41,436 bases of DNA, from assembly GCA_947585965.1 (NCBI GenBank), contig CANPXK010000013.1:1-41436 (forward strand), written 5' to 3'. Under the pieces are notes generated by a model. The model saw only the letters and a list, made by a program, of their open reading frames with translations. It ran no database searches and was not told where the DNA came from. Below, in pieces: positions 1-41,436 of this stretch; positions within the stretch are counted from its first letter, which is position 1; each line of letters opens with the position of its first letter. The translations under genes and the position numbers were made by a program. The DNA comes from an uncultured Clostridia bacterium (GTDB lineage Bacteria > Bacillota > Clostridia > Oscillospirales > Acutalibacteraceae).

Positions 1-302
1 GAGTGTAGTATGGAAAGTGAAGAGTGAAACTGTTATATTTTCCGACTCATTTTTAAAATATGATTTAATCGAAGAGTAGAATTTGCAATAACTTCACTCT
101 CCACTCCGAATGAGCAATACTCAGTGACTTTTACTATAAAAACACCAATTAGGAACTATGCAGAAATAATTAATACATTTTTTCGTTAATATACCGGAGA
201 AAACTTTGTTTTTTAGTGTAAAATGACTGAACAATTGCCACACAATTCCTTTGAGCAGGTAAAGGAGCTTCCGGGTTTATTCCTTTCATTGAACTTTTAT
301 TC
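1..302. other. Intergenic region, no gene seen
   Basis: I see no credible coding region. The first 120 bases carry GTGAAGAGTGAA-like and TTCACTCTCCACTCC-like stretches that are imperfect inverted copies of each other and could be remains of a small repeat. A short hairpin (TCCTTT, 8-nt loop, AAAGGA, about 247-266) lies downstream of the minus-strand gene at 303 but has no U-tract. Confidence 0.4.
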
Positions 303-1217
303 TCATAATTTTAAAAATCCTTTTCCGCACCCTAAATCATCCGGCAAAATATCGTTGAGTTTTTTCAGTGCTTCCCATTTATTACCACCATAAATAGTGG
401 TTTCTGTCTTAAATTCTTGACATTTTGTCTTGCATATCTCTGTTAATTTGCCAATATACTTCTGCTTGAATTCCTCGTCCATCTTGAATGATGAATTGCC
501 GTTCTTTTCTTCGATAAGCTGATAAACAAAATATCGTGCAGAGAGATAAATATCATCATTGTTTCCGGAAAGAAGTTCAAAGAATTTCCTTTCAAGAACA
601 TCTCCACTATCAGTATCACCAAAAGGATTCTGCCTGTCCAAATCATAATACGCCCGTAATACCTTCTTCACATCAACAGGTTCTCCAAAAATCTTGTAAT
701 CATCTATGCCTTTAAGCATATCTTTGATTTGACTAATATCAATTGATTGTTCAGCCCAGGCTTGCCATACACTATATGACATCAAAAAACCCTTTTTAAT
801 ATTTGTTTTCACTATAAGTGCATTATTAAAAACAACAAGTGATCTCCATATGTTACCCTTGGCTCCTCTCAGTTCAGCTTCCTCGCTTTCACATCTATCG
901 CTAACTATTTTCAAAAACGATTCGATAAAATCACTGTCAAAGCAAAAAGGAGAATTCTCTGCTTTTTCATTACGACAATGCGTCTCGAAATATATAACAC
1001 CGTACATAAGTTCATATGGTGTCCCCTTACACAGTTTCAAAAGTGCAGCTTTGAAGATTTCTAATACATTTGATTCTTTATCGGTTTCATACAGAGTATA
1101 AATAGCTTTTAATATGCTTGGCGGATAAACAGGCCCGGGTCTGTTTTTATCTCCTGACCAATAATATTTTCCATTACCCAAACATATAGTCAGCCATCTC
1201 ATTGTGCTCGATGGCAT
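303..1217 (-). CDS. Hypothetical protein, probably missing its true N-terminus
   Basis: A 304-residue soluble protein of ordinary composition with no signal peptide or membrane segment. I do not recognise a family. The ATG at 1217 has no ribosome binding site at normal spacing. In a different frame just upstream, a GTG at 1257 preceded by AGGGAG (1268-1273) encodes 27 residues (ending WSYMCEYAIEHNEMADYMFG) and then a TAA at 1174-1176. Right there the main frame continues with NGKYYWSGDKN. Removing one T at the GGGTAATGG junction would join the two. The gene is therefore probably 303-1257 with a single-base frameshift, either real decay or a sequence error. It is flanked by long non-coding stretches and seems to be alone. 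That the frame codes is fairly sure; the function is unknown. Confidence 0.6.
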   Translation of the reverse strand: MPSSTMRWLTICLGNGKYYWSGDKNRPGPVYPPSILKAIYTLYETDKESNVLEIFKAALLKLCKGTPYELMYGVIYFETHCRNEKAENSPFCFDSDFIESFLKIVSDRCESEEAELRGAKGNIWRSLVVFNNALIVKTNIKKGFLMSYSVWQAWAEQSIDISQIKDMLKGIDDYKIFGEPVDVKKVLRAYYDLDRQNPFGDTDSGDVLERKFFELLSGNNDDIYLSARYFVYQLIEEKNGNSSFKMDEEFKQKYIGKLTEICKTKCQEFKTETTIYGGNKWEALKKLNDILPDDLGCGKGFLKL

Positions 1218-1257
1218 ACTCGCACATATAACTCCATTGACTCGGCAATCTGGTCAC
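1174..1257 (-). pseudogene. Frameshifted N-terminal fragment of the gene at 303-1217
   Basis: GTG start at 1257 with AGGGAG ten bases upstream, 27 sense codons, TAA at 1174-1176. The peptide has protein-like composition (WSYMCEYAIEHNEMADYMFG) and ends exactly where the downstream frame becomes convincing. It reads as the real N-terminus, displaced by one base. Confidence 0.45.
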
Positions 1258-1531
1258 AATTGTAATTCTCCCTTATTATACTTATTAACCTGATGAAACG
1301 ATATCATATCCATCTCCGGAATATTTTATAGATGAATATAATTGTTGCATTATTACCTTAAAACTTCAATTCCGTTATTTTGCCAAGATTAAACTCATTA
1401 AATTTTTTCACATCTATAATTTAATCTGTTACTGTCTCATACAATCCCCTTGAAGTATGACAGCTCGATTTGCAAAAATCAGAAAACCGTATATTCGGGT
1501 GAAGACCGGAATATACGGTAAAGCTTTCTGT
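1218..1531. other. Intergenic region with terminator at its right edge
   Basis: Apart from the frameshifted fragment (to 1257) and the inverted repeat at 1486-1519, I see no gene or RNA in this stretch. Confidence 0.4.
1486..1519 (-). terminator. Rho-independent terminator of the coiled-coil gene
   Basis: ACCGTATATTC is matched by GAATATACGGT, an 11-bp perfect stem extended by two more G-C pairs after one mismatch. On the minus strand it is followed by TTTCTGATTTT. It lies 12 bases beyond the stop of the 1532-2164 gene. Confidence 0.75.
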
Positions 1532-2164
1532 TTATACCGCATCATCCTGTGACATAAACGGTATGCGTATTACCTTTGCCGCTCTCTCGCTGAAATCAAC
1601 AATTTCATTGACGGCAGTTCTTGTAATCAATGTAAATTCCTTGAGCTCTGCAACATCCTCCTTAAGCTCAACGACATTTGTCTTAAGCTCAGCAACCTCA
1701 TTTTCGACAGCAGACATTCTTGTCTTAAGCTCATCCATCTCGGCTTTAAGCTCATCCATCTCGGCTTTAAGCTTATTCATCTCAGCTTTAAGCTTATCCA
1801 TCTCGGCTTTAAGCTCGGCAACTTCGGCTTTAAGCTTACCCATCTCGGCTTTAAGCTCGGCAACTTCGGCTTTAAGCTTATCCATCTCGGTTTTAAGCTC
1901 GGCAACTTCGGCTTTAAGTTCGGTAACTTCGGCTTTAAGCCCGGAAACCTCATTTTCAACGGCAGTCATTTTTACCTTAAGTTCGTCGACATCAGTTCGC
2001 AGCTCTGATATATCCGTTTTCATTTTAGCAATATCCTGCTTTATGGGTGCAAGTTCTCTCCGGACAATGTTTTCGACCATAGGTTCAACGGTTGTCTTTA
2101 CGACTTCCTCTACTGTTTCCCTCACAATGTCTTTTATGGCAACGAGCAATTCATTATTATCCAT
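1532..2164 (-). CDS. Heptad-repeat coiled-coil protein
   Basis: A 210-residue, almost wholly alpha-helical protein. Residues about 60-170 are tandem heptads of the type LKAEVAE/LKAEMDK with Leu and Val/Met at the a and d positions, that is, a long coiled coil. It is encoded by degenerate 21-bp direct repeats (about 1690-1960). There is no signal peptide, membrane segment or enzymatic motif. I chose the ATG at 2164 over the ATG at 2182 because GGAGGTG lies between them, six bases before 2164. It is a single-gene unit with its own promoter (2210-2238) and terminator (1486-1519). The repeats should make its length variable between strains. The function is unknown; scaffold, oligomerisation or phage-related roles are all possible. 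Confidence 0.75.
   Translation of the reverse strand: MDNNELLVAIKDIVRETVEEVVKTTVEPMVENIVRRELAPIKQDIAKMKTDISELRTDVDELKVKMTAVENEVSGLKAEVTELKAEVAELKTEMDKLKAEVAELKAEMGKLKAEVAELKAEMDKLKAEMNKLKAEMDELKAEMDELKTRMSAVENEVAELKTNVVELKEDVAELKEFTLITRTAVNEIVDFSERAAKVIRIPFMSQDDAV
1690..1960. repeat. 21-bp tandem direct repeats (coiled-coil heptads)
   Basis: About a dozen degenerate copies of a 21-bp unit, seen on the plus strand as alternating CTCGGCTTTAAGCT and CGGCAACTTCGGC blocks. Each unit encodes one heptad. Several adjacent pairs are identical, which suggests recent duplication of one or two units. Confidence 0.8.
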
Positions 2165-2209
2165 AATTTTCACCTCCGACATTTTTACTCAATATATCAT
2201 CCGAAATTT

Positions 2210-2238
2210 ATTGTATCACCATTTTATGTCAAAATCAA
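2210..2238 (-). promoter_or_regulatory. Sigma-A-type promoter of the coiled-coil gene
   Basis: Minus strand: TTGATT (2238-2233), 17-bp spacer, TACAAT (2215-2210), about 46 bases upstream of the ATG at 2164. Confidence 0.6.
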
Positions 2239-2281
2239 TAGTAATAATACATAAATCCCTATATCATTTAAAATAGAGAAG

Positions 2282-3670
2282 CTAATCGCCCTCGAGGGCT
2301 TCGGCGGCTGCATCGAGGACCGCGCCCGCAACCGGAATTGCAGCCTGATATCCGGAATTACCGTGTTCTACAATTACTGCAAAGGCAAGGGGACAATCCT
2401 CATCTTTCGTGAATCCTGTTACCCATGCATGGGCAAGACCGTCATCGCTTACTTCTGCGGTACCGGTTTTTGCACATACATCAAGATAGTTTGAGAAATA
2501 TCCTTTTCCGTAGGAATTTTCAACAGTATAATCCATCATGTCCGCAAGCTTATCTGCGGTTTCTTTGCTCATCATTGTTTTTGATGGTGAGCTGTCGTTT
2601 TGCTTAAGACTTCCGCCGAAAAGAGTATTTATATTCATAATAAGCTCAGGTGTAACCGATTTTCCGCCGTTTGCTATTGCACAGGAGCGTATAGCCATGT
2701 TTATCGGAGATTCCAATACGGTATACTGTCCGACTCCCGACCATGCAAAGGCATTTTCATCAGCCTCTGATACATCGTATGAGCTCTTTGCGGTTTCTAT
2801 GCCGTCGAACTTCCACGAAGAATTGAATCCCATTTTTTCCGCCTGCTTTAGCATACAGTCCTTTCCCAGATCGACAGTAAGTTCCGCAAAATACGCATTG
2901 CATGAGTTCATAAGTGCGCCGGTCATATCAATATGACCGCTTACGGAATAGCAGTTTATGGTTTTTCCTCCTATTTCCGTATAACCTATACAGTCATATT
3001 CCCTATTTTCGTTATCCGGGTCTTCCTCGAGTGCCGCTGAAGCTGTGACGAGCTTGAATGTGGAGCCGGGGGGATAGGAGGCGGAAATGGTACGGTTTAT
3101 ATACGCACCTTCATATTCATCATTGGTATCAATATCCTCCGGAACATTTTCCGGGTCATAGGTGGGAGTGCTTACCATACATATGACCTCACCGGTTTTG
3201 TAGTTATATACAATAACCGCACCCCTGTAATCTCCCAATGCCCGGTATGCTGCTTTCTGCACCTCGCTGTCAATGGTAAGCTCAATATCCGCACCCTTTT
3301 GTAAGAAATCCGGTGCCCCGAGACCGAGGATGAAGTTGTAGCCGGAAAGCTCGGAACGGTATAGTGTCTGTATTGCGGTGGAAATATTAACGCTGTCATC
3401 GCCGATAACATGAAGACAGGCACGTCGGATATCTTCGTCCTGATTATAAATTCTTTTGCCGTTCTCGGTTTTTGCAAGGACAACTCCGTTTCTGTCGGTT
3501 ATTGTGCCTGTCATTTCCATAGCGTCACTGTCCGATAAATGACCGTTATACGGCATTGAGGCCCATTCTGCCGAATGGATGGCAAGATTTATTATAAAAT
3601 AGATAAGACCTGCAAAAAAAGCAAGAGTTATCATCAGAACGGGAAAGGATCTGAATCTTGTTTTCCTCAA
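2282..3670 (-). CDS. Penicillin-binding protein, PbpA/FtsI-type D,D-transpeptidase
   Basis: Cross-links peptidoglycan outside the membrane. It has 462 residues: an N-terminal membrane anchor (about 13-32), a short dimerisation-like region, and a transpeptidase domain from about residue 130. All three active-site motifs are present: S203-T-F-K206 (nucleophile Ser203), S256-C-N258 and K401-T-G-T404. It is short for class B PBPs and resembles the PbpA proteins that pair with RodA/FtsW/SpoVE proteins. The start is TTG at 3670, eight bases after GGGGG, only 12 bases behind the stop of the SEDS gene, so the two genes are one operon and probably a polymerase/transpeptidase pair. Whether it serves division, elongation or sporulation cannot be told from the sequence. 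Confidence 0.92.
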   Translation of the reverse strand: MRKTRFRSFPVLMITLAFFAGLIYFIINLAIHSAEWASMPYNGHLSDSDAMEMTGTITDRNGVVLAKTENGKRIYNQDEDIRRACLHVIGDDSVNISTAIQTLYRSELSGYNFILGLGAPDFLQKGADIELTIDSEVQKAAYRALGDYRGAVIVYNYKTGEVICMVSTPTYDPENVPEDIDTNDEYEGAYINRTISASYPPGSTFKLVTASAALEEDPDNENREYDCIGYTEIGGKTINCYSVSGHIDMTGALMNSCNAYFAELTVDLGKDCMLKQAEKMGFNSSWKFDGIETAKSSYDVSEADENAFAWSGVGQYTVLESPINMAIRSCAIANGGKSVTPELIMNINTLFGGSLKQNDSSPSKTMMSKETADKLADMMDYTVENSYGKGYFSNYLDVCAKTGTAEVSDDGLAHAWVTGFTKDEDCPLAFAVIVEHGNSGYQAAIPVAGAVLDAAAEALEGD

Positions 3671-3682
3671 GGTATATACCCC

Positions 3683-5392
3683 CTATATTTCAACGTAATC
3701 TTCCTCATATTCTTCGGTATGCTTTGGTTTGGTTTTTGGCTTTCTCTGTTTAGGCTTATGACGGGCATATGTCCTTTCGTCTGCGGATTTTATAAAAGCG
3801 AGTATTCCCCAGCAGGCTGCCATACTTGTTCCGCCGTAGCTGACAAAGGGAAATGTCACACCTGTCAGCGGAAGTATATCTGTTACGCCGAAAATGTTGA
3901 GTGCGGCCTGAAATACAAGAAGACCTCCGGCGGAGCAGGCGGCAATAGAGTAGAAAGTTGAGCGGCTGCGTGTTGTGACTGCTCTTGCGTAAAGCATAAG
4001 ACCGCCTATAACAAATGAACAAAGCAGGGCGATAATGCATCCCAATTCCTCACACATAAGGCAGAATACGAGGTCATTTTCCGAGGCGAATACATATTGC
4101 AGATATCCTTTGGAAAGCCCCACGCCGAAAAGACCTCCGCTTGCGGAGTATATAAGAGAGCGAACCTGCTGATAGCCTCCGGCTACATCTGCATAGTCCC
4201 ACACGTGTCCCCAGGCGGCGAAACGCTCGGCGATATAGGGCTTGACGGAAAGCATTGTCAGCGCGCCGAGGACAGCCGCGGTTATTGCAAGGATAACGGT
4301 TTTTATATCGCCCGAACGCATGAATGCGATTATAAGGAATGTCACAAAGAATATAACTGCCGTTCCGAAATCGCTCATAAGGACAAGACATCCGACGCTT
4401 GCTGCCGATACGAAAATAAATGCGGCAAGGCTTTTTTTGGTTTGGAGTACATCGAGTGTTGACGCACCCACAAAGATATATGCAATTTTGGCAAATTCTG
4501 ACGGCTGCACCGACAGCGGGCCTATTATTATCCAGTTTTTGGCACCGTTCACGCTTTTTCCTATGACAAGTGTTGATGCGAGCAGCAGCAGGGTAAGGAC
4601 GGATATTGCGATATGCCATTTCATTACTCTGTCGGGAATTTCAATGAACCAAAGCATAAACGAATATATAAACAATCCGAGCACCATTGCGCCGAGCTGC
4701 ATATATGCCTGTCTTGTATCATGTGAAGCCGCAAGGATTATACCTGTTCCGGAGAGCAGCATTGCAAGGGATTCAAGCTCGAAATTAAGTCTTTTGAATG
4801 CAGCCCGTGAAATGGCATAATACAGCCAGATTACAACGATGAATGCAATACCGGGAATGAGGGCATCGGTATTTCCCATGTTTATAACTGCCTGAAGAAC
4901 AAGCAATGCGGTGTATAATGTAACAAACGATAATATTATGCCCTGAGGGAAGATTTTTCTTTCATGTCTAGGTTCAGCCGCACCCGTATCTGAGGCACGG
5001 CGCAGAACGAGTGATGTTGTTCCGCAGGTTATGATATCTCCGACTGCAACCTGATGTCTTCCGACAGTTCTTTCGCCGTTTACATATACGCCGGATTTTG
5101 AGCCTGTGTCCGTTACGAACCATCCGTCATTTCGCCTGAGCAGAACGGCATGGTCTCTTGACACGGTAGGGTCGGAAAGTTTTATATCGGAGCTTCTGCT
5201 TCTTCCGATAGAGTTTTCCCAATACAGAACGGGAAAGGTTATATTATCCTTTTCATTTTCCAATACAATGAGAGCGTGTTCATTTCTTCTTCCGCCTCTT
5301 AGTGAGGAGAAAGCCATTATTATTACAATCAGAGCCAGAAAAGGCTCTGCAAGTCTTATTGCAAATGATGCAATCTCGGCTATATGCTCCAA
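3683..5392 (-). CDS. FHA-domain SEDS peptidoglycan polymerase (FtsW/RodA/SpoVE family)
   Basis: A membrane glycosyltransferase that polymerises lipid II. The architecture is an N-terminal membrane segment, an FHA phosphothreonine-binding domain (about residues 50-130; GRSRSSDI, SRDHAVL and VNGE core motifs), then about ten membrane helices of the SEDS fold, including QPSEFAKIA and FVSYGGTSM. An ATG at 5434 has no ribosome binding site, whereas CGGAGG lies nine bases before a TTG at 5392; the latter gives 569 residues and a more normal N-terminus. The FHA fusion suggests control by a Ser/Thr kinase such as PrkC, by analogy with the FHA proteins around mycobacterial RodA/PbpA. It is the first gene of the operon with the PBP downstream. 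The very basic C-terminal tail (KPKQRKPKTKPK) is probably cytoplasmic. Confidence 0.9.
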   Translation of the reverse strand: MEHIAEIASFAIRLAEPFLALIVIIMAFSSLRGGRRNEHALIVLENEKDNITFPVLYWENSIGRSRSSDIKLSDPTVSRDHAVLLRRNDGWFVTDTGSKSGVYVNGERTVGRHQVAVGDIITCGTTSLVLRRASDTGAAEPRHERKIFPQGIILSFVTLYTALLVLQAVINMGNTDALIPGIAFIVVIWLYYAISRAAFKRLNFELESLAMLLSGTGIILAASHDTRQAYMQLGAMVLGLFIYSFMLWFIEIPDRVMKWHIAISVLTLLLLASTLVIGKSVNGAKNWIIIGPLSVQPSEFAKIAYIFVGASTLDVLQTKKSLAAFIFVSAASVGCLVLMSDFGTAVIFFVTFLIIAFMRSGDIKTVILAITAAVLGALTMLSVKPYIAERFAAWGHVWDYADVAGGYQQVRSLIYSASGGLFGVGLSKGYLQYVFASENDLVFCLMCEELGCIIALLCSFVIGGLMLYARAVTTRSRSTFYSIAACSAGGLLVFQAALNIFGVTDILPLTGVTFPFVSYGGTSMAACWGILAFIKSADERTYARHKPKQRKPKTKPKHTEEYEEDYVEI

Positions 5393-5552
5393 ATTTTTTC
5401 GCCTCCGTTTTTTCCTTACATCATAATATACCATTTTTTTCGGTAAATTTCCATATGAATTGAAAAAATATAATACTTATACAAAAAAATGGGAGAACTT
5501 CAACAAACTGACTGAACTGCCTGATATTTTTTATTGTTTTTTAATAAAAATA

Positions 5553-5581
5553 TTGACTTTTAAGAAAATATATATTATAAT
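5553..5581 (+). promoter_or_regulatory. Sigma-A-type promoter of the pilus island
   Basis: TTGACT (5553-5558), exact 17-bp spacer, TATAAT (5576-5581). Transcription would start near 5588, leaving a leader of about 100 nt before the adhesin. It is among the best promoters in the window, so the island is probably well transcribed and controlled at a later step. Confidence 0.8.
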
Positions 5582-5654
5582 CGAAGCATACAAATTCACA
5601 GTGATTTATGACGGTTTGAAAATCCGCACTGTAGGCGGTGTGTTTTAGGGCTGT

Positions 5655-5672
5655 CGGAGAGTGATATTTGTG
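5655..5672 (+). promoter_or_regulatory. Alternative ribosome binding site and GTG start ahead of the G tract
   Basis: CGGAGAG (5655-5661) sits eight bases before a GTG at 5670. That frame reads V-K-A-G-G through the G tract. At the present length of nine G it ends at a TAA (5706-5708); with eight or eleven G it would fuse in frame to the adhesin. Confidence 0.4.
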
Positions 5673-5677
5673 AAGGC

Positions 5678-5686
5678 GGGGGGGGG
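5678..5686 (+). repeat. Homopolymeric G9 tract at the adhesin start
   Basis: Nine consecutive G residues five bases before the adhesin GTG at 5692. The tract doubles as that start's only ribosome binding site. It is the longest G run in this AT-rich window and the type of simple repeat that changes length by slipped-strand mispairing. Confidence 0.7.
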
Positions 5687-5691
5687 TAAAA

Positions 5692-8600
5692 GTGAAAAAA
5701 ATATATAATTTTCAAGGGTACAGTTTCCCTCACGGCAGGAGTTTATTTGCCGTGGGCAGGAGAGCTGTGTCCTTTTTGCTTGTATGTCTGATTATTGTTT
5801 CGCTGTTCCCCGGAATTAATAATACTGAGGCAGCCGGAGACAGCGGTACCAGCCAAACTAAATATTCGGACATTAACGCATTTCAGAAGGCACAGATAGC
5901 AGAAATTCAAAAAGCCATCTTTAACGGGGAGCATCAGGATGATCAGCCGGAATCGGATCCCGATGTAGTTCAGGAGTGGACTGTTAAAGAAAACAATGCC
6001 TATTTTACCTGGACCGATACGAGCAGTTTTACTGATAAAGAAGGTAATACGTTAAAGCCATGGGATGGTAAGATCAGTTATACTGTTGGAGACTATACAA
6101 GTCTGTTTCCCAATGACGGTGAAAGAGAGAGTCTGATATGGAAGTATAAGTATAAGAAGCCTTTATCCTTTAACGAGTCTAATGCTTCGTTTGAATATGA
6201 AAACGAGTATTCCTATGCGGAATACATAGTATTTAATATACGTACTCCCGAGCAGTTCAGATATGCCATGGAATATACCATGAGAGATGCGGCAAGGGAT
6301 AAAAATATACTTATAAACCTTTTGAACGATTTGGATATGGGAGGAAAAGACGGGAGGCTTTGGGAGCCGATAAAGATTTATCATGATAATGGGGCTAATT
6401 TTGTCGGTTCGGGTAATCCGTATCCGAGTACTGATACTACCGGTGTTAATTCAATTTATATCGAGGGAAACGGTTATACCATTTACAATTTGCGTGTAAA
6501 GAGTGCATCCGCCGGTAATAATGGAGGACTTTTTGCTGATGTGAATTGTCCTTTGATTGTGAAAAACCTTGGATTCAAATCCTCAATGGTGATTGCCAAA
6601 GGCAACACCGGACTTATATACGGACGTTCTGATTCTGATAATAAAAGATATGATAATAGGTTTACTTATCTGTATAATGTCCACTCGTCAGATTGCTATA
6701 TGCAAACAAGTGCTGATTATGCCGGTGGTCTTATTGGAAGAACGATGTATACATACGGGCTTTTTGTGAAGAATTGTTCCACCAACAATGTTATAGTTTA
6801 CGGAAAAAGTCATGTTTCGGGGTTTGCATCGTACACAAGGACATATACCGAGACAGATCGTCCTTGTGCTGTCAGATATAATCAAAAATTTCCCGAGCAT
6901 CCCGAGTGGGCAGCGTTTGATTTGAAGTCTTACAAAGATAAGTGTTATTTCCCTGCTATGTTTGAAGATTCCTATTCGGTCAACTGTGAGATTTTTTCGA
7001 CAGGCATTGACTCCGGATGTTTTATTTCATGCGGAGGAAGTATAATTGCAAGGAATTGCTATACGAACAACAGCATTTATTCGGATTCAAATACCGGAGG
7101 CTTTATCGGACGTGTGGAACTTGGTCTAATGGGGATGTTGGGAGAACAAGGCACGCCTTCGTGCGTAATGTCCTATTTTGAAAACTGCTATTCTTCGGGA
7201 GTTGTTGAAGGCAGAAATGCAATGGGTGGTTTTGTCGGATTTGTTAACTCGGCAAGGTCTAACGGATCATCCTATAAAATTTATGATGCGAAATTTTTAG
7301 AAGAATATGACAGTAATTTGGATTTTTCAGATGATACGCATTGTTTTGGAGATTTTGCTACGGCGGTTTTTGTGAACTGCTATACAACAGCTTCAGTCGG
7401 AATGGACTATGCCGGTCGTTACTGCGGCGGTTTTGTAGGACTTGACGACAATTACTCCATAGGTAATGAAATAATTGTAGACGGCAAGAGTGTCAAATTT
7501 AACGGAACGGCATATATCAACTGCTATGCCGCAGGCGAAGTAGGAAATATTCTTACGGTAACAGATACGTCAAATGCTGATCAAAATGCTGATCAATATT
7601 GGTATTATGAGGGTCTTTATATCGAATCGTATGAGGGATCGGATAATAAGCAGGATGGTACAGTAGAGATTCTTCCTTACTATCCCACAGGCGGTTTTAT
7701 AGGTGTTCTTTGCCCGGAACGCTGGTGGATAGCCAGGGCAGGGGTTACGGACGGTAATAAATATCTTACATTTACTCCGGGAACCGAGGCTGAATCGAAA
7801 TTTCCCGGTTCTAATGAAGATCTTGACAAATATAAGGTTTATGATAAAAGCTTCGGCTATTTCGACAACTGCTATTATGATATGCAGACTACCGCGATGC
7901 GTGAGATGGCAATAGGCATGGCGGGCGGTGATTATGCTCCTGATGAGGGTACTGCAAACGAGGGAATCTATGGAGGTGTGGATTTTAATTTTAAAACCTA
8001 CCGAGGAATTGCGGACGAGCCTTTCTCGGTTGTAGGAATAACCGGTGTGTATACGGAAAAATCCGATGTTAAGGGTGTAGACGGTTTGACCGATTTCCCG
8101 AACGGCCATAACGGATATAACATGAAAGGTGATGTATGGCAGTATGAAAAGGGATATTATCCTCAGCTTAAGGTATTTATGACGGATGACGATGTGTTGA
8201 GTACCGCTTCGGATGCGGAATGGAAAAAATCCGTTTTCTATGTTGAGGAACAAGATGATATAATATCGACCGTTGATGGAGTAGGCGAGGTAAGGGAATT
8301 CAAACGTTCATGTGACGGTGATACCTTTAAGAATGAAATAATGGTGGAAAGGGCATTCCGCTTTTCTCAGGCATCAACGGCGGCGGTTATGCTTAACCAC
8401 TGGGACTACATAATGAGTACATCTGACGGTGAGTTATATAATGCGGATAACCCGGACGGTTTTAAAGCAGGTGCCGAGGTTTATGATACGGTGCGTGATA
8501 TTACATCCGATTTTGAGTTTACGTCAGGTATTAACAGTAAACAGAGAGGTATTTCATGGGAAATTGATAAGGATCGTATAGAGAAATATGATTATTTTGA

Positions 8601-11600
8601 GCATTTCGGCGGAGATAAAGGATTCTCGTTGGAATACAAGGTTGACGGGAAAGATATTACCGGAACATTCAATGAGACTATCCTTGAGCTTAATACGGAA
8701 GTAATAACGAACGAGGATACCAATTATAATCATTATACCTGTACCGATTTCTCTCCGGGCAAACAGTTCCTGAGAATTTCCACATACGGCTACGGCGACA
8801 GCGATGATTATAATACATGGCAGAAGGATTATCTTGCATATATGAAATATCAAAAGGATCTGGAGGCTTTTAATAACGCTGCGAAAATCTATTATGCCGT
8901 AATAGGTGATCAGATTGCCAAATGGTTGGAACAAACTGTACCGGGTTACGACTCGGAAACAATGCCAACCAATACACCGGAAAATCTAATGGGCTATTTG
9001 GAGTATCTGAAAACACACGGAACCTACGATGATCGAGGGTACTATGATGATCTTGCACGGATTTACGGTGATGTTATCAACTTATATAAACCTGTCCAAG
9101 ATTACCTTGACAAGCATAATAATGATGACAGCGAGCCTAAGCTTGCGGTTAATGATGTTCTTGTCGTAGGAACACGAGGCATCCGACTGTTGCCCCAGGC
9201 ATACCTTGAAGCCGGAAATGATGCGGAGGTTAATGTTGTTGAGGACAGATTCAATAAAGAATCCAATGTCAATAATGTTTCATTTGGCAAAAACTCCTCG
9301 AGCGGCATTGAGTTTACAACCGGGGACGGAAGGTCAATAAGTGATTTGAGCTTCAGCTACTATAACTTTGCTTTGACAGCAGCCTATGCGGTAACGGATA
9401 AAATCGGTCTCGGAATTTATGATAATTATTCCAATCAAGATTTGACCGACGGTGATCAGGGCATTGTCGGATATGATGAACCATCGTTGAGAGAAGCGGA
9501 TGATTTTTATGCACGTGAAGCGGGTACATACTTTGCTATGTCGTCCGTATTTTCAAAAAATTCCGTATATACGGCCAAAGAATATCCAAGAGAAACGCAG
9601 GGTACCGGTCTTTCAAAGGAAAACCATTTGGCGTACGATTTAAAGGTTGATACGCTGTCTGATATGAACATGATCGGAGATTCCTACGGAGACGGAGCGG
9701 ATAATGTCGGTCAGACGATAGTAAAGGTATATAAGGTTGACGACGACGGTGAGCGGACGAGGGTCAAAATGGATTCCGGTGGAAGAGGCAGCAAGGAGTA
9801 TTATAACTTCCTTAAGTGGTCCGGTATGGCTGTTTTTGAACCCGAGGATATTGGCAATTATGTTGTAGCATTCTATTGGATTATGCCGGACGGCAGATAT
9901 TATACGGATGAAAAAAAGGTTACTGTTTTATCTATCACACCCGGCATTGTTAAGACGGTTGACAAGCAATATGATGAGGTCACCGGCGACAACGAACTGA
10001 CATATACAATAACCTATACAAATAATTTAAGTGCCGACCCGGTTACGTTTGCATTGTTCGATATACTTCCGTTTGAGGGAGATGTCCGTTATGATACGGC
10101 TGAGAAAAATAATAAAAAGACGGATATTACGCAGCGGGAGCAGGATGATGAATTCAGTCTGAAGTTGGATTCAATAGATGTTATTATGGACAGTTATGTT
10201 TCGGTCAAGGGAGTCTATTATACAACCGATGAGGACGTCCGTAAATATATGAGTAGCTCGGGAGATATGATGAATACAGATGCCGCAAAATCTGATAATC
10301 TGGGGCTTAAGCGAGCGGATTCCTCGGCTGGCGGAAGCAACGAGGACGCAGGAACCATTGACACCGAAAAGGGTGGTATTGACTGGAAGGTTTTTAAACC
10401 TGTTCAAAATGCTCGTGCAACATACAGACCCGAGGATCAAAAAGAACAGGAGTTTCAGGATAAAGGTAAAGGTGCAACGGCGGTTGTCGTAAGCGGAGTA
10501 CAGCTTGAGCCAAACAAGAGTATTACGATAGTTATCAAGGTTTCCTATAAGGGCGAAGCGGGCGACTACCTCGTAAACAACGCATTTAACGATATTCTTT
10601 ATAAGAATACAAACGGTGAGGATGCTGAGTTTGCCGGATATTCCGAGCCTGTAACCACAACTATTGTAAAGAGACAGCTTAGCGGTTATGTCTGGGCAGA
10701 CAAGGATAAGGACGGCATATATGATGACGGCGAACAGGCTATCGAAGGTATGCCGGTGAAACTACAGAAGCTGAATAAGGACGGAAAAACTTGGGATGAT
10801 ACAAATTATTATGCTGTATCGAATGAGAACGGTTATTACAGCTTCGACAGTGTGCCTGAAAACGGTACTTTCCGTATTGTATTCACAAAGCCGGACGGCG
10901 GCACGCTTACTGTACATAACGCAGACGGTAAGACGCGAACTGTGGACTATGATGATTTTCTTCTTTCCACTGTTCTTGATGAGGAAACGGTAAACGGCAA
11001 AATCGGTTCTAATAATTTAGCTAAAGAACTTGAGAGTGCGGAAGGGGGATATTATATAGATGGTATTACCATGCCGGAAGCACAGCAGATTTGTGAGGAC
11101 GCTGAGGAACTGCAAAAGAGTATTAAAAATTCAAAAATTGAAAAATCTGTTTTCACAAAATCCTATCAGAACCTTGCACTTTATGAAAACTACGGCTCGA
11201 TAACCGTTCATAAGGTTGGTGAGAATAACCAAAATCTTGAAGGTGTAGTATTCAAACTTGAATACTATGACGATGGCGAAAATACCTGGAAACCGATCGA
11301 TTTTAATGATGACGGCTACCCGATATACAAGGATATCGGAGAAGAAGCGAAGGAGTTATCAACACGCAGTGACGGCAATCTGAATTTTGCTAACTTAAGA
11401 CTGAGTAAAGCCGGAAAATACAGAATTACGGAATTGAGAACGCTTGACGACTATAACCTGCTTGCAGGACCGATTGAGATTGAGCTTCCGTATGCGGTAA
11501 AGAAAGATGAAGCTCCGCCGTCGGGCTTTGAACCTTCCGGAACGTATGATTATGAAAAAGAAGGCTATTACTACTACAAGGACGTAACGATAACGGTAAC

Positions 11601-11757
11601 CAATACGAAAAAAATCAATGCTCTTCTTCCCCAAACAGGAGGAGAAAGCGGATTTGATCCGAAGATTTTCGTCGGAGTTATCCTTGTGATAGTCGGAGTG
11701 GGAATATTGTGTTATGCACTTTTCAGAAAAAAGCCCGAAAAGCATAAGATAGAATAG
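5692..11757 (+). CDS. Giant LPQTG-anchored surface protein, probable pilus tip adhesin
   Basis: A secreted, sortase-attached protein of 2021 residues. Order of parts: long signal peptide (hydrophobic core about 26-41, cleavage near TEA-AG, residue 48); a repeat region (about 265-790) with several GLUG-like units of the form GGFVG...NCYSSGVVEG, typical of beta-helical surface proteins; a long middle region without recognised domains (about 790-1420); a DUF11-like segment (LTYTITYTNNLS); an SdrD B-like domain from about 1664 (GYVWADKDKDGIYDDGE); a SpaA/Cna-B-like domain from about 1833; then L1979-P-Q-T-G1983, a membrane helix and a basic tail. The GTG at 5692 follows the G9 tract; a start at 5670 is possible in other tract lengths. 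It is the first gene of the pilin-sortase operon, which is where ancillary or tip pilins usually lie. The ligand is unknown. Confidence 0.88.
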   Translation: MKKIYNFQGYSFPHGRSLFAVGRRAVSFLLVCLIIVSLFPGINNTEAAGDSGTSQTKYSDINAFQKAQIAEIQKAIFNGEHQDDQPESDPDVVQEWTVKENNAYFTWTDTSSFTDKEGNTLKPWDGKISYTVGDYTSLFPNDGERESLIWKYKYKKPLSFNESNASFEYENEYSYAEYIVFNIRTPEQFRYAMEYTMRDAARDKNILINLLNDLDMGGKDGRLWEPIKIYHDNGANFVGSGNPYPSTDTTGVNSIYIEGNGYTIYNLRVKSASAGNNGGLFADVNCPLIVKNLGFKSSMVIAKGNTGLIYGRSDSDNKRYDNRFTYLYNVHSSDCYMQTSADYAGGLIGRTMYTYGLFVKNCSTNNVIVYGKSHVSGFASYTRTYTETDRPCAVRYNQKFPEHPEWAAFDLKSYKDKCYFPAMFEDSYSVNCEIFSTGIDSGCFISCGGSIIARNCYTNNSIYSDSNTGGFIGRVELGLMGMLGEQGTPSCVMSYFENCYSSGVVEGRNAMGGFVGFVNSARSNGSSYKIYDAKFLEEYDSNLDFSDDTHCFGDFATAVFVNCYTTASVGMDYAGRYCGGFVGLDDNYSIGNEIIVDGKSVKFNGTAYINCYAAGEVGNILTVTDTSNADQNADQYWYYEGLYIESYEGSDNKQDGTVEILPYYPTGGFIGVLCPERWWIARAGVTDGNKYLTFTPGTEAESKFPGSNEDLDKYKVYDKSFGYFDNCYYDMQTTAMREMAIGMAGGDYAPDEGTANEGIYGGVDFNFKTYRGIADEPFSVVGITGVYTEKSDVKGVDGLTDFPNGHNGYNMKGDVWQYEKGYYPQLKVFMTDDDVLSTASDAEWKKSVFYVEEQDDIISTVDGVGEVREFKRSCDGDTFKNEIMVERAFRFSQASTAAVMLNHWDYIMSTSDGELYNADNPDGFKAGAEVYDTVRDITSDFEFTSGINSKQRGISWEIDKDRIEKYDYFEHFGGDKGFSLEYKVDGKDITGTFNETILELNTEVITNEDTNYNHYTCTDFSPGKQFLRISTYGYGDSDDYNTWQKDYLAYMKYQKDLEAFNNAAKIYYAVIGDQIAKWLEQTVPGYDSETMPTNTPENLMGYLEYLKTHGTYDDRGYYDDLARIYGDVINLYKPVQDYLDKHNNDDSEPKLAVNDVLVVGTRGIRLLPQAYLEAGNDAEVNVVEDRFNKESNVNNVSFGKNSSSGIEFTTGDGRSISDLSFSYYNFALTAAYAVTDKIGLGIYDNYSNQDLTDGDQGIVGYDEPSLREADDFYAREAGTYFAMSSVFSKNSVYTAKEYPRETQGTGLSKENHLAYDLKVDTLSDMNMIGDSYGDGADNVGQTIVKVYKVDDDGERTRVKMDSGGRGSKEYYNFLKWSGMAVFEPEDIGNYVVAFYWIMPDGRYYTDEKKVTVLSITPGIVKTVDKQYDEVTGDNELTYTITYTNNLSADPVTFALFDILPFEGDVRYDTAEKNNKKTDITQREQDDEFSLKLDSIDVIMDSYVSVKGVYYTTDEDVRKYMSSSGDMMNTDAAKSDNLGLKRADSSAGGSNEDAGTIDTEKGGIDWKVFKPVQNARATYRPEDQKEQEFQDKGKGATAVVVSGVQLEPNKSITIVIKVSYKGEAGDYLVNNAFNDILYKNTNGEDAEFAGYSEPVTTTIVKRQLSGYVWADKDKDGIYDDGEQAIEGMPVKLQKLNKDGKTWDDTNYYAVSNENGYYSFDSVPENGTFRIVFTKPDGGTLTVHNADGKTRTVDYDDFLLSTVLDEETVNGKIGSNNLAKELESAEGGYYIDGITMPEAQQICEDAEELQKSIKNSKIEKSVFTKSYQNLALYENYGSITVHKVGENNQNLEGVVFKLEYYDDGENTWKPIDFNDDGYPIYKDIGEEAKELSTRSDGNLNFANLRLSKAGKYRITELRTLDDYNLLAGPIEIELPYAVKKDEAPPSGFEPSGTYDYEKEGYYYYKDVTITVTNTKKINALLPQTGGESGFDPKIFVGVILVIVGVGILCYALFRKKPEKHKIE

Positions 11758-11780
11758 TTTAGATTTATGTTTTGCTGCCA

Positions 11781-11796
11781 CGGCACATCAGTGCCG
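11781..11796 (+). other. Intercistronic hairpin between adhesin and pilin
   Basis: CGGCAC-ATCA-GTGCCG, a 6-bp stem followed by A-rich rather than U-rich sequence. It is more likely an RNA processing or stabilising element than a terminator. It may let the pilin message accumulate above that of the adhesin. Confidence 0.4.
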
Positions 11797-11826
11797 AAAA
11801 AATATAAAATTAAGGAGGAAAATATT

Positions 11827-13443
11827 ATGAAAATATTGAAGAGATTAACGGCGTGTATTCTTACGGTCATGCTTATGTCGATGATGTTTGTCATTAATGC
11901 ATCGGCAGCGGCGGAGTTGCCGGCAGATAACTCGGGTACACTTACATTGGAAAAGTACGCTGAGAACAGCAATAAGGGAACTCCTGTAACAGGGGCAGTA
12001 TTTACGGCTTATGAGGTTATGAAACTCGACAGAAATACCGGTAAATATACTGTAACTCAAAACTTCAGCGGTGTCGCCGGGCTTTCGGATGAGCTTCAGC
12101 TGAACGGTCTGACATATAAAAGTACAGACGAACTGCAAGGTATGGTAAATACACTCCATGACTATGCTTTGGACAAAAGTCATAATGTTGTAAACGGTGC
12201 CAATGGTGCTGTCTACACATCAAACGAAGGAACAACGGGAGAATATACGTTTACCGGTATGGATCTTGGTATATATCTTGTAGTTGAGACAACAATCCCG
12301 AGTAAATATACCGCTTCATCGCAGTCTTTCCTTGTAGCTATTCCCGAATGGGACAACACTACCGGAGCATGGAACGCAAACGTAACGGCATATCCGAAAG
12401 ATAAACCCATAAATATTGTCAAGACTCTCACCGATAGTGCTCAGACTGATTATCAGATCGGCGACCGTGTCGGATTTACCATTACCTCGGATGTTCCCCA
12501 ATATGGAGAAGTTGGAGATACAAGTAAATTTGTTTACTATATTTCGGATACTATGTCCGAAGGTCTTACGTTTGCCGAAGATTCGTTAAATGTTAAGGTT
12601 GCCGGAAAAAGTTTGTCTAAAGGTACGGATTATACGATTAATACCGAATCAACGGAAATAGATGGTGCAACGTTCAAATTAACTTTCCCGTGGGACACGA
12701 TAAAAAAATATCAAGGTAAACAAATTGTAGTTACCTATGACGGCATTCTTAATGAAAATGCAGTTGTCGGTGCGGTTGCGAATTCAAAAAACAGCAACAA
12801 AGCAAAGCTTACATATACGCACAGCTTTAACACCGGTGATGATACTGAGGAAGATATTGACACTACGGAGGTGGATGTCTATACATACGGCATGGAATTG
12901 ACGAAAACCTTTAACGGTGCGGAAGCTGATGGGACTGAGATTAATGCATCGGGTGTTGAGTTCTCCATGAAAAAGGACGGAGCTGCAATGAATTTTGCAG
13001 AGAAAAATACTGAGGCAGGCGTTTATACCGTCTATACAGATGATATGGGTACACTCTCAGGCTATTCGGAAAAAACAACTGTACTCAAGCCGAACAGTGA
13101 AGGAGTCCTTAAGATCAACGGTCTTGATGCCGGAACCTATACACTTACCGAGGAAAAGAGCCTTGACGGATACAGCAAGCTTGCAGGTTCTGTGGAAATA
13201 GTTGTTGCAGCAGGTGCAAACGGTCAGGGAGAAGTAAGTGCAACAGTTGAAGGTTCGGGTGTTAGCAATAAAAATGATAATGCCGGTATATTTGAGTTTA
13301 CCGTAAACAATGTATCTAAGCAGTTTGATCTTCCTCTCACAGGCGGCACGGGACTTCTGATATTCACAATCGGCGGCGGTGTTATCATGGCGGCAGCTAT
13401 AATAATATTTTCGCAGCTCCGTAAAAAGAAGTCGGCAAAATAG
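11827..13443 (+). CDS. LPLTG backbone pilin, SpaA/FimA type
   Basis: The major subunit of a sortase-assembled pilus, 538 residues. It shows a signal peptide (to about residue 30, INASAAA), Cna-B/SpaA-like domains, a pilin motif W182-N-A-N-V-T-A-Y-P-K191 whose Lys191 should be the acceptor for cross-linking, an E-box (YTLTEEKSLDGY, Glu442) of the kind that assists an intramolecular isopeptide bond, and the sorting signal L502-P-L-T-G506 with membrane helix and KKK tail. The ATG at 11827 is chosen because AAGGAGG lies seven bases upstream; an earlier in-frame ATG at 11767 has no such site and no signal peptide directly after it. It is followed by three sortase genes. Family assignment is firm; the type of host or surface bound is unknown. 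Confidence 0.93.
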   Translation: MKILKRLTACILTVMLMSMMFVINASAAAELPADNSGTLTLEKYAENSNKGTPVTGAVFTAYEVMKLDRNTGKYTVTQNFSGVAGLSDELQLNGLTYKSTDELQGMVNTLHDYALDKSHNVVNGANGAVYTSNEGTTGEYTFTGMDLGIYLVVETTIPSKYTASSQSFLVAIPEWDNTTGAWNANVTAYPKDKPINIVKTLTDSAQTDYQIGDRVGFTITSDVPQYGEVGDTSKFVYYISDTMSEGLTFAEDSLNVKVAGKSLSKGTDYTINTESTEIDGATFKLTFPWDTIKKYQGKQIVVTYDGILNENAVVGAVANSKNSNKAKLTYTHSFNTGDDTEEDIDTTEVDVYTYGMELTKTFNGAEADGTEINASGVEFSMKKDGAAMNFAEKNTEAGVYTVYTDDMGTLSGYSEKTTVLKPNSEGVLKINGLDAGTYTLTEEKSLDGYSKLAGSVEIVVAAGANGQGEVSATVEGSGVSNKNDNAGIFEFTVNNVSKQFDLPLTGGTGLLIFTIGGGVIMAAAIIIFSQLRKKKSAK

Positions 13444-13472
13444 ATATGAAAGCTATTGTTAATATTATGGAT

Positions 13473-13505
13473 ACAGAGAGAACAGTGTTTTGCCGTTCTC
13501 TCTGT
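13473..13505 (+). promoter_or_regulatory. Perfect 11-bp hairpin between pilin and sortase genes
   Basis: ACAGAGAGAAC, 11-nt loop, GTTCTCTCTGT; then ATTTGCAGTTTTT. It sits 30 bases after the pilin stop. It may be a leaky terminator or processing site that keeps sortase expression below pilin expression. Confidence 0.6.
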
Positions 13506-13537
13506 ATTTGCAGTTTTTGTAAAGCAGGTAACGGGTT

Positions 13538-14413
13538 TTGAAAAAAGTATTGATTATCATATTCGGCTCCATTGTCCTTGCGGCGGGACTGCTGTTGGTT
13601 TTTTACCCTTTCATAAGCAATTACCTTATGGGACTGAACCATGACAGTGAGCTCATAGAGCAGCAGTCCGCGGTAGAAAAACTGAATAAAAATGAAATAG
13701 ATAAGGCCTTTGAGGATGCATACAGTTATAACAAAAGTCTTCTCGGAAATATTCAGCTTACCGACCCTTTCGACCCCGGATACAGGGCAGAAACCGATTT
13801 GGAATATGAGGCTTTGCTTGATGTTAATGGTGATTCCGTAATCGGAAGTATAGAGATACCCTCAATTTCCGTAAATCTCCCGATCTACCACGGAACGGAT
13901 TCGGAAATTCTCCTGAAAGGCATAGGTCATCTTCAAAGGACCTCCCTGCCTGTCGGCGGAAAGGGTACACATTCCGTCCTCACGGGACACAGCGGCCTTT
14001 CCTCGGCAGCTCTTTTCACGGATATAGACAAGCTTAAATCGGGAGACGTTTTCTATATACACGTCCTCGGAAAAACACTTGCCTATCAGGTGGACAGGAT
14101 AAGTGTAGTAAAGCCTGATGAAACAAACAGTCTGAGAATAGATACGGAAAAGGACTATGTAACGCTTGTCACCTGCACTCCGTACGGTATAAATACACAC
14201 AGACTGCTTGTGCGGGGTGAGCGTATACCCTATGAGGAGGCAGAGAAAATTGTATCGGAAACCGAAAAGGTTGAATCTACATGGATGCTCGAATATAAAA
14301 GGGCATTGCTTGCCGGCGGCGCCGTTCTGGTTATAATAGTATCGACTTTTATAACGGTCAGAACCATAAGGCTCAGGAAGAAAAGAAAAAAGATATTGAT
14401 TGATGGGGAATGA
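13538..14413 (+). CDS. Class C (pilus) sortase 1
   Basis: A membrane cysteine transpeptidase that joins LPXTG threonine to the pilin lysine. It has 291 residues with a membrane helix at each end (about 4-25 and 252-272), as in class C sortases. Active site: His151 (LTGHSGL), Cys213 (TLVTCTPYG), Arg222 (NTHRLLVRG). The lid motif D76-P-F78 that plugs the active site in class C enzymes is present. The start is TTG at 13538 with only a weak GGTAACGGG upstream, which together with the hairpin at 13473-13505 implies low translation. It ends four bases before the next sortase gene. Confidence 0.93.
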   Translation: MKKVLIIIFGSIVLAAGLLLVFYPFISNYLMGLNHDSELIEQQSAVEKLNKNEIDKAFEDAYSYNKSLLGNIQLTDPFDPGYRAETDLEYEALLDVNGDSVIGSIEIPSISVNLPIYHGTDSEILLKGIGHLQRTSLPVGGKGTHSVLTGHSGLSSAALFTDIDKLKSGDVFYIHVLGKTLAYQVDRISVVKPDETNSLRIDTEKDYVTLVTCTPYGINTHRLLVRGERIPYEEAEKIVSETEKVESTWMLEYKRALLAGGAVLVIIVSTFITVRTIRLRKKRKKILIDGE

Positions 14414-14417
14414 TTGT

Positions 14418-15278
14418 ATGAAAAAGGCGGCTCCTGTTATAATATTTATTATACTTATGATTGTCGGTCTGGGGATTTTTATATATCCCTTTGTAAGCAA
14501 TTTGTTTATGAATATGAATTCGGACAGCGAGCTGCAAACCTATCTCAATACCTCAAAACAGACATCTGACGAAAAGAATAATGAAATGCTCCGAAAGGCG
14601 AGGGAATATAACTCACGGCTTGTCGGAAATGTTGAGATAGGTGACCCTTTCGCCGAAAATGCGGAAAGTGATGATGATTATTACAGCCTGCTGAGTCTTG
14701 ACACCACGGATGTTATGGCGGTTCTGGAGATACCGTCAATAGAGATCCGATATCCCGTTTATCACGGCACAGGCGATTCCGTACTCGAAAAAGGCATAGG
14801 TCACCTGAAAAATACATCCCTTCCGGTGGGAGGAAAGGGAACACATTCCGTTCTTGTCGGACATACCGGATATGCCGGCTCAAAGCTTTTTTCGGATCTC
14901 GATAAGCTTGAAAAGGGTGATATGTTCTATATATTAACCTGCGGAGAAAAGCTTGCCTATCGTATAGATCAGATAGAGGTGGTTCTCCCCGAGGAGCTTT
15001 CGCTGCTTGAAATCGACAGCGAAGAGGATTATGTCACCCTTGTGACCTGTACCCCTTTCGGTCAAAATACCCACCGTTTGCTGGTGCGGGGTACCCGTGT
15101 AAGCTATAACGAAAAGGAAAAGCAGGAACAGACCATGCGGCTGAAAAAAAGTACATGGGATGAGCAATATATATATGCCGGCATTATCGGTTTTTCGGTT
15201 ATGGCAGGCATACTGATTGTCTTTTTTATTTTCAGAATAATTTTTAACATACGAAGAAAGAGAAAGCATGATGAATAA
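14418..15278 (+). CDS. Class C (pilus) sortase 2
   Basis: A paralogue of the preceding gene (286 residues) with the same layout: N-terminal membrane helix, lid D76-P-F78, His149 (VGHTGYAG), Cys211 (TLVTCTPFG), Arg220 (NTHRLLVRG), C-terminal membrane helix and basic tail. Starts at 14400 and 14403 are in frame, but GGGGA eight bases before the ATG at 14418 and the match to the MKK start of sortase 1 favour 14418. Two close class C sortases beside one backbone pilin suggest a division of labour, for example polymerisation versus attachment of the adhesin. The product overlaps the next gene by 11 bases. Confidence 0.93.
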   Translation: MKKAAPVIIFIILMIVGLGIFIYPFVSNLFMNMNSDSELQTYLNTSKQTSDEKNNEMLRKAREYNSRLVGNVEIGDPFAENAESDDDYYSLLSLDTTDVMAVLEIPSIEIRYPVYHGTGDSVLEKGIGHLKNTSLPVGGKGTHSVLVGHTGYAGSKLFSDLDKLEKGDMFYILTCGEKLAYRIDQIEVVLPEELSLLEIDSEEDYVTLVTCTPFGQNTHRLLVRGTRVSYNEKEKQEQTMRLKKSTWDEQYIYAGIIGFSVMAGILIVFFIFRIIFNIRRKRKHDE

Positions 15279-16296
15279 AAGGTTTGTAAGAGTTATTTGT
15301 TATATACTGACTGTTGTATTGTTCCTTATAGGTCTGGGGATATTTGTATATCCGCTTATTTCGGGAAATACTGCAAATACAAATCAGAAAATAGTTGTGG
15401 AAAACTTTGAGAACAGACGGAAAACCGTTGTCGAAGAAACCGAACAGCAAAGCAGTAAGGAAACGGATGAGGTATCCGCAGGTGAGGAGGAAAGCGGTAA
15501 CGATAAAGAAAATAACAATATGCCGTATAAGCAGCTGTATGAGGAAATGAAAAGGTACAATGATAATATATATAAGGACGGTCAGGCGGGACTTTGTGAT
15601 GCATGGATATATGAGCAGGCAAGTGTGAACCTTTCCGCCTATGGTTTTTCGGATGAGCCTGTTGCAGTGCTGAGAGTTCCGAAAATGAATAATCTTGAAA
15701 TGCCTGTTTATCTCGGTGCTTCGTATAATAATATGGCGAGAGGTGCCGCACAGCTCGGACAGACGTCAATGCCCATAGGAGGAAAAAATACAAATTGTGT
15801 ATTGGCAGGACACAGAGGCTGGAGCGGAGCGGAATATTTTCTTAATATCGAACAGTTGGAAATAGGCGATGATGTATATATAGATAACCTTTGGGAAACG
15901 CTTTCCTATAAGGTTTGCGAAATCAAGGTCATATACCCGAGTGATATTGATTCAATTCTTATCCGTAAAAATGAGGATATGGTCACGCTCATAACCTGCC
16001 ATCCGTATTGGGCGAGCACCTACAGATATGCGGTATTCTGCAGACGTGTTGATGACGGCAAGCTAACCGATAAGGAGGAAAGCCGTGCCGATAGTGTTAA
16101 TTCGGATTCAGAGACTCAGACCGTTTCCGATTCTTCCAATGAAGCTGAAAAGGAAGTTGTTATCTCCACGCAGGATGCCGGAATATCCGAAAGAATAATT
16201 ATGCTTGAAAAAATCTCCTATGTTGCCGTGCCTGTACTGCTTATAGTTCTTTTTGCCATTTTGATTCCTAAGCGAAAGTCTAAAAATAAAATATAA
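15268..16296 (+). CDS. Divergent class C-like sortase 3
   Basis: A 342-residue sortase with terminal membrane helices. His182 (LAGHRGW), Cys244 (TLITCHPYW) and Arg253 (STYRYAVF) are in place. It differs from its two neighbours: the lid is D111-A-W113 in place of DPF, a charged Glu/Lys/Ser-rich stretch (about 48-85) follows the first helix, the usual NTHRLLVRG is replaced by STYRYAVFCRR, and a second acidic/Ser-rich stretch precedes the C-terminal helix. It starts inside the end of sortase 2 (ATG ATG at 15268/15271), which implies translational coupling. It may handle a different substrate, such as the LPQTG adhesin rather than the LPLTG pilin; that is a guess. Confidence 0.9.
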   Translation: MMNKRFVRVICYILTVVLFLIGLGIFVYPLISGNTANTNQKIVVENFENRRKTVVEETEQQSSKETDEVSAGEEESGNDKENNNMPYKQLYEEMKRYNDNIYKDGQAGLCDAWIYEQASVNLSAYGFSDEPVAVLRVPKMNNLEMPVYLGASYNNMARGAAQLGQTSMPIGGKNTNCVLAGHRGWSGAEYFLNIEQLEIGDDVYIDNLWETLSYKVCEIKVIYPSDIDSILIRKNEDMVTLITCHPYWASTYRYAVFCRRVDDGKLTDKEESRADSVNSDSETQTVSDSSNEAEKEVVISTQDAGISERIIMLEKISYVAVPVLLIVLFAILIPKRKSKNKI

Positions 16297-16311
16297 AATT
16301 ATCTCAGACTA

Positions 16312-16339
16312 TTTACAAAACCGAAAAATAAAGTATAAT
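16312..16339 (+). promoter_or_regulatory. Sigma-A-type promoter after the sortases
   Basis: TTTACA (16312-16317), 16-bp spacer, TATAAT (16334-16339), 48 bases before the ATG at 16387. It separates expression of the YkuD-fold protein from the pilus operon. Confidence 0.65.
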
Positions 16340-16386
16340 AATAGTATAGGTATCGGAAGCGGAATATTGTGGAAAAGGAGTTAAGT

Positions 16387-17430
16387 ATGAAAAAACCTGT
16401 ATTTATTATTACACAGACCATACTGACAATTGTACTTATAGCCTCGGTGGCAAGTGCAGGTCTGGTCACTATGGATATCAGAACGGGAGGAAAGATACTT
16501 CCTCAGGAATGGTTCAGCACTCAGAAAAAGGCTGAAAATAAGGCTGACAAAAACAAAGGCTCCGTCGTGGAAAACAGTGCGGAGCAATCAAAGCCTGAAG
16601 AAACCTCTGTAAGTAAGCCGCAGGAAAGCTCGGCACCAGCCGCTCACTCCTCCGGAATTGAAGACTCATCTGCTCAGGAGAGCAGTAGGGATGAATCGTC
16701 AAAGTCCGAAGAGAGCAACAGGGAGGAGTCATCGAAGCCGGAGGAAAGCAGCAAAAGCGATGCCGGCGGTCTTGAACTTATACTTGAGGAACCGAAAAAT
16801 CTGAAATCCAACCCGAAAGAGCTGACAAAATTTATAAACGACTATGGTTATGATTATGATTCTCTCGGTTTTAACAGACTTATAGTTGTTGATGTAGGCA
16901 GTAAGGGCAGCGCAAAGGTATATTGCTATCAGAAATCCTCCAAAAATTATTGGTGGAATATTGCCGGCAGCGGAAAGGCAATAACAGACAAGGGATATAT
17001 CGGAGAAAAGGGAGCTGATTTTGATATATCCCCTGATTCACAAAAATCGCCTCTCGGTTTCTATGCACTTGATGATGCATTTTATATAGGTGAAAAGCCT
17101 GACAGCACATATCCTATGTTTGAGATAACCGAGGATACATACTGGGTGGACGATACGAAATCCGAATTTTACAATCAAAAAGCGGAGGGCACGGACGATA
17201 AGGACTGGTCAAGTGCAAAGCATATGATTGATGATGAGGATACGTATAAATATGGAATTGTAATAGATTTTAATATCAGTTCACCCGACAGCAAGCTTGC
17301 AAATTCCATATTCATGGAGTGCGGAAACGCCGTGACCGACGGAAGTGTGGCTGTTCCCGAAAATGTTATGAAATCAATTATTGAATGGCTTGACAGCGAC
17401 AGCAACGCATATATTTTTATTTCACCATGA
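16387..17430 (+). CDS. Secreted YkuD-fold (L,D-transpeptidase-like) protein lacking catalytic residues
   Basis: 347 residues: N-terminal membrane anchor or signal (about 5-30), a Ser/Glu/Lys-rich linker (about 60-125, ESSK-type repeats) and a C-terminal domain with the layout of the YkuD family (SPLGFYAL; SIFMECGNAVTDGSVAVPE; ending in MKSIIEWLD). In active members this last stretch reads IFLH...TxGCVAI; here Glu311 takes the place of the histidine and Ser320 that of the nucleophilic cysteine. It is therefore unlikely to cross-link peptidoglycan and may bind wall peptides or regulate a partner. The ATG at 16387 follows AAAGGAG; a GTG at 16369 would include the ribosome binding site itself. 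It lies directly behind the sortases with its own promoter and terminator. Confidence 0.8.
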   Translation: MKKPVFIITQTILTIVLIASVASAGLVTMDIRTGGKILPQEWFSTQKKAENKADKNKGSVVENSAEQSKPEETSVSKPQESSAPAAHSSGIEDSSAQESSRDESSKSEESNREESSKPEESSKSDAGGLELILEEPKNLKSNPKELTKFINDYGYDYDSLGFNRLIVVDVGSKGSAKVYCYQKSSKNYWWNIAGSGKAITDKGYIGEKGADFDISPDSQKSPLGFYALDDAFYIGEKPDSTYPMFEITEDTYWVDDTKSEFYNQKAEGTDDKDWSSAKHMIDDEDTYKYGIVIDFNISSPDSKLANSIFMECGNAVTDGSVAVPENVMKSIIEWLDSDSNAYIFISP

Positions 17431-17491
17431 CCACTAAGTAACGATAACGCACGCATTTTTGTTTTATCTTATTAATTATCCTATTAATGAA

Positions 17492-17532
17492 CCCGACCGT
17501 AAATTTGTCAGTTATATTCAAATGCGGTCGGG
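17492..17532 (+). terminator. Probable terminator after the YkuD-fold gene
   Basis: CCCGACCG pairs with CGGTCGGG across a 25-nt loop, followed by CAATTTATT. The loop is long and the U-tract imperfect. Confidence 0.5.
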
Positions 17533-17706
17533 CAATTTATTGCTATATATAAAAAAATTCACTCAGATGCTCAACTAAAATTTCTTTATTACAACACAAC
17601 CGGACAGCACCGTAACACCGACGGATTTTGATAAATTTTGAAAAAATTTCAATTTTTACTATCCGATACGGTTTGAAAATCGTCTGTATTACAAAGGGGA
17701 TATTTT

Positions 17707-17724
17707 ATGTTACGGATCCTCTGA
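17707..17724 (+). CDS. Putative leader peptide MLRIL
   Basis: ATG-TTA-CGG-ATC-CTC-TGA, preceded at six bases by AAAGGGGA (17694-17700), a better ribosome binding site than many real genes here have. The stop lies three bases before a 14-bp hairpin and 75 bases before the start of the peptidase gene. The placement resembles translational attenuators, where ribosome position on a leader decides whether the downstream site is open. No expression evidence can be had from the sequence. Confidence 0.4.
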   Translation: MLRIL

Positions 17725-17727
17725 AAT

Positions 17728-17771
17728 AAACGGTTATTTTTCACCTTAAAAACACATAAAAATAACCGTTT
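17728..17771 (+). promoter_or_regulatory. Perfect 14-bp leader hairpin
   Basis: AAACGGTTATTTTT pairs with AAAAATAACCGTTT around a 16-nt loop. There is no U-tract after it, so it is not a normal terminator. It brings ATCCTC (17716-17721) close to GGGGAT (17790-17795), which can pair and would cover the ribosome binding site of the peptidase gene. Confidence 0.65.
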
Positions 17772-17799
17772 GAATACAAATTGATCTGAGGGGATTTTT

Positions 17800-19218
17800 G
17801 TGAAGAATATGGAGATCAACGTAAAAAATATAAGGCTCATAATGCTGTTGGTGATTTTTATTATAATGTGTGTGCTTTTTGCTCATTCATACGGGTCGGC
17901 ATATTCTTTAAAGACAGAGGATGCGGAAGTGATGTATGATACAGAAGAAAGCTCTGCCGTGGAAAGTTCTGCCGAGAATGACTCTTATTCAAACCATACC
18001 GAAGAAAGCTCTGACGGGAACGGCTCACATTCAGACTCTGCTAAAGAAAGCTTTACCGAGGACGGTTCATATGCAGATCATACCGAAGCGGAAAAGGATG
18101 AAGATATTATATTATATGCGAAGTTTTCGGGAGGTACAAAGCCGTATGAATACAAGTACTATGAAAGATTGCCGGGCGAAAAGTGGAAAGTGATTTGTGA
18201 ATATACGGATGAGCAGAATATATCGGTAAAGTTCCCTTCAGAATACGGCAAAGTGAAATACAGAATAGAGGCAAGGGATGCAGGCGGAAAAATACTTTAC
18301 AAAGACGTAAGTGTCACATCAAAGACAACGGGAGAGTTTTCGGATTGCGGTACGTGTCTCAATTACAGCTTCAGGTATGTCGGAACACCGGTTACAGTTT
18401 ATGCAAAATTCAGAGGCGGTAAGACGCCGTACAGGTACCGATATTACTATAAGTCGGGAAACGGACAGTGGTCGGCGGCAGGGGGAGTCACCGCTTCGGG
18501 ATATAAGGTAATAGATTTGTCGTCAGAGGGAGAATATACAATAAGAGTAACTGCGACGGATGCGGACGGAACGGAAATAACAAAGGATATGAATGTTAAA
18601 TGCTCTTATTATATGCCTGTGAGAAATATCTGTCAATACAGCGAGCCTTCATTACCTACCGGATGCGAAGTTACCGCACTCACGAGTTATCTCGGCTATT
18701 ATGGATTTGATGTCAGTAAGAACGTGCTTGCTGATAAATATCTCCCGAAAGGAAATCTGTTTAATATTAAAGGCAAACTGTACGGTCCTGATCCTTTAGC
18801 AATATTTGTCGGATCTCCGGAGTCGGTAAATTCTTTTGGCTGTTACGGGAAGTGTATTGAGACAACCGCAAACAGATACCTTAAGAGCGTAAATTCTCAC
18901 CAAAAAGCCAAGGATATAAGCGGAAAAGAATTCAGTGAACTGCTATCGTACATTATGCGAGGAAAGCCGGTTATTGTATGGACAACGATGGGGCTGTCTC
19001 AGACAGTTTTAACAAGTTCATGGCAAACCACATATGGAAAAGCTATAACATGGAAGGGAAATGAACATTGTGTTGTACTTGCGGGTTATGATCCTGACAG
19101 GAAAGTAGTTTATGTTGCGGATCCGATGAAAGATACCGAATCCCTTACAGAATACAGTTACGATCTGTTCAGGCAAAGATATGATGAGCAAGGAAAGAAT
19201 GCTGTTATAATCGAATAA
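17800..19218 (+). CDS. Membrane-anchored C39-like (Peptidase_C39_2) cysteine peptidase
   Basis: 472 residues. An N-terminal membrane anchor (about 10-30) is followed by three 14-residue ESSxxNGSxSxHTE repeats (residues 55-96), two beta-sandwich modules sharing the pattern AKFxGGxxPYxYxYY (about 105-180 and 200-265), and a C39-like catalytic domain. The expected triad is visible: Cys289 (LPTGCEVT), His423 (NEHCVVLAGYD), Asp441 (VADP). It acts outside the cell; related proteins are secreted hydrolases or bacteriocin-processing relatives. The substrate is unknown, though its place at the end of the pilus island suggests wall or surface proteins. The start is GTG at 17800 with GAGGGGA six bases upstream; an ATG at 17809 is the alternative. 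Translation may be controlled by the leader structure. Confidence 0.85.
   Translation: MKNMEINVKNIRLIMLLVIFIIMCVLFAHSYGSAYSLKTEDAEVMYDTEESSAVESSAENDSYSNHTEESSDGNGSHSDSAKESFTEDGSYADHTEAEKDEDIILYAKFSGGTKPYEYKYYERLPGEKWKVICEYTDEQNISVKFPSEYGKVKYRIEARDAGGKILYKDVSVTSKTTGEFSDCGTCLNYSFRYVGTPVTVYAKFRGGKTPYRYRYYYKSGNGQWSAAGGVTASGYKVIDLSSEGEYTIRVTATDADGTEITKDMNVKCSYYMPVRNICQYSEPSLPTGCEVTALTSYLGYYGFDVSKNVLADKYLPKGNLFNIKGKLYGPDPLAIFVGSPESVNSFGCYGKCIETTANRYLKSVNSHQKAKDISGKEFSELLSYIMRGKPVIVWTTMGLSQTVLTSSWQTTYGKAITWKGNEHCVVLAGYDPDRKVVYVADPMKDTESLTEYSYDLFRQRYDEQGKNAVIIE
17962..18087 (+). repeat. Three tandem 42-bp repeats
   Basis: Units 17962-18003, 18004-18045 and 18046-18087, each beginning GAAAG and encoding 14 Ser/Glu/His-rich residues of the linker between membrane anchor and first beta-module. 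The copies have diverged, so it is an old repeat that still could change in number. Confidence 0.75.
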
Positions 19219-19241
19219 AAGTAACTCTGAGTACAATAAAT

Positions 19242-19270
19242 AAGAGCCGACTTGTCACAGGTCGGCTCTT
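19242..19270. terminator. Bidirectional terminator between peptidase and metG
   Basis: AAGAGCCGAC, 9-nt loop, GTCGGCTCTT, a perfect 10-bp stem between convergent genes. The tail TTATTTATTG on the minus strand serves metG best. Confidence 0.85.
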
Positions 19271-19299
19271 AAAGAATATATGGTTGTTTTTTTGTCGGA

Positions 19300-21252
19300 T
19301 TATCTTATTTTGCTTCCGGGAGCTATTCCGTCAACAAATATTACTTTGATATTTTCACCTTCGTCAGCCGCAAGTATCATACCGTTGCTTTCGACACCGC
19401 AGAGTACGGCGGGCTTAAGATTTGATACAACAATAACACTTCTTCCGATAAGCTCATCGGGAGTATAGTATTTTGCGATTCCGCTTGCAACAATTCTTTC
19501 CTTTCCCGAACCGTCATCAAGAGTAAGCTTCAACAGCTTCTTGGCCTTTTTAATTGGCTCACAGTCTGTTATCCTTGCGACAGTAAGCTCAATTTTGGCA
19601 AAATCCTCAATTCCTATCATGGCAAGACCTTCCGGCTTTTCCGGTTTTTCGGCAGGCTTTTCCTCCGGCTTATCGGTTTTTATAAGCTTATTAAGCTCAT
19701 CTATTTCCTTTTCCACATCAATTCTCGGGAAGATTATCTCTCCCTTGTGTACCGTCACGTTTTTGGGCAGGATTCCGAATGAAGCCGTATTATCATAGGT
19801 TACATCATCTTCCGATGCGCCTATCTGTTCCCATACCTTTGGCATGGTCGTCGGCATAAATGCAGAGAGAAGCGTTGAAACAATCCTGATTGAATCAAGA
19901 AGATTATACAGAACCGCTGCAAGACGTGCCCTTTTTGCCTCATCCTTTGCAAGAATCCACGGAGCGGTTTCGTCAATGTACTTGTTGGCACGGGATACAA
20001 CCTTGAATATCGCGGCAAGTGCATTATTAAGCTGTGTTTTGTCTATACAGTCGTCAACAATATCCGAAAGACCGACCGCGGCGGATATAAGCTCGTTGTC
20101 AAACTCTCCGCTCTCCCTCTCTTCCGGAAGTGTACTGCCGAAATATTTTTCAACCATAGCAACAGTTCTTGAAACAAGGTTGCCAAGACCGTTTGCAAGA
20201 TCGGTATTGATGCGGTTGATCATAATTTCATTTGAAAATGAACTGTCCGAGCCGAGAGCCATTTCTCTCATTATATGATAACGTATTGCATCCGCACCGT
20301 AACGTTCGCCGAGTATGAACGGGTCAACGATATTTCCGAGGGATTTACTCATCTTCTGACCGTTAAAAGTTATCCAGCCATGCACGGCAAGATGTTTTGG
20401 CAAAGGTAATTCAAGAGCCATAAGCATAGCCGGCCATATTATAGCGTGGAAACGCATGATATCCTTTGCAACCATATGAACATCAGCGGGCCAGAATTTA
20501 TCATAATCATTATAGCGGTCATTATCATAGCCGAGTGCGGTTATATAGTTTGAAAGGGCGTCTATCCACACATATACAACGTGCTTTTCGTCAAAGCTGA
20601 CGGGAATACCCCATGTGAAGCTTGTTCTTGAAACACACAGATCCTCAAGACCGGGACGTATAAAGTTATTGACAAGCTCAACCGCCCTTGTTCTCGGCTG
20701 CAGGTAATCGGTTTCAAGCAGAAGCTTTTCTATTCTGTCGGCAAACGGTGACATTTTGAAAAAATATGCTTCCTCCTTTGCCTCGACAACCTCTCTTCCG
20801 CATTCGGGACATTTTCCGTCAACAAGCTGTGAATCCGTCCAGAAGCTTTCGCAGGGAGTGCAGTATTTTCCCTTATATTCGCCCTTATAGATATAGCCTT
20901 TGTCATACAGATCCTTAAATATCTTACGGACAGCTTCAACATGATAATCGTCTGTTGTGCGGATATATCTGTCATATTTAATATTCATAAAGCTCCAGAG
21001 TTTTTTGAATATCTCTACGATCTCGTCAACATATTCCTTTGGTGTGATACCCTTTTCCGCAGCCTTCTGCTCTATTTTCTGACCGTGCTCGTCCGTTCCC
21101 GTCAGGAACATTACATCATATCCCTGCATCCTGCGGTATCTCGCTATGGAATCGCAGGCAGCCGTTGTATAACAATGACCTATATGGGGGTTGCCCGACG
21201 GATAATAAATTGGCGTGGTGATATAATATTTTTCGCCGATATGCTTGTGCAT
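19300..21252 (-). CDS. metG: Methionyl-tRNA synthetase with C-terminal tRNA-binding domain
   Basis: Charges tRNA-Met with methionine in the cytoplasm. 650 residues: class I catalytic core with H23-I-G-H26 and KMSKS (QKMSKSLGN), a zinc-type CxxC...CxxC knuckle (CTPCESF, CPECGRE), the anticodon-binding helical domain, a Lys/Glu/Pro-rich linker, and a C-terminal EMAP-II/Trbp111-like OB domain (from about residue 545) that aids tRNA binding and dimerisation. The ATG at 21252 follows GAGGAGG. A promoter lies at 21290-21317 and a strong terminator at 19242-19270, so it is monocistronic. I saw no T-box leader in the short upstream gap. Confidence 0.97.
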   Translation of the reverse strand: MHKHIGEKYYITTPIYYPSGNPHIGHCYTTAACDSIARYRRMQGYDVMFLTGTDEHGQKIEQKAAEKGITPKEYVDEIVEIFKKLWSFMNIKYDRYIRTTDDYHVEAVRKIFKDLYDKGYIYKGEYKGKYCTPCESFWTDSQLVDGKCPECGREVVEAKEEAYFFKMSPFADRIEKLLLETDYLQPRTRAVELVNNFIRPGLEDLCVSRTSFTWGIPVSFDEKHVVYVWIDALSNYITALGYDNDRYNDYDKFWPADVHMVAKDIMRFHAIIWPAMLMALELPLPKHLAVHGWITFNGQKMSKSLGNIVDPFILGERYGADAIRYHIMREMALGSDSSFSNEIMINRINTDLANGLGNLVSRTVAMVEKYFGSTLPEERESGEFDNELISAAVGLSDIVDDCIDKTQLNNALAAIFKVVSRANKYIDETAPWILAKDEAKRARLAAVLYNLLDSIRIVSTLLSAFMPTTMPKVWEQIGASEDDVTYDNTASFGILPKNVTVHKGEIIFPRIDVEKEIDELNKLIKTDKPEEKPAEKPEKPEGLAMIGIEDFAKIELTVARITDCEPIKKAKKLLKLTLDDGSGKERIVASGIAKYYTPDELIGRSVIVVSNLKPAVLCGVESNGMILAADEGENIKVIFVDGIAPGSKIR

Positions 21253-21289
21253 ATATAATCCTCCTCTTTTTACTCCGAATAATATTATA

Positions 21290-21317
21290 ATTATACCATT
21301 TTTTCGTAATAATTCAA
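21290..21317 (-). promoter_or_regulatory. Promoter of metG
   Basis: Minus strand: TTGAAT (21317-21312), 16-bp spacer, TATAAT (21295-21290), with a second TATAAT six bases further downstream. Confidence 0.65.
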
Positions 21318-21332
21318 TGGTTTTTAAATTTA

Positions 21333-21737
21333 TTATTCCGTCTGTTTATTAAGCTTGGCATTCGCTTTTTCTATAAATCTTTCGGATTTTACGGTAAAAC
21401 GTTCGTGTTTTCCCGTTGCGATAAGTCCGGCATCGTCCCTTGCCGTAAGCTCAAAGGTGTATTTTCTGTCGGCGATGTCCGTAAGCCTTGCTTCGGCGGT
21501 TACCCTTGCACCGAGCGGTGTGGCACTCATGTGATTGACGCTTATCATTGTTCCCACTGTCGTTATACCCTCGGGCAAATAGGGCTGTATAAGCTCACAG
21601 GCTGCCTTTTCCATGAGTGCTGCGACAACAGGTGTGGCAAGAACTTCAAGAGTTCCGCTTCCGACATTGACAGCAAGCATGGACTTTTCTACATTTACGC
21701 TAATTTCCTTTACAATTCCGGTAGTTATCTCGTTCAT
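21333..21737 (-). CDS. Hotdog-fold thioesterase, fluoroacetyl-CoA thioesterase (FlK)-like
   Basis: 134 residues, a single hotdog domain. Thr35, Glu43 and His69 have the same spacing (8 and 26 residues) as the catalytic Thr42, Glu50 and His76 known from FlK of Streptomyces cattleya, in the contexts LATPVVAALMEKAA and SVNHMSATPLG. This supports acyl-CoA hydrolysis. The family is widespread in Firmicutes that never meet fluoroacetate, so the natural substrate is probably another short acyl-CoA. It is read divergently from the acyltransferase at 21883 and lies upstream of metG with an 80-base gap holding the metG promoter. Confidence 0.8.
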   Translation of the reverse strand: MNEITTGIVKEISVNVEKSMLAVNVGSGTLEVLATPVVAALMEKAACELIQPYLPEGITTVGTMISVNHMSATPLGARVTAEARLTDIADRKYTFELTARDDAGLIATGKHERFTVKSERFIEKANAKLNKQTE

Positions 21738-21760
21738 TTTACAAATTCTCCCGTTCCTTC

Positions 21761-21789
21761 TTGATTAAATTTAATTTTGCTGTTATAAT
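21761..21789 (+). promoter_or_regulatory. Promoter of the DUF1624-type gene
   Basis: TTGATT (21761-21766), 17-bp spacer, TATAAT (21784-21789). Confidence 0.7.
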
Positions 21790-21882
21790 ACATTATATGG
21801 GATACCATTAGTATAGCACATAAATATGAAAAATAAAATATATTTTCGGTTTTTGTATGTGCCGATAAGGGGGGAGGAAAAT

Positions 21883-22650
21883 TTGACCGAAACCAAGACG
21901 AAGAAAAGACCAAGGATATATCTTCTAGATGAGCTTCGCGGTTTTGCAATTTTATGTATGGTATTTTATCATGCGTTCTATACGGTAGGAATATTTTTTA
22001 ATTGGGATTGGGGAAGAACACTTCTCGATTTCTTTACCCCTGCGGAACCCTTTTTTGCGGGATTGTTTATTTTTATATCGGGAATATGTTCAAACCTCAG
22101 TCATTCTAATATAGAAAGAGGAGCGAAACTGTTTTTTATAGCATATATTCTGACGGTGGTTACATATTTTGCGGTGGGAAGTGATTCTGCGATAAGATTC
22201 GGTATTCTTCATATGCTTTCGATATGTATGATGCTTTACGGAATATTCTCAAAGATATGTAAGTTAATACCCATGTGGGTAGGAATAATTATAAACGCCG
22301 CACTGTTTATCATCACCTTCAGAGTGACATCCGGTTATTTGGAAATACCGTTTTTGTGGAGCTTTAATTTGCCTGCCGAGTTGTATCAGACAGACTTTCT
22401 TTATCCTCTGGGCTTTGCAGGAAAGGGATTTATATCAAGCGATTATTTTGCACTGCTGCCATGGCTTTTCCTGTTTTTTGCGGGAGGATATTTCGGAAGA
22501 CTTGCGGTTCAAAAGAAATTCCCCAAAATGGCATATAAGAATTATGTCCCGTTTTTCTCATTTCTCGGTAAATATTCATTGATCATATACCTTGCACATC
22601 AACCTGTTATATTCGGTATATGTGAGGGTATAAGATATATTATAAAGTAA
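21883..22650 (+). CDS. DUF1624 / heparan-alpha-glucosaminide N-acetyltransferase-like membrane protein
   Basis: A polytopic membrane protein of 255 residues with about seven helices, opening with RIYLLDELRGFAILCMVFYH, the typical start of DUF1624 and related acyltransferases, and closing with a helix containing LGKYSLIIYLAHQPVIF. The likely role is transfer of an acyl group to a sugar or wall component across the membrane; the substrate is unknown. GGGGAGG lies five bases before a TTG at 21883. An in-frame ATG at 21826 lacks a ribosome binding site and would only add a polar stretch, so TTG is preferred. Confidence 0.75.
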   Translation: MTETKTKKRPRIYLLDELRGFAILCMVFYHAFYTVGIFFNWDWGRTLLDFFTPAEPFFAGLFIFISGICSNLSHSNIERGAKLFFIAYILTVVTYFAVGSDSAIRFGILHMLSICMMLYGIFSKICKLIPMWVGIIINAALFIITFRVTSGYLEIPFLWSFNLPAELYQTDFLYPLGFAGKGFISSDYFALLPWLFLFFAGGYFGRLAVQKKFPKMAYKNYVPFFSFLGKYSLIIYLAHQPVIFGICEGIRYIIK

Positions 22651-22677
22651 TCCGATGTGTGATATCGAATGTTTATT

Positions 22678-22706
22678 TTGTAATTTTGCGAAGATGAAAA
22701 TATACA
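22678..22706 (+). promoter_or_regulatory. Promoter of the 22733 gene
   Basis: TTGTAA (22678-22683), 17-bp spacer, TATACA (22701-22706), 26 bases before the ATG at 22733. Confidence 0.55.
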
Positions 22707-22732
22707 AATAATAAAATACGGAGGTTTTAACA

Positions 22733-23434
22733 ATGAAAAAAGAATCATCGGTCAAAAACAAAACAGAAACAAAAAAAATCGAAGACGAAGAGCAGAAGGA
22801 AGAAGCAGTTGTAAGTGAAAAGGACGGCTCCGCCGAGCTCGGGAAGGATCCCACATATAAAGCCGGAAAAAGGCTTTATGATATCGGTCTTGCTCTGTTC
22901 AGCGTTATGTTGATTTTGAATTTAACAGTGCGTTTTATGAATATTGAGATATTTATCGGCGGCTTCATATGTACAAGGTACATTATTTTTCTGTATCTTA
23001 TACCCGATATTATGATGATAGCGGGTCTTATGGTTTCAAATAAGGCTCAGAAGAGATTGAAAACAAATGCGAAAGGGGACAGAACCTGCTTTATTATTTC
23101 CGTCCTGCTTGCGGCGTTTATTGTTTTCGGAGGAACGTTTGAGGCAATTTTCCCGTCATATCATGTGTATGAGATCGAAAACGTAAAAGCATCGGACGGA
23201 AGAGAGTTTGTAGCCGTAAAAAATGAAACGGTTAATATGTTTGGCGAAAGGCACGATAAAATGCCGACTTATTATAATATTGATATCTATGATGTCAATG
23301 GAATTTTTGCAAAAAGGCTTATAAGCTGTCCGACTTATGACGGTAAATATAATATTGAAAAAACAAATGACGGGAAATATAAGCTCAATCTGTCGTTTTT
23401 AGGAAGAGAGGAAGGCTATCCGTTTGAGGGATAA
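22733..23434 (+). CDS. Unrecognised membrane protein with charged N-terminus
   Basis: 233 residues. Residues 1-40 are charged (Lys/Glu-rich), then three membrane helices (about 48-66, 80-101 and 118-140), then a C-terminal domain of about 90 residues, probably extracellular, with a beta-rich look (YHVYEIENVKASDGREFVAVKNE). No family is recognised. GGAGG lies eight bases before the ATG. The stop is 10 bases before the next start, so it is co-transcribed with the HAD phosphatase. Confidence 0.75.
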   Translation: MKKESSVKNKTETKKIEDEEQKEEAVVSEKDGSAELGKDPTYKAGKRLYDIGLALFSVMLILNLTVRFMNIEIFIGGFICTRYIIFLYLIPDIMMIAGLMVSNKAQKRLKTNAKGDRTCFIISVLLAAFIVFGGTFEAIFPSYHVYEIENVKASDGREFVAVKNETVNMFGERHDKMPTYYNIDIYDVNGIFAKRLISCPTYDGKYNIEKTNDGKYKLNLSFLGREEGYPFEG

Positions 23435-23444
23435 CGGTTGGAAT

Positions 23445-24128
23445 ATGAAGAAATATGATATAGCATTATTTGATCTTGACGGTACGCTGAGTGAATCCGG
23501 GGAGGGGATTCTTGATTGTGTTCGTATGGTTTTCATGGAAACGCAAAGACCCCTGCCGAGCGAAGATGTTGTGAGAAGTTTTATAGGACCGCCTATGTAT
23601 GACAGTCTTATAGGCTGCGGATTTGAGCACGAGGATGCATTGAAGGCAGTGGAGATATACAAGAGAAATTATATCGAAAGCGGTATATATAAAAATAAGC
23701 TGTATGACGGAATTATTGATGTGCTGCAAAGCCTTAAAGCCGAAGGCGTGAGGCTCGGCGTTGCATCCTCAAAATATCAGAAATTTACCGACAGGATTAT
23801 AAATATGCTGGGAATAGGAGAATTTTTTGACAGAGTAGGAGGCTCGACTTTGGTTTCGGGAAAGCCCGTGGATGGATGTAAACCGAGATTGAGTAAGCTT
23901 GACGTTATTAATTATGTAATTGACGATCTTAGGACAGGTGATGATGACAGAATAGTTATGATAGGCGATACCGGCTTTGATGCAAAGGGTGCGTCAAATG
24001 CCGGGATCGGTTTTATCGGTTGTCTTTTCGGATACGGGACAAGGGAGGATATGGAGGAGCATTATACCATAGGTACACCGACTTTTGCAGAAAAACCGAA
24101 GGACATAATCCCCATGATTATAGGATGA
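23445..24128 (+). CDS. HAD-family phosphatase, phosphoglycolate phosphatase-like
   Basis: A soluble hydrolase of 227 residues. Motif I is D10-L-D12-G-T with the nucleophile Asp10; a cap domain of helices follows (about 15-90), then VASSKYQKF (motif II region) and MIGDTGFDAKGASNAGI (motif IV). The order fits the Gph/PgmB type that acts on small phosphoesters; the substrate cannot be named. I chose the ATG at 23445 over a TTG at 23424 that would overlap the previous gene; the upstream GGTTGGA is a weak ribosome binding site. It ends 14 bases from the end of the convergent SpoIID gene, with no separate terminator visible. Confidence 0.85.
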   Translation: MKKYDIALFDLDGTLSESGEGILDCVRMVFMETQRPLPSEDVVRSFIGPPMYDSLIGCGFEHEDALKAVEIYKRNYIESGIYKNKLYDGIIDVLQSLKAEGVRLGVASSKYQKFTDRIINMLGIGEFFDRVGGSTLVSGKPVDGCKPRLSKLDVINYVIDDLRTGDDDRIVMIGDTGFDAKGASNAGIGFIGCLFGYGTREDMEEHYTIGTPTFAEKPKDIIPMIIG

Positions 24129-24142
24129 TGCCTTATCCCTGA

Positions 24143-25204
24143 TTATGTGTCTTTTATTTTTATATTCTGATAGTAGTGCTTAAGAATTTCTTCATATCCC
24201 GAGCCTTGCTCTGCCATTCCCTGTGCTCCCCATTGGCTAAGACCCACCCCATGACCGTAACCCCGCACTGTGAAGCTGAATTTTTTATCGGAATATTCGA
24301 TTTCAAATGCGGCACTTCTGAGCCCGAATGCCTGTCGTATATCTGAGCCTGTGAATTCTGTTCCTCCTATGGTTATTCCGGTAACGGAGCCTGATGGAGT
24401 GCGTTTTGTTTCACTGATATAGCTTTCGGGTTTACCTGTCAGTTTTACGTCCTTGCTCAGCGAGGACATTTTTTCTTTAAATTCGTCCGCTGAAAAACTG
24501 AGTTTTGTGATATAGTCGGGTGCGTTTATATCTGTCGGACTCGGAACGGCAATCAGATGCTCATCATCAGAACCGAAGATATCCTTTGCATTTTCGGTTG
24601 TTCCCGCGGAAATTGCATGATAGCATGCATCAATAAGTTCCCCTTTTTCGTCTGTTAAAACCTTACCGAAAACCGAATCAACAGCGGAACGGATTTTTTT
24701 CATACTCTCATAATAAAGCTCTCCCCATTTACTGCGTAATTGTTCGTCACTCAGATAAAATTGTCCCTCCGAGAGATCGGCGGAAAAATCCGCTCCCTTG
24801 AGATCCTTATCCGGATTTTCCTTTTGTATGTTTCTGAGTCTGCAAAAATGTGTATATAGTGCTACGACCTGTGCCTTCAGTGCCTCTTCCTCGAATGTGG
24901 GGGGCATTTCATATGCGAGTGCACCGTAACAGAATTCCCTGTCATCTACTGTTATAATTTTTCCGTCTGATGTGTTAAATATTCTGAATTTCCGGTCATC
25001 ACCGTCATCGGTTACGGAAACTTCCTTATTACCCGAAGTTTTGTTATTATTTTCCGGTTTTGTTTTTTCGGCGGAAGAGCTTTCCGTCGACAATGTGGCG
25101 GCGGCTTCGTTTTCGGACAGAGCTATGCCGTTCTTTGCGGAAATGAGCGGCAAAACAGCCATAAGAAAAAAACAGAGAAATGCCGGAATTATTCTTTTTC
25201 TCAT
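24143..25204 (-). CDS. SpoIID/LytB-domain protein (putative lytic transglycosylase)
   Basis: 353 residues: signal peptide or anchor (about 5-25), a Ser/Glu/Lys-rich linker, then a SpoIID domain. The conserved AYEMPPTFEEEALKAQ segment carries the glutamate thought to act in catalysis, and GYGHGVGLSQWGAQGMAEQG near the C-terminus is the family signature. SpoIID of Bacillus cleaves glycan strands during engulfment. Here the single gene lies away from other sporulation genes, so it could be SpoIID itself or a vegetative paralogue. The ATG at 25204 follows GAGG at seven bases; a GTG at 25216 is in frame but sits on the ribosome binding site. It is read divergently from citrate synthase. Confidence 0.87.
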   Translation of the reverse strand: MRKRIIPAFLCFFLMAVLPLISAKNGIALSENEAAATLSTESSSAEKTKPENNNKTSGNKEVSVTDDGDDRKFRIFNTSDGKIITVDDREFCYGALAYEMPPTFEEEALKAQVVALYTHFCRLRNIQKENPDKDLKGADFSADLSEGQFYLSDEQLRSKWGELYYESMKKIRSAVDSVFGKVLTDEKGELIDACYHAISAGTTENAKDIFGSDDEHLIAVPSPTDINAPDYITKLSFSADEFKEKMSSLSKDVKLTGKPESYISETKRTPSGSVTGITIGGTEFTGSDIRQAFGLRSAAFEIEYSDKKFSFTVRGYGHGVGLSQWGAQGMAEQGSGYEEILKHYYQNIKIKDT

Positions 25205-25243
25205 ATTATACCTCACATTTTTTTAAATAAGTATCTGCCTTCC

Positions 25244-25272
25244 TTGACATAACGGCAAAAAAAAGTTAAAAT
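25244..25272 (+). promoter_or_regulatory. Promoter of citrate synthase
   Basis: TTGACA (25244-25249), 17-bp spacer, TAAAAT (25267-25272). A full consensus -35 box. It leaves a leader of about 165 nt. Confidence 0.8.
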
Positions 25273-25442
25273 ATATGTTAGGCGATGGTGCCTTTCAATT
25301 TTGTTTGGAGGCAGTCTGTTGCCTTAAACGTTTTAAAGGGTATTATATACATACTGCTGATATATCATTATATGGTGTTGTGTGGTTTTATATTCGCCTT
25401 CAGGAGTATACGAAAATATATATGAAAAGGGTGGGGCGGAAA

Positions 25443-26810
25443 ATGAATTATAAGAATTTTTATAACGGTAAGCTTGCGGAGCTTTGTGATGAGTACCGCA
25501 GACATAACGGATTTGATAATGAGGATTACCTCACATACGGAGTTAAAAGAGGACTAAGGAACCCGGACGGAACAGGTGTTATGGCGGGTTTGACAAATAT
25601 ATGTAATGTTCATGGCTTTCTTATCGCAGACGGTGAGAGAATCCCTGATGAGGGCAAACTTACATACAGGGGATATGATGTCAATGATATAATTAACGCT
25701 TGTGTGGAGGAAGACCGCTTCGGATTTGAGGAAGCCGCATGGCTGCTTCTGTTCGGCAATCTGCCGGATAAGGAGCACCTTGCCAGATTCAAGGATATAC
25801 TGGGATATTACCGTGAGCTTCCTGATAATTTTGCCGAGGATATGATACTTAAATTTCCGTCCGCCGATATAATGAACAAGCTCGCACATTCCGTGCTTGG
25901 TCTTTATACGAAGGATCCCGACCCGGACGATACGTCTCTTGAAAATACAATGCGTCAGTCTATACAGCTTATAGCATCAATGCCGACGATAATGACATAT
26001 GCGTATCAGGTAAAGAGGAGAGCGTTTGATAAGAAAAGTATGTTTTTTCATCCTGTGGATCTTAAACTTTCAACAAGTGAGTCTATATTACGTGCGCTCA
26101 GATTTGATATGAAATTCACTGATTCCGAGGCAAAGCTGCTTGACCTGTGTATGATACTTCATGCCGAGCATGGGGGCGGTAACAACTCGACATTCACAAC
26201 GAGAGTCCTCTCCTCCTCCGGAACGGACACATATTCCGCAATTGCTGCCGCTATAGGTTCTCTTAAAGGTCCTCGCCACGGCGGAGCAAACCTCAGGGTG
26301 CGTACGATGATGAATGAGTTGATGGAGGATGTAAAGGATTGGAAAGACGAGGAACAGGTATACGATTTCCTTGCATCCGTTATACGTAAGGAAAAGGGTG
26401 ACGGCTCCGGGCTGATTTACGGTTTCGGACACGCTGTATATACACTTTCCGATCCCCGTGCCGTAATTCTGAAAAAGACAGCGGAAAAAATAGCGGCAGA
26501 GAAAGATATGACGGACGAATTTGAGCTTTATAAAACTGTTGAAAGGCTTACTCCCAAAGTCATGAGAGAGGTTAAGGGAAGCTCAAAGGTTATATGTGCC
26601 AATGTGGATTTTTATTCGGGGCTTGTGTATGATATGCTTGGAATACCGAGCGAATTGTTTACCCCGTTGTTTGCCGTTTCAAGAATTGCGGGTTGGTGTG
26701 CCCACAGAATTGAAGAGGTTACATATGGCGGGAGGATAATACGTCCGGCATATCGTTCGATGGTTCACAATAAGGATTATATTCCTCTGTCGGACAGGAC
26801 GTTGGATTAA
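25443..26810 (+). CDS. gltA: Citrate synthase
   Basis: Condenses acetyl-CoA and oxaloacetate to citrate, feeding 2-oxoglutarate for glutamate synthesis. 455 residues. The substrate-binding and catalytic segments are clear: LHAEHGGGNNSTFT, SLKGPRHGGAN and FGHAVYTLSDPRA, the last two with the histidines expected in the active site. The start is the ATG at 25443 behind GGTGGGGCGG; an in-frame ATG at 25275 would add 56 residues of leader without protein-like character. A roughly 165-nt leader precedes it. I saw no isocitrate dehydrogenase or aconitase nearby. Some family members use propionyl-CoA (2-methylcitrate synthase); nothing in the context suggests that here. Confidence 0.95.
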   Translation: MNYKNFYNGKLAELCDEYRRHNGFDNEDYLTYGVKRGLRNPDGTGVMAGLTNICNVHGFLIADGERIPDEGKLTYRGYDVNDIINACVEEDRFGFEEAAWLLLFGNLPDKEHLARFKDILGYYRELPDNFAEDMILKFPSADIMNKLAHSVLGLYTKDPDPDDTSLENTMRQSIQLIASMPTIMTYAYQVKRRAFDKKSMFFHPVDLKLSTSESILRALRFDMKFTDSEAKLLDLCMILHAEHGGGNNSTFTTRVLSSSGTDTYSAIAAAIGSLKGPRHGGANLRVRTMMNELMEDVKDWKDEEQVYDFLASVIRKEKGDGSGLIYGFGHAVYTLSDPRAVILKKTAEKIAAEKDMTDEFELYKTVERLTPKVMREVKGSSKVICANVDFYSGLVYDMLGIPSELFTPLFAVSRIAGWCAHRIEEVTYGGRIIRPAYRSMVHNKDYIPLSDRTLD

Positions 26811-26984
26811 TGCCGAAGGCGGAGCAGACTTCTCTGTCGGATATCGGGATGTCGGTTTTTCGGCAGGATAGCATAGTGCTATGTCCGGCGGGGACAGTGC
26901 TGCGAAGCTTTGCATTGAATAAAGCTAATTGTGTATGGATGGCGGCATCACACCGCCTACCCTTACAAGAAGGAGAATTGATGT

Positions 26985-28466
26985 ATGAAGATAAAAAAAC
27001 TTTGGATACCAACTGTTGTTATTGGCGCCGTCGGTGCAGGTGCAAAGCTTTGCGATACACTGTTTAATTATACGGGCAAAGGGTTCTTTCTGAATTCCTC
27101 GGCTTGCAGTATGATTTTTGTCACATCTATTATCGCTGTTCTCGTGATAGGTTTTGCTATGCTGTTTGCCGACAGAAATATACAGCTTGACGGGGGACCT
27201 GCGAGAAATGTTCCGGCAGCGTTTTTTGGATTTATTGCATCTGTAGCAATAGTAGGAAGCGGGGTTATTTCTGTTTTGTCTATAGGCTCAACCGATTATC
27301 CGCTCGGTTCCTTCATAAATTTCGTTCTCGGAATATTGGGTGGCGTGGTTATGCTGTATGAATCCTGTATTTGCTTTACGGGACAGAACGGTATGAAGAG
27401 ATTGCCGTATCTTACCCTTGCACTTCCTGCATGGGCTTGCAGCAGAATGATAGGATTGTTTATTGAGTATTCAAAGGTATCGCTGAGTGCAATGGAAATG
27501 TTTGATGTGATATCGGTTATATTTCTTACATTATTCATGTTTTATACGGCACTGTTTTTTACGGAGATTAATCCCGGAAAATGTGTGGGAAGAACCGTTC
27601 TATACGGCTGTGTATTTGTGTTATGCACTCTGATTACAACAGCGGATATCATATTAAAGATGATTGTCCCCGCAAAGCAGACAGAAAATGTTGATGTGTT
27701 TATTGTTACTCCCACCCTGTCAAGAATACTGACCTGTACAATGGACATCGCTTTGTGCGGCTTTGCTGTGTGCTTTATCATAGGTATGATAAAGAGTCTT
27801 AATATAACAAACAGTGAAGAAGACAATGATGACGAGTTAATCGGTGAAGAGGAATTTTTCGGACATCTTGCTACAGGCGACAAGAATAACGAACCAAAAG
27901 AAGAAGAGGAGATTGGCGAACCCGTAAAATTCAGCGGTACTGCCCTGACTCTTGAGGATACTCTTTCCATGGACAGGAAAGAAATAGAAGAGGCTTCCGC
28001 AAAATCGGAAAAGAAAGAGGAAATTGTACCGCAAGATGAGGAAGCTGATTTGATGAATGCAGAAGAAATTGCGGCAGAGGAGCAGACTGAGCCTGTGCAG
28101 GAGGAGCAGCAGGAAGTTTTGGAGGAAGATAAAGCTCGTCAGAGCGAATCTGAGCCTGCCTTTGATGTTCGTGACGATGTGATATTTGAATTTGACGATG
28201 AGGGTACATCTGCACAGACGGTTGAGCAAGAGAATAAGACCGAGGAGGAAGAAAGCGAACAGGAAACAGAGCAAAACGCGGTTGCGGATGGGGTTGAAGA
28301 CGGTAGTGATTCCAAACCGCAGGAGGATAATACCTACACGGAAAATGAAGCCGGAGCAATTGAAGAAAGCAAAGAAGAAAATGTCTTTGCAGATGAAAAC
28401 GGTGATGTAGACTATGATGAGGTATTCCGTTTGCTTGACGAGATGAGCGGAGATAATAATTTTTAA
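26985..28466 (+). CDS. Membrane protein with long acidic C-terminal tail
   Basis: 493 residues in two halves. Residues 1 to about 270 form about seven or eight hydrophobic helices with short loops. Residues about 275-493 are a highly acidic, Glu/Asp/Gln-rich, probably disordered tail on the cytoplasmic side, ending in a small helix (DYDEVFRLLDEMSGDNNF). I do not recognise a family. AAGGAGA lies eight bases before the ATG. It lies between citrate synthase and gap; whether it shares the citrate synthase transcript is unclear, since no terminator or promoter stands out in the 174-base gap. Confidence 0.75.
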   Translation: MKIKKLWIPTVVIGAVGAGAKLCDTLFNYTGKGFFLNSSACSMIFVTSIIAVLVIGFAMLFADRNIQLDGGPARNVPAAFFGFIASVAIVGSGVISVLSIGSTDYPLGSFINFVLGILGGVVMLYESCICFTGQNGMKRLPYLTLALPAWACSRMIGLFIEYSKVSLSAMEMFDVISVIFLTLFMFYTALFFTEINPGKCVGRTVLYGCVFVLCTLITTADIILKMIVPAKQTENVDVFIVTPTLSRILTCTMDIALCGFAVCFIIGMIKSLNITNSEEDNDDELIGEEEFFGHLATGDKNNEPKEEEEIGEPVKFSGTALTLEDTLSMDRKEIEEASAKSEKKEEIVPQDEEADLMNAEEIAAEEQTEPVQEEQQEVLEEDKARQSESEPAFDVRDDVIFEFDDEGTSAQTVEQENKTEEEESEQETEQNAVADGVEDGSDSKPQEDNTYTENEAGAIEESKEENVFADENGDVDYDEVFRLLDEMSGDNNF

Positions 28467-28497
28467 TAAAAAAATTTCGCAAAATGCCTGCAAACAC

Positions 28498-28526
28498 TTG
28501 TAATTTTTTCTAAAATGCATTAAAAT
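28498..28526 (+). promoter_or_regulatory. Promoter of gap
   Basis: TTGTAA (28498-28503), 17-bp spacer, TAAAAT (28521-28526), overlapped by a TATAAT at 28526-28531. Confidence 0.6.
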
Positions 28527-28559
28527 ATAATAAGTAAAAATATTAGGAGGTAATTTCCA

Positions 28560-29594
28560 ATGTCAGTTAAAGTTGCTATTAATGGTTTTGGCCGTATCGG
28601 TCGTCTTGCATTCAGACAGATGTTTGGTGCAGAGGGTTATGAGGTTGTTGCTATTAACGATCTTACAAAGCCTTCAATGCTCGCTCACCTTCTCAAGTAT
28701 GATACCGCACAGGGCGGCTATATGGGAAAAATAGGTGAAAATCTTCATACGGTAGAGGCTGATGACGAGGCTAATACCATTACAGTTGATGGCAAGACCC
28801 TTACAATCTACGCTAAGGCTAATGCTGCCGAGCTTCCTTGGGGAGAGATCGGTGTAGATGTTGTTCTTGAGTGTACCGGATTCTATTGCTCAAAGGCAAA
28901 GTCACAGGCTCATATCGACGCAGGTGCTAAGAAGGTAGTTATTTCTGCTCCGGCAGGCAATGACCTTAAGACAATCGTTTACAGCGTAAACCAGGATACA
29001 CTTACAAAAGAGGATACAATCATTTCCGCTGCATCCTGCACAACTAACTGCCTTGCTCCTATGGCTAAGGCTCTTAACGATTATGCTCCCATTCAGAGCG
29101 GTATCATGTCAACAATTCACGCTTACACAGGCGATCAGATGATTCTTGACGGTCCTCACAGAAAGGGCGATCTCAGAAGAGCAAGAGCAGGTGCTGCTAA
29201 CATAGTTCCTAACTCAACAGGTGCTGCAAAGGCTATCGGTCTTGTTATTCCCGAGCTTAACGGCAAGCTTATCGGTTCTGCACAGCGTGTACCGGTTCCG
29301 ACAGGTTCAACAACTATCCTTACAGCTGTTGTTAAGGGTGCAGATGTAACAAAAGAGGGTATCAACGCTGCTATGAAGGCTGCTTCTTCCGAGTCTTTCG
29401 GCTACAACGAGGATCCGATCGTTTCTTCCGATGTTATCGGCATGAAATACGGTTCACTCTTTGATGCTACACAGACAATGGTAAGCAAGATAGCTGATGA
29501 CCTCTACGAGGTACAGGTTGTTTCATGGTATGACAACGAAAACAGCTACACAAGCCAGATGGTTAGAACAATCAAGTATTTTGCAGAGCTTTGA
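28560..29594 (+). CDS. gap: Glyceraldehyde-3-phosphate dehydrogenase
   Basis: Glycolytic enzyme, 344 residues. The NAD-binding N-terminus reads [17 protein letters not shown]; the catalytic Cys160 is in [12 protein letters not shown] and the partner His187 in [18 protein letters not shown] lies eight bases upstream of the ATG. Codon use is visibly biased compared with neighbours (many GCT, CTT, GGT, AAG codons), as expected for a highly expressed gene. It stands alone, not with pgk or tpi. An unusual GC-rich element and then a terminator follow. Confidence 0.97.
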
Positions 29595-29602
29595 TTTGTC
29601 TG

Positions 29603-29720
29603 CCCCACGGGCATATTCGGTGGGGAAGCCCCCACGGGCGTGTTCGCGTATTCGCTCACTGCGTTCGCTCGTTCTGTACTTAGGTAAGTTTATTTCACGC
29701 GGCGGCAGTTTGCCTGTCGG
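29603..29720. repeat. GC-rich repeat-like element after gap
   Basis: CCCCACGGGC occurs at 29603-29612 and again at 29630-29639. GTGGGG between them (29620-29625) can pair with either copy, giving two exclusive hairpins. It is followed by GCTCACTGCGTTCGCTCG-type sequence. The composition differs sharply from its AT-rich surroundings. Confidence 0.45.
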
Positions 29721-29815
29721 AAACCGTAAGAATGACCCGTGAGCGTCTCTTTCGAGCCACTCCGTATCGAGTTGTTGAGTGTGTGCAGTGGCGGTAAATA
29801 GATATTAGCATTATA

Positions 29816-29850
29816 CCCCGACCGTGTTATTTATTCATGGTCGGGGTTTT
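29816..29850 (+). terminator. Rho-independent terminator downstream of gap
   Basis: CCCCGACC, 15-nt loop, GGTCGGGG, then TTTTG. It lies 220 bases beyond the gap stop. Confidence 0.85.
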
Positions 29851-29951
29851 GTGCTGTATATAAAAAATATCTTCTGCAAATATTAAAACTTTATTTTGGA
29901 TAATGATACAATAGCCTTAAGTAAAAGATATGAACAGTCCGTAGGGACATC

Positions 29952-29987
29952 AAAAAACCTCGAAAGGTGCAGTATTTCGAGGTTTTT
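29952..29987. terminator. Second, bidirectional terminator
   Basis: AAAAACCTCGAAA pairs with TTTCGAGGTTTTT around a 9-nt loop; both tails are U-rich. It lies about 100 bases after the first terminator with no gene between. Confidence 0.8.
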
Positions 29988-30114
29988 GTGCCTTTTTGGC
30001 GAGGTGCCCTAACCCCACTCTAATTGATTGTTTTTTGTTGATACTTAGACATTTACAAATGTAATAAGCATATATACTCAATGTTGATAAAGATATTAAT
30101 ATATCCTACAGAAC

Positions 30115-30145
30115 GGCTCCCTTTCCTTGTTCGGACAGGGAGCAG
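30115..30145 (-). terminator. Hairpin downstream of the 30159 gene
   Basis: GCTCCCTTTCC and GGACAGGGAGC form a near-perfect stem just beyond the minus-strand stop. The minus-strand tail is not U-rich, so it may be a weak terminator. Confidence 0.4.
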
Positions 30146-30158
30146 ACTTTATTATGTA

Positions 30159-31103
30159 TTATCTGATTCTCATACTGTTGTAAATAATTAAATTTTTCAT
30201 ATATTCAGTATTTTCTGCAGTGATTTTACCGTAGTAAATACTAAGTTTCTGATTGTTTTCCAATCTTTCCAGTTTTTTTGTACCTCTCTGAATCTCATTA
30301 TATATTCTATTTGAAACACGGTTTCCCTCAATTATGGCATCATAAAGCATACGTTGATTTTCTTTTATTGAATCTAATTTATCTATTATTTCATCAAGCT
30401 TACTTAATATTGTACCCATCTTAAGATCAAATTCATACCTTACATAAGCACCCTCATGCCCTTCTAATTCGTAACACTGTTTGGAGGTTAAGTATTCATG
30501 AAATGCACTTACAGCCGGTAAATTTCTATACTTTTTATATATAATATCATAGCTGTAATACTCATTTAATACATTTTTAGTTTCATTGTAGAATTTTTTA
30601 GCTTTTTCCAATTCTGTAATTAAAATATTAATTTTTCTTTCATTGTAAATTTCCATTTCCTTGTTTTCTGATAAAATCTGTTCGTTTTGAAGACTTATTC
30701 TGTTATTTCTTTGGTCTATATCATTTTTTTGGATATTGTACTTAATTCCTCCAACTATTAAACAAAGCACAATTCCTGTTATTAAACCAATCAACAACTT
30801 ATTGAAAGTCCACCCAATAACTTCACTTATATCACCACTTGGGTTATCTACGAACATTCCGATGGCAAACACTACTATTGAACAAAAGACAAAAAACTTA
30901 ACAAAAGCCGGAAACCACCCGTCTTCCCATATATCATTTGCTTTTGATGTATCTTCAAGCTCACACAAAGGTTCAGGTCGCTGATTACGGATTATATTTA
31001 TTTCATTATTTACCTGATTTAACAGACGTTCCTGTTTGTAGAGTGATGACTCAAGGTAATAAACGTGCCGTATATAATCTTTTAAAGCTTCGGTATTTAA
31101 CAT
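30159..31103 (-). CDS. Coiled-coil membrane protein of unknown function
   Basis: 314 residues with two membrane helices (about 66-84 and 102-121) joined by a short loop, an N-terminal helix (1-45), a long coiled coil directly after the second helix (about 125-200) and a further helical stretch (about 245-300; LDEIIDKLDSIKENQRML). Both large parts should be cytoplasmic. No enzyme motif or known family. GGGGG lies seven bases before the ATG. Codon use is more AT-rich than in the housekeeping genes around it and it is flanked by long gaps, which hints at an acquired gene. Confidence 0.7.
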   Translation of the reverse strand: MLNTEALKDYIRHVYYLESSLYKQERLLNQVNNEINIIRNQRPEPLCELEDTSKANDIWEDGWFPAFVKFFVFCSIVVFAIGMFVDNPSGDISEVIGWTFNKLLIGLITGIVLCLIVGGIKYNIQKNDIDQRNNRISLQNEQILSENKEMEIYNERKINILITELEKAKKFYNETKNVLNEYYSYDIIYKKYRNLPAVSAFHEYLTSKQCYELEGHEGAYVRYEFDLKMGTILSKLDEIIDKLDSIKENQRMLYDAIIEGNRVSNRIYNEIQRGTKKLERLENNQKLSIYYGKITAENTEYMKNLIIYNSMRIR

Positions 31104-31442
31104 AATTTTACCCCCATATTATATTTTTTGCAGTCGGAAACACAAAAATTTAAAACACCAACTTGTAAATTTCTGCTTTTAACTGTTTTGAATTAGTCGT
31201 ATAACCGGTAAGTATATATGACAAATCCAATGGCATTTTTTTTGCCTGAGTTTTCTTTTCATTTTAATTCCTCCCGATTTGCATATCAGCAATTTTTATA
31301 ATAGAGCTGTATATATTTTTATCATTACGACAAAAATAAACAACAGGAACTATTCTTCCTGTAATTATACTACCATAATTCCTATATGTCAAGGATTTTT
31401 AGGAAGTATAATGTATGTATCAATATAAAAAGGGGAAGAAAA
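31104..31442. promoter_or_regulatory. Divergent region with possible operator sites
   Basis: No gene seen. It holds the inverted repeats at 31343-31362 and 31379-31405 and a -10 box (TATAAT, 31407-31412) with a poor -35 (TATGTC). Confidence 0.5.
31343..31405. promoter_or_regulatory. Candidate XRE operators (AGGAA/TTCCT half-sites)
   Basis: ACAGGAA-N6-TTCCTGT (31343-31362) and TTCCTA-N15-TAGGAA (31379-31405). The second pair brackets the -35 region of the XRE gene. All four arms share AGGAA or TTCCT, as expected for binding of one dimeric regulator, perhaps the XRE protein itself. Confidence 0.4.
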
Positions 31443-31772
31443 ATGCTTATTTCTGATACTATAAAGATAGGAACAAAACTTCTTGAAATACGCACCGAAA
31501 AAAATCTTACACAGGCTCAGGTTGCAGAATTGGCTGACATATCCGACCGCACATATGCCGATATAGAGCGCGGCAATGCAAATATGCGTGCGGGTACTCT
31601 GATAAGCATATGCAGGGCACTGAACATTACCCCTGATGATATACTGACTGAGGAGGATATAAATCAGCCCGGGATTGAGGAGCTTATTATGCGGCTCGAA
31701 TCCTGTGGGAGCCATGAAAAACAAACAGCCGCAAAGCTTCTGGATGTTTATCTTTCTTCCTTGAGGAAATAG
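31443..31772 (+). CDS. XRE-family helix-turn-helix regulator
   Basis: 109 residues. An HTH_3 domain covers about residues 8-65 (LLEIRTEKNLTQAQVAELADISDRTYADIERG), the classic Cro/C1 shape with the recognition helix in SDRTYADIER. The C-terminal helical part (70-109) is short and has no sensor or peptidase domain. The ATG at 31443 follows AAGGGGAAG; an in-frame upstream ATG lies in the promoter. Half-site pairs at 31343-31405 suggest autoregulation. Targets are unknown; the divergent coiled-coil gene and the downstream lipoprotein are candidates. Confidence 0.88.
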   Translation: MLISDTIKIGTKLLEIRTEKNLTQAQVAELADISDRTYADIERGNANMRAGTLISICRALNITPDDILTEEDINQPGIEELIMRLESCGSHEKQTAAKLLDVYLSSLRK

Positions 31773-31837
31773 AGAGTCTTTGGCAGGAAATGTGATAAAT
31801 ATTGCTTTGATCGATATTCAAAAATTAAAATGTATGG

Positions 31838-31866
31838 TTGTAAATAAAGAATTTTTGTGTTATACT
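31838..31866 (+). promoter_or_regulatory. Promoter of the lipoprotein gene
   Basis: TTGTAA (31838-31843), 17-bp spacer, TATACT (31861-31866). Confidence 0.65.
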
Positions 31867-31896
31867 TAAAAAAATTGCACGATAAGGGGGATAACC

Positions 31897-32421
31897 ATGA
31901 AAGCAGGAAAAATCCTGACAATTGCGATTTGCTCCACGCTTGCTGTGTCTTGTGCGGCCTCATTTGCGGGTTGTAATAACAGCAGGGAATCGGAGGAAAG
32001 CCCAAAGACTTTAACTTCACAAAATTCCGAAAAGACTGAGGAAAGTACTGAAAGCAGTAAGGCAGATGATAACAGTAAGGACGATGAAAGCAGTAAGCAG
32101 GAATCAAGCACTTCCTCTGACGAATTTACAGATGAAGAATTGCAGGCAATGGATATAACCGATGAAAGAATAAGTGCATTGACTATGACGGATGAATACA
32201 GAAACGGCGATATCGAAAAGCGGAAGGAGCTTGCCACAGAGGTTCTGAATAAGCTTGCCGAAGAGGGCTTTGTTATAAAGGATTCAATATATGCGGATGA
32301 TAATATTGTAAGCTTTACATATAAGGGCGGTGCATTGGGAGGTATTCAAATCAAGGAATTTGACCCGTATATGAACGATACCTCGAAAAATATAAAAACC
32401 GATACCGCAAGCCTTTCATAA
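31897..32421 (+). CDS. Small lipoprotein of unknown function
   Basis: 174 residues. The signal peptide ends in a lipobox (SFAGC, Cys at about residue 27), so Lgt (encoded at 37978-38793) should lipidate it. A Ser/Glu/Lys/Asp-rich linker (about 30-75, with ESSK-type units as in the YkuD-fold protein) leads to a C-terminal domain of about 100 residues with FTDEELQAMDITDERI and a short beta-rich end. No family is recognised. AAGGGGG lies eight bases before the ATG. It is monocistronic between a promoter and a strong terminator. Confidence 0.8.
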   Translation: MKAGKILTIAICSTLAVSCAASFAGCNNSRESEESPKTLTSQNSEKTEESTESSKADDNSKDDESSKQESSTSSDEFTDEELQAMDITDERISALTMTDEYRNGDIEKRKELATEVLNKLAEEGFVIKDSIYADDNIVSFTYKGGALGGIQIKEFDPYMNDTSKNIKTDTASLS

Positions 32422-32496
32422 AACCCGGAATAAGCCGCGCTGACTGTTTAATCCGAGCTTTTAAGAGCAGCATTGTGAAACGGAATACAAAATGAA

Positions 32497-32539
32497 AAAC
32501 AGCCGTACAGTGTTTGACACATCTGTAAGGCTGTTTTGT
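32497..32539. terminator. Bidirectional terminator between lipoprotein and ptsH
   Basis: AAAACAGCC-G-TACAG, 12-nt loop, CTGTA-A-GGCTGTTTT, with U-rich tails in both directions. Confidence 0.85.
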
Positions 32540-32564
32540 TTAAATAATACGAACTGATTTAAAA

Positions 32565-32831
32565 TCACACGTCACGAAATTCCGAAACTATAAGAGAAAC
32601 CGCTTTTTCCATTGCTTCTTCTTCGTCTGCTCCATCACATCGGAGGTTTATTTCCGTTCCGCATTTTATGCAGGCTGTCATAATGCTTAAAATGCTCTTT
32701 GCATTTACCTCATCATTTTCGGTGCTTATTGTTATTTCACATTCAAACTTACCCATTTCCTCTGCAAACACAGCGGCAGGCCGCATATGCAGACCTTCGG
32801 GATTGCGTATTATCAATCTTTTTGAAACCAT
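32565..32831 (-). CDS. ptsH: HPr-family phosphocarrier protein
   Basis: 88 residues, the usual HPr length. With the ATG at 32831 the phosphorylation sites fall exactly at the expected positions: His15 (GLHMRPA), phosphorylated by EI, and Ser46 (NAKSILSIM), the HPr kinase site. This numbering and AAAGGAGG five bases upstream decide the start. It passes phosphate to sugar permeases and, as Ser-P HPr, takes part in catabolite control. ptsI is not adjacent, which is common in Clostridia. The presence of His15 argues against Crh. Confidence 0.93.
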   Translation of the reverse strand: MVSKRLIIRNPEGLHMRPAAVFAEEMGKFECEITISTENDEVNAKSILSIMTACIKCGTEINLRCDGADEEEAMEKAVSLIVSEFRDV

Positions 32832-32984
32832 TTCTTCCTCCTTTGTTTTCCTCACCTTATTTCATACTTATCCGGGTTTGTCCAATCAAACAGTATTATA
32901 ACATATTTTTATATAAAATAGAAGATGTTTTTGGATATTATGATAACCGGTCTACTGAAAATTTTAAAAAAATTTGCTGATGTC

Positions 32985-33013
32985 TTGCAATATAATGTAA
33001 AAAGGTTTAAAAT
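32985..33013 (+). promoter_or_regulatory. Promoter of the GNAT gene
   Basis: TTGCAA (32985-32990), 17-bp spacer, TAAAAT (33008-33013). Confidence 0.6.
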
Positions 33014-33118
33014 ATGAGTGTATTATCCGACGGACGGATAACATGATGTAAATTGTGATATCGAACCCGATTTCATTTTTTTACAGCCGATAAAAGGAAA
33101 GGCACAGGGGGAATAGAC

Positions 33119-33955
33119 ATGGCAACCAAATTTGACAGAGTATCGGGAACCGATGAGATTTTTAACAGTAAGGAGTATCTGGCGGATTCAGTTATATTTA
33201 ATTCCATAGAATCGGCGAGAATAGAATATAACTATGATATGTATTCGGATCATAGAAATGTTATTATTCTTACTTCAAAAAGGGGACATAGAGTTTGGTT
33301 ATGGACATCCTCAACAATAAAGGATGATACAAATAAGCTTATAGATATCTGCCGTTTTATACGTGATTGTAAAATTCCGCAGGCGGAGATTTATCTTAAG
33401 CATGATGTTGCTGAAAATTTTTCGGATCTTTATGCGCTTGCAACACTGGAGCTTAATTATGTTGTCAAGGATGAATACTCTCTTGCGGTATATGAATATG
33501 ATGGTGAAGAGATCACGGAGACAGCAAAAAGCAATGATGAGAAAATTATTCGTATAGATAAGGATAATGAAGAGCACGTAAAGCTTGTTACGGATTTTTA
33601 TCGTGCACTCTCCGATGAATTCGGATGGAATAATAAATTTGAACGTAAGGTAAATGAATATCTCGACACAGAGCTTTATGCACTCGTTAAGGACGGAAAG
33701 ATGATAGCTAACGCTGCAATAGGAAGTCCGACGGAAAAGTATCTGAGGATAAAGTCGGTCGCTGTTCTTGATAATGAACGCAAAAAGGGCTACGGCTACA
33801 GGATGTGTGTTTTTGTTGTGAATAAGATAAAGGAGCGTCAGCTTACTCCTATGCTCTATACCCATGTGGGAAATGCTTCGGCTGTTGCTCTGTGGAATAA
33901 GGCAGGCTTTATTGTTAAGGATAAGCTTTACCTGCTTAAGTTGGAAGATAATTAA
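33119..33955 (+). CDS. GNAT-family N-acetyltransferase
   Basis: 278 residues. The C-terminal half (about 140-275) is a GNAT domain: KYLRIKSVAVLDNERKKGYG gives strand beta-4 and the acetyl-CoA-binding loop, and THVGNASAVALWNKAGF is the usual alpha-4 stretch. The N-terminal half (about 1-130) is an extra alpha/beta region, perhaps a degenerate second GNAT copy. The substrate is unknown. AGGGGGA lies six bases before the ATG. Own promoter (32985-33013) and terminator (33972-34010). Confidence 0.83.
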   Translation: MATKFDRVSGTDEIFNSKEYLADSVIFNSIESARIEYNYDMYSDHRNVIILTSKRGHRVWLWTSSTIKDDTNKLIDICRFIRDCKIPQAEIYLKHDVAENFSDLYALATLELNYVVKDEYSLAVYEYDGEEITETAKSNDEKIIRIDKDNEEHVKLVTDFYRALSDEFGWNNKFERKVNEYLDTELYALVKDGKMIANAAIGSPTEKYLRIKSVAVLDNERKKGYGYRMCVFVVNKIKERQLTPMLYTHVGNASAVALWNKAGFIVKDKLYLLKLEDN

Positions 33956-33971
33956 GTTCAGAGGTAGGTTT

Positions 33972-34010
33972 ATGCCCCCCGTTTAATTTCGGTGGGGAGC
34001 ATTTTTGTTT
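33972..34010 (+). terminator. Terminator of the GNAT gene
   Basis: ATGCCCCCCG and CGGTGGGGAGCAT form a stem around a short A/T loop, followed by TTTTGTTTG. Confidence 0.8.
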
Positions 34011-34037
34011 GTTTAGTAAAAAACAGGGAGGTAAAAT

Positions 34038-35198
34038 ATGGTTTTTTCTAAAAAGGATACCCTTGCGATTAAAGGTATAGCTATATTACTTTTACTTCAC
34101 TATCATAATTTTTTTCAAAGTTCAAGATTTGTGAATTATAATGTAGACTTATCCCCGTTTTCCGAATCAACTATGCTGCTTCTTACAAGTTTTTTTAAGA
34201 TTTGTGTGGCGATATTTGCATTCCTCAGCGCCTATGGTCTTACACTGTCATTAAAGAAATACAACAGCAATTCCTGTCTGACAGGAGAACAATATAAATC
34301 CTATCTGGGTCAAAGACTGCTGAAGCTAATGTGGGGATACTGGTTTGTATTTTTAATTTCACTGATTGCGGTTTCAGTATTAAAACCCGAACGGTCTTTT
34401 CCAACATATTTTACAGGGAATGGAATAGAGTCAATAGTACAGGGGATATTTAAAATGCTGTTAGATTTCCTTGGTCTTACATTTCTTAGCGATACGCCGT
34501 CAATGAACGGCACATGGTGGTATATGGGGCTGGCAATTTTTATAGTCATTGTGGTACCGTTTATAACGATGCTGTATAAAAAATGGGGTGTACTTCTTGT
34601 CCTGCTCGCCTGCTTCATAGTGCCGAGAATGATATTTCCTGCTGAGAACTTTGAGGTAGGAGAATATAATAATCTGTTCAAATGGATGCTTGTGGTTATT
34701 TTAGGCTCGGTATTTGCGCAATATGATATATTGGTACGTATGAAAGCTTTTAAAATAACCAAAAACAAATATCTCAGTAAGACATTAAAGTTTTTGATAT
34801 CAACTGTTATTATGGCAGCTTTTTATATCGCCTATGTTATGCTCAATGGAAAAAATAGAAACTATACATATGAGTTCAGAGATAATATAGTACCTGTATT
34901 CTTTATATATTATTGTTATGATTTTATAGTTGATATTCCTGTTGTCAGACAGTTTCTTATCTTTATAGGAAAACATTCAATGAACATATTTTTTATACAC
35001 AACTTTTACCGTCAAATATTATTTGGATCGTTTATTTATTCTTTTAAGCATTGGCTGCTTATAGATTTAGTTTTGTTAATTACATCATTGGCTACTTCAA
35101 TTTTTATAGAGCTTATTAAAAAGCTTTTACGCTATGATAAACTTCTTTTACTGATTTTGAACAGGATGGAAAATAAAAATGCTGTTGCCGAAAAATAA
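34038..35198 (+). CDS. Acyltransferase-3 family membrane protein (OafA-like)
   Basis: 386 residues with about ten membrane helices. The N-terminal KGIAILLLLHYHNFF holds the histidine pair region typical of acyltransferase 3 proteins, and NGTWWYMGLAI plus the C-terminal HSMNIFFIHNF fit the same fold. Such proteins O-acetylate surface polysaccharides or wall sugars. CAGGGAGGT lies seven bases before the ATG. No clear promoter is present between the preceding terminator and the start. It is followed by its own terminator (35210-35240). The substrate is unknown. Confidence 0.85.
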   Translation: MVFSKKDTLAIKGIAILLLLHYHNFFQSSRFVNYNVDLSPFSESTMLLLTSFFKICVAIFAFLSAYGLTLSLKKYNSNSCLTGEQYKSYLGQRLLKLMWGYWFVFLISLIAVSVLKPERSFPTYFTGNGIESIVQGIFKMLLDFLGLTFLSDTPSMNGTWWYMGLAIFIVIVVPFITMLYKKWGVLLVLLACFIVPRMIFPAENFEVGEYNNLFKWMLVVILGSVFAQYDILVRMKAFKITKNKYLSKTLKFLISTVIMAAFYIAYVMLNGKNRNYTYEFRDNIVPVFFIYYCYDFIVDIPVVRQFLIFIGKHSMNIFFIHNFYRQILFGSFIYSFKHWLLIDLVLLITSLATSIFIELIKKLLRYDKLLLLILNRMENKNAVAEK

Positions 35199-35209
35199 TA
35201 TAAAACTAC

Positions 35210-35240
35210 TGCCCTGCTGCCATAATTCGGCGGCAGGGTA
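35210..35240 (+). terminator. Terminator of the acyltransferase gene
   Basis: TGCCCTGCTGCC pairs with GGCGGCAGGGTA (two wobble pairs) around a 7-nt loop, followed by TTGTTATATT. Confidence 0.75.
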
Positions 35241-35316
35241 TTGTTATATTGTGACAGCACCTTGTCCGTGTGAGGTTTTTTATAACACGATATTTCAAAA
35301 TTAATATTAATTTCAC

Positions 35317-35345
35317 TTTTATATCCATGAAATATATGGTATACT
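35317..35345 (+). promoter_or_regulatory. Likely promoter of the M16 operon
   Basis: TATACT (35340-35345) with a weak TTTTAT (35317-35322) at 17 bp. It lies about 40 bases before the ATG at 35385. Confidence 0.4.
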
Positions 35346-35384
35346 ATATTGTGTAATATTTTAAAGAGGATTGGAGATGTTGGA

Positions 35385-36647
35385 ATGTCTGAATTTGTAC
35401 AAAGAAAAATCTGTGAAGGTGTAACCTTCGGAAGCATTACGGATGACAGATTTAAAATAGGAAGATTGAGCGCCACACTGTTGGTTCCGCTAAGCAGACA
35501 GACGGCGGCAGCTAATGCACTTCTGGCGTGTGTACTGACACGTTCATGCAAAAAATATCCTGATTTTACTTCTCTCAGCAGAAAGCTTGACAGTCTGTAT
35601 GGTGCGTCTCTTTATCCGTCTGTAAGACAAATGGGCGACTGTCAGGCACTGACAATAGCCGTTTCGGGATTAGACGATAACTATACACTCAACAAAGAGG
35701 CGGTTTCGGCAGAGCTTGCTGATTTGCTTTCTTCGATAATATTTGAGCCGAACGTAAATGACGGACTTTTTTCTGAAGAGGATATAGAACAGGAAAGGCG
35801 TCAGCTTATCGAAAGTATTGATTCGGAATATAACGATAAGCGTTATTATGCAATAAAACGCTGTATCGAAAATATGTGCAGTGAGGAACTGTATTCAATA
35901 GGACGCTTCGGCAGTAGGGAAGAGGTTGAGGCACTGACAAATGCCGATGTATATTCCGCATGGAAAAGACTTCTTTCACAGGCAAGGGTTGAGCTTACAA
36001 TGCTCGGAAGTGCCTCGACCGAAAAGGCTTATGAGGGATTTGTGAAATATTTTGGCGACAAGCCGAGGACGACAGAGAAACCGGAACATACGGATGTTGT
36101 ACCGGAGAAAGTAAAATATGTTTCGGAAGATCAGGAATTGTCGCAGTCTAAGCTTGTCATGGGTTTCAGGTGCAATTATGATAATGATGACAGGGCGGCA
36201 CTGGAAAATTCGCTTATGTCCGCTGTGCTCGGCGGGACGCCGACATCCAAACTTTTCCTCAATGTCAGAGAAAAACAAAGTCTTTGTTATTACTGCGTAA
36301 GCCGTGTGGATAATAATAAGGGTGTTTTGCTCATAGACAGCGGCGTTGAAACGGAAAATATTGAAAAGACAAAAAATGCAGTTCTTGAACAGCTTGAACT
36401 TCTTAAAAAGGGAGATATAAGCGATGAGGAACTTGTCAATGCAAAGCTTGCGGTTAAAAACTCGCTCATGTCGTCGCTTGACAGCCTTGCGGCACTTCAG
36501 GATTATTATATAGGTGGAGTTTTGAGAAAAAATCAGCTTACACCGGCTAAGGCTGCGGAACTTACGGACGGAATTTCCAAGGAAAGAATAATTGAGCTTG
36601 CAAATAAAGTGCAGCTTGATACGGTATTTACGCTTAAGGGAAACTGA
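35385..36647 (+). CDS. M16-family peptidase-like protein without the zinc motif (YmfF-like)
   Basis: 420 residues with the two-domain M16 fold (inverzincin/insulinase relatives), but no HxxEH sequence in the N-terminal half, so it should not bind catalytic zinc. The C-terminal half contains the R-Y type loop (LNVREKQSLCYYCVSR) that helps hold substrate in the partner subunit. Known M16 heterodimers combine one such inactive subunit with an active one, and the active one follows at 36680. In Bacillus the pair YmfF/YmfH is the nearest model. The ATG at 35385 follows GGAGA; a TTG at 35349 is in frame but overlaps the promoter. Confidence 0.85.
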   Translation: MSEFVQRKICEGVTFGSITDDRFKIGRLSATLLVPLSRQTAAANALLACVLTRSCKKYPDFTSLSRKLDSLYGASLYPSVRQMGDCQALTIAVSGLDDNYTLNKEAVSAELADLLSSIIFEPNVNDGLFSEEDIEQERRQLIESIDSEYNDKRYYAIKRCIENMCSEELYSIGRFGSREEVEALTNADVYSAWKRLLSQARVELTMLGSASTEKAYEGFVKYFGDKPRTTEKPEHTDVVPEKVKYVSEDQELSQSKLVMGFRCNYDNDDRAALENSLMSAVLGGTPTSKLFLNVREKQSLCYYCVSRVDNNKGVLLIDSGVETENIEKTKNAVLEQLELLKKGDISDEELVNAKLAVKNSLMSSLDSLAALQDYYIGGVLRKNQLTPAKAAELTDGISKERIIELANKVQLDTVFTLKGN

Positions 36648-36648
36648 T

Positions 36649-36682
36649 GGGAGGTGTTTGCCGCTGCGGCGGCTGATATATG
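36649..36682 (+). promoter_or_regulatory. Ribosome binding site separated from its start by a hairpin
   Basis: GGGAGG (36649-36654) is 25 bases from the ATG at 36680, too far for normal initiation. GCCGC-TGCG-GCGGC (36660-36673) between them can fold away and bring the distance to 11 bases. An in-frame TGA at 36674-36676 excludes a start closer to GGGAGG. Confidence 0.5.
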
Positions 36683-37948
36683 GAATTTACCAAGATTACA
36701 AACAAACGTATGAATGAAGAATATTACCGTATGAAACACAGATCGGGGCTGGAGATTATTGTATATCCCAAAAAGGGCTTCAATTCCACCTATGCGAGCA
36801 TAGGAACAAAATTCGGCTCGGTATATTCAAAATTTATGTTTAATGGGAGAGAGGTAACCGTTCCGGACGGTACTGCTCATTATCTTGAGCATAAGCTTTT
36901 TGAAAGCGAGGACGGAGATGCTTTTTCAAAGTATGCAAAGGTCGGTGCGTCTGCAAATGCATTTACATCCTTTGATATGACCTGCTATCTTTTCTCCTGC
37001 ACGGATAATTTCAGGGAATCGCTTGAAATACTTTTAGACCTTGTTCAATCTCCGTATTTCACGGATGAAACCGTTGCAAAGGAGCAGGGGATAATATCTC
37101 AGGAAATAAAAATGTATGATGACAGTCCCGATTGGAGAGTCATGATGAACCTGCTTACCGGTCTTTATCATAATCACCCCATAAATAAAGATATTGCGGG
37201 AAGTGTTGAAACCATTGCGAAAATAACTCCGCAGATACTTTATGAATGTTATAACAGCTATTATAACCTTAACAATATGGTGCTCGCCGTTGTCGGTGCG
37301 GCAGATCCGTATGAGGTTCTTAAAATAGCGGATGAAAAATTAAAGACGTGCGAAAGGGTAGATACAAGAGTTATCTTCCCTGACGAGCCTTATAAAACAG
37401 TAAAGTCTTATACCGAACAGATTCTCCCCGTGGGAGTGCCTCAGTTTGAACTGGGATTTAAGGAGAACAGCACGGATAAATATGCCACTAATAAGGAGCT
37501 TATATGCACAAGCATAATGCTAAGTGCCTTTGTAGGAACAGGCTCCGAGCTTTATCGAAGGCTTCTTGATGAAAAGCTTATAAATTCAAGCTTCGGAAAT
37601 GAATATCTTGAGGGTCTTGGATATCGTTCTGTCATTTTCTCGGGAGAATCCGCCGATCCGAAGGCTGCTGCTGAAATGATATGCGATGCTGTCGGAAAAC
37701 TTCATAAAAACGGAATATCCCATGAGGATTTTGATAATGCAAGAAAATCCGTATACGGAATATTTGCATCAGGCTTTGATCGTAAACAAAGCATTGCCTC
37801 CGAGCTTATAAACGGACATTTTACGGGCAGAGAAATTTTTGAACCTGCGGAAATTATAGCCAATGTTACACTGAATGATATAAACGAACGTCTTGAGCAT
37901 CAGCTTGATGTCGATAACTGCTGCCTGTCGGTTATAAAATCGGAATAA
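36680..37948 (+). CDS. M16-family zinc peptidase (YmfH-like)
   Basis: 422 residues. The inverted zinc motif is intact: H67-Y-L-E70-H71, with Glu142 (EQGIISQEI) as the probable third ligand 71 residues later. It should form a heterodimer with the preceding inactive subunit and degrade or process peptides in the cytoplasm. In Bacillus the equivalent pair lies next to an EF-P modification gene, absent here; instead lgt and folD follow. No ribosome binding site is found at normal distance; see the hairpin site at 36649-36682. Its frame opens only after a TGA at 36674, so the ATG at 36680 is the first possible start. Confidence 0.9.
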   Translation: MEFTKITNKRMNEEYYRMKHRSGLEIIVYPKKGFNSTYASIGTKFGSVYSKFMFNGREVTVPDGTAHYLEHKLFESEDGDAFSKYAKVGASANAFTSFDMTCYLFSCTDNFRESLEILLDLVQSPYFTDETVAKEQGIISQEIKMYDDSPDWRVMMNLLTGLYHNHPINKDIAGSVETIAKITPQILYECYNSYYNLNNMVLAVVGAADPYEVLKIADEKLKTCERVDTRVIFPDEPYKTVKSYTEQILPVGVPQFELGFKENSTDKYATNKELICTSIMLSAFVGTGSELYRRLLDEKLINSSFGNEYLEGLGYRSVIFSGESADPKAAAEMICDAVGKLHKNGISHEDFDNARKSVYGIFASGFDRKQSIASELINGHFTGREIFEPAEIIANVTLNDINERLEHQLDVDNCCLSVIKSE

Positions 37949-37977
37949 GGTAATGTTTCCAAAACGGAGGATTTGAA

Positions 37978-38793
37978 ATGTTCAATGTCAGTTTCCCTGA
38001 ATTGGGATTAAGCTTTAATATAAACAGAGTGGCTTTTTCGATAAACGGCTTTGAGGTATACTGGTACGGCATAATAATCGGTGCAGGCTTTTTGCTTGCA
38101 CTGCTGTTTGCCATGCTGAGCCTTAAGAGATATAAAATAAACGGCGACAGCTTTTTTGACTGCGTGCTTGCCGGTCTTATTTTCGGAATAATCGGTGCAA
38201 GAATATATTATGTTATTTTCAGCTGGAGCGACTATGCAGAAAATCCTTTGGAGATATTTGCAATACATAAAGGCGGACTTGCAATATACGGCGGTATAAT
38301 CGGCGGTTTAGGTGCGGCTTGTATTGTTGCAAAAATTAAGAAGATGAATATTCCGGCTATACTTGATATAGGAGCGATGGGTTTTCTTATCGGACAGGGA
38401 ATAGGCAGATGGGGAAATTTCATAAATCAGGAGGCTTTCGGCACACCGACCGACCTCCCTTGGGGGATGGTAAGTGAAAATACAGGCGGAGTTGCCGTTC
38501 ACCCATGCTTTTTATATGAGTCGTTATGGTGTCTTTTGGGATTTGGAGTTCTGTTTTTTATTAGTCTTAAATGGAGAAAATTTGACGGACAGATGTTCCT
38601 TTTATACCTGATATGGTACGGCTTTGAGCGTATGATAGTAGAGGGACTTCGCACGGACAGCCTGTATGTTCCGTTACTCAATCTAAGAGTATCTCAGATT
38701 TTGTCGGCTGTTCTGGTAATTGTGGGAATTGTTCTGCTGATTATCAATCTCAAAAAGGCGAAAAAGGAAAGTGTGACACACAGCGAGTATTAA
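37978..38793 (+). CDS. lgt: Prolipoprotein diacylglyceryl transferase
   Basis: 271 residues, seven membrane helices. Transfers diacylglycerol from phosphatidylglycerol to the lipobox cysteine of lipoprotein precursors. Family marks: [23 protein letters not shown], the signature [17 protein letters not shown] with the essential arginine, and [10 protein letters not shown] near the C-terminus. ACGGAGGA lies seven bases before the ATG, 29 bases behind the M16 gene and 27 before folD, so all are probably co-transcribed. Its product is needed for the lipoprotein at 31897. Confidence 0.96.
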
Positions 38794-38819
38794 AATTATA
38801 TATAAAGGGGATTATTAAA

Positions 38820-39674
38820 ATGGCTAAGATAATAAGCGGCAAAGAGGTATCTGCAAAGGTACGCTCCGAGGTTAAGGCTCAGTGTGAGGAACTTAAGGCA
38901 AAAGGAATAACACCCGGACTTGCGGTTATAATCGTGGGAGATGACCCGGCATCAAGGGTATATGTAAACAATAAGAAAAAAGCCTGTGCTGAGGTCGGTT
39001 TTGTTTCGGAAGAATATGCACTTCCGACAGAAACTACACAGGAAGAACTCCTTGCACTCGTTGAGGAACTTAACAATAAGCCGGAAATAAACGGAATACT
39101 TTGTCAGCTTCCACTTCCTAAACATCTTGATGAAACAGCGGTTATCAATGCTATTTCACCGCTTAAAGATGTTGATGCCTTTCACCCATCGAATGTGGGA
39201 AAAATAATGATAGGCGACTACGATTTTCTTCCCTGCACACCTGCCGGAGTTATGGAGATGATACATACAGAGGGAATAGATGTAAGCGGAAAGAATTGTG
39301 TTGTTATCGGCAGAAGTAATATAGTAGGCAAGCCAATGGCAATGTTGCTTCTTCATGAAAACGGTACTGTTACAATATGCCATAGCAAGACGAAAAATCT
39401 TAAAGAGATATGTTCAAAAGCCGATATTCTTGTTGCCGCTGTCGGCAGACCGAAATTTGTAACAGCGGATATGGTAAAGGAGGGTGCGGTTGTTCTTGAT
39501 GTCGGCATAAACAGGGACGAAAACGGCAAACTTTGCGGAGATGTCGATTTTGCGGCAGTTGAGCCAAAGGCATCATATATTACACCTGTTCCCGGAGGAG
39601 TGGGTCCTATGACTATCGCAATGCTTATGAAAAATACTCTGAAAGCTGCTAAGGTGCAAAATGGGATAGATTAA
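38820..39674 (+). CDS. folD: Methylenetetrahydrofolate dehydrogenase / methenyltetrahydrofolate cyclohydrolase
   Basis: 284 residues, bifunctional one-carbon enzyme. Catalytic residues Tyr48 and Lys52 are in [17 protein letters not shown]; the NADP-binding Rossmann part has [17 protein letters not shown] and the C-terminal signature [18 protein letters not shown] is intact. AAGGGGA lies nine bases before the ATG. It provides 10-formyl-THF for purines and formyl-Met-tRNA. It ends 11 bases before the APH-like gene, so the latter may be carried on the same transcript. Confidence 0.97.
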
Positions 39675-39685
39675 TGTGATGCGTT

Positions 39686-40486
39686 ATGTTTGATATGAAT
39701 AAAATCCCGCAAAAGCTCAAAGAGATAATACACAATAAGAAATATAATAAAGATAATGTGGGAATGTCCGGTTCAAATGTATTGTTATTTGATGATATGG
39801 TTCTTAAGATACAAAAGCAGAGTTGTGAATCAGATAATGAATATACCGTAATGAAATGGCTTGACGGCAAAATTCCGGTTCCGAGGTGTCTTTACTATGA
39901 AACATGGAACGGTATATCATATTTGCTAATGTCGAGGATAAATGGTGAAATGCTTTGTTCCGACAAATGTATGAAAGATCCCGAAATGTTAGTGTCACTT
40001 CTGTCGAGTGGATTAAAAAAATTACAAAGCATAGATATTTCTGATTGTCCGTGTATTAATACGCTTGATGTAAAGCTGAAAGCGGCACGATATAATGTTG
40101 AAAATAATCTTGTTGATATGGATAATGTTCAGCCGGAAACTTTTGGAGAGGATGGATTTAAAGATCCGTTTGAGCTTTTGGAATGGTTGGAGAAAAACAG
40201 ACCAATTGAGGACTTAGTGTTTACACACGGTGACTACGGTTTGCCCAATGTGCTTACATCGAACGGTGTTATAAGCGGATTTATAGATTTAGGCAGAGCG
40301 GGAGTTGCCGATATGTGGCAGGATATTGCTATATGCTACAGAAGTCTTAAGGATAATTTCAGTGGCAGATATAACGGAGGTATTCTGTATAAGGGGTATC
40401 ACTCTGATATGTTGTTTGAAAGTCTTGGAGTAAAACCCGATTTTGAAAAGTTAAGATACTACATATTACTTGATGAGTTGTTTTAG
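39686..40486 (+). CDS. APH(3')-like aminoglycoside phosphotransferase
   Basis: 266 residues, close to the 264 of APH(3')-IIIa. The kinase-like fold shows an ATP-site lysine (DMVLKIQKQ), catalytic Asp183 in HGDYGLPNV and magnesium-binding Asp201 in GFIDLGRAGVAD. The C-terminal YYILLDELF is the ending typical of APH(3') enzymes, whose final carboxyl group contacts the drug. All features expected of an active kanamycin/neomycin-type phosphotransferase are there; the drug range cannot be read off. It sits in a chromosomal operon behind folD without mobile-element remains and without a strong ribosome binding site (ATG at 39686 or 39695), which suggests a resident gene rather than a recent arrival. 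Confidence 0.85.
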   Translation: MFDMNKIPQKLKEIIHNKKYNKDNVGMSGSNVLLFDDMVLKIQKQSCESDNEYTVMKWLDGKIPVPRCLYYETWNGISYLLMSRINGEMLCSDKCMKDPEMLVSLLSSGLKKLQSIDISDCPCINTLDVKLKAARYNVENNLVDMDNVQPETFGEDGFKDPFELLEWLEKNRPIEDLVFTHGDYGLPNVLTSNGVISGFIDLGRAGVADMWQDIAICYRSLKDNFSGRYNGGILYKGYHSDMLFESLGVKPDFEKLRYYILLDELF

Positions 40487-40519
40487 TAAAGTTACATTAT
40501 AGAGGGAGGCAGGTCAATT

Positions 40520-41436
40520 ATGAAGATACCGTTTTCACCGCCGGATGTTGGGCAGGAGGAGATTGATGAGGTAGCCGCCGCCTTGAAAAGCGGTTGGATA
40601 ACGACAGGCCCGCGAACTAAGAAGTTTGAAAAAATGATAACGGAATTTTGCATGAGTGAAAAAACCGCTTGCTTTGATTCATGTACTTCCGCACTTGAAA
40701 TGACACTGCGTGTTCTCGGTGTTGGAGAGGGCGACGAGGTAATCGTTCCTGCATATACCTATACGGCTTCGGCAAGCGTTATCTGTCATGTTGGTGCAAC
40801 TCCCGTCATGATAGACTGCGGAGAAAATTCCGTGCAGATGGATTACGATAAGCTTCCGTACCTGATAACGGAAAAAACAAAGGTTATAATACCCGTGGAT
40901 ATCGGCGGTGTTCCCTGTGATTATGACAGAATATATGACGCAGTCAATTCAAAACGTGCGCTGTTTCATGCAAGTACTCCATTGCAGGAGGTTTTCGGCA
41001 GGGTTATAATTCTTGCGGACGGGGCACACTCATTCGGTTCAAGAAGATATCAGCTCATGTCGGGCGCTATTGCCGATTTTACCGCATTTTCTTTTCATGC
41101 CGTAAAAAATCTTACGACTGCCGAGGGCGGTGCGGTCACATGGAAAAGACATGACGGACTTGACAGTGATGAATTATACAAACAGTATATGTTGCTTTCG
41201 CTTCACGGTCAATCAAAAGATGCACTTGCAAAAACGAGGCTCGGAGCGTGGGAATATGATATAGTCGGACCTTATTATAAGTGTAATATGACCGATATTA
41301 CCGCTGCCATTGGTATAGCACAGTTGAAACGCTATCCGTCTATGCTGAAACGCAGAAGAAAAATAATAGAGTATTATGACCGTGAACTTCAGAATACGGG
41401 TGTGTCCATGCTCAAGCATTTTTCCGACAAGGATAA
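40520..41436 (+). CDS. DegT/DnrJ/EryC1/StrS-family sugar aminotransferase (partial, cut by window end)
   Basis: 305 residues are visible and the frame is open at the window edge; complete members have about 370-400. A PLP enzyme: Lys196 in SFHAVKNLTTAEGG is the cofactor lysine, with ILADGAHSFGS just before it and the substrate region NMTDITAAIGIAQL after it. The N-terminus (IPFSPPDVGQEEIDEV...WITTGPRTKKFE) matches the group that aminates 4-keto-6-deoxy nucleotide sugars for surface glycans. GAGGGAGG lies ten bases upstream. It probably opens a surface-sugar operon continuing beyond the window. Confidence 0.92.
   Translation, partial: MKIPFSPPDVGQEEIDEVAAALKSGWITTGPRTKKFEKMITEFCMSEKTACFDSCTSALEMTLRVLGVGEGDEVIVPAYTYTASASVICHVGATPVMIDCGENSVQMDYDKLPYLITEKTKVIIPVDIGGVPCDYDRIYDAVNSKRALFHASTPLQEVFGRVIILADGAHSFGSRRYQLMSGAIADFTAFSFHAVKNLTTAEGGAVTWKRHDGLDSDELYKQYMLLSLHGQSKDALAKTRLGAWEYDIVGPYYKCNMTDITAAIGIAQLKRYPSMLKRRRKIIEYYDRELQNTGVSMLKHFSDKD

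Follow-up and report, generated by a model that had tools for sequence, protein, structure and literature searches.

Upstream of a giant adhesin gene in an uncultured Clostridia bacterium, a run of nine G residues stands directly before a GTG start codon at position 5692 (GTG5692), and a second GTG lies on the far side of the run at 5670 (GTG5670). The locus raises the question of whether the run is a slippery tract that switches the adhesin on and off, as the first-pass annotation proposed, or the site at which ribosomes bind to translate it. In the window, by which we mean the whole 41,436-nucleotide stretch of DNA analysed, we arrived at a probability of about one in two that translation of the adhesin truly starts at GTG5692 and that the G9 tract provides its Shine-Dalgarno site, in an ordinary pilus operon.

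The adhesin is the first gene of a sortase-pilus operon

The adhesin gene is followed by a gene for a SpaH/EbpB-type major pilin and by three class C sortase genes (Table 1), which places it at the head of a sortase-pilus operon; as in sortase-dependent (SpaA-type) pilus operons, class C sortases adjoin LPXTG pilins that have a pilin backbone domain. The size of the adhesin and the gene order suggest that it is the tip protein. Transcription probably starts at about 5588, and since the promoter-like hexamer pair ends at 5581, the tract would lie downstream of both promoter elements, not between them, and roughly 90 nt from the start of a leader some 104 nt long. A further sortase cluster is found elsewhere in the genome (L140:80-13408, on contig G000:C24), where an LPXTG protein without an NCBIfam match, some 4442 residues long in the listed frame, is followed by another LPXTG protein and two sortases.

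Table 1. Features of the pilus locus, in window coordinates.
Feature	Position	Strand	Remarks
Pilus islet	5470..16282	.	absent at the collinear site of sister genome G065
Sigma-70/A-type promoter-like pair, TTGACT-17-TATAAT	5553..5581	+	11/12 consensus positions; both hexamers unchanged in sister copy
Presumed 5' leader of pilus operon	5588..5691	+	differs from sister copy at 2/104 positions
Predicted leader hairpin, over part of the upstream Shine-Dalgarno site and the whole of GTG5670	5595..5674	+	z -1.5
CGGAGAG, possible Shine-Dalgarno site of GTG5670	5655..5661	+	CGAAGAG in sister copy
Possible upstream ORF, 12 codons, GTG...TAA, crossing the G tract	5670..5708	+	overlaps adhesin start out of frame at 9 G; frame the same in sister copy
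G9 tract, best read as Shine-Dalgarno site of GTG5692	5678..5686	+	position, pairing, genus comparison
Giant LPXTG adhesin of 2021 aa, presumed tip protein of the pilus	5692..11757	+	SdrD_B and SpaA domains; signal peptide and LPQTG anchor by inspection
SpaH/EbpB-family LPXTG major pilin	11767..13443	+	NF033902, 167 bits (cut-off 95)
Class C sortase (first)	13538..14413	+	profile match
Class C sortase (second)	14400..15278	+	profile match
Class C sortase (third)	15268..16296	+	profile match

The tract lies between two start codons in different frames

Re-reading the sequence placed the tract, both GTG codons and the CGGAGAG motif exactly where the first-pass annotation had put them. The tract is five bases upstream of GTG5692 (spacer TAAAA). 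At nine Gs the frame that opens at GTG5670, VKAGGGKSEKNI, is out of frame with GTG5692 and ends at a stop codon at 5706-5708, bearing out the stop predicted at 5706. The two start codons are 22 bases apart and, by arithmetic, would share one frame at 8 G or 11 G, so the proposed in-frame fusion on loss of one G or gain of two has the right geometry. At 10 G, the frame from GTG5670 terminates at a TAA immediately 3' of the tract, two bases ahead of GTG5692, which is an arrangement for reinitiation and not an 'off' state.

A switch by slippage is possible on this layout, the layout being what speaks for it. Ribosomes would start at GTG5670 and slippage in the tract would decide the outcome: 8 or 11 G would lead into the adhesin, 10 G would give a stop before GTG5692 followed by reinitiation, and 9 G would give the out-of-frame stop that ends at 5708 and low expression. 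The geometry of the proposed phase variation was correct and is kept in a sister copy of the locus from a related genome, and it has a real precedent in Bifidobacterium breve, with an upstream ORF of 24 nt at one locus (PMC9187656). In the window, the upstream site also shows computed pairing with an anti-Shine-Dalgarno tail, as detailed below. Nevertheless, we consider a frame switch rather unlikely, since GTG5692 has a Shine-Dalgarno site of its own and heads an ORF with a whole signal peptide, and further points against it are given in the sections that follow.

The tract is rare in its genome. Only three tracts of at least eight Gs occur in the 2,865,300-base assembly (2.87 Mb), and the sole one of at least nine is that at the first gene of the pilus operon, a placement in keeping with a switch. 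Within the 41 kb window, one G9 was observed against 0.10 expected from dinucleotide shuffles; as 10/100 shuffles reached one, the G9 is rare and well placed, yet a single G9 per 41 kb is not extreme. Both the rarity and the notable placement are those of one locus. Of the contigs that carry the other sortase loci of the genome (C24, C42, C3 and C6), C24, C42 and C3 have no tract of at least eight Gs, and the tract on C6 lies about 19 kb from the sortase match, within an ORF.

These counts bear on whether the length of nine is a matter of chance or of assembly, an unselected extension of a shorter G-rich site. Shuffled windows do yield a G9, and both records are draft assemblies, of 196 and about 100 contigs; against this, such tracts are rare in the assembly and an identical nine Gs appears in two assemblies from different species. 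We regard this explanation as very unlikely.

The tract is the best-pairing site among the starts compared

We computed the pairing of upstream regions with the anti-Shine-Dalgarno sequence of 16S rRNA, using a generic tail and not that of the host genome. The G9 tract has bases complementary to CCUCC at the distance from the start expected of a Shine-Dalgarno site (about 5-10 nt), and it pairs with this tail at -14.6 kcal/mol, the best value of the set; the 19 other starts, which were the first start codons of the listed window ORFs and were taken without check as true starts, ranged from -1.3 to -12.9 kcal/mol. GGGG or GGGGG lies within 17 nt upstream of 3 of these 19. The site upstream of GTG5670, which had been described as the better spaced, pairs less well than the tract, at -12.6 kcal/mol, and at just -6.4 kcal/mol in the sister copy, where one of the two leader substitutions falls within it. 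This drop speaks against a frame switch from GTG5670 and for the tract as the Shine-Dalgarno site of the adhesin.

Tract lengths of 8, 9, 10, 11 and 12 G gave -12.3, -14.6, -15.1, -15.2 and -15.2 kcal/mol, respectively. Because any five Gs can pair, gain or loss of one G should alter translation only modestly; the step from 8 to 9 G still shifts the computed pairing by 2.3 kcal/mol, a difference that is not negligible and counts against a simple Shine-Dalgarno reading.

Predicted RNA folding is less decisive. GTG5670 is predicted to be paired (unpaired probability 0.02 in the window, 0.13 in the sister copy), which disfavours starts there, but the tract is mostly paired in the same fold (0.07 and 0.12), which disfavours its use as a Shine-Dalgarno site as well; since both are paired, folding by itself does not separate the two readings. 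When a longer stretch was folded, the unpaired probability of the tract was 0.21 in the window and 0.83 in the sister copy. We also considered a hairpin in the early coding region that would lock the tract, and rejected it: in this longer fold, 225 of 300 synonymous recodings in the window, and all 300 in the sister copy, made the tract no more open than it is natively, so a selected lock shows no sign. This openness also suits a Shine-Dalgarno role of the tract.

The tract travels with the adhesin and has nine Gs in both copies

A pattern scan of species genomes, which detects close relatives only, returned four loci with relatives of the adhesin. One of them, the sister copy (L005, on contig G065:C71), has the same leader and exactly nine Gs; it comes from an uncultured Clostridia bacterium assembled from a metagenome, isolate 'Lapin', presumably from rabbit. 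The other three (L006-L008, about 41% identical; two share near-identical upstream DNA) have no G tract and carry AGGAGGG instead, and a more distant homologue in genome G006 has AGGGGAC ahead of its start. Relatives of the adhesin thus have ordinary G-rich sites in this place, consistent with the tract being a Shine-Dalgarno site too. In total, the G tract occurs in two of the six adhesin copies whose start region was read, with the window's own copy counted and the weak matches in G028 and G049 left out. Across the genus, 4 of 64 genomes (again including the genome of the window) had an adhesin match; among 394 genomes drawn from the order, the window's genome was the only match at E 1e-10, and no relative was found on plasmids or in the viral contigs scanned.

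The first-pass annotation had held that a fixed tract of nine Gs in deep reads and in related strains would speak against a switch. The tract itself is kept in the sister copy, which a switch would accommodate; its length, however, is nine in both of the two copies compared, the very length at which expression was said to be low. This counts against a frame switch.

The operon looks like a horizontally exchanged islet, as judged from its distribution between the two genomes. At the collinear site of the sister genome (G065:C3, 126048-126140), only 91 bases separate the genes that flank the pilus operon in the window (positions up to 5470 and from 16282 on); these genes are 74-80% identical, and no operon stands between them. 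The leader with the adhesin and the end of the third sortase gene are found on other contigs of that genome (C71, C87 and C22) at 89-94% identity, higher than that of the flanking genes, and other neighbouring stretches are 71-89% identical. Window positions 11749-15811 have no match in G065, where the matching pieces run out at contig ends, so a complete operon is not seen there. The G065 copy includes the first part of an FtsW-like gene (from window position 5244) next to a different neighbour; together with the missing islet at the collinear site, this indicates that leader and tract travel with the adhesin, and the near identity of leader and tract is therefore partly due to young age. Between the two species, dN/dS of the adhesin was 0.86 and 0.92 for the two gene halves, which suggests weak constraint or diversification of a surface protein.

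The leader is conserved

The leader differs less between the two copies than the adhesin gene would lead one to expect: at the rate of fourfold sites in the N-terminal halves of the adhesins, where 27 of 331 differ, 8.5 differences would be expected against the two observed (Poisson P 0.009). The predicted leader hairpin was matched or bettered by 16 of 200 shuffles and, with its z of -1.5, is weak as evidence for a selected structure. A search of the window with Rfam gave no match to a known RNA in the leader at gathering scores. With conservation beyond that of fourfold sites and a long predicted hairpin, positions 5588-5691 may hold an unrecognised regulatory RNA. The genome has no convincing second copy of the leader, the best non-self match covering 54 bases at E 0.0077. 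A viral contig contains 18 bases of the leader, which we took as a chance match, as they lie by eye in a phage polymerase-like gene and the rest of the leader is absent.

Leader conservation also counts in favour of an explanation without a frame switch, in which slippage would alter RNA folding, spacing or transcript level and so tune the amount of pili. Such graded expression would suit the place of the tract in the presumed 5' leader, uspA1 of Moraxella catarrhalis being a comparable adhesin gene (PMC7302503). In Mycobacterium tuberculosis, the espR leader begins with a G tract in which gain of one G is reported to change folding and translation (PMC11898584). On the other hand, between 8 and 11 G the computed pairing energy shifts by at most 2.9 kcal/mol with little change in predicted accessibility, and both copies have the same length; we think graded expression unlikely.

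G runs near starts across the genus

We compared G and C tracts of at least eight bases in 61 genomes of the genus, asking for a tract 3-12 nt before an ATG or GTG that begins an ORF of 80 aa or longer and for enough sequence downstream of the tract; these ORFs were not individually checked as genes, and C tracts were counted alike. By this measure, 12 of 94 G tracts were start-proximal vs 2 of 89 C tracts (Fisher P 0.010), and P was 0.033 with the two pilus copies removed. At lengths of at least nine, 3 of 23 G tracts passed (both pilus copies and L050), so a start-proximal position is unusual at this length. A layout of start codon, tract and signal peptide was found in none of the 16 tracts of at least nine Gs inspected for it, the other seven of the 23 being those of the window, the sister copy, L056, L057 (two), L044 and L059; these 16 thus give no indication of a general poly-G switch in the genus, a further point against a frame switch.

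In the assembly of the window, another of the three tracts of at least eight Gs is an 8-G run five nt ahead of an ATG. In its place the sister genome has GGAGGG, followed by a start that by eye appears homologous, so that a G run and a normal site stand in for one another; the start behind the 8-G run is uncertain, as an in-frame GTG also lies upstream of the run. From these sequence comparisons, G runs appear to serve as Shine-Dalgarno sites in the genus.

Two further G9 tracts may be recorded. That of L050 (G062:C177:3556-3564) lies 11 nt before an ATG that opens an ORF of 496 codons or more, which includes a hydrophobic stretch, and that at L054:1501-1509 (G032:C228) lies shortly upstream of a lipoprotein-like gene that by eye seems to have its own Shine-Dalgarno site.

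A poly-G Shine-Dalgarno site as the favoured explanation

Taken as the Shine-Dalgarno site of the adhesin, the tract would work as follows: transcription would begin near 5588 from the predicted sigma-A-type promoter; ribosomes would bind the G run, whose register could slide against CCUCC; and initiation would take place at GTG5692, the start of an ORF with a complete signal peptide. Changes in tract length would then probably have little effect. This role accounts for more of the evidence than a switch does. There are points against it: the longest G tract of the assembly heads a pilus operon, which an ordinary site need not do; nine Gs is longer than such a site needs; and a site of 18 Gs is reported to have performed poorly in tests in E. 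coli (PMC3310771).

The two roles could also be combined, in a contingency locus of gut Clostridia whose slippery tract is itself a Shine-Dalgarno site, giving a fused start at 8 or 11 G, coupled reinitiation at 10 G and an independent start at 9 G, and travelling with the islet. We consider this unlikely. If the tract slips and this matters, the pilus switch of Bifidobacterium would have a counterpart in another phylum of gut commensals, and the locus would present a Shine-Dalgarno site that doubles as a contingency tract. If not, it is a warning that start-adjacent G runs may be no more than ribosome-binding sites in this group, so that a G tract beside an adhesin gene is not on its own evidence of phase variation.

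Comparison with known systems

Among the matches listed in the open-access literature, we found no paper on poly-G switching of pili in Clostridia. The closest system is that of B. breve UCC2003, in which slippage is reported for the G tracts that head two pilus operons and joins an upstream ORF (24 nt at bbr_0113) to the first pilin gene; six B. breve strains have similarly placed tracts of 9-11 G, and lengths of 8-13 are given in Table 1 of that paper (PMC9187656). The present locus is alike in that a G tract heads the first sortase-pilus gene in a Gram-positive gut commensal, with an upstream ORF and similar tract lengths. It differs in two respects: firstly, the B. breve main ORF is said to lack a canonical Shine-Dalgarno site and a signal peptide and hence to need the fusion, whereas the adhesin ORF has both (the site at -14.6 kcal/mol, the signal peptide by inspection); secondly, length variation was measured in B. 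breve, whereas none is seen here in two copies. The upstream start signals here are mixed, with pairing of the site at -12.6 kcal/mol in the window and -6.4 kcal/mol in the sister copy and a start codon predicted to be paired. Because a main ORF without canonical Shine-Dalgarno site and signal peptide is a defining feature there, we do not file the locus as a member of the Bifidobacterium type, though it may work alike.

The uspA1 tract of M. catarrhalis is likewise a G tract just upstream of an adhesin ORF and outside the coding sequence; it lies 29 bp upstream, mRNA level is reported to vary with its length, and lengths ranged from 6 to 11 among five strains (PMC7302503), whereas the tract described here is 5 nt from the start, in Shine-Dalgarno position, and nine Gs long in both copies. 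The surface-protein gene inlA of the Gram-positive Listeria monocytogenes likewise has a homopolymer tract at its 5' end, but this tract is poly(A) and lies within the coding sequence (PMC2831843). With ordinary G-rich Shine-Dalgarno sites, the tract shares its place five nt before the start and its pairing with CCUCC, and it differs from them in being unusually long and pure.
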